Below, piece by piece: positions 1-64,000 of a stretch of 64,000 nt of DNA. The notes under the pieces were generated by a model. The model did not search any database. It was given only the letters and a program-made list of their open reading frames with translations, and was not told where the DNA came from. A program made the translations under genes and the position numbers. Location of the stretch: the NCBI RefSeq assembly GCF_001640025.1, contig NC_031673.1, forward strand, positions 1,922,001 to 1,986,000, written 5' to 3'. Within the stretch, counting starts at the first letter, position 1, and every line of letters starts with the position of its first letter. This DNA comes from Sugiyamaella lignohabitans. Lineage: Eukaryota > Ascomycota > Dipodascomycetes > Dipodascales > Trichomonascaceae.

Positions 1-1223
1 TAGCCAATCGAAGATCTTGGAGGGTAACAGATCGCCAATTTCCACTACGCCGCACGCGCCGCGCTCAGGGGGTTGGCTGTGTTCTGGTACCATATATTTC
101 AATCCCACTCCTCTGTCTCCTAATTATCATTATCTAATTTATTCTCTATTTCTACTTTATTTCCTGTTTTTTCTTTCATTATCCTACTTGCTATTTCTTC
201 TGGGCCGAGTCCCCAATAGTTATTCATGTAATATGTAAGCACTACTTTTAGAACGGACTGACAACAATGCTTCCAGACAGAGGTTATTAATTTCTTACAA
301 TTACAATGATCCAAAATCCGGGTGGCATCCAGAACTTCTTTAGCACTTCAATGCCTATCAGCAGTACCTTATTAGTAATCCAACTGTATGTTTGCAGAGA
401 ACCAGTGGCCTGCTACTTAGATTTTCTGTGGTTTAACCTTTAGTATTAAATAAAAAGGCACCGCGTTCGAAGTAGACGGCTTTACAATGTGTCTGCTCGT
501 TGTCTTGAATATGAAAATTGACATTGCAAGTTCCCAGCAGTTCCACTTAATTTCTCGAACTAGAACGGTCGCAGGTAGGTGTAACTGGAAGTACCTGTCT
601 GTGAGGATCTCTATATGCGATTGAAATATCTCGACAGTGGTTATAGTCCAGATCAAACCTAATTTCCAAAGATATCAATGATGTCACCTAGATCTATGGA
701 TACTTGTGAAATCATATAAATATGGCCTCATTATTCTGATTGTGGTATAATGATGCTAATAATGGATGCTAATAATGGACAGAATATACCATAGACCATA
801 TAATGTTTTCAACATTATTCTTCTGCTCACAATCAATACTGGTACTCTAGAACAGACTCCTATCTCTTTCCTGTGCTAGCCCTCCCGATATTCTTACAAT
901 TAAAGGGTACGACTCTCTTAAGTATCTTTACGAATCGGTATGGCTAAAAAGTAAATGCATCTTTAATACCTGCAGCATCTGGCATTTTCCTAAATTAAGG
1001 TTTGCTGGTATATAAAGCATATAACGGTCTCAGCGCTGCTTGTCTCATCATTATCTCGATTTCTGTGCTACCTATCTCCCTATTCTCCTCAACGGAAACC
1101 TTTTTTTTCTTAACTTGTCCACTCTAGTACTCAGTATATTCTCACAATGCTATAACGGTTTCCCTGCTGTTAAGGTCTAACCTGCATTACATCTCTTGCA
1201 CATGCACATGGATCCCGTGATCG
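1..1223. other. Intergenic stretch, promoter-like end
   Basis: No convincing gene is visible. The open frames are short, low in complexity or start at non-ATG codons. A 13-bp unit (GATGCTAATAATG) is repeated twice in tandem near 752-777. Around 1008-1150 the DNA looks like a yeast promoter: a TATATAAA-like box, then a pyrimidine-rich stretch and a run of T, then ACAATG at about 1147. That ATG is followed after one codon by TAA, so no protein starts there. The octamer CTCAGGGG is at 64-71. Confidence 0.5.
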
Positions 1224-1363
1224 TGCCTCCGGCGGCTGGGGCTCTGCCCCAGACCCCGTGGCTCCTCTCGCTCCGCTCGAGTCGTTTTTCGTCGACGGTC
1301 CCAGCAATCTCCTGCGAAGCAGGAGCTACGGGGTCTGGGGCGGAGCCCCAGCCGCCGGAGGCA
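1224..1363 (-). repeat. GC-rich foldback element, copy A (inverse orientation)
   Basis: The element begins TGCCTCCGGCGG and ends CCGCCGGAGGCA. Its outer 34 nt on each side are perfect inverted repeats, and each arm also contains a small GGGGC...GCCCC hairpin. The centre is asymmetric: a CTCGAG module lies left and a CTCCTGC-GAA-GCAGGAG hairpin lies right, the reverse complement of copies B, D, H, I and K. It ends 13 bp beyond the stop codon of the CCE1-like gene, so it is probably in that gene's 3' UTR. I see no transposase and no clear target-site duplication. Confidence 0.85.
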
Positions 1364-1376
1364 GCAGCACCGGGAA

Positions 1377-2396
1377 TCAGCGTAGTAGATTATGTACATC
1401 CAGGTTAGAATGGAGGTTGCGGTGGACGAGGGCCCGGTTAGTTTGCCAGTGGGTCCATGCGACCGCCTGTAGGAGGCTGTCGCAGAGGTCGTCGCGCTTT
1501 TTGAGTCGGGTGGCTTGGTTGTGGAAGTCGGATATGACATTGTCGGCGAACTGTACTGGCACGTCTGTGGCATCGGAACCAGTGGTGGTTGATATGTGGT
1601 CCAGCCACTTATCGACAACGGCTACTTTGGCTTTTTTGGTTCGGGCGTATCTCTGTGAGGGACTGAGCTTTTTGACTGTTGGTTGAGCATCGTCTCCAAC
1701 CCAGTATGAAGTGACTTTGGCTGGCGACACGCTCTCTGTGAAACATGTTCTATCGTTGGCTAGTAGAGCATGGAGCATTCCTTCTAAAACATTGATCTGT
1801 GCTATTACCTCGGGAACACTACGAGACCCGCCAGATCTCATTCTCTGCTGTTCGATCAGCACCACGTCCATGCCAACTGAATCGTGCAGCTTTTTTATTA
1901 GTTCAATGGCCATTGATGCAAAATGCGGTTGCTCAAATGCTTTCGGTGTGTTCCACCCATTGAGCTCGAAAACCGACCATTTATTCACTGTTGGCAATTC
2001 CCTGGGCTTTAAAATGCTTTCTTCATGTGTTCTAGACTCTATTTGTATGTCTGGTAACGGCACTGAGAGCTGACACAAAGCTACGTTCTTGAGGCCCATG
2101 TCCAGAGACACCAGCTTAAGTGGCCCTTTACGATTCGTCAGGGCTTAACTGTGAGTTAGTTCACTCAACTAACCCTATTCTGATCCTGAAACAGATGAAA
2201 AAAAAATCACAATGCCACCTCACATTCATGTCCCTGGATCAGTCTTCAACTGGATTCTGAGCATGCACATACCTCTATTATTAGACGCGTCAAACAGGTG
2301 CTGGGCAATCACCTCTTTATTACCCGTCCGCGCCGTCCCACAAAGCACGGCCAGCTGTTTGAGCTGACTGGCCTTGAGAGCCATCAGTTTGTTCAT
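1377..2396 (-). CDS. CCE1: Mitochondrial Holliday-junction resolvase, CCE1/Ydc2 type (two exons)
   Basis: Family members cut four-way DNA junctions in mitochondria and help mtDNA segregate. Exon 1 (2273-2396) encodes a SAP-like DNA-binding helix pair (LKASQLKQLAVLCGT). Exon 2 (1377-2143) carries the RNase H-fold resolvase core: LVSLDMGLKNVALC with the first acidic residue, IEQQRMRSGG with the catalytic Glu, and a C-terminal DDLCDSLLQA. The donor is GTATGT and the branch point ACTAAC. The first AG after the branch point (CACAG) would put an in-frame TAA at the start of exon 2. The next acceptor, TTAAG five bases on, gives a 296-residue protein with SAP and catalytic parts joined as in the family. 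Exon 2 has no suitable ATG of its own, which supports the splice. The family assignment is firm; the exact acceptor needs cDNA. Confidence 0.85.
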
Positions 2397-2518
2397 AGCT
2401 GATCAAAGGGACCTCCTAATTGACTTCTCTGATCATTCGGTGATCTACCTTCACTTCAACATGACGTGCGGCGGCGGTGGACCCTGCGTGGCCCTGGCTC
2501 AGGGGGAGGGGGGCCTGG

Positions 2519-2656
2519 TGCCTCCGGCGGCTGGGGCGCTGCCCCAGACCCCGTAGCTCCTGCTTCGCAGGAGACTGCTGGGACCGTCGACGAAACGACT
2601 CGAGCGGAGCGAGAGGAGCAGCGGGGTCTGGGGCGGAGCCCCAGCCGCCGGAGGCA
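2519..2656 (+). repeat. GC-rich foldback element, copy B
   Basis: This is a full copy with the same perfect outer arms (TGCCTCC...GGAGGCA). The CTCCTGC-TTC-GCAGGAG hairpin lies left and the CTCGAG module right; I call this forward orientation. The flanks extend the palindrome imperfectly (GGGGCCTGG outside the left arm against CCCTGGCCCC outside the right). It lies 49 bp behind the stop of the 2706-3365 gene and upstream of the CCE1-like gene. Confidence 0.85.
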
Positions 2657-2705
2657 CCCTGGCCCCGTAGTAAAATATCACGTAAATAAATAGAGAAATG
2701 TCGGT

Positions 2706-3365
2706 TCATAAGCCGCCTTCGTACAGCCAGTTGTCGTCTTCCATGTCTTTTATTGTCTTTGCTTGGATCGTGTTGAGTTCATGGATCAGAGCGGTAGTTG
2801 GAGCATGCGGGTCGAAAATGTCCTTATTGTGTATTAGCATATCGAGATTGTGGAAATGTTGCTGTTCGGCGTCAAAATCGCCATTGATCTCAACGGGAGT
2901 TTCTAAATCGTTCAGATCTTCCGACTTTAGGTTCGGTGGTAGAATGGGAAATGGTCTATGATTTGCAGTTGAGTTGGGTTGCGGCCGTCGGGTGTGATTA
3001 GCATTATTTGACGGCCCTTTATATGACGTCACTAGTCTGACTTTCATTCGTGTGTCCTCATTGCCAGGTTCCTCTTCATCTTCGGTCGAATAAGCTTCAT
3101 CGTCTTCTGAATGTGCTAATGTCAGAGGGTCGTCTCGTAACCCCGCGGACTGAGGTCGTGCCCGGTCTCGTCCTGGTATCCTAGCCCTTGACGATGGAAC
3201 TTGCCCACTCTGATTACCTGTTCTTGCCACACTCGACTTCTGGCTGTTCTTCCACATAATTCCAGCCCCAATCCGGCCTGATTTGTCAGACGACTCGTCT
3301 TGTTGAACCTGGTATGTTTGTGTCTGCATCGGTTCCTCTATGTACGAAGCGTTTCCAGGAATCAT
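2706..3365 (-). CDS. Uncharacterised acidic protein
   Basis: I do not recognise this 219-residue protein. The first ATG (3365) is used; an upstream in-frame GTG is followed further out by a TGA. Residues 1-100 are hydrophilic and low in complexity (Gln, Ser, Arg). An acidic stretch follows (SEDDEAYSTEDEEEPGNED). The C-terminal 70 residues look ordered and end in a helix-like segment (ALIHELNTIQAKTIKDMED) followed by DNWLYEGGL. There is no signal peptide, membrane segment or Cys/His cluster. It could be a small complex subunit whose C-terminal motif is the functional part, but that is inference. The sustained frame and ordered tail favour a real gene. Confidence 0.6.
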   Translation of the reverse strand: MIPGNASYIEEPMQTQTYQVQQDESSDKSGRIGAGIMWKNSQKSSVARTGNQSGQVPSSRARIPGRDRARPQSAGLRDDPLTLAHSEDDEAYSTEDEEEPGNEDTRMKVRLVTSYKGPSNNANHTRRPQPNSTANHRPFPILPPNLKSEDLNDLETPVEINGDFDAEQQHFHNLDMLIHNKDIFDPHAPTTALIHELNTIQAKTIKDMEDDNWLYEGGL

Positions 3366-4165
3366 CAACACGCGGCTGATTCACCCCTACAAACTCTATC
3401 TCGTAAAGCATTTACAGAATTGAAAAATTGTGGTTTCTTAGAATATTCCAAGTATCTTCATTATCAGTTTTACGACAATCAAGCTCCTCAATGGTTGAGA
3501 CCTGAATGATTTGTCGCTATTAATCGTGCCCTGGGGTAGAACACCCTTGAAAATATCCAGCAACTGATTGGCAAACGGCTTTTTACTATTACAAAAACAT
3601 AATTTCAGATGGCGTTCTGTTAGTGTATTGTTTACTTACAGTACGGTACATTTTGGTCACCTGTGAAACTAGCTAAACCAAGGACTTAGGACTTAGGACT
3701 TAACCGTTGTAAAAGACCGTTGGAAAGTGCATTCGTCCGATCCGCGGGATAATCTCACGGTGCTAGGTTGATCGTCACGAGGGTATCTGTATGTGGAACC
3801 AATTTAAAGCTTAGAGACTGGTAACCTTGAGTGCATACATCCTAAACTGGTAAAACTAATCACCGGTCCCGCGGTGGGCAAACTAACGGGCATTTATTTG
3901 ATATCTCCGCGGGGCTCGCTGTCTCGTCCCCTCTGTTATCGATATATTTTCTGGGGTATGGACGATCTGATCTGAAAATGTCTATAAATACAATCCCTGA
4001 GCCGCTAAAGCCAGTGTGTTTTCTGTATTGCTATCTACACTCAACACTCGATTCCTGTTCTAATTCCTGCTTGTCTGATTCCTGCTAATCTTCTTGCAAA
4101 CTGTTTTATCCTATACTCTTTTAAATCTGGTTTAGTAACATCTGGCATCGCACTGAATATTCAAC
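3366..4165. promoter_or_regulatory. Shared upstream region of the 2706-3365 gene and the alcohol dehydrogenase
   Basis: This is an 800-bp divergent intergenic region with no gene. A short direct repeat, GGACTTA(G) three times, lies at about 3681-3702. A TATAAATA box is at 3983-3990, 176 bp before the dehydrogenase ATG. It is followed by a long pyrimidine-rich leader (about 4018-4165), typical of strongly expressed yeast genes. Confidence 0.5.
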
Positions 4166-5194
4166 ATGGTTAAATCATACAAATCAATTGTGGTTAACGA
4201 ACCAGGTGCTCCTTTCACTTTCATTGAGCGACCCATTCCAACTCCTGGAGATGACGAGGTTCTTGTCAAAGTTCTGGCCTGTGGTATTTGTCATTCTGAT
4301 CATGTCACTACTGACGGCCAATTCCCTGGTATTCAGTATCCCCGAGCCCCTGGCCACGAAGTTGTTGGCGATATTGTTTCTGTTGGTTCTGGCGTTAGCA
4401 AATGGACAGTTGGCGACAGAGTCGGCGCTGGTTGGGTTGCTTATTACTGCGGTGAATGTTATCAATGCAAAGCCGGTGAGTTCCCCCTCTGTGTAAATGG
4501 AAAGGTCACTGGTGTTCACAATGACGGTGGCTATGGTGAATACACCATTGTCCACAAAACCGCATTGGTTTCAATTTCTAAGGAATTGGATCCTGTCCTT
4601 ACTGCACCTCTTCTGTGTGCCGGATTGACTGTGTTCAACGGATTGCAACAGGTCCACAACTTGCAAAAGGGTGACCTTGTTGCTGTTCAGGGCATTGGCG
4701 GTTTAGGAAGTCTTGCTATTGGATTTGCCAAGCAACTGGGCTACCGAGTGGCTGCTCTGTCATCCGGCGAAGCAAAGAGAGATTTGGCACACAAACTAGG
4801 TGCTGACTACTACCTGACTCCTAAAGACGGCAAACAGTCTGAACAACTGATCAAACTGGGCGGACCCAAGGTCATTGTCTCAACATCGGCCGCCTCCGAG
4901 CCCGTTTCAGACCAGTTCGAGTCGCTAACAGGCGGCGGCACCTTCCTTCTGATCGCTCCTCTCGAGAGTTTCCAGATCAACTCAGTCCCTGTTCTCACTA
5001 AAAAGCTCCGAGTACAAGGCGTCAACACTGGATCCCCCGAGGAAGCCGAAAAGACCATTAAATTCGCCGGCGACCACAACATCCAGCCCATGGTCGAGGC
5101 ATACAACGCATACGACCTCGACCAGGTCAACGCCGGCTTCCAAGCCATGGACAACGGCACCGCGCGCTTCCGCGGCGTCCTCAAATTCTACTAA
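4166..5194 (+). CDS. Zinc-dependent alcohol dehydrogenase (MDR superfamily)
   Basis: This 342-residue medium-chain dehydrogenase probably interconverts an alcohol and an aldehyde with NAD(P)H. Catalytic zinc ligands are visible as CGICHSD near residue 40 and GHEVVG near 66. The structural zinc loop is complete (CGECYQCKAGEFPLC, about residues 94-108). The cofactor Rossmann motif is GIGGLG near residue 177. There is no N-terminal mitochondrial presequence, so a cytosolic enzyme is likely. The pattern fits the bacterial/fungal zinc-ADH group; substrate and cofactor preference cannot be read from the sequence. The promoter has a TATA box and pyrimidine-rich leader, suggesting strong expression. 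A foldback element starts 75 bp behind the stop codon. Confidence 0.93.
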   Translation: MVKSYKSIVVNEPGAPFTFIERPIPTPGDDEVLVKVLACGICHSDHVTTDGQFPGIQYPRAPGHEVVGDIVSVGSGVSKWTVGDRVGAGWVAYYCGECYQCKAGEFPLCVNGKVTGVHNDGGYGEYTIVHKTALVSISKELDPVLTAPLLCAGLTVFNGLQQVHNLQKGDLVAVQGIGGLGSLAIGFAKQLGYRVAALSSGEAKRDLAHKLGADYYLTPKDGKQSEQLIKLGGPKVIVSTSAASEPVSDQFESLTGGGTFLLIAPLESFQINSVPVLTKKLRVQGVNTGSPEEAEKTIKFAGDHNIQPMVEAYNAYDLDQVNAGFQAMDNGTARFRGVLKFY

Positions 5195-5269
5195 TCTCTT
5201 CTTTTCTGTACTTTTTTCAGGGTTTAATGGCAGATAATTTCGTTGCACGAACGCCGGGAGGAGGGGGCC

Positions 5270-5408
5270 TGCCTCCGGCGGCTGGGGCTCCGCCCCAGAC
5301 CCTGGTTGCTCCTCTCGCTGCGCTCGAGTCGTTCCGTCGACGGTCCCAGCAGTCTCCTGCGAAGCAGGAGCTACGGGGTCTGGGGCAGCGCCCCAGCCGC
5401 CGGAGGCA
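5270..5408 (-). repeat. GC-rich foldback element, copy C (inverse orientation)
   Basis: Full copy: TGCCTCCGGCGG...CCGCCGGAGGCA with the CTCGAG module left and the CTCCTGC-GAA-GCAGGAG hairpin right. It lies in the probable 3' UTR of the alcohol dehydrogenase. The open frames that cross it on both strands are by-products of its GC-rich palindrome. Confidence 0.85.
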
Positions 5409-6970
5409 GCACCCCGGGTCAAACCGGGAACTCGGGTGTATGCATGATGCAGGGACCTGACGTGATCGACATGAAAAATTTAATCTCAACAGATGCGCAT
5501 GGTTAAGGTTTTACCCGAGACAGGGCGAGCGTCTGGCGGAGTGCGATTGTTGGGTCGGTTGGCTGAGGTTAGACATCACGAAGAGTACAGCTTTTGGCTG
5601 ACTAATTCGCATGGCTCTTGTGATACTGTTCAGATAATGGCCTACTAGTTGGAAGAACCACATCCAGGTGCCGGGTATCGCTAACAAGAAGTGCTTCTAC
5701 AACTGCGTATCATGGGCCAGGCACGATGACAGAGCACGGTAAGGCAAGGCATCAGGTTTTTCGCAGGCATATTGCTCTTCGGCTATGAGACATTGTTGAG
5801 ATTAGAATTGCTTCTGAAACCCGATTTTGAAACCCAGTTCGTGTGCTGGTCACCCACTACAGAGACAGAGGTTGTGGCTCGCTTACATGGTGCTACACGG
5901 TGCAACATGTCGGGCGTGAACCACTGGAGTCGATGCTTGCTTAATATATTAGCCGTTCAGAAATATATTGACCCGAAATTTCTCTACTTACATCCGCAAT
6001 TGCTTACCGAAATGGCCATGATTTCCCATGTCATCCCGAAAATGTTCTTCTGTAGATTTCAAACAGGCGGTAGTAGAGCTGCTGCCAAACAGTAGTCGCC
6101 CGTCACTGCAGAACCACCCACTCGGATGTTCCAAGTGAATCGAGACATGTCTCACTTTTGGCACTCACGTGAAAATAAGTGATACCAGCAGCCAACAGAT
6201 CTGTATTATTACAAGCCAATCGTTAGTGTGCTACCCAGTCCTATCGATGGCAATATTTTTTATATTATTTTTCCGTGCATCTCACGGGACAGACAAACGC
6301 TGTTAGACACTGTTTGACGCTGTCCATCATCTTAGAAAAGTTACATGCTACAGGCAAATAGAGCCCTCACGTGCAGTAAAAAAACGCACGTACTTCTTCC
6401 AGTGATGGAACTGAGATGCACCTGGTAGGTTATCACGGAATCACGAACCACAAACCACGAACCACTCAACCGGGCTGCCAATCGCGACCGACGACACTGT
6501 CAAGAACTGGACACTAGAGCATAGCCCGAACCGAACCGAAAAATGACCTTTTTTCTTTTAAAGTTGGGCTGATAGAGTTAGCCTCAGGCTCAATCTCAAT
6601 CTCAATCCTAATCTCAACTTCGATCTGAACCTCAGCTCAAACGTGCTACTGAGTGGTCACAGACACAACAATATCTGCAACCAAACCCATACTAAACCAC
6701 CCCGAACCTAAATTCTCATCACCGTTGTCATACACTGTCACCCCCCTCACTCAAACCAGTCAAACCAGCCTAACACGGGTGAATCCAGGTCAATCGGAAC
6801 CATTATCAAACCAATCAATCAGTCTATCTCCCACTACGACTCTGTTCACTACCACCATCACCACCATCATCACTAGCAACGCGGGGCAGGAGGGGCACGA
6901 GGGGCACTAGTAGCTGCTACCCCACATTTTCCCACCCTTATCACCCCCTACCCCGCTAAGGGTGGGCCTC
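5409..6970. other. Intergenic accessory stretch, no supported gene
   Basis: A 107-codon frame at 5772-6095 has no recognisable domain, start context or composition, and I do not accept it. At about 6585-6640 there is a degenerate hexamer array (TCTCAA-like units), and 6653-6910 is Thr/Ser-rich simple sequence. I see no tRNA or other RNA gene here. Confidence 0.5.
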
Positions 6971-7111
6971 TGCCTCCGGCGGCTGGGGCTCCGCCCCAGA
7001 CCCTGGTTGCTCCTGCTTCGCAGGAGACTGCTTGGGACCGTCGACGCAACCGACTCGAGCGCAGCGAGAGGAGCCACGGGGTCTGGGGCGGAGCCCCAGC
7101 CGCCGGAGGCA
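6971..7111 (+). repeat. GC-rich foldback element, copy D
   Basis: Full copy in forward orientation: CTCCTGC-TTC-GCAGGAG hairpin, GTCGAC, then CGACTCGAG module, between perfect TGCCTCC/GGAGGCA arms. The flanks are G-rich on the left and C-rich on the right. Confidence 0.85.
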
Positions 7112-7291
7112 CACCCCGTCACCCCCCAAAGTCCGGTATCGGCGCATCCTCCCCAGATGACCGGCAATGTCCCACTATTCCCGTTTGGTCGAAAGATGGC
7201 CCTTGGCTTGATGCAATGCACGCGCTGTGATGCACCTTTTGATTCTTATTTTTTTTTCGGGTGCCGTGCCCCTGGTGGGAGAGCGGGGGGC

Positions 7292-7452
7292 TGCCTCCGG
7301 CGGCTGGGGCTCTGCCTCCGGCGGCTGGGGCTCTGCCCCAGACCCCGTGGCTCCTCTCGCTGCGCTCGAGTCGGTTCCGTCGACGGTTCCAGCAATCTCC
7401 TGCGAAGCAGGAGCAACCAGGGTCTGGGGCGGAGCCCCAGCCGCCGGAGGCA
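7292..7452 (-). repeat. GC-rich foldback element, copy E, with doubled left arm
   Basis: Inverse-orientation copy. The first 21 bp of the left arm (TGCCTCCGGCGGCTGGGGCT plus C) occur twice in tandem at 7292 and 7313, so the left arm is longer than the right. It lies 180 bp from copy D, in opposite orientation. Confidence 0.83.
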
Positions 7453-8686
7453 GTCCCTGTACCAGACCGAGGTCATGGGGCAGGCAGGACACGCGGCGGC
7501 ATGGCCTGTCCGGGGTCGATTAGGCCGGCGGCCAGGCGGGCGGGCTAGTGCAAGTGGGCTCGCTGGTCTGGCCCCTGGCTGGCCCTAACCACTGCCTACC
7601 CCAGCAGGAGCAGCAGCAAAGCAGGTGCGGCAAAGGCAGAGGCAGCGGCAGAGGCAGGAGCAGGAGCAGCCAGGCAGGGCAGGCCCAAAAGTTGGGTTGG
7701 GTAGCGGTCGACATTTCGAGTTCCATTTTGGATTTTCTTGTGGTCATCCACTGCGGGGCACAAACTTAGCTTCTCAATATAAACCCAGTAGCTTGTTTGA
7801 GGCAGTTACAGTTATTACGAAAAGGAACCATCCCGAAAATTATCGGTAATATACGGTTGACCAAGTTCGCGCTCTATTTTTGTTTTTTTCAATTTTTATT
7901 GAAAAATATTAAATATCATTTATTCCTTGGCAGATTCAAATATTTAGACTGTTCAACCTGTCTCCACTAGTTATATTTTTTTTGTGGAGTATCAGCTGAC
8001 TTGTTGAGAAGATCAAACAGTACTAGTCATCGAAACCCAGTCAGCGCCATTCAACACTGCTAACACTGCGATATAGGTCAGAATCTAAGTGAAAGTCAAG
8101 GTCGAAAAGCTAGCCACAACTGAACTGAACTGAACTGAACCATCGCTAACGAAAGAAACGAAACTACGGATTACAACACTACCAGTGCAACGGTCAGTAA
8201 GAAATCCAAAAGTGTACGTCAAAAGCGTAGAACTCATCAGAAGAACAGGTGCGAACGAAAACGCACCTTGAACTGTGAACCCGTGACGTTATTTTGTTGA
8301 CGTGAAACTGGACTTTACCATACGGGCTGAGACACACCTGTTGCAGAGACGTCTGATACGACACATACGACTCACACGATTTCACCTTCTACCATTCACA
8401 GCTGGAAAAAAGCCAAAAAGACAAGCTTGGCTGGTACAGTTTCACTACCAGCTCCAGCAATAGCTCCAGCAATAGCTCCAGCACAGCTCTAGCAACAGCT
8501 CCAGCGAAGCTCTAGCAACAGCTCTAGCAAGGGGTGTATCGAGAAGAACAAGTACGAGCGAACGAGCGAGCGAACGAGCAAGCTAACGAACGACCGTATT
8601 CTGTGCACTTAACTCGCGACTGGCCATTCATCTCGACAAAAACAGCGACTGGACCACACTAACCAGTGGGTCTCACGACATATTTA
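7453..8686. promoter_or_regulatory. Long upstream region of the XlnR-type regulator, rich in simple repeats
   Basis: No gene is visible in about 1.2 kb. It holds a purine-rich GCAGAGGCAG-type array at about 7615-7680 and four tandem CTGAA units at 8118-8140. A minisatellite of about seven 12-bp units (AGCTCCAGCAAT/AGCTCTAGCAAC) lies at 8448-8530, and GCGAACGA-type repeats at 8555-8593. The last 250 bp may be a long transcribed leader of the regulator gene. Confidence 0.5.
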
Positions 8687-11600
8687 ATGGGTGACAACGC
8701 GCAAGTCACACAACTAGCCCCGAGCTCTGCGACGCAGATTAGAAATGAAAACAACAAACACATGGCTGACGACGACGACGAATCGAAGCTAGGGCTGGGT
8801 CTAGTACCCGCCAAAAAGAAAGGAGGAGGAGGAGCAAACTCCGACACCCAAACACAGCCTGGCAAGCCCGTACGGCGGCGCGTGCAACGGGCCTGTGACC
8901 AGTGTAACCACCTCCGAACGAAGTGCGACGGAGGCAATCCGTGTTCTCACTGTGTTGGTAAGTGATATTTGGGGGGTGGGCGTGCCTCCGGCGGCTGGGC
9001 TCCGCCCAGACCTGGTTGTGCTCGCTTCGCGAGCTTTCGGTGGACCGCCAGCAAGCTCGAGCGAAGCGAGCAGTGGGGTCTGGGGCAACGCCCCAGCCGC
9101 CGGAGGCACACCCCCGACCGGCTAGTGTGAACGTGACTAACAGGGATTGCAGAGTTGAAGTTGAAATGTTGTTATTTGAGAGTGCCTCAGCGGAGAGGCA
9201 AGGCCAGTCAGACGTATTTGAATACGCTGGCGAAGAGAGCGGCAATGCAGGCTGCCGGTGGTGGGAACGGTGGTAATGGGGGTGCGGGGACTGGTGGGAC
9301 TAATGAGTTTGTGAACGATGGCGCGCCGGTGGTGGCTGCGGGTGATAATACGGTTGCGAATCCGGTTTCGGCAGGCCAGCCGACGTCGTCGTCAGTTTCT
9401 CCGCACGGGTTTGTGTCTGTGAACGGGACAGGCAGTTCGCCGAACGCTTATTTATCTCATGACTCGATTGTTTCTATTATCGGAGATGCTAAACCAGGTC
9501 CAGTAGCGGGTCAAGTACCGCCACAGGCTCATCAACCGCATCAGCAGCATCAACCACACCAACAGCATCAGCAGTCTCAGCAACAGCAACAGCAGCAACA
9601 ACAGCAGACGGGTCAAAATCAAGGCCAGATCCAGCCTCCAGGACAACAACAGCAGCAGCAACAGCAGCAGCAGCCTGGCCAGGTGCCTGTTCAAAACCAG
9701 GGTCAACGGACTAATGGCGATGGCGCTATTGGTCTCACGTCTCTGTCACATTATGCGGGATACCCAACTGTGGGTGCTGCGGGCAGTAACAATTCGCCCT
9801 CGAACTTTATTAATCATCGCTCTAGTATAGTGGGGAATCAGTCTGTGTCTCCAGGATCACGAAAAGATCAGGACGATGTCATGGATACTGATACTAATAT
9901 CAACGATGGTAAACCTAGCGGTGCGGGCCAGACTGATAATAACTCTTCTAATAACAACACTGGTAATCCAAATGCCGATAATAACAATACAAATGGCGGC
10001 GATTCTCATCATGCTTCGAATGGTTCGTCGGATTTTGCAATTCCCGATAGCCATAACCCGTTTTTGGGGTCTTATAATACAGGAAACTCGCTTAGGAGGC
10101 ATAGTTTAAGCCAGTCGTCTCATTTATCAAGTTTTTCACCTCTGCTCGAACATTCACCAGGCAGTTTATTGGGATTAACCAATGCACCAAGCCCGTGGTT
10201 CCAGAATTCAAATGTGGATAATCATAGTTTTACTGGTGCTATTCCTCAACCCAATGGTAATGATAATAATCGACCAAATGGCAGTGGTGTAGGAGTGGGT
10301 CAAGGACAAGCTGCTAATAATTCAGGTGGTGCGTCTGACTCGCACTCCGTGAGTTCACAAAATGGTAATTCACCTGGAAGTATGTATAGAACGAATCAAT
10401 TGTCGCCAATGGACCAGGCTGGGTTGCACAATAACCCCAGTAATCGAGTGTTTGACCATTCTCACGCCCACACTGGAGGAAGTGCTAATGGCAGCATTGG
10501 TGGCCCTGCATCTGGAGCCAGCCATTCTCCACAAAATCTGCTCATGGATACTGGCAGTACTGGATCTGCTTCATCTCGACACGAACGACGATATCCCATT
10601 TTAGACACTATTGAACATTTACTGGATCCTTTGCCAATGTCTTTAGCAGAAGACTTGTTGGAAGAGTACTTTTCCCATTCAACCCATGTACTAGCATATC
10701 TTGTTCGAAAATCGTCGATTTTATCTCCTATACGACCACGAAGGACGTCTTATTCACTAATTCTCGCCATGTTATTGGTTGCTGCTCATCATTCTGATAA
10801 TCCTTTAGTCACCGGCACTCCAACCTCTCGATCTACTATTATTTCAAAACTTACTACTCTGACAATTGACCACCTGTCACCAGTTACTGAGCTGACTGCT
10901 CCTGGCACTTTGGACGATGTTATTACGTATATTCAGATTGCAACGATTGTTTCTGCTTCTGAGTACAAGGGTACCTCGCTCAGATGGTGGGCCAATGCAT
11001 GGGATCTTGCTAAGGAGCTCAAACTGAATAAAGAAGTACCTGGTATTAATCCTGAAACAAGAGAAGAGCAACGTAGGACGTGGTGGCTGTTATATATGGT
11101 CGACCGACATCTCGGCCTGTGTTATAATCGACCTCTAGCAATTCTCGACTCTGAGTGTATGGATGTATATCGACCAGGAGACGAAGATATCTGGGAATCT
11201 GATATTGAAATCACCAGTCCTGAAATGGATCCATCGCGAATCAAAGGTATCTGTCACATTGTCACTGGTCAAGGCATTTACGGATACTTCTTGCCGTTAA
11301 TGTCTATTTTGGGAACTCTAGTTGAAATCCACCACCTCGAACAAAACCCACTCCTACAACTGAACGACGCATGTAGACAGATGAGATCGACTGTGCGAGG
11401 TTTCCTTGACCAATACACGGCATCTGTTAAGAACTGGAATCCTATTCCTTGTCAACATGCATACCAAAATGCCTGGAGGGATTATGCTTTCCAGCTTCTT
11501 CACGTGTTCCATATTCTGTATAGTGTATCTTGGGATCCTATCGAGCTTCTGGAGTTTTCCGAGTCCTTGATGCTTAATCCTGAGTTTGGAAAAGTCACCA

Positions 11601-11992
11601 ACCATGCTATTGCTGCAGTCAAGTCCATCCGACGCATTCTCACTATTGACCCTGATCTCATGTTGATGCCATTTTTCTTTGGTATTTACCTATTACAAGG
11701 CAGTTTTGTCTTTTTGGCCATTGTTGATCGTGTCGAGTCTGAAGCTTCGCAAGAGGTTGTGGCTGCCTGTGAGACTATTGTGCATGCTCACGAAGTGTGT
11801 ATTGTTACTCTCAATACAGAATACCAGCGAAATTTCAGAAGAATCATGCGTACCACTATGAGTCTTTTGCAGAGTGACCAGAGTCAGACATCAATTGGCT
11901 CAATACCAAAAGAAGAGGCTCGGAGGAAGCAACAAGATGTTCTTGGCCTCTATCGGTGGAAGAGAGGAGGAAGAGGACTTGCTGTCCAATAA
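8687..11992 (+). CDS. xlnR: Zn(II)2Cys6 transcription factor, XlnR/XYR1 family (two exons)
   Basis: The protein (1,036 residues after splicing) resembles the fungal activator of xylan- and cellulose-degrading genes and pentose catabolism. Exon 1 is 8687-8957 and exon 2 is 9153-11992. The cluster cysteines are C70, C73, C80, C86, C89 and C96. The intron splits the codon between C89 and C96, so only the spliced frame gives a complete zinc cluster. An Asn/Gln/Ser-rich region with two poly-Gln runs follows (about 220-280). The Fungal_trans regulatory domain is XlnR-like, with [52 protein letters not shown] and [15 protein letters not shown]. The start ATG at 8687 is the first in frame. Targets in this yeast cannot be inferred. 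The intron contains a foldback element. Confidence 0.88.
8958..9152 (+). other. Intron of the XlnR-type gene carrying a foldback element
   Basis: The donor is GTAAGT at 8958, the branch point GACTAAC near 9135-9141, and the acceptor TTGCAG ending at 9152. Joining the flanks makes codon G|AG (Glu91) and completes the spacing Cys-X6-Cys. Of the 195 nt, 126 are the foldback element, so the original intron was perhaps 70 nt, the size of the other introns in the window. Confidence 0.88.
8983..9108 (+). repeat. GC-rich foldback element, copy F (divergent, intronic)
   Basis: The ends are TGCCTCCGGCGG and CCGCCGGAGGCA as in other copies, but the inner modules differ: GTGCTCGC-TTC-GCGAGC replaces the CTCCTGC hairpin. 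The left arm is a few bases shorter. It lies wholly inside the intron and leaves donor, branch point and acceptor intact. Confidence 0.85.
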
Positions 11993-12137
11993 AACACACC
12001 ACCTCAAATTTATTTATGAAACATTCTATTCATTGTTTATGTACATTTTCATGTTATAGCTGTACAATATATGAACATTACGACTTTTTATTTTTACCTA
12101 GCAAAGTTGAATCTATTGATTAGATATCTATTTACTA

Positions 12138-13707
12138 TCAGCTTGTTTCCTTAAAAGCCTGGTGAGCACTCGGCAAGCCGTTCTGACCCTGTAGGCTATA
12201 GTCGCCAGAAATCCAGCGGTTCACCATGTCTAGAGAATTCTCGGGCTGGTCGTGGGGAACTAAATGGCCCGCATTGAAAAGCCTAACAAACGTGAAATGA
12301 CGGGCGTTGGTCACATCTCCCGCATACGTCTTCTTATCTTTGGTGAGCCATTTTCTGGTTTTCGTCTGTTTAAATTCAGTTTGGCCCGACCATTGCAAAT
12401 TCTGAGTCCATGCCCTGTTGCCTAACCAATTACAAATATAATCTTTATCGCCAGCATAGATCAGAACAGGCACTCCTGCGTCTAAAACATTGGCCACTCT
12501 GCGCTGAGTTGGTTGTAGCCAGTCTCCGCTGTTGATAAAATTGGAGTTGATCTGGTTGTTACAATCCTGAAAGGTGATCGAGTTCTGTACACCAAGTGCT
12601 TGCTTTACATTTGCTTGGTTTAGATATTGATTCACATAGTTGAGGGCTTCGTAGCAAAGTCCGTTACTATTGGGATCACACGTTTTTCTAACATCATACA
12701 CATTCTTTCCTGTTTGTTGATAAGGGCCGAGTTGACTCTGTTCACAGGTTAGAGTACCAATGAAACAACTCTCAGAATTCGGATTATTATAGCAAGTTTG
12801 AATCAAATTCAAGCAAGCTGGCAGGTTCCGTTGCATATTCTGACAAACATTCTGGCTGACAACAGCTGGTGCTCCTCCTTGACCACAGGCCATGGGTTGA
12901 TAATAACTATACTGAGTCAGAGGGTCCGTCAGTCCATTACCAATCATAACTGAAGTTAAATTGAAATTTTTGTTCTTTTGAGAAAGAATATACTGGCTAA
13001 AAACTGGAATATAATGACCAGCATACGACTCTCCGGCAATGTGGAACTTGTGCGACGAGTATTGAGGGAACCTCTCAAAAAATTGGGTGAGAAAAGAATA
13101 AACGTCTTCTGCTGCTTGAGTTGTTCTGTCCACACTGCTTCCGGAAGAATAAGACATACCAGTGCCAACTGGCTGATCCAAGAAGATAACATTTGCCTTG
13201 CTATTCCACGAGTAAGGATTTCGCTTCAACTTCATATTTGCATCCACCGATGAGCTAAATGTTAGTGTGAATACTCAACTTTCTTTTCGAATTTCTTTTT
13301 ACTTACGGCTAGTAATGTTAGTTAAAGAAAAGCAAAACAATTGTAAAAATATTACTTACACCCAGTTCAAACATAGCTCCCTCTAAAGAAGAGCAGCCTG
13401 GCCCGCCATTTAACCATAGTATAACGGGATCGTTTTTAGGATCATGTCGAGATTCAAAAAACCAGAAAAACAAATGATGATCAGAGCTCTGACCAACATT
13501 AATATATCCCGAATATTGGTTTACAGTATCGACGTTGAGTTTAGTTGGGCTATACAATCCTTGGGGTACAGCTATGTCGAGATCCACAAGACTCTCATCT
13601 GTGTGATTCAGTGAAGAAGAAGGAGGAACTAGGACTCCTGCTACTCTGAGTACCTGCAAAAAGAATATTAAAAACGCAGTGATGAAAGTGAGGTCGGCAG
13701 CCATCAT
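12138..13707 (-). CDS. Serine carboxypeptidase, CPY-like S10 family, with a 2-nt exon
   Basis: This 488-residue secretory protease removes C-terminal amino acids from peptides. Exon 1 is 13360-13707, exon 2 is the dinucleotide CC at 13307-13308, and exon 3 is 12138-13254. Only this arrangement keeps frame and yields [13 protein letters not shown], matching the conserved CPY junction. Residues 1-24 are a signal peptide. NGGPGCSS is at 100-107, the nucleophile is Ser193 in [10 protein letters not shown], Asp is in [11 protein letters not shown] and His in [10 protein letters not shown]. Many cysteines and NxT/S sites suit a secreted or vacuolar enzyme. The gap between signal peptide and mature-like sequence is about 20-25 residues, much shorter than the CPY propeptide. 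It may therefore be a secreted paralogue rather than vacuolar PRC1. The gene converges with the XlnR-type gene. A TATATAA box lies about 45 bp upstream. Confidence 0.9.
13255..13359 (-). other. Two minimal introns flanking a 2-nt exon
   Basis: Intron 1 is 13309-13359 (51 nt): GTAAGT donor, TTAACTAAC branch point, acceptor TACTAG. Intron 2 is 13255-13306 (52 nt): GTAAGT donor, CACTAAC branch point, acceptor ATTTAG. The two nucleotides between them (CC) plus C from exon 3 form the Pro codon of the conserved Gly-Pro-Ser. Treated as one intron, the junction is out of frame. Confidence 0.82.
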
Positions 13708-13903
13708 TGTTTTTGGAATTTCACCAGTTATTGTATACCAATTTCTCTCTTATATAAGTTTACATATCGTTTCATTGCACTTGCAAATATTAATTTTATT
13801 AAATAGACTAACTACTCTTGAGTAAAGGTGTTGGAAAAGTATAATTATACTTTTACTCAAGAGAAAATGCATAAATAAAGAACTCGACACTAGGTCGCGA
13901 TGA

Positions 13904-14704
13904 TCAAGCTAGAATAGCAAGAGCTACAATCAAAGAAACGACAAGTAGCACAAGCAAAAATATACATGACCATTTCCCCCGCGTCCTTTGATATTTATCA
14001 GCCTGTGTTAATTGTTTGGATGCATTTTCTGTATTCGTTGCCATATTCGAGATATTATCCTCTACAGCATCGATTTGCGTTCCTTGCTCGGTAACCAAAG
14101 TACCCAAATCTTTGAAAATGGCATTTATCTCATAGATACCTCGTTCTATGTTTTGAATTTCTCCTTCTCGTTCTTCAATTAAAGAGGTATTGAAATCCAC
14201 TTCATTTTGTGAAACAAAATCCAACACTTGAGACTGTTGCTGTTGCTGTTGCTGAAGAAGCGGGGTAGTCTCTGTTTGATGTTGCTCTTCAGCTGCTGCT
14301 TTCTGAGCCATTGACAACTTTCTCTCCTTTGCTGCAATCTCCCTTTGTGCAGTTCGAAATTCATCGAGAACACCTCCGAAGTCTTTCGTCAAATTCCGCT
14401 GAGTAAACTTTTGTGTAGCTTGAAGACTTGCACTATCCCAGTCTCCCAGCACTTTGACGTCGTCTCCATATGTTTTAAACTTAGCAGTAGTATCATCGAG
14501 CAATTCATTCAACCTTTGTTCATCTCTCTGACTACCTTTCGGCGTCCCTAATTTGGATGATAATCTTTGGATAAGTTTAAGATTCGATGTCAGAGAATAA
14601 ATATTGTTTGCGATTACCGAACTGAGGACATCGAAGTTTTGTCTGTATGTTTCCGGATTAGACCCTGACTCAGCGCTAGGCCCTGATGCATAGGAAGATG
14701 TCAT
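13904..14704 (-). CDS. Endosomal/vacuolar Qa-SNARE (Pep12/Vam3-type syntaxin)
   Basis: This 266-residue tail-anchored SNARE drives fusion at endosomes and vacuole. An Habc-like helical region covers about residues 18-130 (YRQNFDVLSSVIANNIYSLT), followed by a Gln run at 151-157. The SNARE motif is about 175-238 with the zero-layer Gln at about 207 (VTEQGTQIDAVEDNI). A C-terminal membrane anchor spans about 246-266. ETTPLL at 145-150 matches the acidic dileucine signal [DE]xxxL[LI] that routes Vam3 by AP-3, which suggests vacuolar sorting. Many yeasts have one gene covering both Pep12 and Vam3 roles, so I give no symbol. The ATG at 14704 is the first in frame. Confidence 0.88.
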   Translation of the reverse strand: MTSSYASGPSAESGSNPETYRQNFDVLSSVIANNIYSLTSNLKLIQRLSSKLGTPKGSQRDEQRLNELLDDTTAKFKTYGDDVKVLGDWDSASLQATQKFTQRNLTKDFGGVLDEFRTAQREIAAKERKLSMAQKAAAEEQHQTETTPLLQQQQQQQSQVLDFVSQNEVDFNTSLIEEREGEIQNIERGIYEINAIFKDLGTLVTEQGTQIDAVEDNISNMATNTENASKQLTQADKYQRTRGKWSCIFLLVLLVVSLIVALAILA

Positions 14705-15330
14705 AGTTTCAATTTTCTCTGTTGTCTTGGTTTTGTAGAATTATTAACTTTGTTGTTATTCTTTGTATAGAGATTTGTGTTTATTGAAGGCGATCAAATC
14801 GCAACAGCTTCTGCATAAGTCGTCAGTTTTGACGCCACTATAGTTCAGGAGCTAATTTCAATCCACGATAACAGGCTCGTAAAATCAGTCAATATTTAGT
14901 TTCTGAAGATTGAAACAGTTCATCCGAGACCAGCTAGACCTGAATACTCTCACTGATATATAAAAAGTGACCCTGTATTTGATAGTTCGTTCAATGAGCC
15001 TCATTCGGTCATCTAGCCTATCATCCTCTTCACTGAGACAAGGGGATACCCCAACAAATTGACATAATTTTAGATTTATATGATCCATATAGATAGTGCT
15101 CTACTACTCAGTAAAAATGTCCAAAACAATTTGAAGATGATGCGACTTGATGCATATGTGCTAACTTGCAATATGTAGGATAATCAGGGATCGCCGACAT
15201 ATTTCACTCAAAAATGCAATGAATAAACAAATCAAGTACATCCAGTAAATCACTCACTCAACACTCACTTATAACAGATATGTTTCCTCTGGCTTGAAGT
15301 TTCACTATTAAAATCATTATTATTGATAGA
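14705..15330. other. Intergenic region between syntaxin gene and POL1
   Basis: Both neighbours are on the minus strand, so this is the 3' flank of POL1 and the promoter of the syntaxin gene. It is AT-rich, and I see no gene, tRNA or strong repeat. Confidence 0.5.
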
Positions 15331-18300
15331 TTACATAAAGTTAAATATTCCGTACATATCGACGTACCTTCGGCCAGATTTATCTAGGTACTTGGCTACC
15401 ACTGATCGACTGGCATTAAAGCGCTCTCTGTTTCTTTCAGCAGTCACTATAATTTCTTGCTTGTTCACGTCAGTGCTTGAGTTTGCCTTCTTTTTGATCT
15501 TTTCGACATCAAACAGACTCTCCAAATACAAGAGCTGGTTGTAAACTTTCTTGTCACTGAACTCATACGACATCAAGCCTCTGCAAGTACCCTCCTGTCC
15601 CGAGCACTTCTTACCGTAGACGTTGATCTGTCTAGTACGAGTGCCACATGCGCTATCATCACATGCCAACCACCCTTCATAGTATTTCGCAATCACCGAT
15701 CGGATCAAATATTCCAGCTGAGCATTAATCTTGAAGAAACGAATCGACTCATTGCAAGCAGGGCATCTGAGTCCTTTGTCGTCAAGAGAAATATCAGTCG
15801 CTCCAATACCTTCATAGACAATTTTCTCTCCACATGCACAGGTGATAACAAGTTTCTGTGTATCTCTGAATCTCTCCTCGTCGCTAATTGTAGATTCCAA
15901 AGGTTGGAAATTGGAAATATTCGAGTTTGGTGAAGGAAGAGAGATATTATGCTTCTTGAGATCTAAGCCAAGGCATTCAGCTATACGAGTCTCATCTGTT
16001 CCTTCCAAATGAGCACATAATCTCTTTACGGCAGGGAAAATCTGATGCAAGATATAGTATTCACCATCAACTTGGAGTTTACCTTTGATCACTTCACTAT
16101 AAGTGTAAGCACGTTCGCCTACTGGTCTGCCCTCTAGCTCACCACCAACAATAATATAACTGATAACGTCATCAATCTTGATAATATCTCCCTGCTTCAT
16201 ACGTCTTAAAGCAAGATGTACTTGGGGAGGTTTGTCTTTGGGATAAGCGGTAGGATCTTTTCCCAGCTTATTCTTGATAAGAAATTTGGATGTGTGGATC
16301 TTGTTGGCGCGAATATCTTCTCCCAGCGTCTGAAGATAATCATGAATATTGTTGATAATAGCCTCTTCATTTTCTTCTTCAAGCAATTGATCCAAAATAT
16401 ACTTGGATACGTCCTTTGAAAGCTGGCAATATTCACGTCTTTTCATATCTAGACCCTTGATTTCCATGCTAGTCTTGATTTCACCATCTGCAGTTTGAGA
16501 CATATTAAGAGCAGCGTACTTCTTCTTTTGCAGAAGGAGAAGTCTTTTGAACACATTATCAATATCAATCTCAAGTCTTTTGTAGTGCTCGTTGACCTTT
16601 TTCTTCATCTCATTACCAATAACCAAGGCTTCTTGATAATCCAAAGCAGTTGTACTTATCATAACTGAATCTGTATCACCATAGATAACCTTGAGGCCAT
16701 TGTCTTCCATCAATCGTCTAGTGTTTGAAAGAATCTCTCTTCCTCGCGAGGTCGTCAGTACAGCTAAAGCTTGAGCATAGAATCGAGAATTTTGGGAACC
16801 CAAACAGCCATACATGGAGTTTGCAGTCAATTTCAAAGCTTGTTGTTTTATATCCCATTGTGCTTTCTCAGCTTCTGTAGCATCAGGGGACTTGATTAGT
16901 CGCTTAACCTCACGACGACGTGTAACTAGATTTTCAATTAATCTGGGAAGGATACCTCTTTCGACTGTTGAATCAGGAACTGGTGGAGGTTCCTTGCTCT
17001 CTGCGTCGAATTTGCTACGGTCGACTGTAGTAAAGCAGATATTGTACTCTTGAATGATACTAGGATAAAGGGAGTTGAAATCCATCACCAATACAACAGA
17101 CTTGTACAACCCCTTTTCTGGCTCAAATACTAAACCACCCTGGTACTTGTCTTTGGGTTTATCTCCTCTACGCTCTTTATCAGGCACAATGTACTTTTGT
17201 CTGAAAAATTCGTGTAGCAAGATAAAATCATTTCGATCGGAACGAGTTCCTGATAATGTTCTAGCCCATGAATTACCTGCCAAATTGGTCAGCTGTTTCG
17301 AAAGTGCTAGCAGTTGTACCTTCAAAGCAATAGCGGCAACAAATTTGGTATCCAATTCCGACTTTTGTAATACCAACAGAAGACCACCAGCTTCGTGGAT
17401 TCCTTTGAATTCCGAGATATCGTTACTAATATCGTCTCTCTCTTGACCTAGGTACAAGGACGTCATCTCTGTCAGGGACCATGTGTCACACTTTAAAGTA
17501 ATAGATCTACCCATGTCATTGGAAATATCTGCCAAGAGTCTTCCGGCAAAGATATTACGACAATCAAAGACCTCAAGTCTGTTGGGCCACTTTCTATGTC
17601 TAAAACGACCCACTTTATACCAATCTGCTGTATTGAGGGCTTTCATACGATGAAGTATGATATTCAATTGAATATTTTCCAACTGATGGCCAAGGATTAC
17701 ATCTGGATCCTGTTTCTGAATCTGACTTCTGAAGTAATTGAGAAGTTGCGACTCGTTGTTGACTTTTACAAAAGTTCTTCCTGGATGGTTCAACTTCTTC
17801 ATTTCATCTTCAAACCCGACTGGGAAAACCTTATCTACAGGCCGTACTATCGTAACTACTGTTGAATTGAGTTTCTCAGCGGGGACTGTTGTATCATGCG
17901 CGACGTTTTTGTAAACACGACTTGTGATGGCTACAATTTCATGCTTATTATCCTTGTGATTCATTACCGTCTTGATGGAAATGCTCATTAATGTGAATGG
18001 TGGTGGTGGAGCAACTGAGTCAGCGAGCGGAGTGATTTCAAAGGGATCTTCAACTCCAACGCTTACCTTTGAGGTAGTTTCAACTCCTTGATCAAAAACA
18101 CCATTTGAAACTTCTAGCCAGCCAGGTCCCATGATATTTCTGGCCAAGACAAATTGCTCGAACATTCCAGTCCTGGAACCAAAAATCCTTGAAACCGTCC
18201 GTAATTGTTTTTCAAAGTTTTCAGGCAGTGGTCTGTCATATGGGAGAAGCATTTTGTAATAATCAGCTTTAGCTGGGACATCAGGGAGCTCAAAACAATA

Positions 18301-19591
18301 CTTTCGAGTCACACTCTTAGTTCTAGCTTCGTAGTTGAACTGTGATCGTACTTTTTGCCATACCTCTGTATGTACATCTTCCATTGAGACATCTTCTTTT
18401 GGCAAGAAGTATACATCTCGAGTAATTCCTTGTACTTTCAACGTGCAACTGACAAAGTTGTCGCTATTTCGAAGCTTGACTTTACCAAACAATAGCAATG
18501 TTGTGTTGACTTCCTTGTGATCCAAAAAGTAAAAGAGAAACTTGCCGTTCTCATCAACCACATCCTTGTCGTCCAGTTTCTCTGGTAAACGTGAAGCCTC
18601 TGAAGTTTGAGGTATCGAAGAAATCTGTTCATCCGAGAATCCATTGGGGGCAACGTAATTTGCAGGAGCCACTGAAGGCTCTGTTGGAAGTTGTGGCTGT
18701 TGTCTAACAGAGCTAACATTTTTAACTGGGGCCACCTTTTTCGATGTTTGAAATCTCTTGACAACCAGATCGTCTTCGGAATCACTTTCTTCACCAAGTT
18801 TTGGCGCTACAGCAGGAACATCGATCATTTCCTGATCTTGATTCTCTGGTGAAACTGAACGAGCATTGATACCATGAGGCGATTCCAATACATTCAAACC
18901 AGAATCAGCACCCTCTGCTTCGTCATCATAGTTATCACCGCCAGTGGGAAGTGGAGGTGGAGATGATGGAACCGGCGCAAGATTTCTCTCCAAATTTATA
19001 GGTTCAAAATCCAAATTACCTGTTGACGACCCACCCCGAGGGAGCGTGATCTTACCAGCTCTTTTAGAAATGTTCTTTTCCTTTTTGGCATCTGACTCCA
19101 GGTTTCCCATAAGGTCGTCCATGAACGAATCATCATCAGCAGTAATTTTCTGCAATTCAATGTTAGTTTCCAGAATTCTAAATCGCGTACTTTGAAATTG
19201 AGCAATAAGTAGTACTCACCCTAGGTGCTGGTTTAGAAACAGCAGCAGCTCTCTTGAATAAATCATTGACGTCTCTGTTGTTCTTGGGCTTAGCCGTCTT
19301 GTCCACTTTAACCTTCTTTGAGACTCGTTGTGTTTTATCTCCTTCATCATCAGAATCATTGGCATATTCGTGGTTTTCCCATTCGTAAGCACCATCTTCA
19401 GCATAACCCTCACCTTTGTCATCTACCACGAATTCATCTTGTTGAAGACGTTCCATCTGGTGCTGTTGATATTCAGCATTGTCTACGAGGTCATAAATAT
19501 CGTCATCATCTTCGACTTCGTAACTCCGCTTCTTACCAGACTCTTTGAGTCGCTTCAGCTCAGCCAAAGCTTGTAGCCTGCCTTTGGACAT
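15331..19591 (-). CDS. POL1: DNA polymerase alpha catalytic subunit (two exons)
   Basis: This family-B polymerase extends RNA primers made by primase at origins and on the lagging strand. Exon 1 is 19220-19591, the intron 19150-19219 (GTGAGT donor, AAACTAAC branch, TTGCAG acceptor), and exon 2 15331-19149, giving 1,396 residues. The N-terminus has the short conserved helix (LQALAELKRLKESG) and acidic FVVDDKGEGY typical of Pol1. Polymerase motifs are DFNSLYPSIIQEYNICF (A), KLTANSMYGCLG (B) and YGDTDSVM (C). The exonuclease-like domain lacks a full proofreading set, as in Pol alpha. The C-terminal zinc modules (CACGEKIV...CPACNES; CDDSACGTRT...CSGQEGTC) would bind the B subunit. An upstream in-frame TTG exists, but the first ATG is 19591. 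Two MCB boxes in the promoter suggest G1/S control. Confidence 0.96.
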
Positions 19592-19665
19592 TGCGATTTT
19601 GAATCTGTGTGGTGGTGTTGACTCGGACAAATGGCTTGAACTGAGTTATACAGTATATACAATTG

Positions 19666-19690
19666 ACGCGTTGCCGCGCATCAAACGCGT
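19666..19690. promoter_or_regulatory. Two MluI cell-cycle boxes upstream of POL1
   Basis: ACGCGT occurs at 19666-19671 and 19685-19690, 19 bp apart and 75-100 bp upstream of the POL1 ATG. In yeasts this hexamer is the binding site of MBF (Mbp1-Swi6), which switches on DNA-replication genes in late G1. The position and target gene fit; binding is inferred. Confidence 0.75.
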
Positions 19691-19979
19691 CAAAATCAAT
19701 TACACTTCCCAATTAGTGTCCCCTTGCCCTTATCAATGCACCCCTGATAAGCCCGAAGAGATCTATTTAATAACGAATTGAAATTTTCATTCAAATGTTG
19801 TTAAAGTTTCCAGAATTATCATCTGATAATATTGAACATATTCTTCTAGGTTTAGTAGGACTACAGAAATCTGATCGCAGACATAAATAAAATAATAACA
19901 AATTTTGAAACTGCATTGCTCTTTCCAGCACTCTAGAAATGGTCAGAAAGTATATATATAGGTTGGCTCTGGTAGGCAA

Positions 19980-21286
19980 TTAATGGAATATCATATCTAA
20001 AAGTTCCTTTCCAAAAGCCTCGCCATGGCCAGGAGAATCCACACAGACATCTACTCGGTTTCCAACCGTTGATAGCAGCCATTGACCTCTATCATTATGG
20101 GTTGGCTTGTCAGTTTTTCGTCTTCCTCTACGGTCTACCAGTAGAGACCCTGATGTCCACCTTCCAACAGTTTCGACACGAATATCGAGTTGACTGTCTA
20201 TTTTCCAATTGTCATTAGACTCGTAAGTAATTGCATACCATACAGCAAGAGGATCATGCATATGGACGAGTGTTGGTACACCAGGGGCATTGATCTGTCT
20301 CATAGAATCGAACGATGTTCCCATCCAAATTGACATCCAGAGGGCAAGAGGCGATTGTTGATCGATTAATGGTTTAGATTTTTCAGCGAATGTGCTCTCG
20401 TTCAAGAAATGGCGATGTGTAATGTCAAGAGGAACGATTATAAGTGAAATAGGTTTATAATCTGGCGACTTAACGTATTTTAGCAGCGATTCTGGGGTGT
20501 TTTCTGGGAGGGTGGCCTCTGGAGAAGGCGAACTCAACGCGTAGACAATGGCAGCAGCAGCAGGGTCTGAGAAGACATTAAATTCAGCAGTAGGTGTTAC
20601 ATTGCCTGGTTCCAAAAGTGCACCACCCATCGAAACTACCTTTTTGACACGAGAGAAAGTAATTGGGTCGATCTGAGCCGCCATGGCAAGATTCATCAAT
20701 GGACCAATAGCACAGATGATCACAGTTCCTGGCTCATTTTCTCGTAAAATGTCAAGAATCTCCAAGTAAGATGGTCTTCTGGAAGGAATAAATGATAACT
20801 CTTCCTCGATAGTGCTGTGCATGGCTTGTTCTTCCTTTTTGAACAAGTCGATCCACTCTTGAGTGGCAGTATACTCTTTGGCTAGTTCGTGAACATTTCC
20901 GAGGCCATCCCAACCATGAACTTCTTCAGCATTGTGCATCGATCCATCGAGAGCGTTTTCTAAACCTACCGCAATCTTCGGCCTTTGGTTGGTGAACAGG
21001 GTCGTTTTGCCTCTTTTCTTTCGATGCTCATTCTCGAGTTTTAACACATGGAATAGTGAGAGAATATTTCGAAGTGAATTGGTTGTATCTATATTTCCAA
21101 AGCATAGTGAAATTAGTTCTACATCAACATTCTCGTAGCTCAAAGCAAGCAATATTCCAAGGGTATCATCAACCTATTCCATGTTAGTCGACCCGACACA
21201 TCCGCACCGACTATACCCAATGACAAAATTGAACTTACTCCTGGGTCGCTATCTATAATCAACTTGATTCTTTTAGATTGGGTCAT
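19980..21286 (-). CDS. Inosine/uridine-preferring nucleoside hydrolase (two exons)
   Basis: This 413-residue enzyme of the URH1/IunH fold splits ribonucleosides into base and ribose for salvage. Exon 1 is 21239-21286 (16 codons), the intron 21174-21238 (GTAAGT, GACTAAC, AATAG), and exon 2 19980-21173. Splicing restores the calcium-binding signature DSDPGVDD (D12, D14, D18, D19), which is split by the intron. Further family features are ICAIGPLMNLAMAA, VSMGGALLEPGNVTPTAEFN with the active-site Asn/Glu region, and the late MHDPLAVWYA motif. It is longer than bacterial enzymes (about 310 residues) by an insertion around 60-120 and a C-terminal extension. A purine or pyrimidine preference cannot be told. 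Confidence 0.92.
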
Positions 21287-21416
21287 TTTATCTTTTAAGT
21301 TTTTGAAAAAAAAAATACTCTTGATCTGTCGAGGGAAGTCCGAACAAGCAGGAAATACAGATCGTGGAGACTTGTCAAGATCAACTACCACGTGAATGAG
21401 GAATCAGCAAAAAAGA

Positions 21417-21490
21417 TGATTCGACCCAGGATCGAACTGGGGACGTTCTGCGTGTTAAGCAGATGCCATAACCAACTAGACCATCGAACC
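21417..21490 (-). tRNA. tRNA-Val (AAC)
   Basis: A 74-nt cloverleaf with acceptor stem GGTTCGA/TCGAATC and discriminator A. The anticodon loop TTAACAC in stem TCTGC/GCAGA gives anticodon AAC, and the T-arm is CCCAGTTCGATCCTGGG. It is nearly identical to the S. cerevisiae tRNA-Val(AAC). No intron. Confidence 0.97.
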
Positions 21491-22720
21491 AATTGTTGAA
21501 AAGGACTTTTTCTGAATCTATTTAGGAGAATGTATTATTTCCTTACCCTGAGAACGAAGATTTCGAATTTCAAGTTAGCCGTGCATGTTGTTACTCTCCA
21601 GGAGTGCTTGATGTTAGTTGCGGTTTCCACAAATGCTCGTCAAATAAATAAAAAGACTTGTTCTATAATGGTATCTGGGAATTGAATTTCTAATGTTTTA
21701 GGACCCATACTAGTGGTTTAGAATTTTTTAGCGATTTTATTTTATTGCAACCTGAGAAAAGTTTACAAAAGGCATATTAAACAGCCGTCCATTGATGATG
21801 TGCAAATAATGGAATTTAATGTGTTTTATTAATTCTGCGTGGTAAGGGACATGGATGAGATTCATGGCTTATAGCTGTGAGCAACTAGAGGAGTCTAGTC
21901 GCGTCGAACATGTTAAAGTTACCTTGAAACAGCCTGTAATCAGGTGAATATGAGAATTGTCATCCCAGTGATGGCTAAAGTAAGGGCTTGAAACTAATTC
22001 ACTTCTCGCAGTTCTAGCAGTTATGGATACTATGGAATTTGAATCATGATCATGATCTATTGTATATCTATTACTATTATGAGCAATGAATAATTGGCCA
22101 AATATGAGATGAGGTCATCCTCATAGTTTTAAGTGTCTGTGGGTAGATGTTGTTTGAATCGTGCTAAACTTAAAATCGGATTAATTGAACATAGTTTTGC
22201 TATAGTAGTCTTGGAAAATGAGGATTGCTTGGCTTTTGCTGAGAATGGAAAAAAAAATAAACAAGATTTATTGATTGGTTGATTGAATGGAAAAATACCG
22301 TTGCTACTGAGCATATTGATATATGTGACTGCATTTTAGACCTCTCATACTGTAAAGTCCTCCTTTACCACACCGACACATTGTACTTAATAACACGACA
22401 ATATGTAACTGGTACATCTTTAGGAAATGGCAAGGTTTTCTTCTCCTGGCAAGACTACCTGAAAAAATTGAGACAGGGACCAAACGGCTTAACCTACCCG
22501 CCAAATTCCGTAAAGTTTAAACTCGCATGTGCATGTTGCTCAATATCCAAGTATCAGCTCACCATTCTTGCAGCGAATTCTTCACCAAACCAACAAAAAG
22601 AAAACGAATTAAATTGCCATATTAATGACTATTTCCAGGGATGGTCTTCAAACAATTAAAATCGGTTTTTTTCAAAGCTCCAGGTGCCAATAATTTTTGC
22701 GAAACGATTTTCAAGAAAAA
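21491..22720. other. AT-rich intergenic region between tRNA genes
   Basis: About 1.2 kb without a supported gene. The longest open frames (22279-22659 forward, 22622-22849 reverse) have no coding features, and the second overlaps tRNA-Met. I see no repeat. Confidence 0.5.
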
Positions 22721-22819
22721 GCTCCGTTGGCTCAGTTGGTAGAGCGTGGGTCTCATAATCTGATTACTTGTTACAAGTAAGTAATCCCAAGATCGCCAGT
22801 TCGAGCCTGGCACGGAGCA
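22721..22819 (+). tRNA. tRNA-Met (CAT), elongator, with 26-nt intron
   Basis: Acceptor stem GCTCCGT/ACGGAGC, D-arm GCTCAGTTGGTAGAGC, anticodon CAT at 22754-22756 in loop CTCATAA, T-arm GCCAGTTCGAGCCTGGC, discriminator A. The mature tRNA would be 73 nt, with an intron of about 26 nt between positions 37 and 38 (about 22758-22783). The D-arm and TT pair at 31-39 resemble the yeast elongator Met tRNA, which itself has no intron in S. cerevisiae. A Glu tRNA starts 5 nt downstream. Confidence 0.92.
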
Positions 22820-22824
22820 GCTTT

Positions 22825-22896
22825 TCCGATATAGTGTAACGGCTAGCACGGTTCGCTTTCACCGAGCAGTTCTGGGTTCGATTCCCAGTATCGGAG
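22825..22896 (+). tRNA. tRNA-Glu (TTC)
   Basis: A 72-nt gene with acceptor stem TCCGATA/TATCGGA, anticodon loop CTTTCAC giving TTC, and T-arm CTGGGTTCGATTCCCAG. It is very close to yeast tRNA-Glu(UUC). A run of six T starts two bases after the gene and should end RNA polymerase III transcription. The preceding tRNA-Met has only a short T run in the 5-nt spacer. Confidence 0.96.
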
Positions 22897-23092
22897 TCTT
22901 TTTTGGCTCTAGATCCTTTTTTGATTGCTATGGGTCGTTTTCTTCTTCTAGAACAGATCTATCACTTATCTCTTCGATATAGTGAGCCATTCTATCAAGC
23001 TTCTTCAAGCGGAACATAAATCATCTCATTAAATACATATACAAAAAGGGGAGATTATGAAATAGAACTCCGTGTAGCATAATCACTGGAGA

Positions 23093-24583
23093 CTATTTAA
23101 TATACCTCCATCTAACATCGTCATCACCAGTGAAATCATCACCTGTGATAAAAGACTTGTCCGTAGGAGGTCCATTGGTAATCTCGTCTCTTCGCTTGTT
23201 TTCTCTGTCAAGGGTGTACCAAAGAATCAGAGTTGTAATAATTGACATACCCAAAAAGCCAAGAGCGACTCCATGACCGGCAGGATAAGTTGGAGCCTGA
23301 TTTGGGCGATAAACTTGGCAACCAACAATAGCACCAATATCACCAATGGAGATCTGGATAGCTTGTGCCACGGCACGTTTAACTTGTCCAGAAACATTAG
23401 CGGCCATCCAAGTAAAAATGAGAGCAGAAGCCGAGTATAGTCCAGTGACAATGAAAAAGGTAGCCAAGTATTGAACGCCTACTTTCTTACAGGAAAGAAT
23501 CAAAATATAACCAATAATACTCAAGGCAGAGAGGCCAATAATGTAAGGGGCTCTTCGGTTATGCTTCTGAGAAATTACAGCAATTCCAACTGACACAAGG
23601 GTAGCAGAGACATAAGGAGGAACAGTCATGAGCTGGGCCTGAGCAGCAGTAAAACCAAGATTAGCAATAATCGATGGGAAAAACAAAGTGAACGAGTATA
23701 AAGGTAATGCTTGACCCATCCATGTGAAAGTGTACAAATATACTCTGTAATCCTTAAAAGTATCTCTGGCAACCTTCCAACTAAATGAGTCATTTCTCAA
23801 CGAATCACTCTCCTCGGCCAAAACACTTTTAATAACAACCTGGTCTCTCTCATTAAGGAATTTAGCCTTTTGAGGAATATCTTGGATGAGGAAATAACAG
23901 ACGACAGCAAGAACAATAGTAGCCAAGGATTCAATAACAAAAATCCAGAACCAACCTCGCTTACCTGCAATACCGTCCATCTTACCAATACCGAATCCCA
24001 GAATACCACCGAAAGCACCTGCTAGAGAACTGGACGACCAGAACAAAGTAATTCTAGTCAGTAAATCTTGACGTTTGTAGTATAAAGAGAGGTAAAAAAC
24101 AATGCCAGGAAAAACACCTGCTTCACACCAGCCAAGCCAAAATCTGGCTGCTAATAATCCTCCATAGCTCTGAGAAAGAGCCATAAGAGTTCCTACAATT
24201 CCCCACAACACCATAAGAAGTGGTAACCATATTTTAGGCGAAGTTCTTTTGAGGATAATATTGGAAGGAATTTCAAATAAACAATATCCGACGAAAAAGA
24301 CCGATAATGTCACTAGATATTGTTCCTGGGACATGTGTAAATCAGTCACCAAACCAAAAAGTTTAGCATTGGCAATATTAGATCTATCTAAAAATGATAG
24401 CAAGAACAGTAAAGTCACTGGTGGAACAATCCTTCTATCAATTTTGCGTACTAGAGCCTTTTTCTCAGCTGGGGTAACATCGTCGGCATATCCACTTTCC
24501 ACTGAAGGAGAACGGATATCAATTGAGTTTGTCTCACTCAAGGGATCAACTTTTGCGCTGGGACTTTTTATTGACTCCGACAT
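23093..24583 (-). CDS. Major facilitator transporter, anion:cation symporter (ACS) family
   Basis: This 496-residue membrane protein has about 12 predicted transmembrane segments and resembles the Dal5/Tna1 group of proton-coupled organic anion importers (allantoate, nicotinate, pantothenate and similar). Family features are FLDRSNIANAKLFGL at the end of segment 1, VGYCLFEIPSNIILKRTSPKIWLP, and RFWLGWCEAGVFPGIVFYLSLYYKR in segments 4-5. SGQVKRAVAQAIQISIGDIGAIVG in the second half and the C-terminal ENKRRDE are also typical. The hydrophilic N-terminus is Ser-rich. Substrate cannot be assigned; Tna1-like and Dal5-like branches are both possible. Confidence 0.92.
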   Translation of the reverse strand: MSESIKSPSAKVDPLSETNSIDIRSPSVESGYADDVTPAEKKALVRKIDRRIVPPVTLLFLLSFLDRSNIANAKLFGLVTDLHMSQEQYLVTLSVFFVGYCLFEIPSNIILKRTSPKIWLPLLMVLWGIVGTLMALSQSYGGLLAARFWLGWCEAGVFPGIVFYLSLYYKRQDLLTRITLFWSSSSLAGAFGGILGFGIGKMDGIAGKRGWFWIFVIESLATIVLAVVCYFLIQDIPQKAKFLNERDQVVIKSVLAEESDSLRNDSFSWKVARDTFKDYRVYLYTFTWMGQALPLYSFTLFFPSIIANLGFTAAQAQLMTVPPYVSATLVSVGIAVISQKHNRRAPYIIGLSALSIIGYILILSCKKVGVQYLATFFIVTGLYSASALIFTWMAANVSGQVKRAVAQAIQISIGDIGAIVGCQVYRPNQAPTYPAGHGVALGFLGMSIITTLILWYTLDRENKRRDEITNGPPTDKSFITGDDFTGDDDVRWRYIK

Positions 24584-25580
24584 CGTTGTATAAGGATAGT
24601 ACCAATAAATTACCGTCGTGATCCACTACCTGGTATTTATATAATTATATACATGTATATCTATACGTCCGAAACATTTTTCACGAGTCAGATCAACCAG
24701 TGATATTTTTTTTTATCCGATAGGCTAAAATATATAACATCGCATCCAGAATGTCTCATGTGGTACCTCTATATTTTAGTAGAGCTGGGGTTTCAGATAT
24801 CGACTTTTGATTCAAAGATTGCGCAATCTCATGCCTTGTTTGCCAATATGCAAGATTCACCAAAAAGATCGGCCAGCAAAAGGCATTTAACTACTTCAAA
24901 ACGTTCGAATTCGAGGGCGCTAGAATGTGAAGTGCCTTGGACCCGAAACAGATTAGCAGTAAAATACGATTTAAACTCGTGGGGTCAGTTCTGGCTAGTT
25001 TATGTGTTTAAAGTTTTCTCTTGAGAAGTATCGCAGGGACTAATGATCATCAATGCTTGGACTTAATTAGTATTTTTTTAAACTTAAAGATCAATAAACT
25101 CTTAGGGTATTGAACAATGGTCAGTAAACTGTAATTTATTGTTTACGAGGTAGCCTTTTATCCGGATAATATGCTATCTCTATTTGTTGTCAGGTATTTA
25201 CTCTTATTGCTATTACCCCAGGGTATATGTCATAAAACGTGATATGGCCACACCATGCAGCCTCGCGAGATCTGCATCAACTTTAAATTCTATTTCTGCA
25301 GTAGATAGTAATATCATGTCTACCAGTAATTGGATTTATTAGTAAATAGATCTTCTAGATAAATAAAACGCACTAAAATTTACTGTGGGGGCCAAAATTA
25401 TATTTTCGCACGACTAATCCAGTCGCCAAAAAAAACATCAAAAAAAAGTTTTTTTTGGCGATAGAGCTTTATCGCCTCAAAAATATGCGGCGAGGACGCC
25501 GCACGAGCCGCATTGGAAATTTCCAGGACTGGGCCATATAGCTCGCAGATCAGATAGGTCTCCAAGAACCAGTCGATAAG
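24584..25580. promoter_or_regulatory. Divergent promoter region with three stacked hairpins
   Basis: This region separates the ACS transporter (minus) from the 25.6-kb gene (plus). The 88-codon frame at 24758-25024 is not convincing. At 25424-25503 there are three hairpins: CGCC(A)8C against G(T)8GGCG (25424-25436/25448-25460), GGCGAT against ATCGCC (25457-25462/25471-25476), and TGCGGCG against CGCCGCA (25486-25492/25497-25503). The first two share GGCG and cannot form together. They lie about 80-155 nt before the ATG at 25581. Confidence 0.55.
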
Positions 25581-26819
25581 ATGATAAGGCAAAGGTTATT
25601 GGCTTCATTGAGTCGGCCCTTGTGCCTTCATAATCCAGCAAGGATCAAGATTATCTTGCTTCGCAATGGCCGGTTTGCGAGCACTTCGGCAAACTCGAAT
25701 CACGTAGACTTTCAGAATCATCAGCACGACCTTCACCAGCTTGAAGCACAAATCAAGAATCATATCTTAGAAAGTGAATCTCCTGTATCAGAACAAACTG
25801 TCTTATCTGCACTACAAGCTTGTACTACTTTGGAAGCGACTTTCGCAGAATCTTCAAAGGCTGATAATCCACTGCCAGAGACTCCCGTCGAAGAAGCTAG
25901 AAAGTTACTACGAGGCATTCTAGAGTCGAAAAATGTCAAACTCACAACCGACATGTTAAAGAAGTATTTTATTGGACCATCTCCGTCTATCGCACCCAGT
26001 TCAACATCATCTATAGAGGTTTTGACAGCCTATAACAAACAACTGGGAACGACGTATATCCCTCGGGAAGTATCTATCATCCCCTTTAGACGGGCAGCAT
26101 ACAATGCAGAATTTGATAATTCTTTAGCAATAATGGATGCCACTGTGGGAACGAAAAGCTTATACCACAGATATATTCGCAAGCAAATGAGAAAGTATGG
26201 TCTTTACTGGGTTGGAGCTACTGGGTCTATTCTTGCATCAATTGAAGCATTACTACGAAGCGGGCTTGTAGGTGACTGGCCTTCAACAGCGATGGTTCAA
26301 GTAATGGCATTTACCTACTTGTCAAGTATATCTATATATGGAGTGCTTTCATCTGCTGGAAGAGTTTCAGGAGCAGGTGAAGTGCTTGAGTGGGTTGGAG
26401 GAACTCCATCCACATATAGATACAGCCATGCAGCTGAGATGAAGATGGCCTCTATTCTAGCTGGAATGAACAGTGCACTTCCTGAGAATCAGGGCGAATG
26501 CTCTTTACATATGATCAAGCAGCTTTTAGCTCGTAGAATGCAGCCAATTGAACCTGAGCAAGAAACTATGATGAAAGAGTACTGGGCCCGTGGAGGAGAA
26601 GGTTTTGAATGGATTGAGCCTGATCAAGATCCTGCTGAAATAATTTGGCGACAGAAAATGGAGCTTGCAAAAGCCAGCAGAATTGGATCTCCATACACTA
26701 GAAAATACAGCAACCCAGGTGACTGGACGGATGAGGTGCTTCATTCCATCCCGCATGCTTCTTTAATAGACACTGGTGATAAGTCACTCCCGGCCCCATC
26801 GCAAGCCCCTTCCGCATAA
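25581..26819 (+). CDS. Probable mitochondrial membrane protein, unrecognised
   Basis: The 412 residues begin with a positively charged amphipathic leader (MIRQRLLASLSRPLCL...RFAST), typical of matrix targeting. Residues 40-190 are mixed helical and include a Ser/Pro-rich patch. Two or three hydrophobic segments lie around residues 210-260 (LYWVGATGSILASIEALL; AMVQVMAFTYLSSISIYGVL). The C-terminal 140 residues are soluble-looking, with WIEPDQDPAEIIWRQKMELA near 350. The topology suggests an inner-membrane protein. I do not recognise the family. The gene is uninterrupted, the frame long and the start codon well placed. Confidence 0.75.
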   Translation: MIRQRLLASLSRPLCLHNPARIKIILLRNGRFASTSANSNHVDFQNHQHDLHQLEAQIKNHILESESPVSEQTVLSALQACTTLEATFAESSKADNPLPETPVEEARKLLRGILESKNVKLTTDMLKKYFIGPSPSIAPSSTSSIEVLTAYNKQLGTTYIPREVSIIPFRRAAYNAEFDNSLAIMDATVGTKSLYHRYIRKQMRKYGLYWVGATGSILASIEALLRSGLVGDWPSTAMVQVMAFTYLSSISIYGVLSSAGRVSGAGEVLEWVGGTPSTYRYSHAAEMKMASILAGMNSALPENQGECSLHMIKQLLARRMQPIEPEQETMMKEYWARGGEGFEWIEPDQDPAEIIWRQKMELAKASRIGSPYTRKYSNPGDWTDEVLHSIPHASLIDTGDKSLPAPSQAPSA

Positions 26820-27069
26820 CCGTTTATGTAAGGTACTGTAAATATATTATCCTATAATCAGCTGAATGTATAATGACAAATTACTCCCAAAAGATAGAAG
26901 AAAATCCAGAGACTGTCATCCCCTGGTCCCTGTCTGGGCATGAAGCAGTGCACAATTTCTTTTAAAACAAATTGCAGGACAATAGATCAGGAGTGGTTAT
27001 TAATAAATTATCTTATTTTCTTATGTACCTTAATACCCATTAACATATCATATTTACAATATTAAACAA

Positions 27070-29544
27070 TTAGTTCTCCTCGACCTCCTCAGCTTCGCTA
27101 TGATTTGGCTTGACAAATAGTTCGTCATTCTTGACAGTGACTTCGACATCCTCGTTGTTCCGAATGAAGCCTCGAAGTAGATGCATGGCAAGTGGGTTTA
27201 ATAGACTCTTTTGAATCAGTCTGTTGAGCGGCCGAGCTCCATACAATGGATCATAGCCTCTATTAACAAGCCATTGCTTGGCAGATTCGTCAACATCGAG
27301 TTTGATACGACGGTCGAGTAATCTTTCTTGAACTTCGCGCAGACGAATATCGACAATGGATTCCAGCGACTTTTTAGAGAGTCTATTGAATACCACCACA
27401 TCGTCCAGACGATTAATAAATTCAGGGGGATAGTAATGCTTCATGGCCTCAAGAACCTGTTGCTTCGTTTGAGCACTTACTGTACCATCCTCATTCTCAA
27501 GCTCTTTGTCACTTACAAGGATATCTTGACCGATATTACTTGTCATGACAATGATTGTGTTCTTGAAATTGACCTTACGACCCTGGCCGTCTGTGAGCTG
27601 TCCTTCATCAAGAACTTGTAGAAGTAGTTTAGAAACATCAGGATGGGCCTTTTCAAATTCGTCAAAGAGAACAACTGCGTATGGCTTACGTCGTACCGCC
27701 TCGGTAAGTTCACCACTCTCCTCATATCCAACATAGCCTGGAGGTGAACCAATAAGTCGAGACACACTATGCCTTTCTTGGAATTCACTCATATCAAAAC
27801 GAATGACTGAATTCTCGTCATCAAACAAGAATTCTCCAAGAGCCTTAGTCAACTCAGTCTTACCAGTACCAGTGGGGCCCAAGAACATGAAACTGCCCAC
27901 AGGACGTTTTTCATTTGTCAGACCAGCACGTTGAAGATGAACTGCATCAGACACTGCTTTAATAGCTTCGTCTTGACCAATGACCCTACCTTTAAGTGAC
28001 TCTTCCATGTACAACAACCTGTCTTTTTCTCCTTTCATGAGCGAATCGGTCGGAATACCAGTTACTCTCGAAATCACTCGAGCAATGTCGTTTGAGGTCA
28101 CTGATTCATGCAATAAAGAGTTTTCGTCATCTTTTTTCTTTTGGTTTTCATTTGGCAGCTTGGCTTGCAACTCTGGGATCACAGAGTACTGTAGCTCAGA
28201 AGCACGCGCAAAATTGCCGCTTCGTTGGGCCAGCTCCAAATCAATTTTAGCTTGTTCAAGATTTGACTTTGCATTCTTAATATCCTCAAGATTCTTTCTC
28301 TCCTGCTCCCATACCTCATTTAATCTGCCAACTTCGTCTTGCTTGAGTTTCAACTCTTTCTCAAGATTGGCTCTTCTGTCTGTCGAAATAGGGTCAGTCT
28401 CTTTCTTCAAAGACTCGAGTTCAATCTGAATAGTCATGATTGCTCGGTCAAGTTCTTGAATGCTATCAGGTTTAGATTCATGCTGAAGACGAAGTGCCGA
28501 ACATGCTTCATCAACCAGGTCAATTGCCTTATCAGGAAGATATCTGTCAGTAATGTACCTGTTTGAGTACACAACAGCAGTCACGAGAGCAGAATCGGTA
28601 ATTCGAACACCATGGTGAACTTCATATCTCTCCTTTAAACCTCTTAAAATACTGATAGCATCATGGACTGTTGGCTCCTCAACCAGAACAGGCTGGAATC
28701 GTCTTGCCAACGCAGTATCCTTCTCAATATACTTTCGGTATTCGTCAATTGTAGTAGCACCACAGCACTGTAATTGACCTCTGGCAAGTGCTGGCTTAAG
28801 CAAATTCGAAGCATCAATACTACCTTCTCCTTTTCCAAGACCAAGCAGAATATGTAATTCGTCAATAAACAAAATCACATTTCCATGCTCTTGCTCTACT
28901 TCCTGTAGAACATTCTTTAGTCGTTCCTCAAACTCACCGCGATATTTGGCGCCAGAAATAAGACTTCCTAGATCCAATGACACAACTCGTTTCTCCTTCA
29001 TGCTATCAGGGACTTGCTTCCTTGCAATTCTTTGTGCAAGACCCTCCATAATAGCAGTCTTACCCGTACCAGCCAGACCAATCAGAGCAGGATTATTCTT
29101 GCTTCGCCGGGATAGAATTTGAATTGTTCTTGTGATTTCTTTATCTCTTCCAATAACCGGATCTAGCTTTCCTTCATTGGCAAGCTTTGTTAAATCTGTT
29201 CCATACTTTTCAAGAGCAGACTGTTCTTGCTCCTCTTGCTGGAATCTCATCTGATTAGGACCCAATCCGCCACCTCCAGTGGCCATTCCACGTTGGGGTA
29301 TAAACGAACCAACTTTCGAAACTGGAGATTGTGCTAACATAGACCTGTATAAAGAACCACTGACTAGTCCTGTACCATGGGAGGCAATTCTAGTCTGACG
29401 GTCTGGTGAACTGCGAACAGGTGATATATTCGACGAAGACAATGTCCTGAAAGAACCACCTCGTGGGATAGCCAGTGTCTGTGACAATTGCCTTGTCGCC
29501 TTGGCTTTATTTGCACTTTGTATTACAGCTTTGCTTGTAATCAT
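27070..29544 (-). CDS. HSP78: Mitochondrial ClpB-type disaggregase
   Basis: This 824-residue AAA+ chaperone resolubilises aggregated matrix proteins with Hsp70. A presequence (about residues 1-90, rich in Arg/Ser) replaces the ClpB N-domain, as in Hsp78. NBD1 has Walker [10 protein letters not shown] (about 155-163), Walker B ILFIDELH and the region [14 protein letters not shown]. The coiled-coil M-domain lies at about 400-480 ([20 protein letters not shown]). NBD2 has Walker [21 protein letters not shown], and the C-terminal [15 protein letters not shown]. Length and order match yeast Hsp78 (about 811). A step-type heat-shock element lies upstream. Confidence 0.96.
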
Positions 29545-29988
29545 ATTAAATCAAACTGACTTGTTAATGAAAAAATGCGAACATGAGTTATCAAAGTCGG
29601 ACTGCATGAGATGTGATCTGCTTATATAGTTGGGATATGCAGGGTCATGATTAGGGCGAGGAACCATCCAGAACCATCTCGAACGCTGATCATGCTTCTT
29701 ACTATCAGCGGATGGAAGGGTTTTAGTTTGGACAAAGGAACCCTGTAGATGGCCTGTTCCGGAGACCACGGGACTGCTTTCTCTAGCAAATACTACTGGG
29801 TTACATCCAGCGGATGGAGTTTGTCTAGATTCACTGACTTGTTCATAAATGGCTAATCTTTCAAGATTAACTTGAGTTTCAGAACCCGTGGTACTGGTAC
29901 GCAGGGTCTAGGAGCTGTCATTTTATGCATGTAAGTCATATAAGTATCACCGAAATAAATAAAATAAATAGAAAAATAAATAAATAAA
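29545..29988. promoter_or_regulatory. HSP78 promoter with step-type heat-shock element
   Basis: Three GAAC units start at 29661, 29671 and 29681, exactly 10 bp apart and all in one direction. Each pentamer (nGAAn) is thus separated by 5 bp, the gapped/step arrangement known to be bound by yeast Hsf1. They lie about 115-140 bp upstream of the HSP78 ATG, and TATATAAG (reverse strand, 29621-29628) lies between them and the gene. The rest is also the 3' flank of RIM21. Confidence 0.7.
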
Positions 29989-32046
29989 TCACTGCCTGTG
30001 AGAAGATGACGGAGCCTTGTCGTCCCAATAATCGCCAGGGTCGAATCCAGGAATTCGGTTAAACACATTAGGTGGTTCCTCATCGTCGTCTCCCTGAGTA
30101 TCATGACTATAGACATGTTGATTTGCCAGTTGCGATGGGGCTTCATCATTTCTTTGTACGACAACATACAGATCATCATCATCCGAATCATCATCGTCGA
30201 TGTTTTCGTTATTATTAATGATAGCATTCATATTGTGGTTCATATTGTTCATGTTGCTAACATCATTGATCCTGTTGACATTGCTGATGCTGTTGCTAGC
30301 ATTGTGGTATCCTTCCCTTGCATTCATTTGACCCTGGGGAGAGTTTACAAATGCATTCTCACCAACAGAGAGACCAGATGCTCGAAGAACACTACTGCTC
30401 TGCTTGACAGGATGGATAAATCTCTGCAACCGATCATCAATTGTAATAACAGTTGTCAAATCGGGCTGTGGTGTAGGAAATCCCATGCCCGGTGACTGTG
30501 ATGGGCTCAAAGAGATATCATCACCACCAATCTGACCACTAGCTTTTCTTCTTGTACCATCCTCATTACTAAAACCAGCATAGTTATTGGCCCCAGAATT
30601 ATCAGTACCTTGCATTTCTGATAAATCAACATCTGAAGTCTGCATTCTTCGGGTGCTATTATAATTTGTCCACAAACTAGCTGGACTAGCACCTACACGA
30701 AAGATATGTTGCCATTTTGTCCATGAAAAGTCGAGCAATGGAGACTTTATTTTAGCCACCACCCAGCCTTTAATTTTGGCTTTGGAACCTGGATCTGAGC
30801 TACTCGTAACACTGTCACCTCCGTTGTCAGTACTATTTGATCCTCTAAACTGTGTCACTAGCTTGGATTTAAATTCCAACGCCATCTCATCTTCATAAAC
30901 TTGACGACCCATAATCCCGTTTCTTTGCTCCTGTTTCTCATAAAGCTCTATAGCATCAAGCCAATCCCACAAAACCACGGTAGCAGCGCCATTCGATATA
31001 TATACACAGTATACCGCCCAGCCAATGATCCACCTGGATGAAAAAAGGCCAATAAACACCAATGGAGCAACCAAAGTAGCTGTGGAAAAGAGTGCGATAA
31101 TATATGTCCTATCATTGTAAGCATATCTTGCTTTGCGCAATGAATAAGCCAACATACAAACAGCATAAACGGTAACGAAAACTATTTCAAAAGCATATGC
31201 CACTATTATCCACTGATTCTCATGTAGTCTAGTGGCATTTAACGACCTATTTCTGTCGACAAAAAGTCCTATGCTCCAGAAAATTATCTCTAATATCAAC
31301 AGTATTCCACCCACAATCTTCACCATTAGTACTTCTTTTCTTGGCCCGAATATTCGTAAAACTATCTGAATGTGAGCCAGCCACATAATGGCCTGAACAA
31401 TGACAGCCGGAATCTCAAAAGAAAGTGCTCCAAGAGTGGCTTTTTGAAGTTCAAACGAGTCTTGGTATCCTGCTGCATACTGATTGTCGAGCTCGTTAAA
31501 TGCTTGTGCGAGTGTAGCTGTTAAAAGAGCAGCTAATGCTAAAGTCGAGAATTTTTGTAGCCAGGGTCTTTTCTTAGTCGATATGATAAGAAGGATGAGT
31601 AGCAACCACCCGAGAACAGTAGCACCCGCTAAAGTATAGATAACAGGTGCAACACTACCGTAAAACGGACTTCTCATGGAGTAATATGAATCCGTATCAT
31701 CGTTGTCTGCTTCTGTTTTTTGTTGAAGCTCAGAGCCTGATATCGGCGATGCGATATCTTTAGAGTTCAAGTAATCTTCAAGGGAGTCCGAAGACAACTG
31801 ATCGCTCCTGGAAAGATTCTGATTCTTATCACATCCAACCAGATAAATACCCGAGTTGGTTATGAAAAGGGTTTCATTATTCAGCGAAATCGTTCCTACT
31901 GGAATGGCAAGCTGTTTACAATCCGACTCAGAACCGCTTTTTTCTGATGGAGGAGGAGGGGGAGGTGGCATATCTCCAAGAAGAGAAGGTGCAGGTGGAG
32001 CCGGCTGCTTCCTCGGTGGAATCCACACAAACCCTGGGCCTTCCAT
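29989..32046 (-). CDS. RIM21: pH-response sensor, PalH/Rim21 family
   Basis: This 685-residue plasma-membrane protein senses alkaline pH and starts the Rim101/PacC cascade through ESCRT components. The first ATG (32046) follows non-ATG in-frame codons. A Pro-rich N-terminus (about 10-40) precedes seven hydrophobic segments between about 130 and 380. Family motifs are RPWLQKFSTLALAALL, GYQDSFELQKATLGAL, a loop with FGPRKEVLMVKIVGG, and VLWDWLDAIELYEKQEQRNGIMGRQVYEDE after the last segment. The long cytosolic tail (about 420-685) is Asn/Ser-rich with an acidic DDDDSDDDD run and ends in a Pro/Ser-rich stretch, where arrestin-like Rim8 would bind. VPS60, an ESCRT-III relative, lies 9 kb away, without evidence of a functional cluster. 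Confidence 0.92.
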   Translation of the reverse strand: MEGPGFVWIPPRKQPAPPAPSLLGDMPPPPPPPSEKSGSESDCKQLAIPVGTISLNNETLFITNSGIYLVGCDKNQNLSRSDQLSSDSLEDYLNSKDIASPISGSELQQKTEADNDDTDSYYSMRSPFYGSVAPVIYTLAGATVLGWLLLILLIISTKKRPWLQKFSTLALAALLTATLAQAFNELDNQYAAGYQDSFELQKATLGALSFEIPAVIVQAIMWLAHIQIVLRIFGPRKEVLMVKIVGGILLILEIIFWSIGLFVDRNRSLNATRLHENQWIIVAYAFEIVFVTVYAVCMLAYSLRKARYAYNDRTYIIALFSTATLVAPLVFIGLFSSRWIIGWAVYCVYISNGAATVVLWDWLDAIELYEKQEQRNGIMGRQVYEDEMALEFKSKLVTQFRGSNSTDNGGDSVTSSSDPGSKAKIKGWVVAKIKSPLLDFSWTKWQHIFRVGASPASLWTNYNSTRRMQTSDVDLSEMQGTDNSGANNYAGFSNEDGTRRKASGQIGGDDISLSPSQSPGMGFPTPQPDLTTVITIDDRLQRFIHPVKQSSSVLRASGLSVGENAFVNSPQGQMNAREGYHNASNSISNVNRINDVSNMNNMNHNMNAIINNNENIDDDDSDDDDLYVVVQRNDEAPSQLANQHVYSHDTQGDDDEEPPNVFNRIPGFDPGDYWDDKAPSSSHRQ

Positions 32047-32659
32047 ATTGAAATTAAAAAGTAAATAACCAGCACACAAAGTGTGTGACAGTAACAGATT
32101 TAAACCAAGTCCACAACTACTTGTATTAAGGGCTTATTGATTCTGAAACCAAACTTGAAATAAAATTAGACCTGATGCAAGCTGCTGCTGTTATTATTAA
32201 ATACCTTCGTATACCAGCTATGCATACAAACCATGACTCTAAGAAAGAGTCAAATGATATATGTACCGAGATAAGCAGCGTGAGCTTTACAGCCTAGTCT
32301 ACGCTTGGATCCAACTGTTACTTCGAGCTCTCGGTTTCGTGATCTTCGTTTGGGAAGCGGTCTCAACCGTTGCACGATGCCTTAATTAATCTGAGTCTGA
32401 CCCTAACCCGAATACGATTTCAAGGGTCCTCTTGATCATAATTCGGTGTATCGTGATACGATTTTTGAAGCGGTTTATAAAAAATATATGAGGACAGGAT
32501 ATAGTTGGGATGAGAGATACAATTGGAATAATAAGTCGAGATTGGAAATGTGAAGAAAACTTTAGGGCTGAGATCTAGCTGCAATCAGCTGCAAGAACTC
32601 AGTGGTCCGTGCGGTATATTTGAAAAATACATTACAAAATAATAATATATTATATACAA
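32047..32659. promoter_or_regulatory. RIM21 upstream region
   Basis: 613 bp between RIM21 and the downstream end of the mannosyltransferase gene, both on the minus strand. No gene, RNA gene or notable repeat was seen. Confidence 0.5.
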
Positions 32660-34675
32660 TTAGGCAGAGTTGGTGGTATTTACCAACCAAGCATAGTGCC
32701 TGGCAGCTTCAGAGCACATGTATGACATATCAGCATCTTTCCAGTCTCTAAAATTAGCGCCCATTTTAGGCATGTCGCAAGCCTCCCAAACAACTTCACG
32801 CCACATCAGCAGCTCAAAATCTTGATGCTCTAGAGCTGGCGATTTCCCAGCAGGACCACAGAATCGAATACGGGTCTCGTCAGATTGGAAGACATCCTTT
32901 TCTTCTCCTTCAAGAAGTAATCGAAGGTTTAGTTTAAACACGTTGAAGTGAACAAAAAGGATACGCGGTATCCAAGTTTCAGGCTGGGCTTTTAGAACAT
33001 GCTTCTCATAATCGTCGTAGGGAAGGGCCTGCATCATACCAACTCCCTTATATATTCCGTTAGGACGGACCATTCCTGTTGTTATTAGAGGACTTTTGAT
33101 TTGGTGTACAGTTGCGTTCAGCGCTCTTGCTGCAGCAATGTAGGTTTCTTTATCGCCTTCTCCAGGACCCCCTTGTGATAATAATTTGTAGTAGGCATTG
33201 AAGCCATTCAGGTTGTAATAAATAGAAAGAAGTAATGTCTTGTAGTGCTTTGACTTGGAAATCATTAGTTGACCCGACTCAGAGGTTTTGTTAGGAATGG
33301 CATTCTCCAGATCGGCCTCAGGAACCAGATTCGGGTCTGTGATAGATAAATCACCTCTTACCCGATCTCCTAACTCGATGCCGGCAATATCGTAGAAATC
33401 AGGTGATACAGTTCTATCCCAGTAATCGGGCCATACAACGTATCCAGTACTGTTGAATGGCTCTTGATGAAGTGACTGTTCAACGTCTCGGAAGAGCATG
33501 TTATCTGAGTCCATGAAAATGACATTTTCAAAAGACGAGGCTAGAATTGCCAAAGACTTGAACTGATATGAATGAATATCAAACGACCGAAAAAAGTTGT
33601 CGCCATAGACATCCTGAAGGATGAAACATCTGGCACCGAGACTTGGTAGAACTTTGCTGCAAATATCAGGTTCATATTCGTCTTTATTGGCCATAAAAAC
33701 CTCGACAGGAATGTCAGGCGATACTCGTCGTAACATTTTCAGAGCAGCTACCATTACAGGAAGATAAGCCCCTCCTGAAGTGAATACCACACCACTACCA
33801 TTAAACATTCCCTCGGGGTACGAAGATGGTATACTTTTTACAAAGTTACGGTGTGACTCAGTAAGTTTGGCTTTATCGTCATCACCAACAACAAGGAAAT
33901 TCGACAATTCCTCCTTTGTAGACTTTTCATCTGACTGTTGTACCGTTTTGTCGTACTTGTATTTATTCAGGGGTTCGATATTCGGTCGGTTGTCTTCGAA
34001 TATGGAAAGTAATGACCTGATGTAAAGAATGCGCTGGACTTCAATCTGGGCCCAAGTTGTTTTTGTTTCGGAAGTGGTTTTGGGTTCGAATGGTCTTGAC
34101 GGCCGCCTGGCTGTTCCAGTTGGGGATCTTGTGGTGTTTGGCAATACATTGTGGGTTTTTGTGCTGCTGATACTGGTGGTCTCTATGGGACCAGAACTGC
34201 GGTGAGTTACTAGAAATGAAGATAGTATAGTCGGGTTCGAACTGGTAGTGATAGGTTCATGATTAGCTCGATTTTGGTCTTCCGAGCTGTAAATATTGCC
34301 GGATTCATCCTTTGATCCAGACCCGTCCTCCTTGTCATTTTCTTGCTCAACTTTATTTGCAGGCTCTGATTCGGGCTCGGCCACTGAATCAGATTCACCT
34401 TCAGCTTCCGAATCAATATTTCCCCCTGAAGCTGAAGGCGAGTTGGGTCTATGCAGTTCTTCTGATCCTAGAGTTGTATCTGGCACCGAAGCTCCCGGAT
34501 CAAGTACCTGTGAAGTGGTATCTATATCGGTCGGACTATGAAATGGTTCCGTTGGTACAACACGCGACAGCTGGCGGCCTGTATTGTTGAAATGCCAGAA
34601 ACCATAGCTTAGGAATAACAGACCAGCTGCGACAACCAACAGGCACTTGGTACGGAGTTCTCTTATACTCGTCAT
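32660..34675 (-). CDS. Golgi mannosyltransferase, MNN2/MNN5 type (GT71)
   Basis: This 671-residue type II membrane protein probably adds alpha-1,2-mannose branches to the outer chain of N-glycans in the Golgi. A short cytosolic tail and one anchor (about 12-28, CLLVVAAGLLFLSYGFWHF) are followed by a Ser/Thr/Glu-rich stem (about 40-230). The catalytic domain has GSGVVFTSGGAYLPVMVAALKML, VIFMDSDNMLF with the DxD-like metal site, SGQLMISKSKHYKTLLL, and GEGDKETYIAAA. These fit the Mnn2/Mnn5 branch of GT71 better than the alpha-1,3 Mnn1 branch. Which paralogue it is cannot be told here. Confidence 0.9.
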   Translation of the reverse strand: MTSIRELRTKCLLVVAAGLLFLSYGFWHFNNTGRQLSRVVPTEPFHSPTDIDTTSQVLDPGASVPDTTLGSEELHRPNSPSASGGNIDSEAEGESDSVAEPESEPANKVEQENDKEDGSGSKDESGNIYSSEDQNRANHEPITTSSNPTILSSFLVTHRSSGPIETTSISSTKTHNVLPNTTRSPTGTARRPSRPFEPKTTSETKTTWAQIEVQRILYIRSLLSIFEDNRPNIEPLNKYKYDKTVQQSDEKSTKEELSNFLVVGDDDKAKLTESHRNFVKSIPSSYPEGMFNGSGVVFTSGGAYLPVMVAALKMLRRVSPDIPVEVFMANKDEYEPDICSKVLPSLGARCFILQDVYGDNFFRSFDIHSYQFKSLAILASSFENVIFMDSDNMLFRDVEQSLHQEPFNSTGYVVWPDYWDRTVSPDFYDIAGIELGDRVRGDLSITDPNLVPEADLENAIPNKTSESGQLMISKSKHYKTLLLSIYYNLNGFNAYYKLLSQGGPGEGDKETYIAAARALNATVHQIKSPLITTGMVRPNGIYKGVGMMQALPYDDYEKHVLKAQPETWIPRILFVHFNVFKLNLRLLLEGEEKDVFQSDETRIRFCGPAGKSPALEHQDFELLMWREVVWEACDMPKMGANFRDWKDADMSYMCSEAARHYAWLVNTTNSA

Positions 34676-35556
34676 GAGCTCGTCTCACGTTATGAAATGA
34701 AATCAAACTGATTTAGGAGATGTGAATTTTATGGACAGAGCAGGCAAAATCAAAAATAGTCAACAAAATCCACTAGTAAAACAATCAAACGAAGGTCACG
34801 GATTTGATAGATAATCCAGGTTAGAATCCACAGTGGGACTAAGCAAAAAACAAACTAGTTAATAAAGCAGAATCAAAGAGAGGCAAAATGAAAGAACTAA
34901 GGGCAGTTTAGGACTAAATATATCAACGTCACAAATCCTGTCAAAACACCATTACCCAAAACGTGTGTTTATGCACATCCCTGCCATTATCTGTTTAAGG
35001 GATCCGTAATAGCAACTGGCATTGCTGCACTACTCAATCCGGACAAATACGGACGGACGTATGTCCCACGCTAAGACCCAATTCTCTGGACATCATCCAA
35101 CAGTTAGCGTGAAACCTTCTTTAACAGCCGACAAAGACGCCACTAAGCGACGGGCTAAAATATGTTAACTAGCCGACGTCAAATGTATTGCATATCAATA
35201 TAATATCTTTTGAGCCTAATATATTGGCGACAGCGCGAAATCTTGTCGTGCCGATCTTATACAGCAGCTGCAAGATCGACGTTGCTAATCCGGCATGCAG
35301 GCTAACTTTGACCCCTGAAATATACATATGTGAGGCCTTGGGGGATTCTGACCCTGATATAAAGATGGTCTTATCTCCGACCCGGGTAGATTTTTCTACT
35401 TTCTTTAAAATATCTGACATCTACCTCTAGTCCCGAAATTTGAATGTGGTTTATCTGAAACAGCATCAGGGATAAATTATCGTTAGACATGATCTTAGTA
35501 ACACGTGACAAGAGCGAGTATTGAACCTCGAAGTCAGTGTCCTTGTACCAACTGGC
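34676..35556. other. Intergenic region upstream of the 5S rRNA gene
   Basis: About 0.9 kb without a supported gene. Near 35500-35556 the reverse strand has a degenerate tRNA-like pattern (AGTTGGTA D-arm-like, GGTTCAATAC B-box-like) but no closed cloverleaf. I do not call it a tRNA. Confidence 0.45.
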
Positions 35557-35676
35557 AGCTACGACCAAATCCAGAGCAGAGCAAGATTTCCCGTCCGATC
35601 AATCGTATTTAAGCCTCTGAGAGCCTTTCTAAGTAATGCCGTGGGAGACCAGGCGTGAACAAACGGTGTTGTAGCT
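35557..35676 (+). rRNA. 5S ribosomal RNA, dispersed copy
   Basis: Exactly 120 nt lie between the pairing ends AGCTACGAC (35557-35565) and GTTGTAGCT (35668-35676), which form helix I. Inside are CGACCA near the start, the highly conserved TTTCCCGTCCGATCA (about 35587-35601), TTTAAGCC and GAGAGCC of the internal control region, and GTGGGAGACC near the 3' part. Six T at about 35683-35688 can end pol III transcription. Two conserved positions are changed (AAGTAATG for GAGTAGTG; GGGAGACC for GGGTGACC), so it may be a variant. It lies outside any rDNA repeat, as in Yarrowia-type and filamentous fungi. Confidence 0.85.
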
Positions 35677-35787
35677 CACGTTCTTTTTTCCACATTGCAA
35701 GTAGGTAACCTCGCAAGATAGAGGTTCCATTTATACCCGGCACTACCCCCGGAACTTCCAATCCCAGACTCGGGCTCTCTTCACAAG

Positions 35788-35897
35788 AGACCCTGGTTGC
35801 ACTCGGCTCACCAAGCCACCAAGACCGCTGACAAAACGACTCGAGCGCAGCGAGAGGAGCAGTGGGGTCTGGGGCTAAGCCCCAGCCGCCGGAGGCA
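35788..35897 (+). repeat. Decayed foldback element, copy G (right half kept)
   Basis: The right half is intact (CGACTCGAGCGCAGCGAG, GGGGTCTGGGGC, CCGCCGGAGGCA). On the left only AGACCCTGGTTGC can still be matched, and the hairpin and outer arm are lost. Confidence 0.75.
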
Positions 35898-36265
35898 GCT
35901 TATTTCCGATGGCCTCGGTCACATCGGATAAATTCCCAGCAGCTACGACTTAATCCAGATACCAAAGACCATGCTTAAATCGTGCCATTTTAGAGTAGTT
36001 CGTGGTGTGTCAGCACGACGCGGTACCCGGGGGCCGCGCGGTAGGGGCTGAAAGTATACCCCCCCACAGCCGGCCCAGGTAGGCGAGACGGAAAAAGGAT
36101 GCGCCGTATGCGACCGAGGTTGGATAAGCAGCAGCCGGGGTAATCTCCGGTACCCCACTAACGGCGGTCCGGGTACTCGTATATATGTACATATATATAT
36201 CGAGAAGAACCTGGGGAATTTTCGATTTGACTTTTCATCAGCTTACTAAACTTTTAGAAATCACA
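35898..36265. promoter_or_regulatory. Upstream region of the enoyl-CoA isomerase
   Basis: A GC-rich patch (about 36020-36175) is followed by an alternating TATATA stretch (36180-36200). Just before the ATG, CTTACTAAACTTTTAG at 36242-36257 looks like a branch point plus acceptor. A 5'-UTR intron is possible, but I find no convincing donor. Confidence 0.45.
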
Positions 36266-37093
36266 ATGTCCGTATCAGTTGAAGACTCTATTCTCTACGA
36301 GGTCAAGGGAAAGACCGCTATTATTACTTTGAACCTACCCAAGGTGTTCAATGCGTTAGCTTTCGAGCACTACCAAAGACTCGATGAGTTGGTCCAAAAA
36401 GCAGCTAAAGACCCCAACACGGTTGTTACTCTGATCCAGAGTACTGGAAAGTTTTTCTCAGCTGGTGCTAATGTTAGCGGTGCTGGTCAAAGACCAACTG
36501 GAGACTATGTTGAAATGAGACGAAATTATATTGCAGGATTTGGTGCGCGTAACCTTTCCATCACCGAGACTTTTTACAACCACCCCAAGGTTTTGGTTGT
36601 CGCACTCAATGGACCAGTTATCGGACTCAGTGCTGCTTTAGTGGCTTTGGCTGACTTTATTTATGCAGTTGATTCCACTTTCCTACTGACACCATTTGCC
36701 AATATTGGTTTGGTGGCCGAAGGTGCTAGTTCTTACACTCTTCTTCAACGTCTTGGCTGGTCCAAGGCTAGTGAAGCTCTTTTAGCATCAAGACCCATTG
36801 ATGCTAAGACGCTAGCTGATAGAGGTTTCATCAATGAATTGTTCAAGAAGTCTGATTTCAAGTCTGTTGAAGAGTTCAATGCCAAGGTTCTGTCTATCAT
36901 TGAGAACAGTTTCAGCCACTTGGACCACGATTCTGTCAAGGATATTAAGCAACTTCTTCTTTTGTCTATGAGATCCAACCTCCAAGTTGCTAATAGTACT
37001 GAAGTCATTGGCGGTATTGAGAAGTTCTCACTTGGAATTCCTCAAAAGCGATTTGCTGCCTTGGCTGCTAAGAAACTCAAGCATAAGCTTTAA
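36266..37093 (+). CDS. Peroxisomal enoyl-CoA isomerase/hydratase family (ECI1-like)
   Basis: This 275-residue crotonase-fold protein most likely moves double bonds in unsaturated fatty acyl-CoA during beta-oxidation. Features are SAGANVSGAG (about 65-74, acyl-CoA and oxyanion loop), NGPVIGLSAALVALADFIYA (about 115-134), and Glu152 in GLVAEGASSYTLL at the place of the isomerase catalytic Glu. The C-terminus ends KHKL, so the tripeptide HKL is a plausible PTS1 peroxisome signal. The ATG at 36266 is the usual family start; an upstream non-ATG extension is unlikely. A degenerate copy of its last codons follows. Exact reaction (isomerase versus dienoyl isomerase) is inferred from similarity to Eci1. 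Confidence 0.87.
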   Translation: MSVSVEDSILYEVKGKTAIITLNLPKVFNALAFEHYQRLDELVQKAAKDPNTVVTLIQSTGKFFSAGANVSGAGQRPTGDYVEMRRNYIAGFGARNLSITETFYNHPKVLVVALNGPVIGLSAALVALADFIYAVDSTFLLTPFANIGLVAEGASSYTLLQRLGWSKASEALLASRPIDAKTLADRGFINELFKKSDFKSVEEFNAKVLSIIENSFSHLDHDSVKDIKQLLLLSMRSNLQVANSTEVIGGIEKFSLGIPQKRFAALAAKKLKHKL

Positions 37094-37146
37094 GCTAGAA
37101 TTAGATAGCATGATAGTAAATGAATGATAAATACAGTAACGATAGT

Positions 37147-37287
37147 GAGAAGTTCTCTCTTGGAATCCTCAAAATCTATTTGCAAAAGTGATTTGCTGCA
37201 ATGGCTAGTAAGAGTCAAGCATAAGCTTTAAAATTGGAAGCTACAATTAGATAGCATAATAATAAATAATGATAAATACAGAATCTA
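37147..37287 (+). pseudogene. Decayed duplicate of the isomerase gene tail
   Basis: The segment repeats 37019-37140 with substitutions and small indels. GAGAAGTTCTC-CTTGGAAT is followed by CTCAAAA, then GATTTGCTGC-TGGCT, then TCAAGCATAAGCTTTAA, then the same 3'-flank words (AATTAGATAGCAT, ATGATAAATACAG). The coding frame is broken by a missing base and an inserted stretch. Only the last ~25 codons plus 3' flank remain, so it is a fragment of a tandem copy or a small local duplication. Confidence 0.8.
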
Positions 37288-37302
37288 GAGATGAACGGTT
37301 GC

Positions 37303-38808
37303 TCACCTGAGAGTTTCGACTCGTCGATCTTCGACATCATCGACTTCCGAAGTCGTCAGCACTGGCACGTATATCTCTTCTCCAGATACCACTTCAGGCC
37401 GTTTTACAACAGGTTTACTGTCCTTTTTGTTGATGGAGATATTAGCAAGCAGAATAAACGCTACAAATATGACCGCCATCAACCCTCTACGAGTGGTCTG
37501 CCATCTCAACCCTTCAATTTCCGACTTGACATCGGAATTGATCTCGATGGTGATTTTATTGTTGAGTTCCTGGATTTTGAGCTGAATTGCATTCTCCTCG
37601 GCTCTAGTTGCATTTTTGCGCTCGTTTATCTCCATATCTATTTCCATCTTCAAAGTATTCATAACTTCGTCAATTTCATGCTGGAGAAGCTCCACATCTC
37701 GTTGTAGCCGACCAAGATCGGCTCTAAATTGCTCAGCTTGAGCCTGACGAGACGTCTGAATCTCATTCTTGAGTTCAGAACAGGCTGCTTCAAAAAGGTA
37801 TGCTTCATTTTCAGCAGCCCACTGAGGAATAGCATTTTCTTGACACTCAGTTAGCGCTCGGGACAGCAAATCTCTCATGGTTCGCATCAAAACGTCAGCT
37901 TGACCAGACGTGTAGCCCGAATACTTCAAACTTGAATATATCTTTTGAGTGTCGAAATACTGGAAATATCTCTGCGATTGAAACGCATCCTCATTTCCAG
38001 AGCCTTCAGATCTCTCAGTAGGCAGAGCAATCTCAATCGACGTAGTAGGCTCTGTAAACGATCCGGTGCTATTTCCTGGGTTAAACAGATTATCTGACCC
38101 AACAGCAGCAGCATTACCGGATCCAGAACTTTCAGGAGTATTTAAATAGGAATTCATACCAATTGGAGTCTGGTCTTGACTCGAGCTACCAGTCACATGT
38201 TCTTCAGGTTGAGGATCGGTATTTGCACCCTGATTCTGACTCTGATTTTGCGTTTCTCTATCACCAGTCGAGCCTTCTTCCCTCTTTTCAGCCTTATTAT
38301 CGCTATTAGACTCATTACTTGTTTCACTCTGCTGTTTCTGATTCTCGTCTCCACTGTTCTTATCCTGAGAGGATTCCGTCGACACTTGCTTGTCGCTCTG
38401 ATTCTTTTCGTTTTGTTTCTGATTTTGAGCTGTCATATGTAAAGGACGACTACTAGCATCGATCTTGCCATTGTTCCAGTTCGATTTCTCTCCGCCAGGC
38501 TCCGACATGTCTACTGAAGGCGGTGGCCCACTAGCAAACGTTCTATTAAACACTCTAACATGATTCAAGCTACGACCAACAAAACTCGATTTCAAATCCC
38601 CTTTGATCCCATTCACATAATCAACATTTCTGCTGGATGACAAACTTCTTCTCACAATAACACTTCCCAGACCGACCTGGATACTACTGGTATCGATAGC
38701 CGCCGGGGCAAGACGAGCCCCAGATGCTCGTAATAACGGCTCTGCTAGCCGCCCGACACACCGGCTTCCTGATAACACGGTCTTTCGCTTCGCACAGGTC
38801 GCTATCAT
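37303..38808 (-). CDS. Mitochondrial coiled-coil protein, FMP32/MCUR1 (CCDC90) family
   Basis: The 501 residues begin with an Arg/Ser-rich presequence (MIATCAKRKTVLSGSRCVGR). The protein belongs to the family of inner-membrane proteins linked to proline use and cytochrome oxidase assembly in yeast, and to MCUR1 in animals. Residues about 100-275 are low complexity (Gln, Asn, Ser). The conserved domain begins FDTQKIYSSLKYSGYTSGQADVLMRTM (about 285-310). A long coiled coil follows (about 325-430), then a membrane segment, GLMAVIFVAFILLANISI (about 444-461). The ATG at 38808 is preferred over an upstream GTG. The low-complexity insert makes it longer than S. cerevisiae Fmp32. Its stop lies 15 bp from the decayed isomerase tail. 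Confidence 0.85.
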   Translation of the reverse strand: MIATCAKRKTVLSGSRCVGRLAEPLLRASGARLAPAAIDTSSIQVGLGSVIVRRSLSSSRNVDYVNGIKGDLKSSFVGRSLNHVRVFNRTFASGPPPSVDMSEPGGEKSNWNNGKIDASSRPLHMTAQNQKQNEKNQSDKQVSTESSQDKNSGDENQKQQSETSNESNSDNKAEKREEGSTGDRETQNQSQNQGANTDPQPEEHVTGSSSQDQTPIGMNSYLNTPESSGSGNAAAVGSDNLFNPGNSTGSFTEPTTSIEIALPTERSEGSGNEDAFQSQRYFQYFDTQKIYSSLKYSGYTSGQADVLMRTMRDLLSRALTECQENAIPQWAAENEAYLFEAACSELKNEIQTSRQAQAEQFRADLGRLQRDVELLQHEIDEVMNTLKMEIDMEINERKNATRAEENAIQLKIQELNNKITIEINSDVKSEIEGLRWQTTRRGLMAVIFVAFILLANISINKKDSKPVVKRPEVVSGEEIYVPVLTTSEVDDVEDRRVETLR

Positions 38809-39037
38809 TGCCAATTCCACACAATCTCACAGTACAGCAACGAAACGAATCCACTCTTTTCTCTGTGTTTCACTTGATTCTCTCAGTCAGCAAGTTTAAA
38901 TAGCCAACTCAATTCCCTGCATGTATCAGACCTGCCGTATGATACCGCGCCGTTTCTACCCGTTTCTGGCCGTGACCTAACCTGATGAGCTCGATCGGCC
39001 GAACTCAGGGGTTCCAGGGTCCTTCGTGGGGTGCACT

Positions 39038-39177
39038 TGCCTCCGGCGGCTGGGGCTCCGCCCCAGACCCTGGTTGCTCCTGCTTCGCAGGAGATGGCTG
39101 GGACTGTCGACAGAACCGACTCGAGCGGAGCGAGAGGAGCAGCGGGGTCTGGGGCGCAGCCCCAGCCGCCGGAGGCA
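39038..39177 (+). repeat. GC-rich foldback element, copy H
   Basis: Full forward copy in the divergent promoter between the FMP32-like gene and COQ3. The outer flanks carry an additional imperfect inverted repeat (ACTCAGGGGTTCCAGGG at about 39003-39019 against TCCCAGAACCCGAGT at about 39211-39225). CTCAGGGG is at 39004-39011. Confidence 0.85.
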
Positions 39178-39426
39178 GAGCCCGTTCTCATGTAAACCGG
39201 TCTTTGATTTTCCCAGAACCCGAGTCCCCTGTCACTGGGACTGAATTGGTCCGCCAGTGAGTGTGGTTGATAGAATTTTCGGTTAAGTGCCGGGTGAGAG
39301 TTGAAGCGCCAGACTCGGGCCTGGTCAAGGTTCATGGTGCGGCTAGCTGGTGAAGAGTCGTGAATGCAGCTGATCACAGTAGGTGATCAGACATAATCGC
39401 AAGTGAATTGATTAGAGATTTTTATC

Positions 39427-40368
39427 ATGAGAGGGCAATTGAGAACACCTCTGAGTGTTCTTAGTCGTGGGGGATTTAGGTACCAGACACGTGCTTGGCA
39501 GGTTGGACCGAATCAGCTGGAACAGAAGCAGAGGGGTCTGGGTTCATGTTCAGCGGTCCGTCACTCGTCAACTGCTTCTCCAGAGGAGCTGAAGCACTTC
39601 TCGCAGTTGGCGGATTCGTGGTGGGACTCTCAGGGACCTCAGAGAATTCTACATAAAATGAACCTTCTACGAATGGATTATGTTCGAGACACTTTGGCCA
39701 AATATAGTCCTGGAGACTTGCCGGGTTACTCGCTTGATCTCCTGCCAAAGGCTATCAGGGATCAGTTTGAAGGTAATCAGTCAATTGGCTATGAAAATCA
39801 GTACGAAGTGCTAGATGTAGGCTGTGGAGGTGGTTTGCTGTCAGAGAGTCTTGCTAGGCTGAAAGAGGTGCGGCAAGTTCGTGGCATTGATCTCACTAGT
39901 GACGTGCTAGAAGTCGCCAAGGATCACATGAAAAAAGACCCGATATTGAAGTCCAAACTTGATTATCGACTTATGGGCATTGATCAGGTGCCGGAAAACG
40001 AGAAATATGATATTGTGACTCTTTTTGAAATGCTGGAACATGTGCCACGACCTGCTGAGGTTCTTGATGCTGCTCTTAAACGAGTTAAACCTGGCGGTTG
40101 GGTGTTCATCTCTACTATCAACCGTACTCCTATTGCATACTTCACGACCATTTTTATGGGTGAAGACGTTCTCCGAATCGTTCCAAAGGGCACTCATACC
40201 TATGACAAATACATTAATGAGCAGGAACTGCGTGACTTTTTCTCTGACAAATCCGACTGGGACGTCGTCCGCAGCGATGGCTGTTTTTTTATGCCATTTC
40301 TCGACTGGCAACTAACGTCGAACCGGTCTATCGGTAACTACTTCCTAGTTGCTCGTCGCAGACTCTAA
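39427..40368 (+). CDS. COQ3: Ubiquinone biosynthesis O-methyltransferase
   Basis: This 313-residue mitochondrial enzyme carries out both O-methylation steps of coenzyme Q synthesis with S-adenosylmethionine. The N-terminal ~48 residues are a presequence (Arg-rich, ending near VRHSSTAS). The conserved start of the domain is HFSQLADSWWDSQGPQRILHKMN. SAM-binding motif I is VLDVGCGGGLLSESLA (about 128-143). VTLFEMLEHVPRPAEVLDA and KPGGWVFISTINRT follow, then IVPKGTHTYDKYINEQEL. Length and order match Coq3/UbiG. An element lies 250 bp upstream in the shared promoter. Confidence 0.95.
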   Translation: MRGQLRTPLSVLSRGGFRYQTRAWQVGPNQLEQKQRGLGSCSAVRHSSTASPEELKHFSQLADSWWDSQGPQRILHKMNLLRMDYVRDTLAKYSPGDLPGYSLDLLPKAIRDQFEGNQSIGYENQYEVLDVGCGGGLLSESLARLKEVRQVRGIDLTSDVLEVAKDHMKKDPILKSKLDYRLMGIDQVPENEKYDIVTLFEMLEHVPRPAEVLDAALKRVKPGGWVFISTINRTPIAYFTTIFMGEDVLRIVPKGTHTYDKYINEQELRDFFSDKSDWDVVRSDGCFFMPFLDWQLTSNRSIGNYFLVARRRL

Positions 40369-40732
40369 CTTATTTCTGTATATAGCCAATTATTGATTTT
40401 CTTACATGTCGTCTGATGTCGGGTAGGGTAGGTGAGGTGCATTCTTACCCTCGTTGCTCAACTTGCTACGCTCAAGTCGTTCTGAGACGTCAACACATCG
40501 GGTCTGGATCACTGACTCTTTTAATTTATAGTTCGTAAACATAATGATTCGAGTCGACGATCCGAGCCCCGAGATCTCGGACATCACAGCGACAAGCGAA
40601 GAAAGCTTAGTTAAAAAGTTAATACACTGAATGAACTCAATAGTCAATTCTCATTAAACTATTATATGAAAGGGATCACGCGGGTTAAAAATAAGAATAG
40701 ATGCAATTAGTATTGGTATGACGAGGAGCCAT
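40369..40732. other. Intergenic region between convergent COQ3 and VPS60, with decayed element M
   Basis: At 40450-40507 the sequence follows the inverse element centre (TTGCTCAACTTGCTACGCTC, AAGTCGTTCTGAGACGTC, CGGGTCTGG) with many substitutions and no outer arms. Otherwise nothing is seen. Confidence 0.6.
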
Positions 40733-41380
40733 TTAGGAAGCAGCCACTTCCTGTTTGTCGTGCTCCACAGGTTCGTCAACAAACGTTGGTAGACTCGAAT
40801 CTTCAGTTAGATAACTAGGAGTTCCTTCGGCTGTTGGCTCGTTGAGCTGCTCAAATTCCATTTCTTCACCCAGTGCTTCAAGTTCAGCATCTAACTCAGC
40901 TTCGTCAATGTCGTCCGGTACTGCATAGTTACGTGACATGGTCGACTGTAGCTCTTCAGAAACTTCTAGCAGATCCGCCATCTCGTCTTGTAGTGACTCG
41001 ATTTTATCGATATTGATCTTGCCATATTGTCTCTTGAGCTCCTTATTGGCAGTTTTCATAGCATCCACTGTAGCCATAGTATTTCGTAGATTCTCCGATG
41101 TCATGGCTGCTTGCTCCATGTTCCAACTCTGAGACTGCAATTGGTCCTTTTGTGATTCAACTTGTCGTCTCTGTTTCAAGATCTTGAGTGCTTTTTGTTT
41201 CAAAGCGTTTTTTCCTGGTCCATCTCGCATTCGCGACATCTTCTGCTGATAAGTACTCAGTTCAGCATTCAACTTGGCCAACTTGACGTCCAGCGTCGCT
41301 ACTCGATTGTCAATACTGTTGACGGCATCCATCAACGACGGCTTTGGAGCCGTCGTTTTCGATCCAAATATTCTATTCAT
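40733..41380 (-). CDS. VPS60: ESCRT-III-related protein VPS60/CHMP5
   Basis: This 215-residue Snf7-family protein works with Vta1 and Vps4 in multivesicular-body sorting. The start MNRIFGSK and charged helix (LDVKLAKLNAELSTYQQKM) are typical of Vps60/CHMP5. The core helices continue through KNALKQKALKILKQRR and NLRNTMATVDAMKTANKEL. A later acidic region (DEAELDAELEALGEEMEFEQL) is the part that binds the Vta1/LIP5 tail in homologues. An in-frame TTG upstream exists, but the first ATG is 41380. Family assignment is firm. Confidence 0.95.
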   Translation of the reverse strand: MNRIFGSKTTAPKPSLMDAVNSIDNRVATLDVKLAKLNAELSTYQQKMSRMRDGPGKNALKQKALKILKQRRQVESQKDQLQSQSWNMEQAAMTSENLRNTMATVDAMKTANKELKRQYGKINIDKIESLQDEMADLLEVSEELQSTMSRNYAVPDDIDEAELDAELEALGEEMEFEQLNEPTAEGTPSYLTEDSSLPTFVDEPVEHDKQEVAAS

Positions 41381-41844
41381 TGTTCTTTGCAATAAGCTTT
41401 GTGATCAATTTGTGTAAACTGAAGCCTATATATAGCAGTGGCAATATCAGAATTAGAGATCAAGATCAACATGTGGAGTTGATAACATCGTCGTCTCGAT
41501 AACGCAGCCAGTCCCTAACCCAGGTCAAATCTCAAGTGAACCGGTGAAATAGGTCAGATGTTATGATTTTGTGGATTCAAACAAGACTAGATTGCGGATA
41601 TTTGTCTGTATTCTGATTTAGAGTATTTTCTAGTATAAGATAGTTATTGGTTCTTATCAACCGCTCGCTGCCTGATGCAGGTACGCAGATCGCGACCCTG
41701 CAGAAATCAGTTTCTAGAATGGCGCCAATTGTACAGCGCCAGTCTTTTATAATATTCTCTTCAGAAGCAGGACAAACCGTTTCAAATTGTTGTTATACCT
41801 GTGTATATTTTCATGTAAATTGGATCACATTTCAAGGGCCAAAG
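41381..41844. other. VPS60 promoter and F-box gene 3' flank
   Basis: 464 bp without a recognised gene, tRNA or repeat. The short frame at 41647-41913 overlaps the F-box gene end and is not supported. Confidence 0.5.
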
Positions 41845-43815
41845 TCAAGGGTCATTTTTGATAGCAGCTGCCAAGTCTTTAGCAAACCTGTCATCAAAGT
41901 TTCCAACAAATAGATACACCCCAGCCATTGCAAATTTGTAAATCAGATTAAATGGAGGATTGCTTATTATGTTGTTCACAGCGATATAGCGAATGTTCCT
42001 CCTTCTGACTAGATTCCGTAGCGCTCTTTCGGTAATGCCCGTATCACCAAGATCAATTTCCCGAAGAACTGGGAAAGTATAAGTGACTCTATCAATAAAA
42101 TCGTCATCAACAGACGGATTGTTTCGCAAACTGAGTCTTTTGAGCCTTGGGAATACTTTCCAAAAGATGTCCCACGAAGCTCTCGCGTTCCGATCATAAA
42201 TTACATCTTGAACTATCAAGGTGTCTAAGCATTCACCGCATTCAAAAGTCCCAAAGAATGTGCCAATATCGCCTTCGCATCCAATAATTTCCAGCCTACT
42301 TAGTCTTCTCAGTGAACCGTTAATAAACTGCCAGGGGACCGCTGCCCTTGTAAAGCTCAATGATTCAAGGTTTGGAGGCCATTGGAGAATATCACCAGCA
42401 TTTTCCCATGCAGACGACATTGGATCTTTATCAGGGTGCATCTTCCCGTAACATTCACTAATTAATTTGAATGAAACCAGCTTAGGACAGCAAGCGGATA
42501 CCATTGTTAAAAGATTCATCACGTCGTGAGTATCACAGAAATAGAACATCACTGTAAATTTCTCTAGGTTAGGAAATGCCCGAAGCAAATGAAAATATAT
42601 TCCCGCCTTAGATTTGCAGTCATGCGAGACATTCATCGATAGGGATTTCATAGATGGTATCGTAGTCACTGAGAGAGATAGACACTTGTTTAAGTTGTCT
42701 TGTAGCATGATCACTTTAGCAAAAGATCTTTCATAATGAGGATCATAGTTTTCATAGTAATGACGACGAGCCGTTGATAGAACTTCCCATATCAAGCTAG
42801 TAGCTTTATCAGCACTAATATGTAGTTCACTTGTTACTTCGGAGAGGCTTTCAAGAAGTGTCTCTAGTTCGAGACAAACACTTGACTTTGAGTAGCCTTT
42901 TATAACGTCTTTCATGATACAAGTCACCGAGAGTTTGTTGCTAGGAACTAGCTTAGGGAGACATTTACGATTTAAGAAATTAACTCCCATTAGCTCAAGA
43001 TGGTCAATAAGAAGTCCATCGGGTAAATACTGAGGCTTGAAGAGCTCTTTCCAGTCTTTCTTGTGAAACTTACTATGTTGGAAATCGATCTTGAGGTGTA
43101 AAAGGCGTGGATTCATCAGAGTGGTTTGATCGGGGAATGCGTAACTCACGTACCTTATAAAAACCTTCATGTCAGCTTTGTGTTTGCATGTTGTCAAGTC
43201 AATACTCGACAACCACAAACGGGAGTCTGTTCTCAAGTAGTCTCTCCATGACTTTGAAACTTGTTGAAGCCTGTCCCAGTCATATGTTTTTAAATTAGAG
43301 AAAATTCTATGTACCACCTCATGTGGTAGTCGTGCCAGTGGATCAGCTCTAATCTCGGGCCAGTCATAATCGGCTTTTAAAGCCAAGAACTTTTTAATCA
43401 AATCTTTTCTTAAAATGTTTTTTGGCAAATATTCATTTTCATAATCTCTGAGGGATATGTTCTTTTCAAGTTTTTTGACCTCTTGGAATATCTCAGCAAA
43501 TTTGTTACCCTCGGATCCTAAAGACGGTATCAATAGCTCAAGGTATCGTCTGAAATGTGGAAGTCGAAAATAGAATTTTTCAAGTGTTTGATAGCAAAAT
43601 GACAATTCTTCTTGAGGGTTGTCTAAGAGGCGTGCTAGTTCTTCTCTTGTCTCAAATAATGGTAGTGCTAATTTTCCAGTCGAGTCTAGATCTTCTGCCA
43701 CGCCAATAGCTTCTGAGTAAATATCAACTGCTATCTGCCTCTCATCAAAAGTTTTCTGTACGGCACCTTCACCATTATTATCAGCCAAATTAACACTCGA
43801 GTCATCGATATCCAT
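41845..43815 (-). CDS. F-box protein with leucine-rich C-terminal part
   Basis: This 656-residue protein probably recruits substrates to an SCF ubiquitin ligase. The F-box lies at about 160-205 (DPLARLPHEVVHRIFSNLKTYDWDRLQQVSKSWRDYL), with the typical Leu-Pro and Trp positions. After it come irregular leucine-rich repeats (LRRLSRLEIIGCEGD; CLDTLIVQDVIYD; FPRLKRLSLRNNPSVDDDFID; FPVLREIDLGDTGITERAL). The N-terminal 155 residues are helical; they could be degenerate TPR-like, as in the Dia2/Pof3 type, but I cannot show it. Hence no symbol. Substrate is unknown. Confidence 0.85.
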   Translation of the reverse strand: MDIDDSSVNLADNNGEGAVQKTFDERQIAVDIYSEAIGVAEDLDSTGKLALPLFETREELARLLDNPQEELSFCYQTLEKFYFRLPHFRRYLELLIPSLGSEGNKFAEIFQEVKKLEKNISLRDYENEYLPKNILRKDLIKKFLALKADYDWPEIRADPLARLPHEVVHRIFSNLKTYDWDRLQQVSKSWRDYLRTDSRLWLSSIDLTTCKHKADMKVFIRYVSYAFPDQTTLMNPRLLHLKIDFQHSKFHKKDWKELFKPQYLPDGLLIDHLELMGVNFLNRKCLPKLVPSNKLSVTCIMKDVIKGYSKSSVCLELETLLESLSEVTSELHISADKATSLIWEVLSTARRHYYENYDPHYERSFAKVIMLQDNLNKCLSLSVTTIPSMKSLSMNVSHDCKSKAGIYFHLLRAFPNLEKFTVMFYFCDTHDVMNLLTMVSACCPKLVSFKLISECYGKMHPDKDPMSSAWENAGDILQWPPNLESLSFTRAAVPWQFINGSLRRLSRLEIIGCEGDIGTFFGTFECGECLDTLIVQDVIYDRNARASWDIFWKVFPRLKRLSLRNNPSVDDDFIDRVTYTFPVLREIDLGDTGITERALRNLVRRRNIRYIAVNNIISNPPFNLIYKFAMAGVYLFVGNFDDRFAKDLAAAIKNDP

Positions 43816-44206
43816 TATTTCAAATTACTAATTTATAAGTTATAACTCTAACAAGCTTAATGACATGTTTTTATGGTACCATGAACCTGTCCACTTACTA
43901 CACATGTAATTTATACATTCTGCACTGCGAGGCGATCCTGGCATCATGCTACTTAAGGTTATGCAGAAAGATGCATAGCAAAAGACTATTTCTTTTTCTT
44001 CTTTTCTATATTTACAAAATAAAATATGGACGAGATCTAAGTTATCTTTTTTTCTTTAATATATATATAAGGTCATCAAATAAATCATGCAAGCGAACGT
44101 AGGGTATTTTGTTGCTCAGGGGTAGGTCATAAACTGGGAGGATTTTTATATCTTGAACCAGGAATAAATAGCACTATTTTTGTCTGTCGAAATGCTGCTA
44201 TTTTAT
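43816..44206. promoter_or_regulatory. F-box gene promoter
   Basis: About 390 bp, AT-rich, with TATATATATA near 44060. CTCAGGGG is at 44115-44122. No gene was seen. Confidence 0.45.
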
Positions 44207-44980
44207 TCATAGTCTGGTCTCAGTTTCTGATCTACGAGTGTATTCAGAAGCAGCACTCTCATCCATGACAAACTCACAGTGCTTGTGCAATCTCATAAAA
44301 CTGCCGGGACAAGAACTTGAAATCTCGTCAACAAGAGAATGCTTGACAGCCTTAGCCTTGGCAGGTCCAAATGCAAGAATAATAACCTCTTCAGAAGCCA
44401 ATACAGTAGCAATACCAACTGTAAGAGCAGATCGAGGAACAAGTTCGGGACTAGCAAAGAATCTAGAATTGGCCTTGATAGTACTGTCAGCAAGTGAGAT
44501 CTGACGAGTGACACTATCAGCCGAAGAACCGGCCTCGTTGAAAGCAATGTGACCATTAGGACCGATTCCACCCAAGAACAGGTGAATACCACCAATATCC
44601 TTGATCTTTTGTTCATATCTAGCACATTCGGCTTCAATGTTATCAGTGTGACCATTAAGGATGTTGATATTTTCCTTTGGAATATCAATGTGGTTGAAAA
44701 GGTGCTTGTACATGAAGTAGTGATAAGACTGATCCGACTCAATACCTAGTCCAACATACTCGTCCATGTTGAATGTGACGACATGCTTGAAACTGACCTT
44801 TCCTTGACTATAAGCTTCTCTAATATACTTGTAGACAGGTTCAGGAGACGAACCAGTAGGAAGTCCCAGAACAAATGGCTTATCAGCAGTAGGTTGGAAT
44901 TGGTTGATTTTGGTTATAATAGTATCAGCAACATATTTGCATGCAATGTCGGAAGAAGCAAAGATCTTGGGAGAAACCAT
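44207..44980 (-). CDS. NAG1: Glucosamine-6-phosphate deaminase
   Basis: This 257-residue enzyme converts glucosamine-6-phosphate to fructose-6-phosphate plus ammonia in N-acetylglucosamine use. Family features are LGLPTGSSPEPVYKYI (phosphate site, about 38-53), VVTFNMDEYVGL with Asp73 (equivalent to NagB Asp72), and HLFLGGIGPNGHIAFNEAGSS with His144 and Glu149. The Asp of the NagB Asp141-His143-Glu148 triad is Asn142 here. The C-terminal part (SALTVGIATVLASEEVIILAFG) is also conserved. Other GlcNAc-catabolism genes (deacetylase, kinase) are not next to it, unlike the NAG cluster of Candida albicans. A TATATAAATA box lies about 115 bp upstream. Confidence 0.92.
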   Translation of the reverse strand: MVSPKIFASSDIACKYVADTIITKINQFQPTADKPFVLGLPTGSSPEPVYKYIREAYSQGKVSFKHVVTFNMDEYVGLGIESDQSYHYFMYKHLFNHIDIPKENINILNGHTDNIEAECARYEQKIKDIGGIHLFLGGIGPNGHIAFNEAGSSADSVTRQISLADSTIKANSRFFASPELVPRSALTVGIATVLASEEVIILAFGPAKAKAVKHSLVDEISSSCPGSFMRLHKHCEFVMDESAASEYTRRSETETRL

Positions 44981-45547
44981 TGTTCAATAATTTGGCCTTG
45001 TGAATATGGGTAATGTGTAGTGTATGGAAATAACCGGTCTAGAACTAAATTTTTGTGAAAAAAAAATATAATCTGGGGTATGACAGCACCTGGCTGTATT
45101 TATATACAATGAGAAGATTATCTTCCTTAGAGTAACATCTCGATACTACTTAGCGTTACACCGAAAAATACTCAATTTCATGTACTACACACTTAGTGCT
45201 GCAGAATCAGCAAGCTCGACTGATGGATTGACTGATTGTCTGGGGATCCTGCTGACGGTTGAACGGACTGCACGCTTTTACCGCCTTTTAGCTCGCCAGA
45301 CAATGTCCCAACTGCTGCGATGAGGTCCTCCTGCTACCCACCGGACCGCCCCGGCTGCTATCTTACGGTACCATCTGCCCCTTCTGGCCGCTGCAGCGTA
45401 ACACAAAACTGCCTGAAGGTTACAATTTCTCTCCACTCACTGCTGCAGCATATCCGTCAAACCGTTTTGACTGTGACGTTATAGCTTCTGCTGGGGTGCG
45501 GCTTACCAGGGTCCAACTCAGGGGTAATGCACAGTCGACCCTGGTTG
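44981..45547. promoter_or_regulatory. NAG1 promoter and flank
   Basis: No gene was seen. A GC-rich patch covers 45235-45420, and CTCAGGGG is at 45517-45524, about 24 bp before foldback element I. Confidence 0.45.
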
Positions 45548-45684
45548 TGCCTCCGGCGGCTGGGGCTCCGCCCCAGACCCCGTGGCTCCTGCTTCGCAGG
45601 AGATGGCTGGGACCGTAGGGTGACGACTCGAGCGGAGCGAGAGGAGCTGTGGGGTCTGGGGCAGAGCCCCAGCCGTCGGAGGCA
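45548..45684 (+). repeat. GC-rich foldback element, copy I
   Basis: Full forward copy. The centre reads CTCCTGC-TTC-GCAGGAG, then GGGACCGTAGGGTGACG in place of the usual GTCGAC region, then the CTCGAG module. One substitution lies in the right arm (CCGTCGGAGGCA). Confidence 0.84.
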
Positions 45685-45896
45685 GGCCCCGTGTCGTTGC
45701 TACCATTCAGGACCGGGATTGAGACTTTCTATTTTACTCGGTTCGAGAACCTCTGGACCCGTGGAGTGCCATTGGTGCCAAAAATGTTTAAATATGGCAT
45801 TTCTGGAGTGTATCACGTATCACGTGAAAGAATGTGAGTTTGGCTGGTGAGATTTTAGCCAGGGTCCTCCAGCCGCAGTCTCTGGACCCCCGAAAC

Positions 45897-45977
45897 CACT
45901 GGGCCCGTCGACGAAACGACTCGAGCGCAGCGAGAGGAGCCACGGGGTCTGGGGCGGAGCCCCAGCCGCCGGAGGCA
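45897..45977 (+). repeat. Foldback element, copy J (right half)
   Basis: Begins near GGGCCCGTCGACGAAACG and runs intact through the CTCGAG module to CCGCCGGAGGCA at 45977. The left arm is missing or scrambled (CAGTCTCTGGACCCCCG may be a remnant). It lies about 210 bp from copy I in the same orientation. Confidence 0.8.
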
Positions 45978-46319
45978 GAGCCCAGTGCCCAATTGACAGC
46001 GACTCGTCGACACGGGAACGGCTAAACGTTATCGCTGCACCCTGCGAAAGTCCCAATCCCCGAGGCACTGACCGGGCCCAGTACTGAGTCCACCTATCAT
46101 AAGCCGGCGTACACTCGGGCCGGACCCCCATTCTAGTTTCCGCTTGCTGCACCAGGACCAGGTCATGTACCCCACACGAGTTGGATAGAAGATATATTAT
46201 ACTCGGTTCATCGTCTTTTGGTACTTCTTACTCGGTCTTTAGAGAAGTTTCATAAAAGATAGTAATCGCACTTCACTCTTGATAATAATAAATCAATCAG
46301 GCAACAAAACCATAAAAAA
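45978..46319. promoter_or_regulatory. AGX1 promoter
   Basis: 342 bp; AT-rich near the gene, with GATATATTATA at about 46190. No other feature was seen. Confidence 0.45.
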
Positions 46320-47477
46320 ATGTCTTCTCAGGCTGAACATGATCTCACTCTTATTCCTGGTCCTATCGAATTCGATGACCAGGTGCTCAATGCTATGAGC
46401 CATCCTACTGTGGCCCATACTGCCAAACCTTTTGTGTCGACTTTTTCCCAGGTCCTGAAATCTCTGAGAACTCTTTTCTTCAGTAAAGATCCCAAGGCTC
46501 AGGCTTTCGTCATTGCTGGTTCGGGTACTCTCGGATGGGATATCGTCAGTTCAAACTTGATTGAAGCCGGAGAGAATGCTCTCGTGCTCAATACTGGATA
46601 CTTTTCTGATTCGTTTGCCGACTGTCTCGGTGTTTACGGAGCCAAGGTTGATCAGTTGAGAGCTCCTATTGGTGACCGACCTGGTTTGAACGAGATTGAG
46701 GCGGCTTTAAAATCCAAAAATTACAAGATCATTACCATCACTCATGTTGACACTTCGACTGGTGTTCTATCTGATATCAAGGCCATTTCCGAGGTCGTTC
46801 ACAAGGTTTCTCCTGATACCCTGGTTGTTGTTGACGGTGTTTGTTCTGTGGGTGTTGAGGAAATTAGATTTGATGACTGGGGATTGGATTTTGTGTTGTC
46901 TGCTTCTCAAAAGGCCATTGGCGCTCCTGCCGGTTTGTCTATCTCATTCGCTTCTGCTCGTGCATTGGCTACTGTTGAGTCTCGTAAGACTCCTGTTGCA
47001 TCTTACTTTGCCAGTTTATTGAGATGGGCTCCTATTATGCGTGCTTATGAGTCTGATAAGCCTGCTTACTTTGCTACCCCAGCTGTTCAAAATGTCTATG
47101 CTCTTCACGAGGCTTTGAGACAAATTACCTCGGGCGGTGAGTCTGCTATTGTTGAGCGTTTCAAGGTTCACCAACATGCTTCTGACCGTGTCAAGGATAC
47201 TGTTGAGGGACTTGGACTCAAGCTTGTTGCTGTTCGTCGTGATATTGCTGCCCACGGTATGAGTGCTGTATACCTTCCCGAAGGTGTTCAGAACACTGAC
47301 CTTCTCCCTTGGTTCCTCAAGCACAAGGTTGTTCTTGCTGGAGGCATTCACAAGGAAATCGCTACTAAATACTTCCGTATTGGACACATGGGTGTCTCTG
47401 TCACAAACCCAAGCTTGGGGCACCTTGACAAGATCCTCACTCTCTTGCCTGAGGCTATCAAAAGTGCCAAGAACTAG
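46320..47477 (+). CDS. AGX1: Alanine:glyoxylate aminotransferase
   Basis: This 385-residue PLP enzyme of class V makes glycine from glyoxylate with alanine as donor. It starts TLIPGPIEFDDQVLNAM, typical of the family. GSGTLGWDIV (about 68-77) holds cofactor phosphate, HVDTSTGVLSD follows at 142-152, and VVVDGVCSVG has the cofactor Asp near 172. The Schiff-base lysine is Lys198 (SASQKAIGAPAG). There is no N-terminal presequence and the C-terminus (KSAKN) is not a PTS1, so the cytosol is likely. Length equals yeast Agx1 (385). Confidence 0.95.
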   Translation: MSSQAEHDLTLIPGPIEFDDQVLNAMSHPTVAHTAKPFVSTFSQVLKSLRTLFFSKDPKAQAFVIAGSGTLGWDIVSSNLIEAGENALVLNTGYFSDSFADCLGVYGAKVDQLRAPIGDRPGLNEIEAALKSKNYKIITITHVDTSTGVLSDIKAISEVVHKVSPDTLVVVDGVCSVGVEEIRFDDWGLDFVLSASQKAIGAPAGLSISFASARALATVESRKTPVASYFASLLRWAPIMRAYESDKPAYFATPAVQNVYALHEALRQITSGGESAIVERFKVHQHASDRVKDTVEGLGLKLVAVRRDIAAHGMSAVYLPEGVQNTDLLPWFLKHKVVLAGGIHKEIATKYFRIGHMGVSVTNPSLGHLDKILTLLPEAIKSAKN

Positions 47478-47548
47478 ATCATCAAACTACATAGCAAATC
47501 AAAATATTTAATTTAGACTATATCTTACTTTTGGATTACTAGCTTCGC

Positions 47549-49270
47549 TTATTTAACAACATTTCCTGGGAATATCGAGTTCCAATGCTCGTGGATAGTC
47601 GCTAAATCGACTGTACCTTGGACATGTAGATAGGGTGTCAAGTCCGACTCATCACCCTTATCTAGGGTAGTCCAGCCATTACCTAGAAACCCAAATCGAT
47701 TCCCTGATTGATTGTGGTATTTATACTCGAAATCTTCCCACCGTGGGTTTAGACGTAGATATGCAGACTGGGAGTTACTTCCTGGCCAGAGCCCATGAAT
47801 TCGTCCTCCGGGAATCCCACCATTGTACCATGAAGAACATCCATCTAACAGGACTGTTTGCTTGAAAAATGCGTCACTATATTCTCGAAAGTCGTCTGTA
47901 GCTTCTTGAGAAGGTACAATAGACTTGATGCCTTGTTGTGATACTTTTCTGATAAACTGAGCGGCGTAGGTTATTTGTGTTTCCACTGTCCGAATCAGAG
48001 TGCCACCATATCCAGTGGAATTCGAATGAATGAATAGAAAATTGGGTACCTTGGGAACGGCAATTCCCAGGTACGTGTCAGGGAACCCGGGGTTTCCTCC
48101 TGCTCGCCAGTCTTTACTAAGATCAACTTCCCCAGCAACGATAGGAAACTGAGGTGCAAAAGATGTATCAGCCCCTGTAGCACAAATTATAGCATCCACC
48201 TCTCTCTCTGTTCCGTCTATGGTTTTTATGCCCTTTTTCGTAAATCTTTCGATTCCAGTAGATATGACTGTAACATTATCTTGTCCTAGTGCTTCGAGAT
48301 AACCAGGCCCCGGTGTAAGACGTCTACAGCCTGGACTAAAAGAAGGTAATATTTTTGGCAAGATTTCCTCTGATGCTTTACCTAATCTTGCTTTCATTAG
48401 CTCGGTATATTTTTCCTTGGCTGTTTCATTTGCCTTTGATCCTTTTATGACCGCAGCAAACTGCTGGCTGTGGCTGTTCTCAAGTGTCTTACGATACTTA
48501 TAATATGCAACTGGATCACTCTTGAACAGGGCTATCTGATCGGGGCTAAAAACAAGGTTTTCTGGTATATTCTCCCCACCAAATTGTGATCCAATCCACG
48601 TTGGATTACGAACATAATGGTCCACATGCGAAGCTAACCGCTGCAATTGTGGCAGCACCTGAATACCCGAAGCTCCATTGCCAATAACTGCGACACTCTT
48701 ATCTTTAGGATCAAATGACGGATCCCAGTTAGAAGTGTGTCTTAAGTGACCCTCATATTCGCCAAGTCCTGGATAATCAGGCAGTTTCCACGAATCAAAG
48801 TAGCCAGTTGCAAGGATTAGAATATGAGCTTGCCTCTCATAAATGTTTCCGGTATTAATATCCTGAAGGGTGACATTCCACTTCCCTTGGTTCTCATTGA
48901 ATTCTGATCTGATCACCTTTGTGTTAAAGGTTATGTACTTATAAGCGTCGTACTTTTCAGCAGCCCTTTTCCAATATTGAGAAATTTCTTCACCTTTTGC
49001 ATAGTACTCTGTCCATCCAGGATTCGACTCAAATGAATACTGGTATGCATGGGCTGGTACATCGCATCGCACACCCAGATATTTGTTTACTTCCCAGACA
49101 CCTCCAACATCTGCATTCTTCTCGAAAATTTCAAGTTTGATATTGGGGACTTTTCGAGGCAAAAGGATGCCTGCTGTTATACCGGAAATTCCTGCTCCTA
49201 TGACGATTACCTCAATTTGTGGGTACTCGTCTAAAGGGTGGTCTTCCAATTTGAACTCACTTCTGGTCAT
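47549..49270 (-). CDS. Baeyer-Villiger-type flavin monooxygenase
   Basis: This 573-residue NADPH- and FAD-dependent enzyme would insert oxygen next to a ketone. FAD motif GAGISG is at 25-30 and the second Rossmann motif GNGASG at 197-202. Between them is YxGxxxHxxxW at 172-182 (YEGHLRHTSNW), a close form of the BVMO fingerprint FxGxxxHxxxW. ICATGADTSF is the late conserved ATG motif. There is no signal peptide or membrane anchor. Substrate is unknown. It lies head-to-head with another flavin monooxygenase across a 387-bp promoter. TATAAATA lies 47 bp upstream on its strand. Confidence 0.9.
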   Translation of the reverse strand: MTRSEFKLEDHPLDEYPQIEVIVIGAGISGITAGILLPRKVPNIKLEIFEKNADVGGVWEVNKYLGVRCDVPAHAYQYSFESNPGWTEYYAKGEEISQYWKRAAEKYDAYKYITFNTKVIRSEFNENQGKWNVTLQDINTGNIYERQAHILILATGYFDSWKLPDYPGLGEYEGHLRHTSNWDPSFDPKDKSVAVIGNGASGIQVLPQLQRLASHVDHYVRNPTWIGSQFGGENIPENLVFSPDQIALFKSDPVAYYKYRKTLENSHSQQFAAVIKGSKANETAKEKYTELMKARLGKASEEILPKILPSFSPGCRRLTPGPGYLEALGQDNVTVISTGIERFTKKGIKTIDGTEREVDAIICATGADTSFAPQFPIVAGEVDLSKDWRAGGNPGFPDTYLGIAVPKVPNFLFIHSNSTGYGGTLIRTVETQITYAAQFIRKVSQQGIKSIVPSQEATDDFREYSDAFFKQTVLLDGCSSWYNGGIPGGRIHGLWPGSNSQSAYLRLNPRWEDFEYKYHNQSGNRFGFLGNGWTTLDKGDESDLTPYLHVQGTVDLATIHEHWNSIFPGNVVK

Positions 49271-49657
49271 GGCGAGAAACTATGGTGAATGGGGTGGATT
49301 CACTATTTGATTCTCGTATTTATATGAGCCAAGTAACGAAATGATATACATTGGACAAATTGTAATTTCACATCTCTTGGCAATTTCTGAATGGTTTCTG
49401 AAATGATATAATTAATTCCAGAGGTATTACGGAGTTACCGGGGATTAGATTCGAAGTGAGATTCAATTGTGCCATTCTCCGAGACATGACGCGAAGATCA
49501 ACGCACGATAAGCACGTCATGCAAAGGTAAACTCAGGGGTATTCGATCTGCACGTCACTAGATCTCGGGAGATGGACCTAGGTCCATATATATAAACATG
49601 GACAAAATCCAACCAATTCTGTTTCTGTCCTTAAAAGTTTGTGAGATAAGTTAAGAG
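49271..49657. promoter_or_regulatory. Shared divergent promoter of two flavin monooxygenases
   Basis: TATA-like boxes face each gene (49317-49324 for the minus gene; TATATATAAA at about 49586-49596 for the plus gene). Next to the latter is the perfect 16-bp palindrome ATGGACCTAGGTCCAT (49572-49587), preceded by ATCTC-GG-GAGAT (49562-49573). CTCAGGGG is at 49532-49539. A common regulator is plausible. Confidence 0.6.
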
Positions 49658-51214
49658 ATGACAATCGCCACTGACAAACGAATTGCCATTATTGGAGCTG
49701 GTCCATCTGGGGCTATTGCTCTAGACACATTTCTTGAATACGGATTCTCCAAGATCAGGGTATTCGAGAGAAAGAAGGTTCCTGGAGGAACTTGGAATGA
49801 TGATAAACAAGTAGGCGTTCCGGTTGACAACGTGCTGCCCACAATTGATGAACCCAATGCTGATGCACCAATACCAGTTCCTGAAGAGGTTGCAGCAGGC
49901 ACTAAAGACGAGCCAGTGACCATCAAAACTCATAATACTAAACGAAGGTACGAAGAAGCTTCAATCTATCCTGAGCTTGAGACGAACATTATACCTCCTT
50001 TAATGTCGTTCAGAAAGAAGCCTGTACCAAAGGAACCAACTTCAAACTCTTTTGAAAAGTATGGAGAAGCTGACACATTTCGAAAAGCAGATACGATCAA
50101 TAGGTATGTTACCTCCTTTTTTGAAGGTAGAGATAATTTTGTGTCCTATAATACTACAGTAGAAAAGGCCGAACAACCAGAAGGGCCTGGCACACCTTGG
50201 GTGCTGACTTTACGTAAATCTATCGATGCAGAAAACTCTGAATGGTGGTCTGAAACATTTGATTTCTTGTATGTCGCGATCGGAAGGTTCAATGTACCAC
50301 GGGCTGACAATATTCCCGGGTTGAAGGAGGCGGCAAAGATAGTTCCACCAGGAACTATCTTACATACAAAGTACTATCGAGACCCCAAACATTTCTCAGG
50401 AAAGAAAACCCTAATTGTAGGTGCAGCATTCAGTTCAATCGATATTGTTCACCTAGTTCGAGATTATGCCCAAGCCCCATTATACCTATCTGCCAATATA
50501 GTTATCGCATTTATTCTCGATGCATTCAAACAACCGTTTGTAGATGCTCGAGGTAGAATTGCCAAGATTGAAGTTAACAAGGATGGTAAAACCATTGATG
50601 CTTACTTTGAAGATGGTTCGGTTGTAGACCAGATTGAAAGACTCGTCCTGTCGACTGGTTATAAGACTTCATATCCATTTTTGGAAGAATATACAGCAAA
50701 GTACGGTGGTCTAGTGACGAAGGATAACTTGTTGAAAAATACATATCTCACTACATGGTGGAATCAAGACCCCAGTTTAGCTATTGCGGGTGTTTTTACA
50801 GACGGTGTACTCCTGAAAGCATCTGAGACACAGGCCGCTGCAACAGCTGGTTTGTGGAGTGGATTACCTGGATCCGGGCTCCCTTCGAAAGAAGAGCAAA
50901 TCAAGTGGGAAACTGACAGAAGAAATAATCAAAAATTGGCTGTAGAATGGCATATTTGGTTCCCTGATTTTGGCAGTATATTAAATCAAATTCTTCAAGT
51001 TGGAGGAGGTTCGGCTCAACTTTCTAAAATATCTGGCGTCGATTTCAGTGACTCTGATGAACTTGCTAATTACCAGCTACAAAGCTTCGGATTGAAATCT
51101 GTTTATTGGAGCAAAGTCGCCAAAGATTGGATTGAAAAGCATCCTGATTCTCAAGACCGTTACAACAAGACAGTCGAATATATTGATAGTATCAAGTGGC
51201 CAAAGTCAGAGTAG
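49658..51214 (+). CDS. FMO-type flavin monooxygenase
   Basis: This 518-residue protein has FAD motif GAGPSG at 13-18, ERKKVPGGTWN after the second strand, and an NADPH-type motif, KTLIVGAAFSSIDIV, near 248-262. The latter is GxAxSS rather than the canonical GxGxSG. FLYVAIGRFNVPRADNIPG and LVLSTGYKTSYPFL match the FMO/ATG pattern. It resembles fungal FMO-like oxidoreductases of N- or S-containing compounds more than BVMOs, because the FxGxxxHxxxW motif is not evident (FSGKKTL follows HTKYYRDPKH instead). Substrate is unknown. It probably shares regulation with the divergent neighbour. Confidence 0.87.
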   Translation: MTIATDKRIAIIGAGPSGAIALDTFLEYGFSKIRVFERKKVPGGTWNDDKQVGVPVDNVLPTIDEPNADAPIPVPEEVAAGTKDEPVTIKTHNTKRRYEEASIYPELETNIIPPLMSFRKKPVPKEPTSNSFEKYGEADTFRKADTINRYVTSFFEGRDNFVSYNTTVEKAEQPEGPGTPWVLTLRKSIDAENSEWWSETFDFLYVAIGRFNVPRADNIPGLKEAAKIVPPGTILHTKYYRDPKHFSGKKTLIVGAAFSSIDIVHLVRDYAQAPLYLSANIVIAFILDAFKQPFVDARGRIAKIEVNKDGKTIDAYFEDGSVVDQIERLVLSTGYKTSYPFLEEYTAKYGGLVTKDNLLKNTYLTTWWNQDPSLAIAGVFTDGVLLKASETQAAATAGLWSGLPGSGLPSKEEQIKWETDRRNNQKLAVEWHIWFPDFGSILNQILQVGGGSAQLSKISGVDFSDSDELANYQLQSFGLKSVYWSKVAKDWIEKHPDSQDRYNKTVEYIDSIKWPKSE

Positions 51215-51340
51215 CTAGCAGAAATAAATCATAATAGATGTTCATGCATAATACTATCTTTGCACGTTCCCAACCTCTATCTAATCTTTTGCAAGTGTAC
51301 TTTCGAGGATCTTGTGTACACGCTAGCTTAAACGAGCAAA

Positions 51341-52048
51341 ATGTCCACAATTCAAGCTCCAACTGCTCAAGAGAAAAGAAAATTTTATGATGATGGTCGT
51401 GTTAAAGAATTTAAAGGGAACACGTTTGTCTGCCATCTTCCTCAACAAGGAGATAAGAGCGAACCTTTCAATGTAATATTAGATGCTTACCGCGTATCCA
51501 GAAGCTTCAGCTTTGGTAATAAAATTACTATGTTACCACCTTCTTGTTATCATATGACGATATTCCATGGAGCAAATAACATAGACAGAAGACCAGGCAT
51601 TTGGCCTGCAGGAATTAGTACTGATGTGACCATTGAAGAATGCCACAATTTGCTGAGTAAACGACTAAAAGAGACCAATTTAAGTATCGACTTACCTATC
51701 CGTATGAAAGTTGATCTCGAAAGCAAAAAATTCACTCATAAAGATGCATGGAAATTAAAATTAATTCCCGTTGACGAAGCTGAAAAGTCGAAAGTTCAGA
51801 ATCTTCGTGATAGATTATCGGATTGCCTAGGTACGAAAGGTTTGGATCACGATAGCTTTGAGTTTCATGTGACTTTGGGGTATATTAACATTCCTCTGTC
51901 TGATGAGGAAAATAACGAGTTCTATGAAGTATCAGAGAAATTACATCAGCATGTTGCTTCACGGTGTCCTGTAATCGAATTCGACGCGCCAGAATTTTGT
52001 ATTTTCGAAGATATGTTTGCTATGCGACGAAGGTTATATCTTAGCTAA
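51341..52048 (+). CDS. 2H phosphoesterase-like protein (DUF1868 type)
   Basis: This 235-residue soluble protein carries two HxT motifs, His71-Met-Thr73 (YHMTIFHG) and His176-Val-Thr178 (FEFHVTLGY). These are the paired catalytic signature of 2H phosphoesterases, which hydrolyse 2'-5' or cyclic phosphates. The spacing of about 105 residues and the intervening KLKLIPV strand fit the DUF1868 branch. Substrate is not known to me. The gene starts 127 bp after the FMO stop, on the same strand. Confidence 0.82.
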   Translation: MSTIQAPTAQEKRKFYDDGRVKEFKGNTFVCHLPQQGDKSEPFNVILDAYRVSRSFSFGNKITMLPPSCYHMTIFHGANNIDRRPGIWPAGISTDVTIEECHNLLSKRLKETNLSIDLPIRMKVDLESKKFTHKDAWKLKLIPVDEAEKSKVQNLRDRLSDCLGTKGLDHDSFEFHVTLGYINIPLSDEENNEFYEVSEKLHQHVASRCPVIEFDAPEFCIFEDMFAMRRRLYLS

Positions 52049-52099
52049 TCAATAATACATAAGGAACAGATAGATAATGCGAATACGATAGATAGACTT

Positions 52100-55000
52100 C
52101 TAACCAGATAACCCAGTAATGACTCTTTTTGCTCTTTCCTTTTGCTCAGGTGAAGCATCTTCAGGTGATTTCAAATCATCACGCTCCCATTCTTCTGTAG
52201 ATGGGGTATGGCCAACCGACATTCCTACAGTGACCAATGTCTCCAGTGGTTGGAATGAGTTCTCCTCGAGATCCCGATCGAAAACTATGGCGCCTGGTTC
52301 GAATAACACGACTAAAGTGCTACCTCCAAATTGGAAGTAACCCAATTCATCCATACGGTTAATCTTCTCTCCTGGCTTGGCGGTTATAACCGTACTTCCC
52401 ACCATCATTGCCCCTACAGCTATGACCATAACACTTCCGAATTCTTCAGACTGGATTGGAACCAGTACTCTAACATTCTCCCCAAAAACATCCAGGGCCG
52501 ATCGAATGGCCATAGGGTTAACTGTATAGTATTCACCTGCAATGAGCTTTGGCTCTCCTAGTATTCCAGTCACTGGAGAGTGAAAACGGTGATAATCTTG
52601 AGGTGCCAATCTGAAGATCGCAAGAGCTCCTTCAGTGAACCTGTCAACATACTCTGGATATTGATCACCAAGTAACCTGGAAACGCTAAACGGCCGTCCT
52701 TTGATCCACACCTCTTGAGCCTTTGAAACTGTTGGAAACACCGTAGCCCGGCAATCTGCAGGAGATACAGCAACATGGTCACTGTTAGGAGAATCCAGTG
52801 TCCTGACACCAGGCTTGAGTTTCCTATAGAAAAATTCATTAAAAGTTTTGAAGTTTTCGACTGGTTCCAGTGACTCTGACATGTCAAGATTATGGAACTT
52901 GATAAAAGGAACAATACTAGAAACAGACGAAGGACTGTCAAACTTGACTCCTTGCTTGATACTCAAAGACCGCAGCAAACTACGGATCCTCTTCGTTTCC
53001 ATACGTGAGCTGCTGAGTCCTTTATATAGGAGTCTAATTCCCACCCGTACGTACACGCTCATCTTTTCTTCCATAATGAATCCTGTGACTCTGTCTTGTA
53101 CAAGAATATTAGCCGAGTTAGCTCCTAGCTTATAGTTTCCGTATGACAGTTTCTTCACAATTGTCGTATACCAACGACTCTGTGCCTGACTAGACGTGAT
53201 GTACCTGTCCAGAACAGTAGCATCCAACTTATCCCAACTCATACTAGCGCAGGTAGCAACATGACTGACAAGATCTATCTCTGATCTTTTGTTAAGTCTT
53301 GGTTGACGACAAATAGGACAAACACTAAGACGGATCACACGCTCAACAAGCGTTGAGTTGGAGTTTCCGTTAGACTGCTTGCTATTGGTATCCCCGTATA
53401 TTATATCAGCAGCAGTGTATTCTTTGTCAGGTGGAGATTCTGTTCCAACAGAGGATATGGAGCTCGTGTCTGAGTCGACAGAATCTGAGGTCTCAATTCG
53501 GCGCCTCTGATCTTCGGCATCCTTAACAATTTGATCTTCGAGACACATGATAATCTCATCGATAGTCAATTCGTCGGTTTCCACATTCTTACCAAATCGC
53601 TCAAAAAAGTTTGCTCTCGTTTGAGCAGAGAGTGTTGAACCCAGAGAGTCAAGCATGGCATTCAGCTCAACGCTGCTGATGGTTTTAGTATCATCCGCAT
53701 CATATTGAATAGCCAATCCTCTCCAAAGCTGCTGCCTGAGTGCTGCATATGGAACAAATTTTGCGCGAACAGTTAGCCTTGGAGCTACCGCACCGGAGAA
53801 TTTTTCCATTTTCTTCATTTTTAGAGGAAGAACATATGTCCCCACATCAGCTTCTGATAGTACTGAGTTCTTCAACATGGCATCATAGAGCCCAGTATCA
53901 GGATCCTGATGCGGGACATTGCCAAGTAAATTCTTAATATGCAGCTCGACATCAGCAACAAAGTCGTTCAAAGTGAGCTTGTCGTTATCGAAAACAATAA
54001 ACCTGATTGAATATCCTCGTTCATTCCTCTGGATGGGAAACAGAAGCTTTTCGTTGTAAACCGGGTTCAAAGTATGTCTTTTATAGGGAGTGCGGAAGGT
54101 CTTCTTACCGAACGATACCACTACAAATGGATCCATATCAAAAGAAGTTCTGGCCATATTTTTGGGAGAAGGTAGGTCAGATACCGAGACAATTTCCATA
54201 AAGGCCATACCCACAATATCTGAGTATACATTCAGCTCGTACGACTTTTGCCGGCGGAATGCCTTTCTCTTCGGGGTGGTCTTTGCCTGCTGTTTTCCGT
54301 TACCATCTTCTGTTTGTATCTTTGACATCGTAGAAGATATGCTCTGAGTCGAATCATTTGTAATGTTAACCAGCCTGCGAGTATCATCAGCTAGCTTACC
54401 TTCTATCTGATCAGGAGACGGTTCATCTTCAGTGGCAGATACAAAATCAGACTCTTCGCTCTTGGCTAATTCCGCGTCTAATTCACCGTCTACTTCGGCT
54501 TCCTCCTCTTCATCTACAGCAATGCTCTCCTTGTTATCGTTTAGCTCGGCTACAAGTGGCCGTTTGGACTTGTTTTTGCCTCTGAAATATAGAAATGCTT
54601 TCCAAACCTTAGAAATCTCGTCATCGCTTTGGGTCTTGGAGACTAGTGAATAGGATACCTCAATATCGCCAGAATTGAACTTGGTCCTATCAGGATTGAT
54701 GAGTTGCAACCCTACCCACTATATTAATCAGTTAGATATACGACTTCGATAACTTTCTATAACTGGCTCAGGAGAGCTAATTCCATGCCTTCAAATCAGT
54801 CAGTAATACTACTCACCCTATTCTCGCTAAGCTTCCCACCTTTGAAAAGCTGTCCAAGGTCTTGACGATATTCTCCAAGGAATGTTTTACGTAGGTTGGT
54901 TTTATCCCACACTATGAATAGAATTTGGTGTGGTCCACTCCATGGCTCAATTGGTATTGAAAACTCGGTGTTCCATACAGCATTCGAGCCTCGGTGATCA

Positions 55001-55346
55001 GTAGATGTCGAATCACGGTATTGGTTGGCTCTCACAACAACATACTAGAAGGATCTATTAGTATTCTGAGACAAAGGAGTTGAAATAATCTATAATTGTA
55101 GCGGTCCAGACTATGACTCCTGGAATTGGGATTGATGACTTACTGGGCTTTTTATTTCACATTTGTCCGCCTCTACCAAGTTTCGAGCCTGGAAGTTGTT
55201 AGATATCACCTTATTACGTCACTCTCAGTATAGAGATCACAATATTATCATACCTTGACGACTTTGATCTTGAGTTCAACATCAGTTGCCTTCAGAACTT
55301 CGTCAGACTTTTTGTTTGTTTTGCCTTGTCCCAGCAGTCTCATCAT
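52100..55346 (-). CDS. PSD2: Phosphatidylserine decarboxylase 2 (four exons)
   Basis: This 994-residue endomembrane enzyme makes phosphatidylethanolamine from phosphatidylserine. Exons are 55254-55346, 55144-55188 (15 codons), 54817-55044 and 52100-54718. All introns are phase 0 and have CTAAC/CTAAT branch points. A first C2 domain is split over exons 1-3 (VELKIKVVKARNLVEAD...KSPYVVVRANQYR). A second C2 follows (MAFMEIVSVSDLPSPKN...DPFVVVSFGKKTFRTPYKRHTLNPVYNE). An EF-hand-like segment is YDADDTKTISSVELNAML. The decarboxylase domain ends with FGGSTLVVLFEPG, where Ser922 would become the pyruvoyl group. The ATG pair at 55346/55343 opens exon 1. Short exons 1-2 are inferred from splice signals plus the C2 pattern and fit well. 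Confidence 0.9.
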
Positions 55347-56946
55347 GTGAAACTTCTAAATAATAGTTTAGTTCAGAGTTTGTGTTTGGAACTTGGGAAG
55401 TCAACTATCACAATAATGCCAAATATCTCGCCGAGGCAGTCAGAGTCAGAGCCAGGTTCAGATTCAAAGAGTATGTAAATAATGCAACAATCAAACCAGA
55501 CCAGTTAGACCAGTTATATTTGAGACGTTCTAACACAATCAAGCTGTTAATACTGAGTTCGGAGTTGATCTCTGTAATCCCAGGATCATAAACGTCCAAA
55601 TGTATATTATGAATCGCGTCAAATTCCTCTACCAGTTGGGTAGTTCAGACTAAATCGCACGCTACTAATGAATGGTATAAGGTGGAATCGATATCCCCTA
55701 AAGCCCCTTGAAGCCGAAAGTGATATTTATATTTTTGAAAACAGATCTGAAGGTTTACAAATAGGGGTAAATGTGGAGGTTTGCTGTAGGAACCGATCGC
55801 CCCGCCCAACCGTACTCTCTTGACCCAAAACAGCATAACTTGTAGATGATCTCATTACGCAGGTCATCAAATGCAGGGACCACGGAACATAAAAATAGCA
55901 GTATAAAATGTAGCTGAGAGGTCTCAGAATTTACAAAATGAACACCAAGTGCACAGTATCTACTTCCAAACCTCCCGCTTGACCCCCTCATTATTTTACT
56001 CTCTGTAAGTACGCATTTCGGGACAGTGTTCCGAGGCTGCCACGTTACCTTTTTACTGGAGACTCTTGATCACTGTGGTTTTATTGTTGCTTCACGAGAC
56101 ATTATTATTTCCAGGTGGCTATGAATACATACATACGACTAATTATAATTTTATCGTTATTATTTTGACTGCATTTGGCATGGCAAGTGGGGTGTTCAGC
56201 TGGAACAGAGGGGTTTACATTCTTCACGCTCAAAGCAAAACTTACAAGATACTTACGAAACAAAGAGCTTATGACTTGGCTTGTTCAAACTATCGAGCAA
56301 AGCGAGGCACGGGGTCTGGGAAAAGCCACCGTAGGCAGACCGGACCCCCCGAGTCTATAACCGGCGATTTTTGTCTTTTATCTTATCACTGGTGTGATGA
56401 TCGACAGCAGGAACCAATACGAACATCAACAAACAAACCACAAATAATTGATACACTTTAACAGATAAAAATGGGAAGACTGTATCCAAGAAGCTCTTTT
56501 CGGAGACACCTTCGGGGGTGTAAAGCAGGTACTACCGTATCGAAGAACGCAGATGTGCTGATTTATCTTGACTATATTTTGTTTCTTGAAGAGTGAGTAG
56601 GGTAATGTCAGGTGAAGACTCTTAGGAATATTTACAGGCTGACAATCTAACAAAATCTTTAGACTAATGAAACAGGCGAAATCCAAGTCTGATAAAGAAC
56701 AGGGGAAGAATAAGCCAATCGCTGCACGACATGTTCTACAAGCCACGGAATCGACCCTGAAGAAGTTCCGCGGTTGATTCCACTGTTGAATTTACCGACG
56801 CGATGATTCATGCCAAGTACTAACAAGCGTTTCACTAAAAGACTCAACATGTCTAACATTAGGGGTTAGTGTGTTTCGGGTATTCAGGACCTGTATTTCA
56901 CATTACAGCTTATTGGTCGATAGATGATGAAGAGGGAAGAATGCAT
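55347..56946. other. 1.6-kb intergenic region with decayed foldback element N
   Basis: No supported gene. The 131-codon frame at 56066-56461 crosses a repeat remnant and has no domain. At 56294-56337 the sequence CGAGCAAAGCGAGGCACGGG, GTCTGGG, AGCCACCGTAGGCA follows the right half of the foldback element with many changes. Confidence 0.55.
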
Positions 56947-58374
56947 TTATTGTTTGAGAAAAGGCACCATATCAATGGCACCTTGGGGGTTGTTTTTATT
57001 ATATACAAAGAGACCCTGGAGCTGGGCAGTACTGACAGTGCTATTCAAATCAATGACTTTCTGCACAAAAAGTTCACATTCGGCGTCATGACCCTCGTAG
57101 AAACGCAGGAACATTTGGCGAACCTGGTACTCAGTAGCATTGTCGATACATTCTTTATAATCGACACGACCAGGGCGAATAAGAGCAGGATCGAGGCGTT
57201 CTGGATGATTTGTCGTCATGAAAATAAGACGTTCGTCGGCTGAAGCAACTCCATCAAGAGCGTTAAGCAGACCAGAAAAGGTGACACCGGACATGAAACC
57301 CTGGTCATCAGACTGTTTACGTTCATTAAAAGCCGCGTCAATGTCTTCTAGCAGTAATATACTCCGTTCGGGAATATGGTTCATGAGATGATTGAGTCTA
57401 TCATCAGTCAAGGTGATCTCTGACAAATTTAATATACAGATATTGTAATCAAGCTCACCAGCCAATGCCTGAATTACACTTGATTTACCAGATCCTGGTG
57501 GTCCATATAACAGATACCCACGTCGATATGGGATACCACGATCATAATACCAGGAACTGGTATTAAGAAAGTCTTTTATGTCGTCGAGCATCCGCTCTTT
57601 AACACCTTCAGCGAGAATAACCGAGTCGAGATCTCGTTTGCGTCTTGGAGTTCCAAATGGCCGCCATTCAGGGCCAAATGAAGAATAAATAACTGTCTTG
57701 CCCTGCTGCTGAGACTGGGCTCGTGTATGAGCTTCTGTTAGCAGGTCGTTGAACAAATGTCTGTCTCTATAAAGTGTAGTCAATGTGATAGTTTCGAAAG
57801 GAGTTCCAGACGTCAGGTCCATCAGACGACCAGACCGTTCTCTTTTAATGAGCATGAAAGCACCTTTGTATCGAATCAAGTGCTTACCAGGACCAGGAAC
57901 CAGCTCAAATTTGGTGGTAATTGATCCATTATCGTGTTGTTTAACAGCTGTCTGAATACTCAAATGACGCGAGTTTCGATTCGGATACTGAGACATCCAC
58001 TCTAAAAACCAAGTGTACGATTTATCTTTTGAAGGAATCTCTAGATCCACTAACATCTGTCTGTATATTAAATTTCCCAATCGCATGACTCCCTGGCGAG
58101 CGACTGCCAGACCAGCACCCAATCCCATCAATCCAAATCCAGCAGTAAATATAGGATTCGACTCGAGAAACTCGGAAAACTGACCAAATCTCGACGACGA
58201 CGAACTCGCACCACTGCCATCACCAGATACCACTGGCATTGCTAGATCCCTGGACGAGCTCTGAAGAGAGACTCCGACTCCATTTCCGGCATTTTCGCTC
58301 TCCGAAACACCCTGACTGGTCGCACCGGCAATTACACCTGGCGAGCTACCCTGTCTGGGCCACAATTTATCCAT
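56947..58374 (-). CDS. BCS1: Mitochondrial inner-membrane AAA ATPase BCS1
   Basis: This 475-residue AAA protein translocates the folded Rieske iron-sulfur protein for complex III assembly. A Ser/Gly-rich N-terminus leads to one membrane segment ([18 protein letters not shown], about 78-95) and the BCS1-specific import signal and domain ([33 protein letters not shown]). The AAA module has Walker [10 protein letters not shown], Walker [13 protein letters not shown], and the arginine-finger region [18 protein letters not shown]. The ATG at 58374 is chosen over an in-frame TTG eight codons upstream. The N-terminal ~70 residues are longer than usual. Confidence 0.95.
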
Positions 58375-58557
58375 ATCTTCGTCAACTCTCACTGTCAAAT
58401 GCCAGAATCAACGTCGAAACCACTGCAGTTCCCATGCACAAACTGAAATTTCACGTGCGGCTACCAAGACCCTGCGTCAGATCCGGGTCCCTGAACTTCC
58501 CTCAGACGTAGCTTCTCAACCAGTTTCCTCCAAAACCAATCATTTCTTCTTGGGAGC

Positions 58558-58695
58558 TGCCTCCGGCGGCTGGGGCTGCGCCCCAGACCCCGTGGCTCCT
58601 GCTTCGCAGGAGATTTCAGGGACTGTAGGCGCTCCGACTCGAGCGGAGCGAGAGGAGCAGCGGGGTCTGGGGCGTAGCCCCAGCCGCCGGAGGCA
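58558..58695 (+). repeat. GC-rich foldback element, copy K, with extended arms
   Basis: Full forward copy in the BCS1/UBP2 divergent promoter. Outside the core, TTTCTTCTTGGGAGC on the left pairs with GCTCCCCAGAAGAAAG on the right, with one mismatch and one offset. The whole palindrome is therefore at least 15 bp longer on each side than in other copies. Confidence 0.86.
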
Positions 58696-59209
58696 GCTCC
58701 CCAGAAGAAAGTGTTCAGTCGGCTCGTGGGTGCTAATTTTGTCAGGAATTGTGATTTTTGGCGGGGGTTGAAAGGGGGATGTGTGGTGTGTGATCACCAC
58801 CGCTGTCTGAGCCTCACTGAGGTTAGCTGCGAGCTGATTAGATAGACATTACACATAGTGAAGCGCCATCTTGGCTCAGCCATTCGTGCATCGTCTTACG
58901 TTATTGTTAGCTACAGCAGTTTCCGCCACAGTTCAGTTTGCTCGTTTTTTTGATATCAGTTTATTCGTTAGTGTGGTTGGTTCTCTGGATCAGTTGTATT
59001 AACTGGCGAGGCTTACTAATTAACTCATCTTTCACTGTTGCCACTAGGTAATTGCAGTCACCACTCCGAATACACCGAGTCAGAACACACCGAACAATAG
59101 TACGCAAGAAAGTAAGGAAACAAGACATTGCGACTAGTTAATTCTATTATTTATTGCATTCCACTTCTAGGTTGGATTGGCTGATTTCGGTATAGTCAGT
59201 ACTTCTAGA
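58696..59209. promoter_or_regulatory. UBP2 promoter
   Basis: About 510 bp; AT-rich close to the gene. No gene was seen. A TTG-initiated extension to 59177 is open but less likely than the ATG at 59210. Confidence 0.45.
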
Positions 59210-62200
59210 ATGTCGTCGTGGTACTCGTCATTTCCGGCACATATCCAGCCGGGAGGTAAGTCAGCAGCCAGGGTTATTGAAGATTTACTGAGGTATTCGC
59301 CATTAACGTTTCCTTTGGAGCCAATTGCTCTGGCAAGAGGAGTCAATGGTGCTAAGCCAAGTGTTCAGCGACTTAATTCCATCTGTTACTTGAAGGATGC
59401 ACCTGACCCAGTGGTTAGTGATTCTATTGATGGAACGAAACAGGTGTGGTACCTGATTCTCGCCAATACTAGAGACCACTTAGAATTGCATATAACAGCT
59501 CCCCGAAGTCACGGAACGGCCAGTGGACCACAACAGGAGTCGTCTAATGAATCTGGAGTGAGCCCAGATCCAGAACGAGAGTTCGACTCTGAGGGCGATA
59601 CTGCCTTGAATTCCAGTGTTGATCCAGTAGACACAAGTGATGGTGATCAGACTGCACCACCGGCTAGTTCAGCTTGGCAGAAGCCCCTACCTGGAGTGGG
59701 TAAACCTCCACCACCTCCTAAGAGACCTAGTTTAGAGTCCATTCTTGATACACCCCATTTTCACGACTTTCATCTAATTATTGACGACAATAGAATGGAT
59801 ATAATAGACGAGGATCCTCGAACCGAGATTTACAAGTTTGTATGTTCGGTAACTTCAATTGAGCTTACAATAATCGTGCGACCGCCTGAGTTTGACGATG
59901 AGGATATATCCCAGTTTACCCCCCAGAAAATTAGAGAGCGATTCGAAAGATATCGACATCAGAAGCCTTCAGCAACGGTTCCAACCGACTACGTGTGTTT
60001 TAATACCTTGTACAACATTATATTCAAGCCATTAGACTCGGAAGAACCCAAGGAGATCATGTTCAACAATCCGACTTTGAACATGCGGGTCGACCCCTCT
60101 ATTCTATGTCGACGATTGCACTTTTCACGGGATGAACAAAGAGAGGCATATGTGCCGCCGAATCTGCACGACTTTTCCAACCCAGAAACGGCATCTCTTC
60201 GTCAAAAAATGTCCCGCATGTTACTAGAGGCTAGTTTGCTCACATATCAAGCAATTTCGCATTCCGGTACTAAGCAAAAGTATAGTCATGAGCTTGAGAA
60301 TGCTGTTCCTCATCTGCTCAAGGCTCTTGGATGCAGCTCATACCCCACCGGACCACCTTCTTCTTATCCTAATAGTGCTTTATCAGTTAGCGAGTTTTCT
60401 CATTATATAGCATTAGGTACGGTGGAGAACTTCAGCGATGAACTGATCTGGGAGAGGTACAACCAACAGGTGCTGCATGATGAGAAATTCACCTACTTGT
60501 ATCTTGACTCATTGAGAGGAATTGCTCAGGTGCGTCAAAGCGAGGATCTAGAAATTCGCGTCATGGAGCTTTACTCGATGGGGATTCCAACAGTTAATGA
60601 TGCTCAACAAGCATACAGAACTTTTAATCTAGACATGGATGAAGCTTGTTATTCGACGTCGTATATCTCCGAAGAGATCTTGATCGATACGTACAAGCAA
60701 ATGGTAAAAGAACGCCCCAGTTCGAAGGCAACGCTACGAGGAGCCCTAGACACTATAGTGAAAACGACGCGCCAGTCGCTTGAGAAGGTGAAGAGAGTGC
60801 TTGAAATTGACGAGATGGATGTGGTTGAAGCCTTTAAACTCTTGGAAATCCCCACCGAGGAAGGTATTGAGAACATTGCGATCGATTCTATTAAAGTCTC
60901 GTTTGAGTTAAAGGCTTACAACATGGGTGAAGAGAACGATCAGCAGCTCAAGTTAGCATTATTTACTATTGCCAAGGCACGAGAGTCGTTTGAATTACTT
61001 AATTACTACGAGTCATTGACCTTTGGAAGCCTGCCAGACATAGATCTCGAGAATGCTTGCGCACTTTTAGGCATTGATACTTCTCTGCGAGATGAGAAGA
61101 GCATTATTACAATTTTCCAGATTCGATTGAAAGATACTCCAGATGAAGTGCTTGAACTTCGACAGGCATTAAGGAGAATTGGTGAAAGCTTTGATAGCCA
61201 AGTTATTCCAAATTATCTTGCGACTGGAAATGCTTCAGCGGCCGCAGTACCTGATGAATCCGATGCACATGGCGGTATATGGCCAGTGGGATTAAACAAC
61301 ATTGGAAACACATGTTATTTAAACTCATTGCTGCAGTACTATTTCACAATCAATCCTCTTCGAGAAGCGGTAAGAACCTTTGTAGAGTCACCAAACAAAG
61401 AGAATCTGGCATCAATCAACTTGGAGAAGAAAAAGGTAGGCGGTCGTAATGTGCCTGCTTGGGAGGTCAAGAGAGCGCAAGAGTTTGTCTGTTTGCTTTC
61501 CGATTTGTTTTCTGAAATGATTACGACCAAAGATAAACATGTTTCGCCAACCAGGGACCTGGCTTATTTGGCTCTTGTACCTGCACGAGACGAGCAAGAA
61601 GATGAAAATGCTATTGAGATAACTGCTGAAAATAGTGTTTCCAAGGCCGATGACAATACTCCGCATATTACAGTCCATGACGCTGTTGAGGAAGAGGCCC
61701 CTGATGTGATGATAATTTCCTCTGACTCTGATGCCGAAACTGATATCGAAGAGGTGCAAATGAAACCGAGAACTACCCGCTCGTCGTCTTCCAGTTTGGA
61801 TCAGTTGGAGGATTTTGATACTAGCTCAAGTGAAACCGAAGCTATTGAAACGCCTTCTGGCTCGTCTGCAAGCTCGGATGCTAATAAGGAAAACGAAAAG
61901 CCCAAGCGAAACAACTCATCAGATGATCTACGAAGTCTTAAGAAAAAGGTTTCTAGGACCCTAGACGAGGAAACTTTACCCAGGGCCACTGTTCATGTTC
62001 TCGGCAAGCCTAATGAACAAGAAGTTGAAACAGCCCGAGCCGCTCAAGAAGGCACCGCTGTAACAGCCGACCACACTGACGCTCCACTTATTGTCGTATC
62101 TGGGGATCATGAGACTCCTGGAACCGTAGACACAGGTCACCTCACTAGTAAATTCAAAACAGCGCCAATAGTGGATGTTGTCGAGGTAGACAGTGCTTCT

Positions 62201-63377
62201 TTAACACCAGCACCAGCCAGCAGTCCAGGTGAAGAGAAGAACCGAAGAATCGACTCAGCCCTCTTTGGCAGACAGCAGGATGTTACTGAGTGTATTGAGA
62301 ATGTGTTGTTCCAAATTGAAGCTGCTTTTAAACCAACAGCATACGAAGAGGACGGTGAACAAGTGGACATCATTAAGGAGTTATTCTATGGCAAAACTAA
62401 ACAAGTTCTTGAAGCAGAGGCTGATGGCAAGAATCGACGACAAAAAACAGAACGATTCTCAAGCTTGCTAGTAGATGTTGCCGAAGGATCTCGAGATATT
62501 TATGAAGCACTAGATTCATACTTTGGAGAAGACATTGTAGAGCTCGAGTCTGTACCAACGAGGAGATCAGTGACTATTTCTCAGCTACCACCTATTCTTC
62601 AAGTACAAATTCAGCGAGTTCAGTTTGATCGGGTGTTAGGCCGACCATTCAAGTCGCTGGCACTCCTGAAATTTGATGAGACTATTTATATGGATAGATA
62701 TCTAGATATGGATGATCCTGAATTGCATGCTAAGAGGCGCGAAGTGTTTGCCTGGAGAATGGAAATATCTGATCTCAAAAAACAATTACGGGAGCTGAAT
62801 AGCAGAAAGGTAAGTGGACAAGAGAACCTCCAACAGAGGAACAAAAACTAACACTGGATTTTAGAACAATGGATTGACAACACGGGACTCGCTAATTGCA
62901 ACTCGAGACTGGCTCAAACAACAAGTGGAAAAAGACACCGAGTTCAAGGTATCACCACGCGTAATAAAGTTTTTTGACGATGAGATTGAACGAATTTCGG
63001 CCAGGATGACGGAGATTACAAACCGACTAGCTGAACTAGACGAAGCTGTTAAAAACCAGTTCTCGGATATGAAGAAAATCGGGTACAGAATCCATTCGGT
63101 GTTTGTACACCGTGGCCAGGCCACGTTTGGCCATTACTGGATCTACATCAACGACATGAAACAGGGTGTCTTCCGTAAATACAACGACGAATACGTCACT
63201 GAAGTACCCTATAGCGAGGTGTTTGATGACCGTGAAGACAATACTGCAACTCCCTATTTCCTAGTTTTTGTTCGCGAGGATCTTGCTAACGAGTATACTG
63301 ATGCAGTTGTTCGCCAGCCCCTTTCTTTGCAGACCGAGGCCGATAAACTAAGTAGCATCGATTCTATGGAGTCATGA
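59210..63377 (+). CDS. UBP2: Ubiquitin C-terminal hydrolase UBP2 (two exons)
   Basis: This 1,370-residue deubiquitinase in yeast trims Lys63 chains and opposes Rsp5 in sorting. Exon 1 is 59210-62809, the intron 62810-62864 (GTAAGT, AACTAAC, TTTTAG; 55 nt), and exon 2 62865-63377. The Cys box GLNNIGNTCYLNSLLQ has nucleophile Cys702, and the His box is YRIHSVFVHRGQATFGHYWIYI in exon 2, so the intron separates the catalytic residues. The large N-terminal region (1-690) fits Ubp2. An acidic/Ser-rich insert (about 810-970) splits the USP fold, also as in Ubp2. ILQVQIQRVQFDR and KFDETIYMDRYLD are late USP motifs. A foldback half-element starts 54 bp past the stop. Confidence 0.94.
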
Positions 63378-63430
63378 AGCATGTATCATAATACTATTTT
63401 ATTTAATGACTCTCTCTCGGGGTCATGCTA

Positions 63431-63490
63431 TGCCTCTGGCGGCTGGGGCTCCGCCCCAGAGCCCGCCGGTCCTCTCGCTTCGCTCAAGTC
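63431..63490 (-). repeat. Foldback element, copy L (left half only)
   Basis: TGCCTCTGGCGGCTGGGGC, CCGCCCCAGA, then CCTCTCGCTTCGCTCAAGTC: the left half of an inverse-orientation copy with a few substitutions and no right arm. It lies between the convergent UBP2 and the edge gene, in the UBP2 3' flank. Confidence 0.75.
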
Positions 63491-63583
63491 GGGCGTCGGG
63501 TGATTGCGACGATTAAATGAATTATTTGTCTATAGAATGGCGGCTGGGGATGGAGTGCTGTATTCTGAGTAGGTTCAAGAGGT

Positions 63584-64000
63584 TTACATGATTGCATCGA
63601 GCTTGGCGTAGACAGAAAAGACAGCAGCAATGATCTCGATTTGTAGGGCTTTATCTGGGTAGGCAGCAACTTCATCTGCTATAACAGTAGACAGATTGAC
63701 ACCCACACCAGTAGAATGTTCCGAGGCGCTACGGGAAATGAATGGCCACTCAGAGTAGTCCCCAAGGATCTCATCAGCCCGAGCAAATGCATTGTCACGA
63801 GCGTCATATCCAAGGGTGGACAGAGCGTTTTCCAGCACATTGGCGGCATATGATCCTCCTACCAGAGCAATAGAACGGAGATATCTGAAAGGAACATCCT
63901 CGGGGAAATAGGGAGTAGGACCCAAGACACAGGTTCTAGCTGTCAGAAGTGTGATGACACGGCGTTTAATCTCATCCTTCACTTGCGTATCAGTCACTGG
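63584..64000 (-). CDS. C-terminal part of an unrecognised protein (cut by window edge)
   Basis: An open frame enters from the right edge with no start codon of its own (the frame continues upstream past a GTG) and ends at 63584. About 138 residues are visible. They are well-ordered in appearance: an initial charged helix (KDEIKRRVITLLTART), PFRYLRSIALVGGSYAANVLE, and a helical end (ALQIEIIAAVFSVYAKLDAIM). I do not recognise the family. It converges with UBP2. Confidence 0.6.
   Translation of the reverse strand, partial: PVTDTQVKDEIKRRVITLLTARTCVLGPTPYFPEDVPFRYLRSIALVGGSYAANVLENALSTLGYDARDNAFARADEILGDYSEWPFISRSASEHSTGVGVNLSTVIADEVAAYPDKALQIEIIAAVFSVYAKLDAIM

Follow-up and report, generated by a model that had tools for sequence, protein, structure and literature searches.

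Internal exons of a single nucleotide have been described in CYP621A of Fusarium, from 20 orthologues and 18 RNA reads (PMC12940212), and in APC11 of Arabidopsis, from reporter constructs and cDNA (PMC4674806). The first of these reports also cites, for Arabidopsis, Drosophila and humans, exons that measure 2-5 bp (PMC12940212). Among fungi, 3-nt exons have been reported in lipS of Dactylellina haptotyla, a gene with more than 10 introns (PMC5639578), and in Yarrowia lipolytica two cDNAs support an exon of 4 nt in YALI0E34170g (PMC2911113). In the open-licence literature that we searched we found no paper on 2-nt exons and none on microexons in Sugiyamaella, and we met no budding-yeast exon shorter than 2 nt.

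We describe here a carboxypeptidase gene of the budding yeast Sugiyamaella lignohabitans with a predicted internal coding exon of two nucleotides, CC, near the lowest possible exon size. The gene is encoded on the minus strand of the window, the 64-kb stretch of DNA that was analysed and to which coordinates without a contig name refer. As in CYP621A, the locus is fungal, the tiny exon restores both the reading frame and a conserved motif and was found through a phase mismatch, the deposited models are mostly wrong, and an intronless relative gives the length; unlike CYP621A, which has a 1-nt exon, belongs to a filamentous fungus and is covered by RNA reads, the present exon has 2 nt, belongs to a budding yeast and is known from DNA. 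As in APC11, where the exon is constitutive, it sits between two introns and is required for the frame, although APC11 is a plant gene with an interval of 422 nt, compared with 105 nt here. YALI0E34170g shares with our gene an early-branching budding yeast host and a very short internal exon, there of 4 nt and cDNA-supported, and lipS shares fungal origin and very small exons, there of 3 nt among more than 10 introns. The locus also recalls stwintrons, in that two introns would be removed from one short stretch in consecutive reactions. In stwintrons, however, a splice element of one intron is split by the other, with no sequence remaining in between, whereas here each intron has a complete set of elements and CC is left over. 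The features of the gene are as follows.

12138..13707, minus strand: whole gene, three coding exons in the model with CC
13360..13707, minus strand: exon 1, ATG to GGT, with a hydrophobic start; ends ...GAA CTG GGT in phase 0, after ...MFELG
13309..13359, minus strand: intron 1, 51 nt, GTAAGT...CTAACATTACTAG, with CTAAC at 13317-13321 and acceptor TAG
13307..13308, minus strand: exon 2, CC, the first two bases of a Pro codon
13255..13306, minus strand: intron 2, 52 nt, GTAAGT...CTAACATTTAG, with CTAAC at 13261-13265 and acceptor TAG
12138..13254, minus strand: exon 3, starting CTCATCG, of which the first C completes the Pro codon; the protein continues with SSVDANMK... up to the stop
Predicted junction strings, minus strand: CC included, GAACTGGGT+CC+CTCATCGG; CC skipped, GAACTGGGT+CTCATCGG

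A preliminary description of this DNA had placed two back-to-back introns of 51 and 52 nt at 13255-13359, each with GTAAGT, CTAAC and TAG, and these coordinates hold, on the minus strand. The two complete introns leave exactly the CC at 13307-13308 that it had named, and complete splice signals flank the exon on both sides. The two donors agree over 8 bases, and the acceptors likewise share the ending CTAACATT..TAG. Joining GGT, CC and CTC gives GGT CCC TCA TCG, which encodes G-P-S-S within an open frame of 488 codons. This is the sole open frame among the four ways of using the sites of both introns: retention of intron 2 or of intron 1 leads to a stop at codon 117 or 129, respectively, and a single intron using the outer sites shifts the frame, as had been claimed, with a stop at codon 133. 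Given these sites, the CC exon is thus required for the reading frame.

The spliced product is a serine carboxypeptidase of peptidase family S10, matching PF00450 over residues 61-467 (E 1.5e-128, 430.2 bits), a match that spans the FELG-P-SS junction. We take two protein segments of exon 3 to be the site of the catalytic triad. The earlier assignment of CC plus C to the Pro of the FELGPSS motif of carboxypeptidase Y-like enzymes agrees with the homologues: among the best 120 of 6937, own record excluded, the junction residue is Pro in 109/119 and Ser in 10/119, and the best solved relative, yeast carboxypeptidase Y (1wpx), aligns with FELGPSSI free of gaps. The spacing from GGPGCSS to the junction residue is identical and gap-free in all 119 listed homologues, indicating that the protein needs one residue at the junction, and the exon restores precisely this residue. 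The best foreign homologue among the matches listed is 61% identical. In a profile search the product matched PF00450 alone; the vacuolar propeptide domain PF05388, which is present in most of the 120 listed homologues (best 120 of 6937), was not reported for it, and likewise the T. ciferrii relative P0003 has PF00450 alone. Five paralogues in the genome (L004, L005, L007, L008 and L010) match across the junction without a stop. In a further paralogue, L013 on contig C1, a single intron (C1:995003-994854 or -994851; 150 or 153 nt, with two in-frame acceptors) starts 4 nt on from the beginning of this Pro codon (GGA CCT T|GTAAGT), so that the carboxypeptidase family has three intron positions within 4 nt.

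The carboxypeptidase exon has company in the same genome. A second predicted 2-nt exon, CT, lies outside the window at C2:2550149-2550150, in a magnesium-dependent-phosphatase gene (L036), between introns of 57 and 46 nt. Its predicted inclusion junction is ACTCTATGGC+CT+TGTTGGTGC; reading TGG C|CT|TG TTG GTG C... gives FDLDYTLWPCWCDTH and restores DLDYTLW-P-CWCDTH. The spliced product matches PF12689 over residues 3-169, and a database record of 97 aa, P0122, is 100% identical to it over 97 residues. The motif occurs with the same spacing in 110 of the 120 listed homologues, 92 of these 110 having the Pro; of the other ten, nine are without the N-terminus and one, P0164, is without a motif match. 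This second case in one genome is the most unusual feature of the finding.

Single in-frame introns were listed mechanically (GT-AG, GC-AG and AT-AC, 30-399 nt). There are 176 that keep some frame open, giving 390-496 codons, and 29 of them keep SSVDANMK, but none of the 176 yields a FELG-X-SS product, and none pairs a GTAAGT donor with CTAAC close to its acceptor. The closest, 13361-13274 (donor GTGTAA, acceptor GTTGAG), inserts residues and was rejected. An intron ending two bases early, which would encode G-S-S-S (compare the 10/119 homologues with Ser), would have TT as its last two bases and was discarded on inspection by eye.

The signals themselves were assessed over four contigs totalling 15.93 Mb, with reversed patterns as controls; these controls are counts of motif matches. 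GTAAGT-N25-55-CTAAC-N1-10-AG has 804 matches in the genome against 174 in the control (some introns match more than once), and the same pattern with a GTATGT donor has 124 against 107, which indicates that introns combining GTAAGT with a nearby CTAAC are a main type in S. lignohabitans. In the retrieved DNA, 35 sequences of this type are 46-81 nt long (filter 37-84). The motif linking two such introns, CTAAC-N1-9-AG-N0-12-GTAAGT, occurs once in the window against 0.12 expected. Genome-wide the linking motif (N1-10) is not enriched, with 39 matches against 79 in the control, and neither are longer or variant forms (13 against 27, 11 against 38, 26 against 30 and 8 against 28). The linking motif alone therefore proves nothing; the strength of the case lies in the flanking introns and the reading frame. 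In single-base shuffles of the interval that kept the outer hexamers, the 2-nt arrangement arose in 1 of 300,000, and any spacing of 0-30 nt in 27 of 300,000.

These observations bear on whether the interval could be read in some other way. One 105-nt intron using the outer sites would suffice had the assembly lost two bases beside a splice site: the outer sites are good, and introns with such spacing exist in the genome. Chance would then have to supply a further complete branch point, acceptor and donor with precisely two bases between the two sites, as in the single shuffle above; the two bases happen to give the conserved Pro, and the same arrangement recurs in the phosphatase gene. We consider this reading very improbable. 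A sequencing error of one or two bases, also raised in the preliminary description, we judge unlikely, since between the outer sites there are two entire introns of the type usual in this genome, and a second gene is arranged alike. Nor is it at all likely that the gene is a damaged copy in which the frame is irrelevant. The presence of several paralogues could make its loss tolerable, and PF05388 is not reported for it; against this, inclusion of CC leaves 488 codons open with PF00450 over most of the product (61-467), and the T. ciferrii relative resembles it in its domain content. Complex introns have been described in the yeast genus Lipomyces (PMC7138796), and a term search of that text found no mention of small exons. 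That the interval is a stwintron or a unit of recursive splicing, and not an exon flanked by two introns, is hardly credible, however, as the splice elements of each intron are left intact by the other, and the definition of a stwintron already fails there. No donor is rebuilt at the junction, where GGT|CC simply joins the existing GTAAGT; CC stays in the message, and, unlike the removal of a recursive-splicing exon, its removal breaks the frame.

We are therefore highly confident in a gene of three coding exons, the middle one CC, whose two U2-type introns are recognised by intron definition and taken out in two separate removals, in either order. That splicing actually proceeds by two removals, and with what order and efficiency, we infer. 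Intron 1 (51 nt) and intron 2 (52 nt) would each be recognised across itself, and two separate reactions, in either order, would join GGT|CC|CTC. Removal of intron 1 first would leave GGTCC|GTAAGT and removal of intron 2 first TAG|CCCTCA; in either case a normal site would remain for the other intron. The U1 particle contacts a donor at about -3 to +6, and at the second donor position -3 falls on the G of the AG with which intron 1 ends. A U1 particle bound there would overlap the first acceptor, so that both sites could hardly be bound at once and removal would be sequential. Of the mechanism proposed in the preliminary description, intron definition and stepwise removal are a reasonable inference, whereas resplicing of the recursive type need not be invoked, both introns being equipped with full signals of their own. 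The two outermost sites could also be paired with each other, at 105 nt; pairings of this type, with a 71-101-nt spacer, have 268 matches in the genome against 163 in the control, and some transcripts may therefore skip CC. It is conceivable, although we think it rather unlikely, that this product, stopping at codon 133, is substantial and perhaps regulated, as a frame-shifting decoy for nonsense-mediated decay. The likeness of the donors, identical over 8 bases, and of the acceptors would allow it, exon skipping is reported in 4 Yarrowia genes (PMC2911113), and genes of the exon-junction complex are reported to be kept in S. lignohabitans (PMC6351623). Matches with a short spacer, however, exceed control by ~630 and those with a long spacer by ~105; pairing within each intron is thus probably favoured, which would favour inclusion of CC.

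The search for further very short exons was a partial scan and no census: weak branch points and other donors were largely missed, and part of the matches were read. All 39 matches to the linking motif were checked for an upstream donor and a downstream branch point, and ten of these loci (L036, L022, L034, L038, L018, L046, L048, L017, L027 and L032) were read in translation; the remaining matches, including L015, L023 and L050, were judged from flanking signals alone. The frame test on wider scans covered 22 of 23 loci (all except L065), and an in-frame two-intron model is possible at nine of the 22, five of them with stricter sites. Two of the 26 matches in the scan for other donors were followed with new DNA (L083 and L084), and two places in the scan with 8 matches (C2:1406393 and C2:2050758) are L032 and L034, both read in translation. 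L018, L027, L032, L046 and L048 were not accepted after reading in translation, nor were L061, from a wider scan, and L084. The other exons and candidates are the following.

L022, secreted-lipase-like gene: 5-nt exon GGCTG, introns of 64 and 131 nt
L034, secreted-lipase-like gene: 5-nt exon GGCTG, introns of 84 and 92 nt; solved lipases align with the spliced product across the site
L017, third lipase paralogue: 5-nt exon GGATG, found by eye, with weaker acceptors and branch points
L038, PHO85: 9-nt exon; in an alignment with solved Pho85 the product matches from residue 3 onwards
L066, C1:5601609: 21-nt exon in a gene that we take to be NTF2-like, from the wider scans and frame test
L059 and L068: candidate exons of 22-31 nt; L068, at C2:3108545, has about 30 nt in a membrane-protein-like gene
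L083/L085, C1:3710046-3710047: candidate third 2-nt exon, AG, in a gene for a DUF202 protein

These exons rest on the same kind of evidence as the carboxypeptidase exon, namely anatomy, frame and protein match. The 5-nt exon of the three lipase genes encodes Gly-Trp after GYSGGS.A. At the candidate third 2-nt exon the frame fits and the product has a weak DUF202 match over residues 37-81 (24.0 bits against a cut-off of 23.4), but none of 40 candidates scored as a homologue, which leaves this exon unproven. We raise tentatively, as a doubtful though real possibility, that there is a recurring class of 2-5-nt exons, with 2-nt exons in at least two, perhaps three, genes and 5-nt exons in three lipases, for which there would be no practical lower limit to exon size and outer pairing would act as a frame-shifting off-switch.

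For the origin of such exons, Nelson and Syed have proposed that a base is lost at an exon edge and a cryptic exon then adopted (PMC12940212). Local intron duplication is not supported for the carboxypeptidase gene, since 81 among the 378 background pairs (a set that may contain the pair itself) are as similar as its two introns. For the phosphatase gene 6 of 378 background pairs are as similar, and its introns share 12 identical first bases, seen in 1 of 595 pairs (that pair itself); a local duplication is weakly suggested there by these sequence likenesses. Both introns of the L083 candidate start GTACGT, and the pair does not align, all 378 background pairs scoring as high.

Several repeats were also noted in the genome. 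At C1:232890-233389 four consecutive similar short introns (GTAAGTA..GAAGTG..CCTGCTAAC) lie within 500 bp, which suggests tandem duplication of an exon-intron unit. Six CTAACTTCTAAGGTGAGT places on C1, C2 and C3 are near-identical copies of CTAACTTCTAAGGTGAGTTT...CTAAC, and are probably a repeat element. A GC-rich repeat (GGGGTCTGGGGCNNNGCCCCAGCCGCCGGAGGC) has 3242 + 3190 copies in the genome at no more than 2 mismatches, against 0 for the reversed control, which amounts to roughly one copy every 2.5 kb. Of the 19 copies in the window, 16 are arranged as eight inverted pairs whose members lie about 70-80 bp from each other, with starts near the following positions.

1253/1334: inverted GGGGTCTGGGGCNNNGCCCCAGCCGCCGGAGGC pair
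2548/2627: inverted GGGGTCTGGGGCNNNGCCCCAGCCGCCGGAGGC pair
5299/5379: inverted GGGGTCTGGGGCNNNGCCCCAGCCGCCGGAGGC pair
7000/7082: inverted GGGGTCTGGGGCNNNGCCCCAGCCGCCGGAGGC pair
7342/7423: inverted GGGGTCTGGGGCNNNGCCCCAGCCGCCGGAGGC pair
9010/9079: inverted GGGGTCTGGGGCNNNGCCCCAGCCGCCGGAGGC pair
39067/39148: inverted GGGGTCTGGGGCNNNGCCCCAGCCGCCGGAGGC pair
58587/58666: inverted GGGGTCTGGGGCNNNGCCCCAGCCGCCGGAGGC pair

In this pairing the repeat resembles a miniature transposable element. It is also found inside many longer GTAAGT...CTAAC introns, in both orientations, including introns 1 and 3 of L083 and intron 2 of L022, and so may enlarge or even create introns.

S. lignohabitans is described as intron-poor, and 5% of its 6820 genes are said to be split (PMC5499181). 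Such counts may be too low, given the excess of ~630 matches over control for one intron type, some introns matching twice or more. The two 2-nt-exon genes illustrate the annotation matter directly, their records lacking the beginnings of both. The carboxypeptidase record P0001 (365 aa) starts with MKLKRNPY inside exon 3 and is thus without exons 1 and 2, and the phosphatase record P0122 starts far downstream of its 2-nt exon; in each, the sequence ahead of the 2-nt exon is missing entirely, together with some that follows it. For the biology of splicing, a 2-nt exon leaves no room for recognition by exon-bridging factors, so that the carboxypeptidase gene offers a natural setting for testing pure intron definition as well as the order of two neighbouring splicing events. 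Together with the 5- and 9-nt exons, the two genes with 2-nt exons make one small genome a compact test set.
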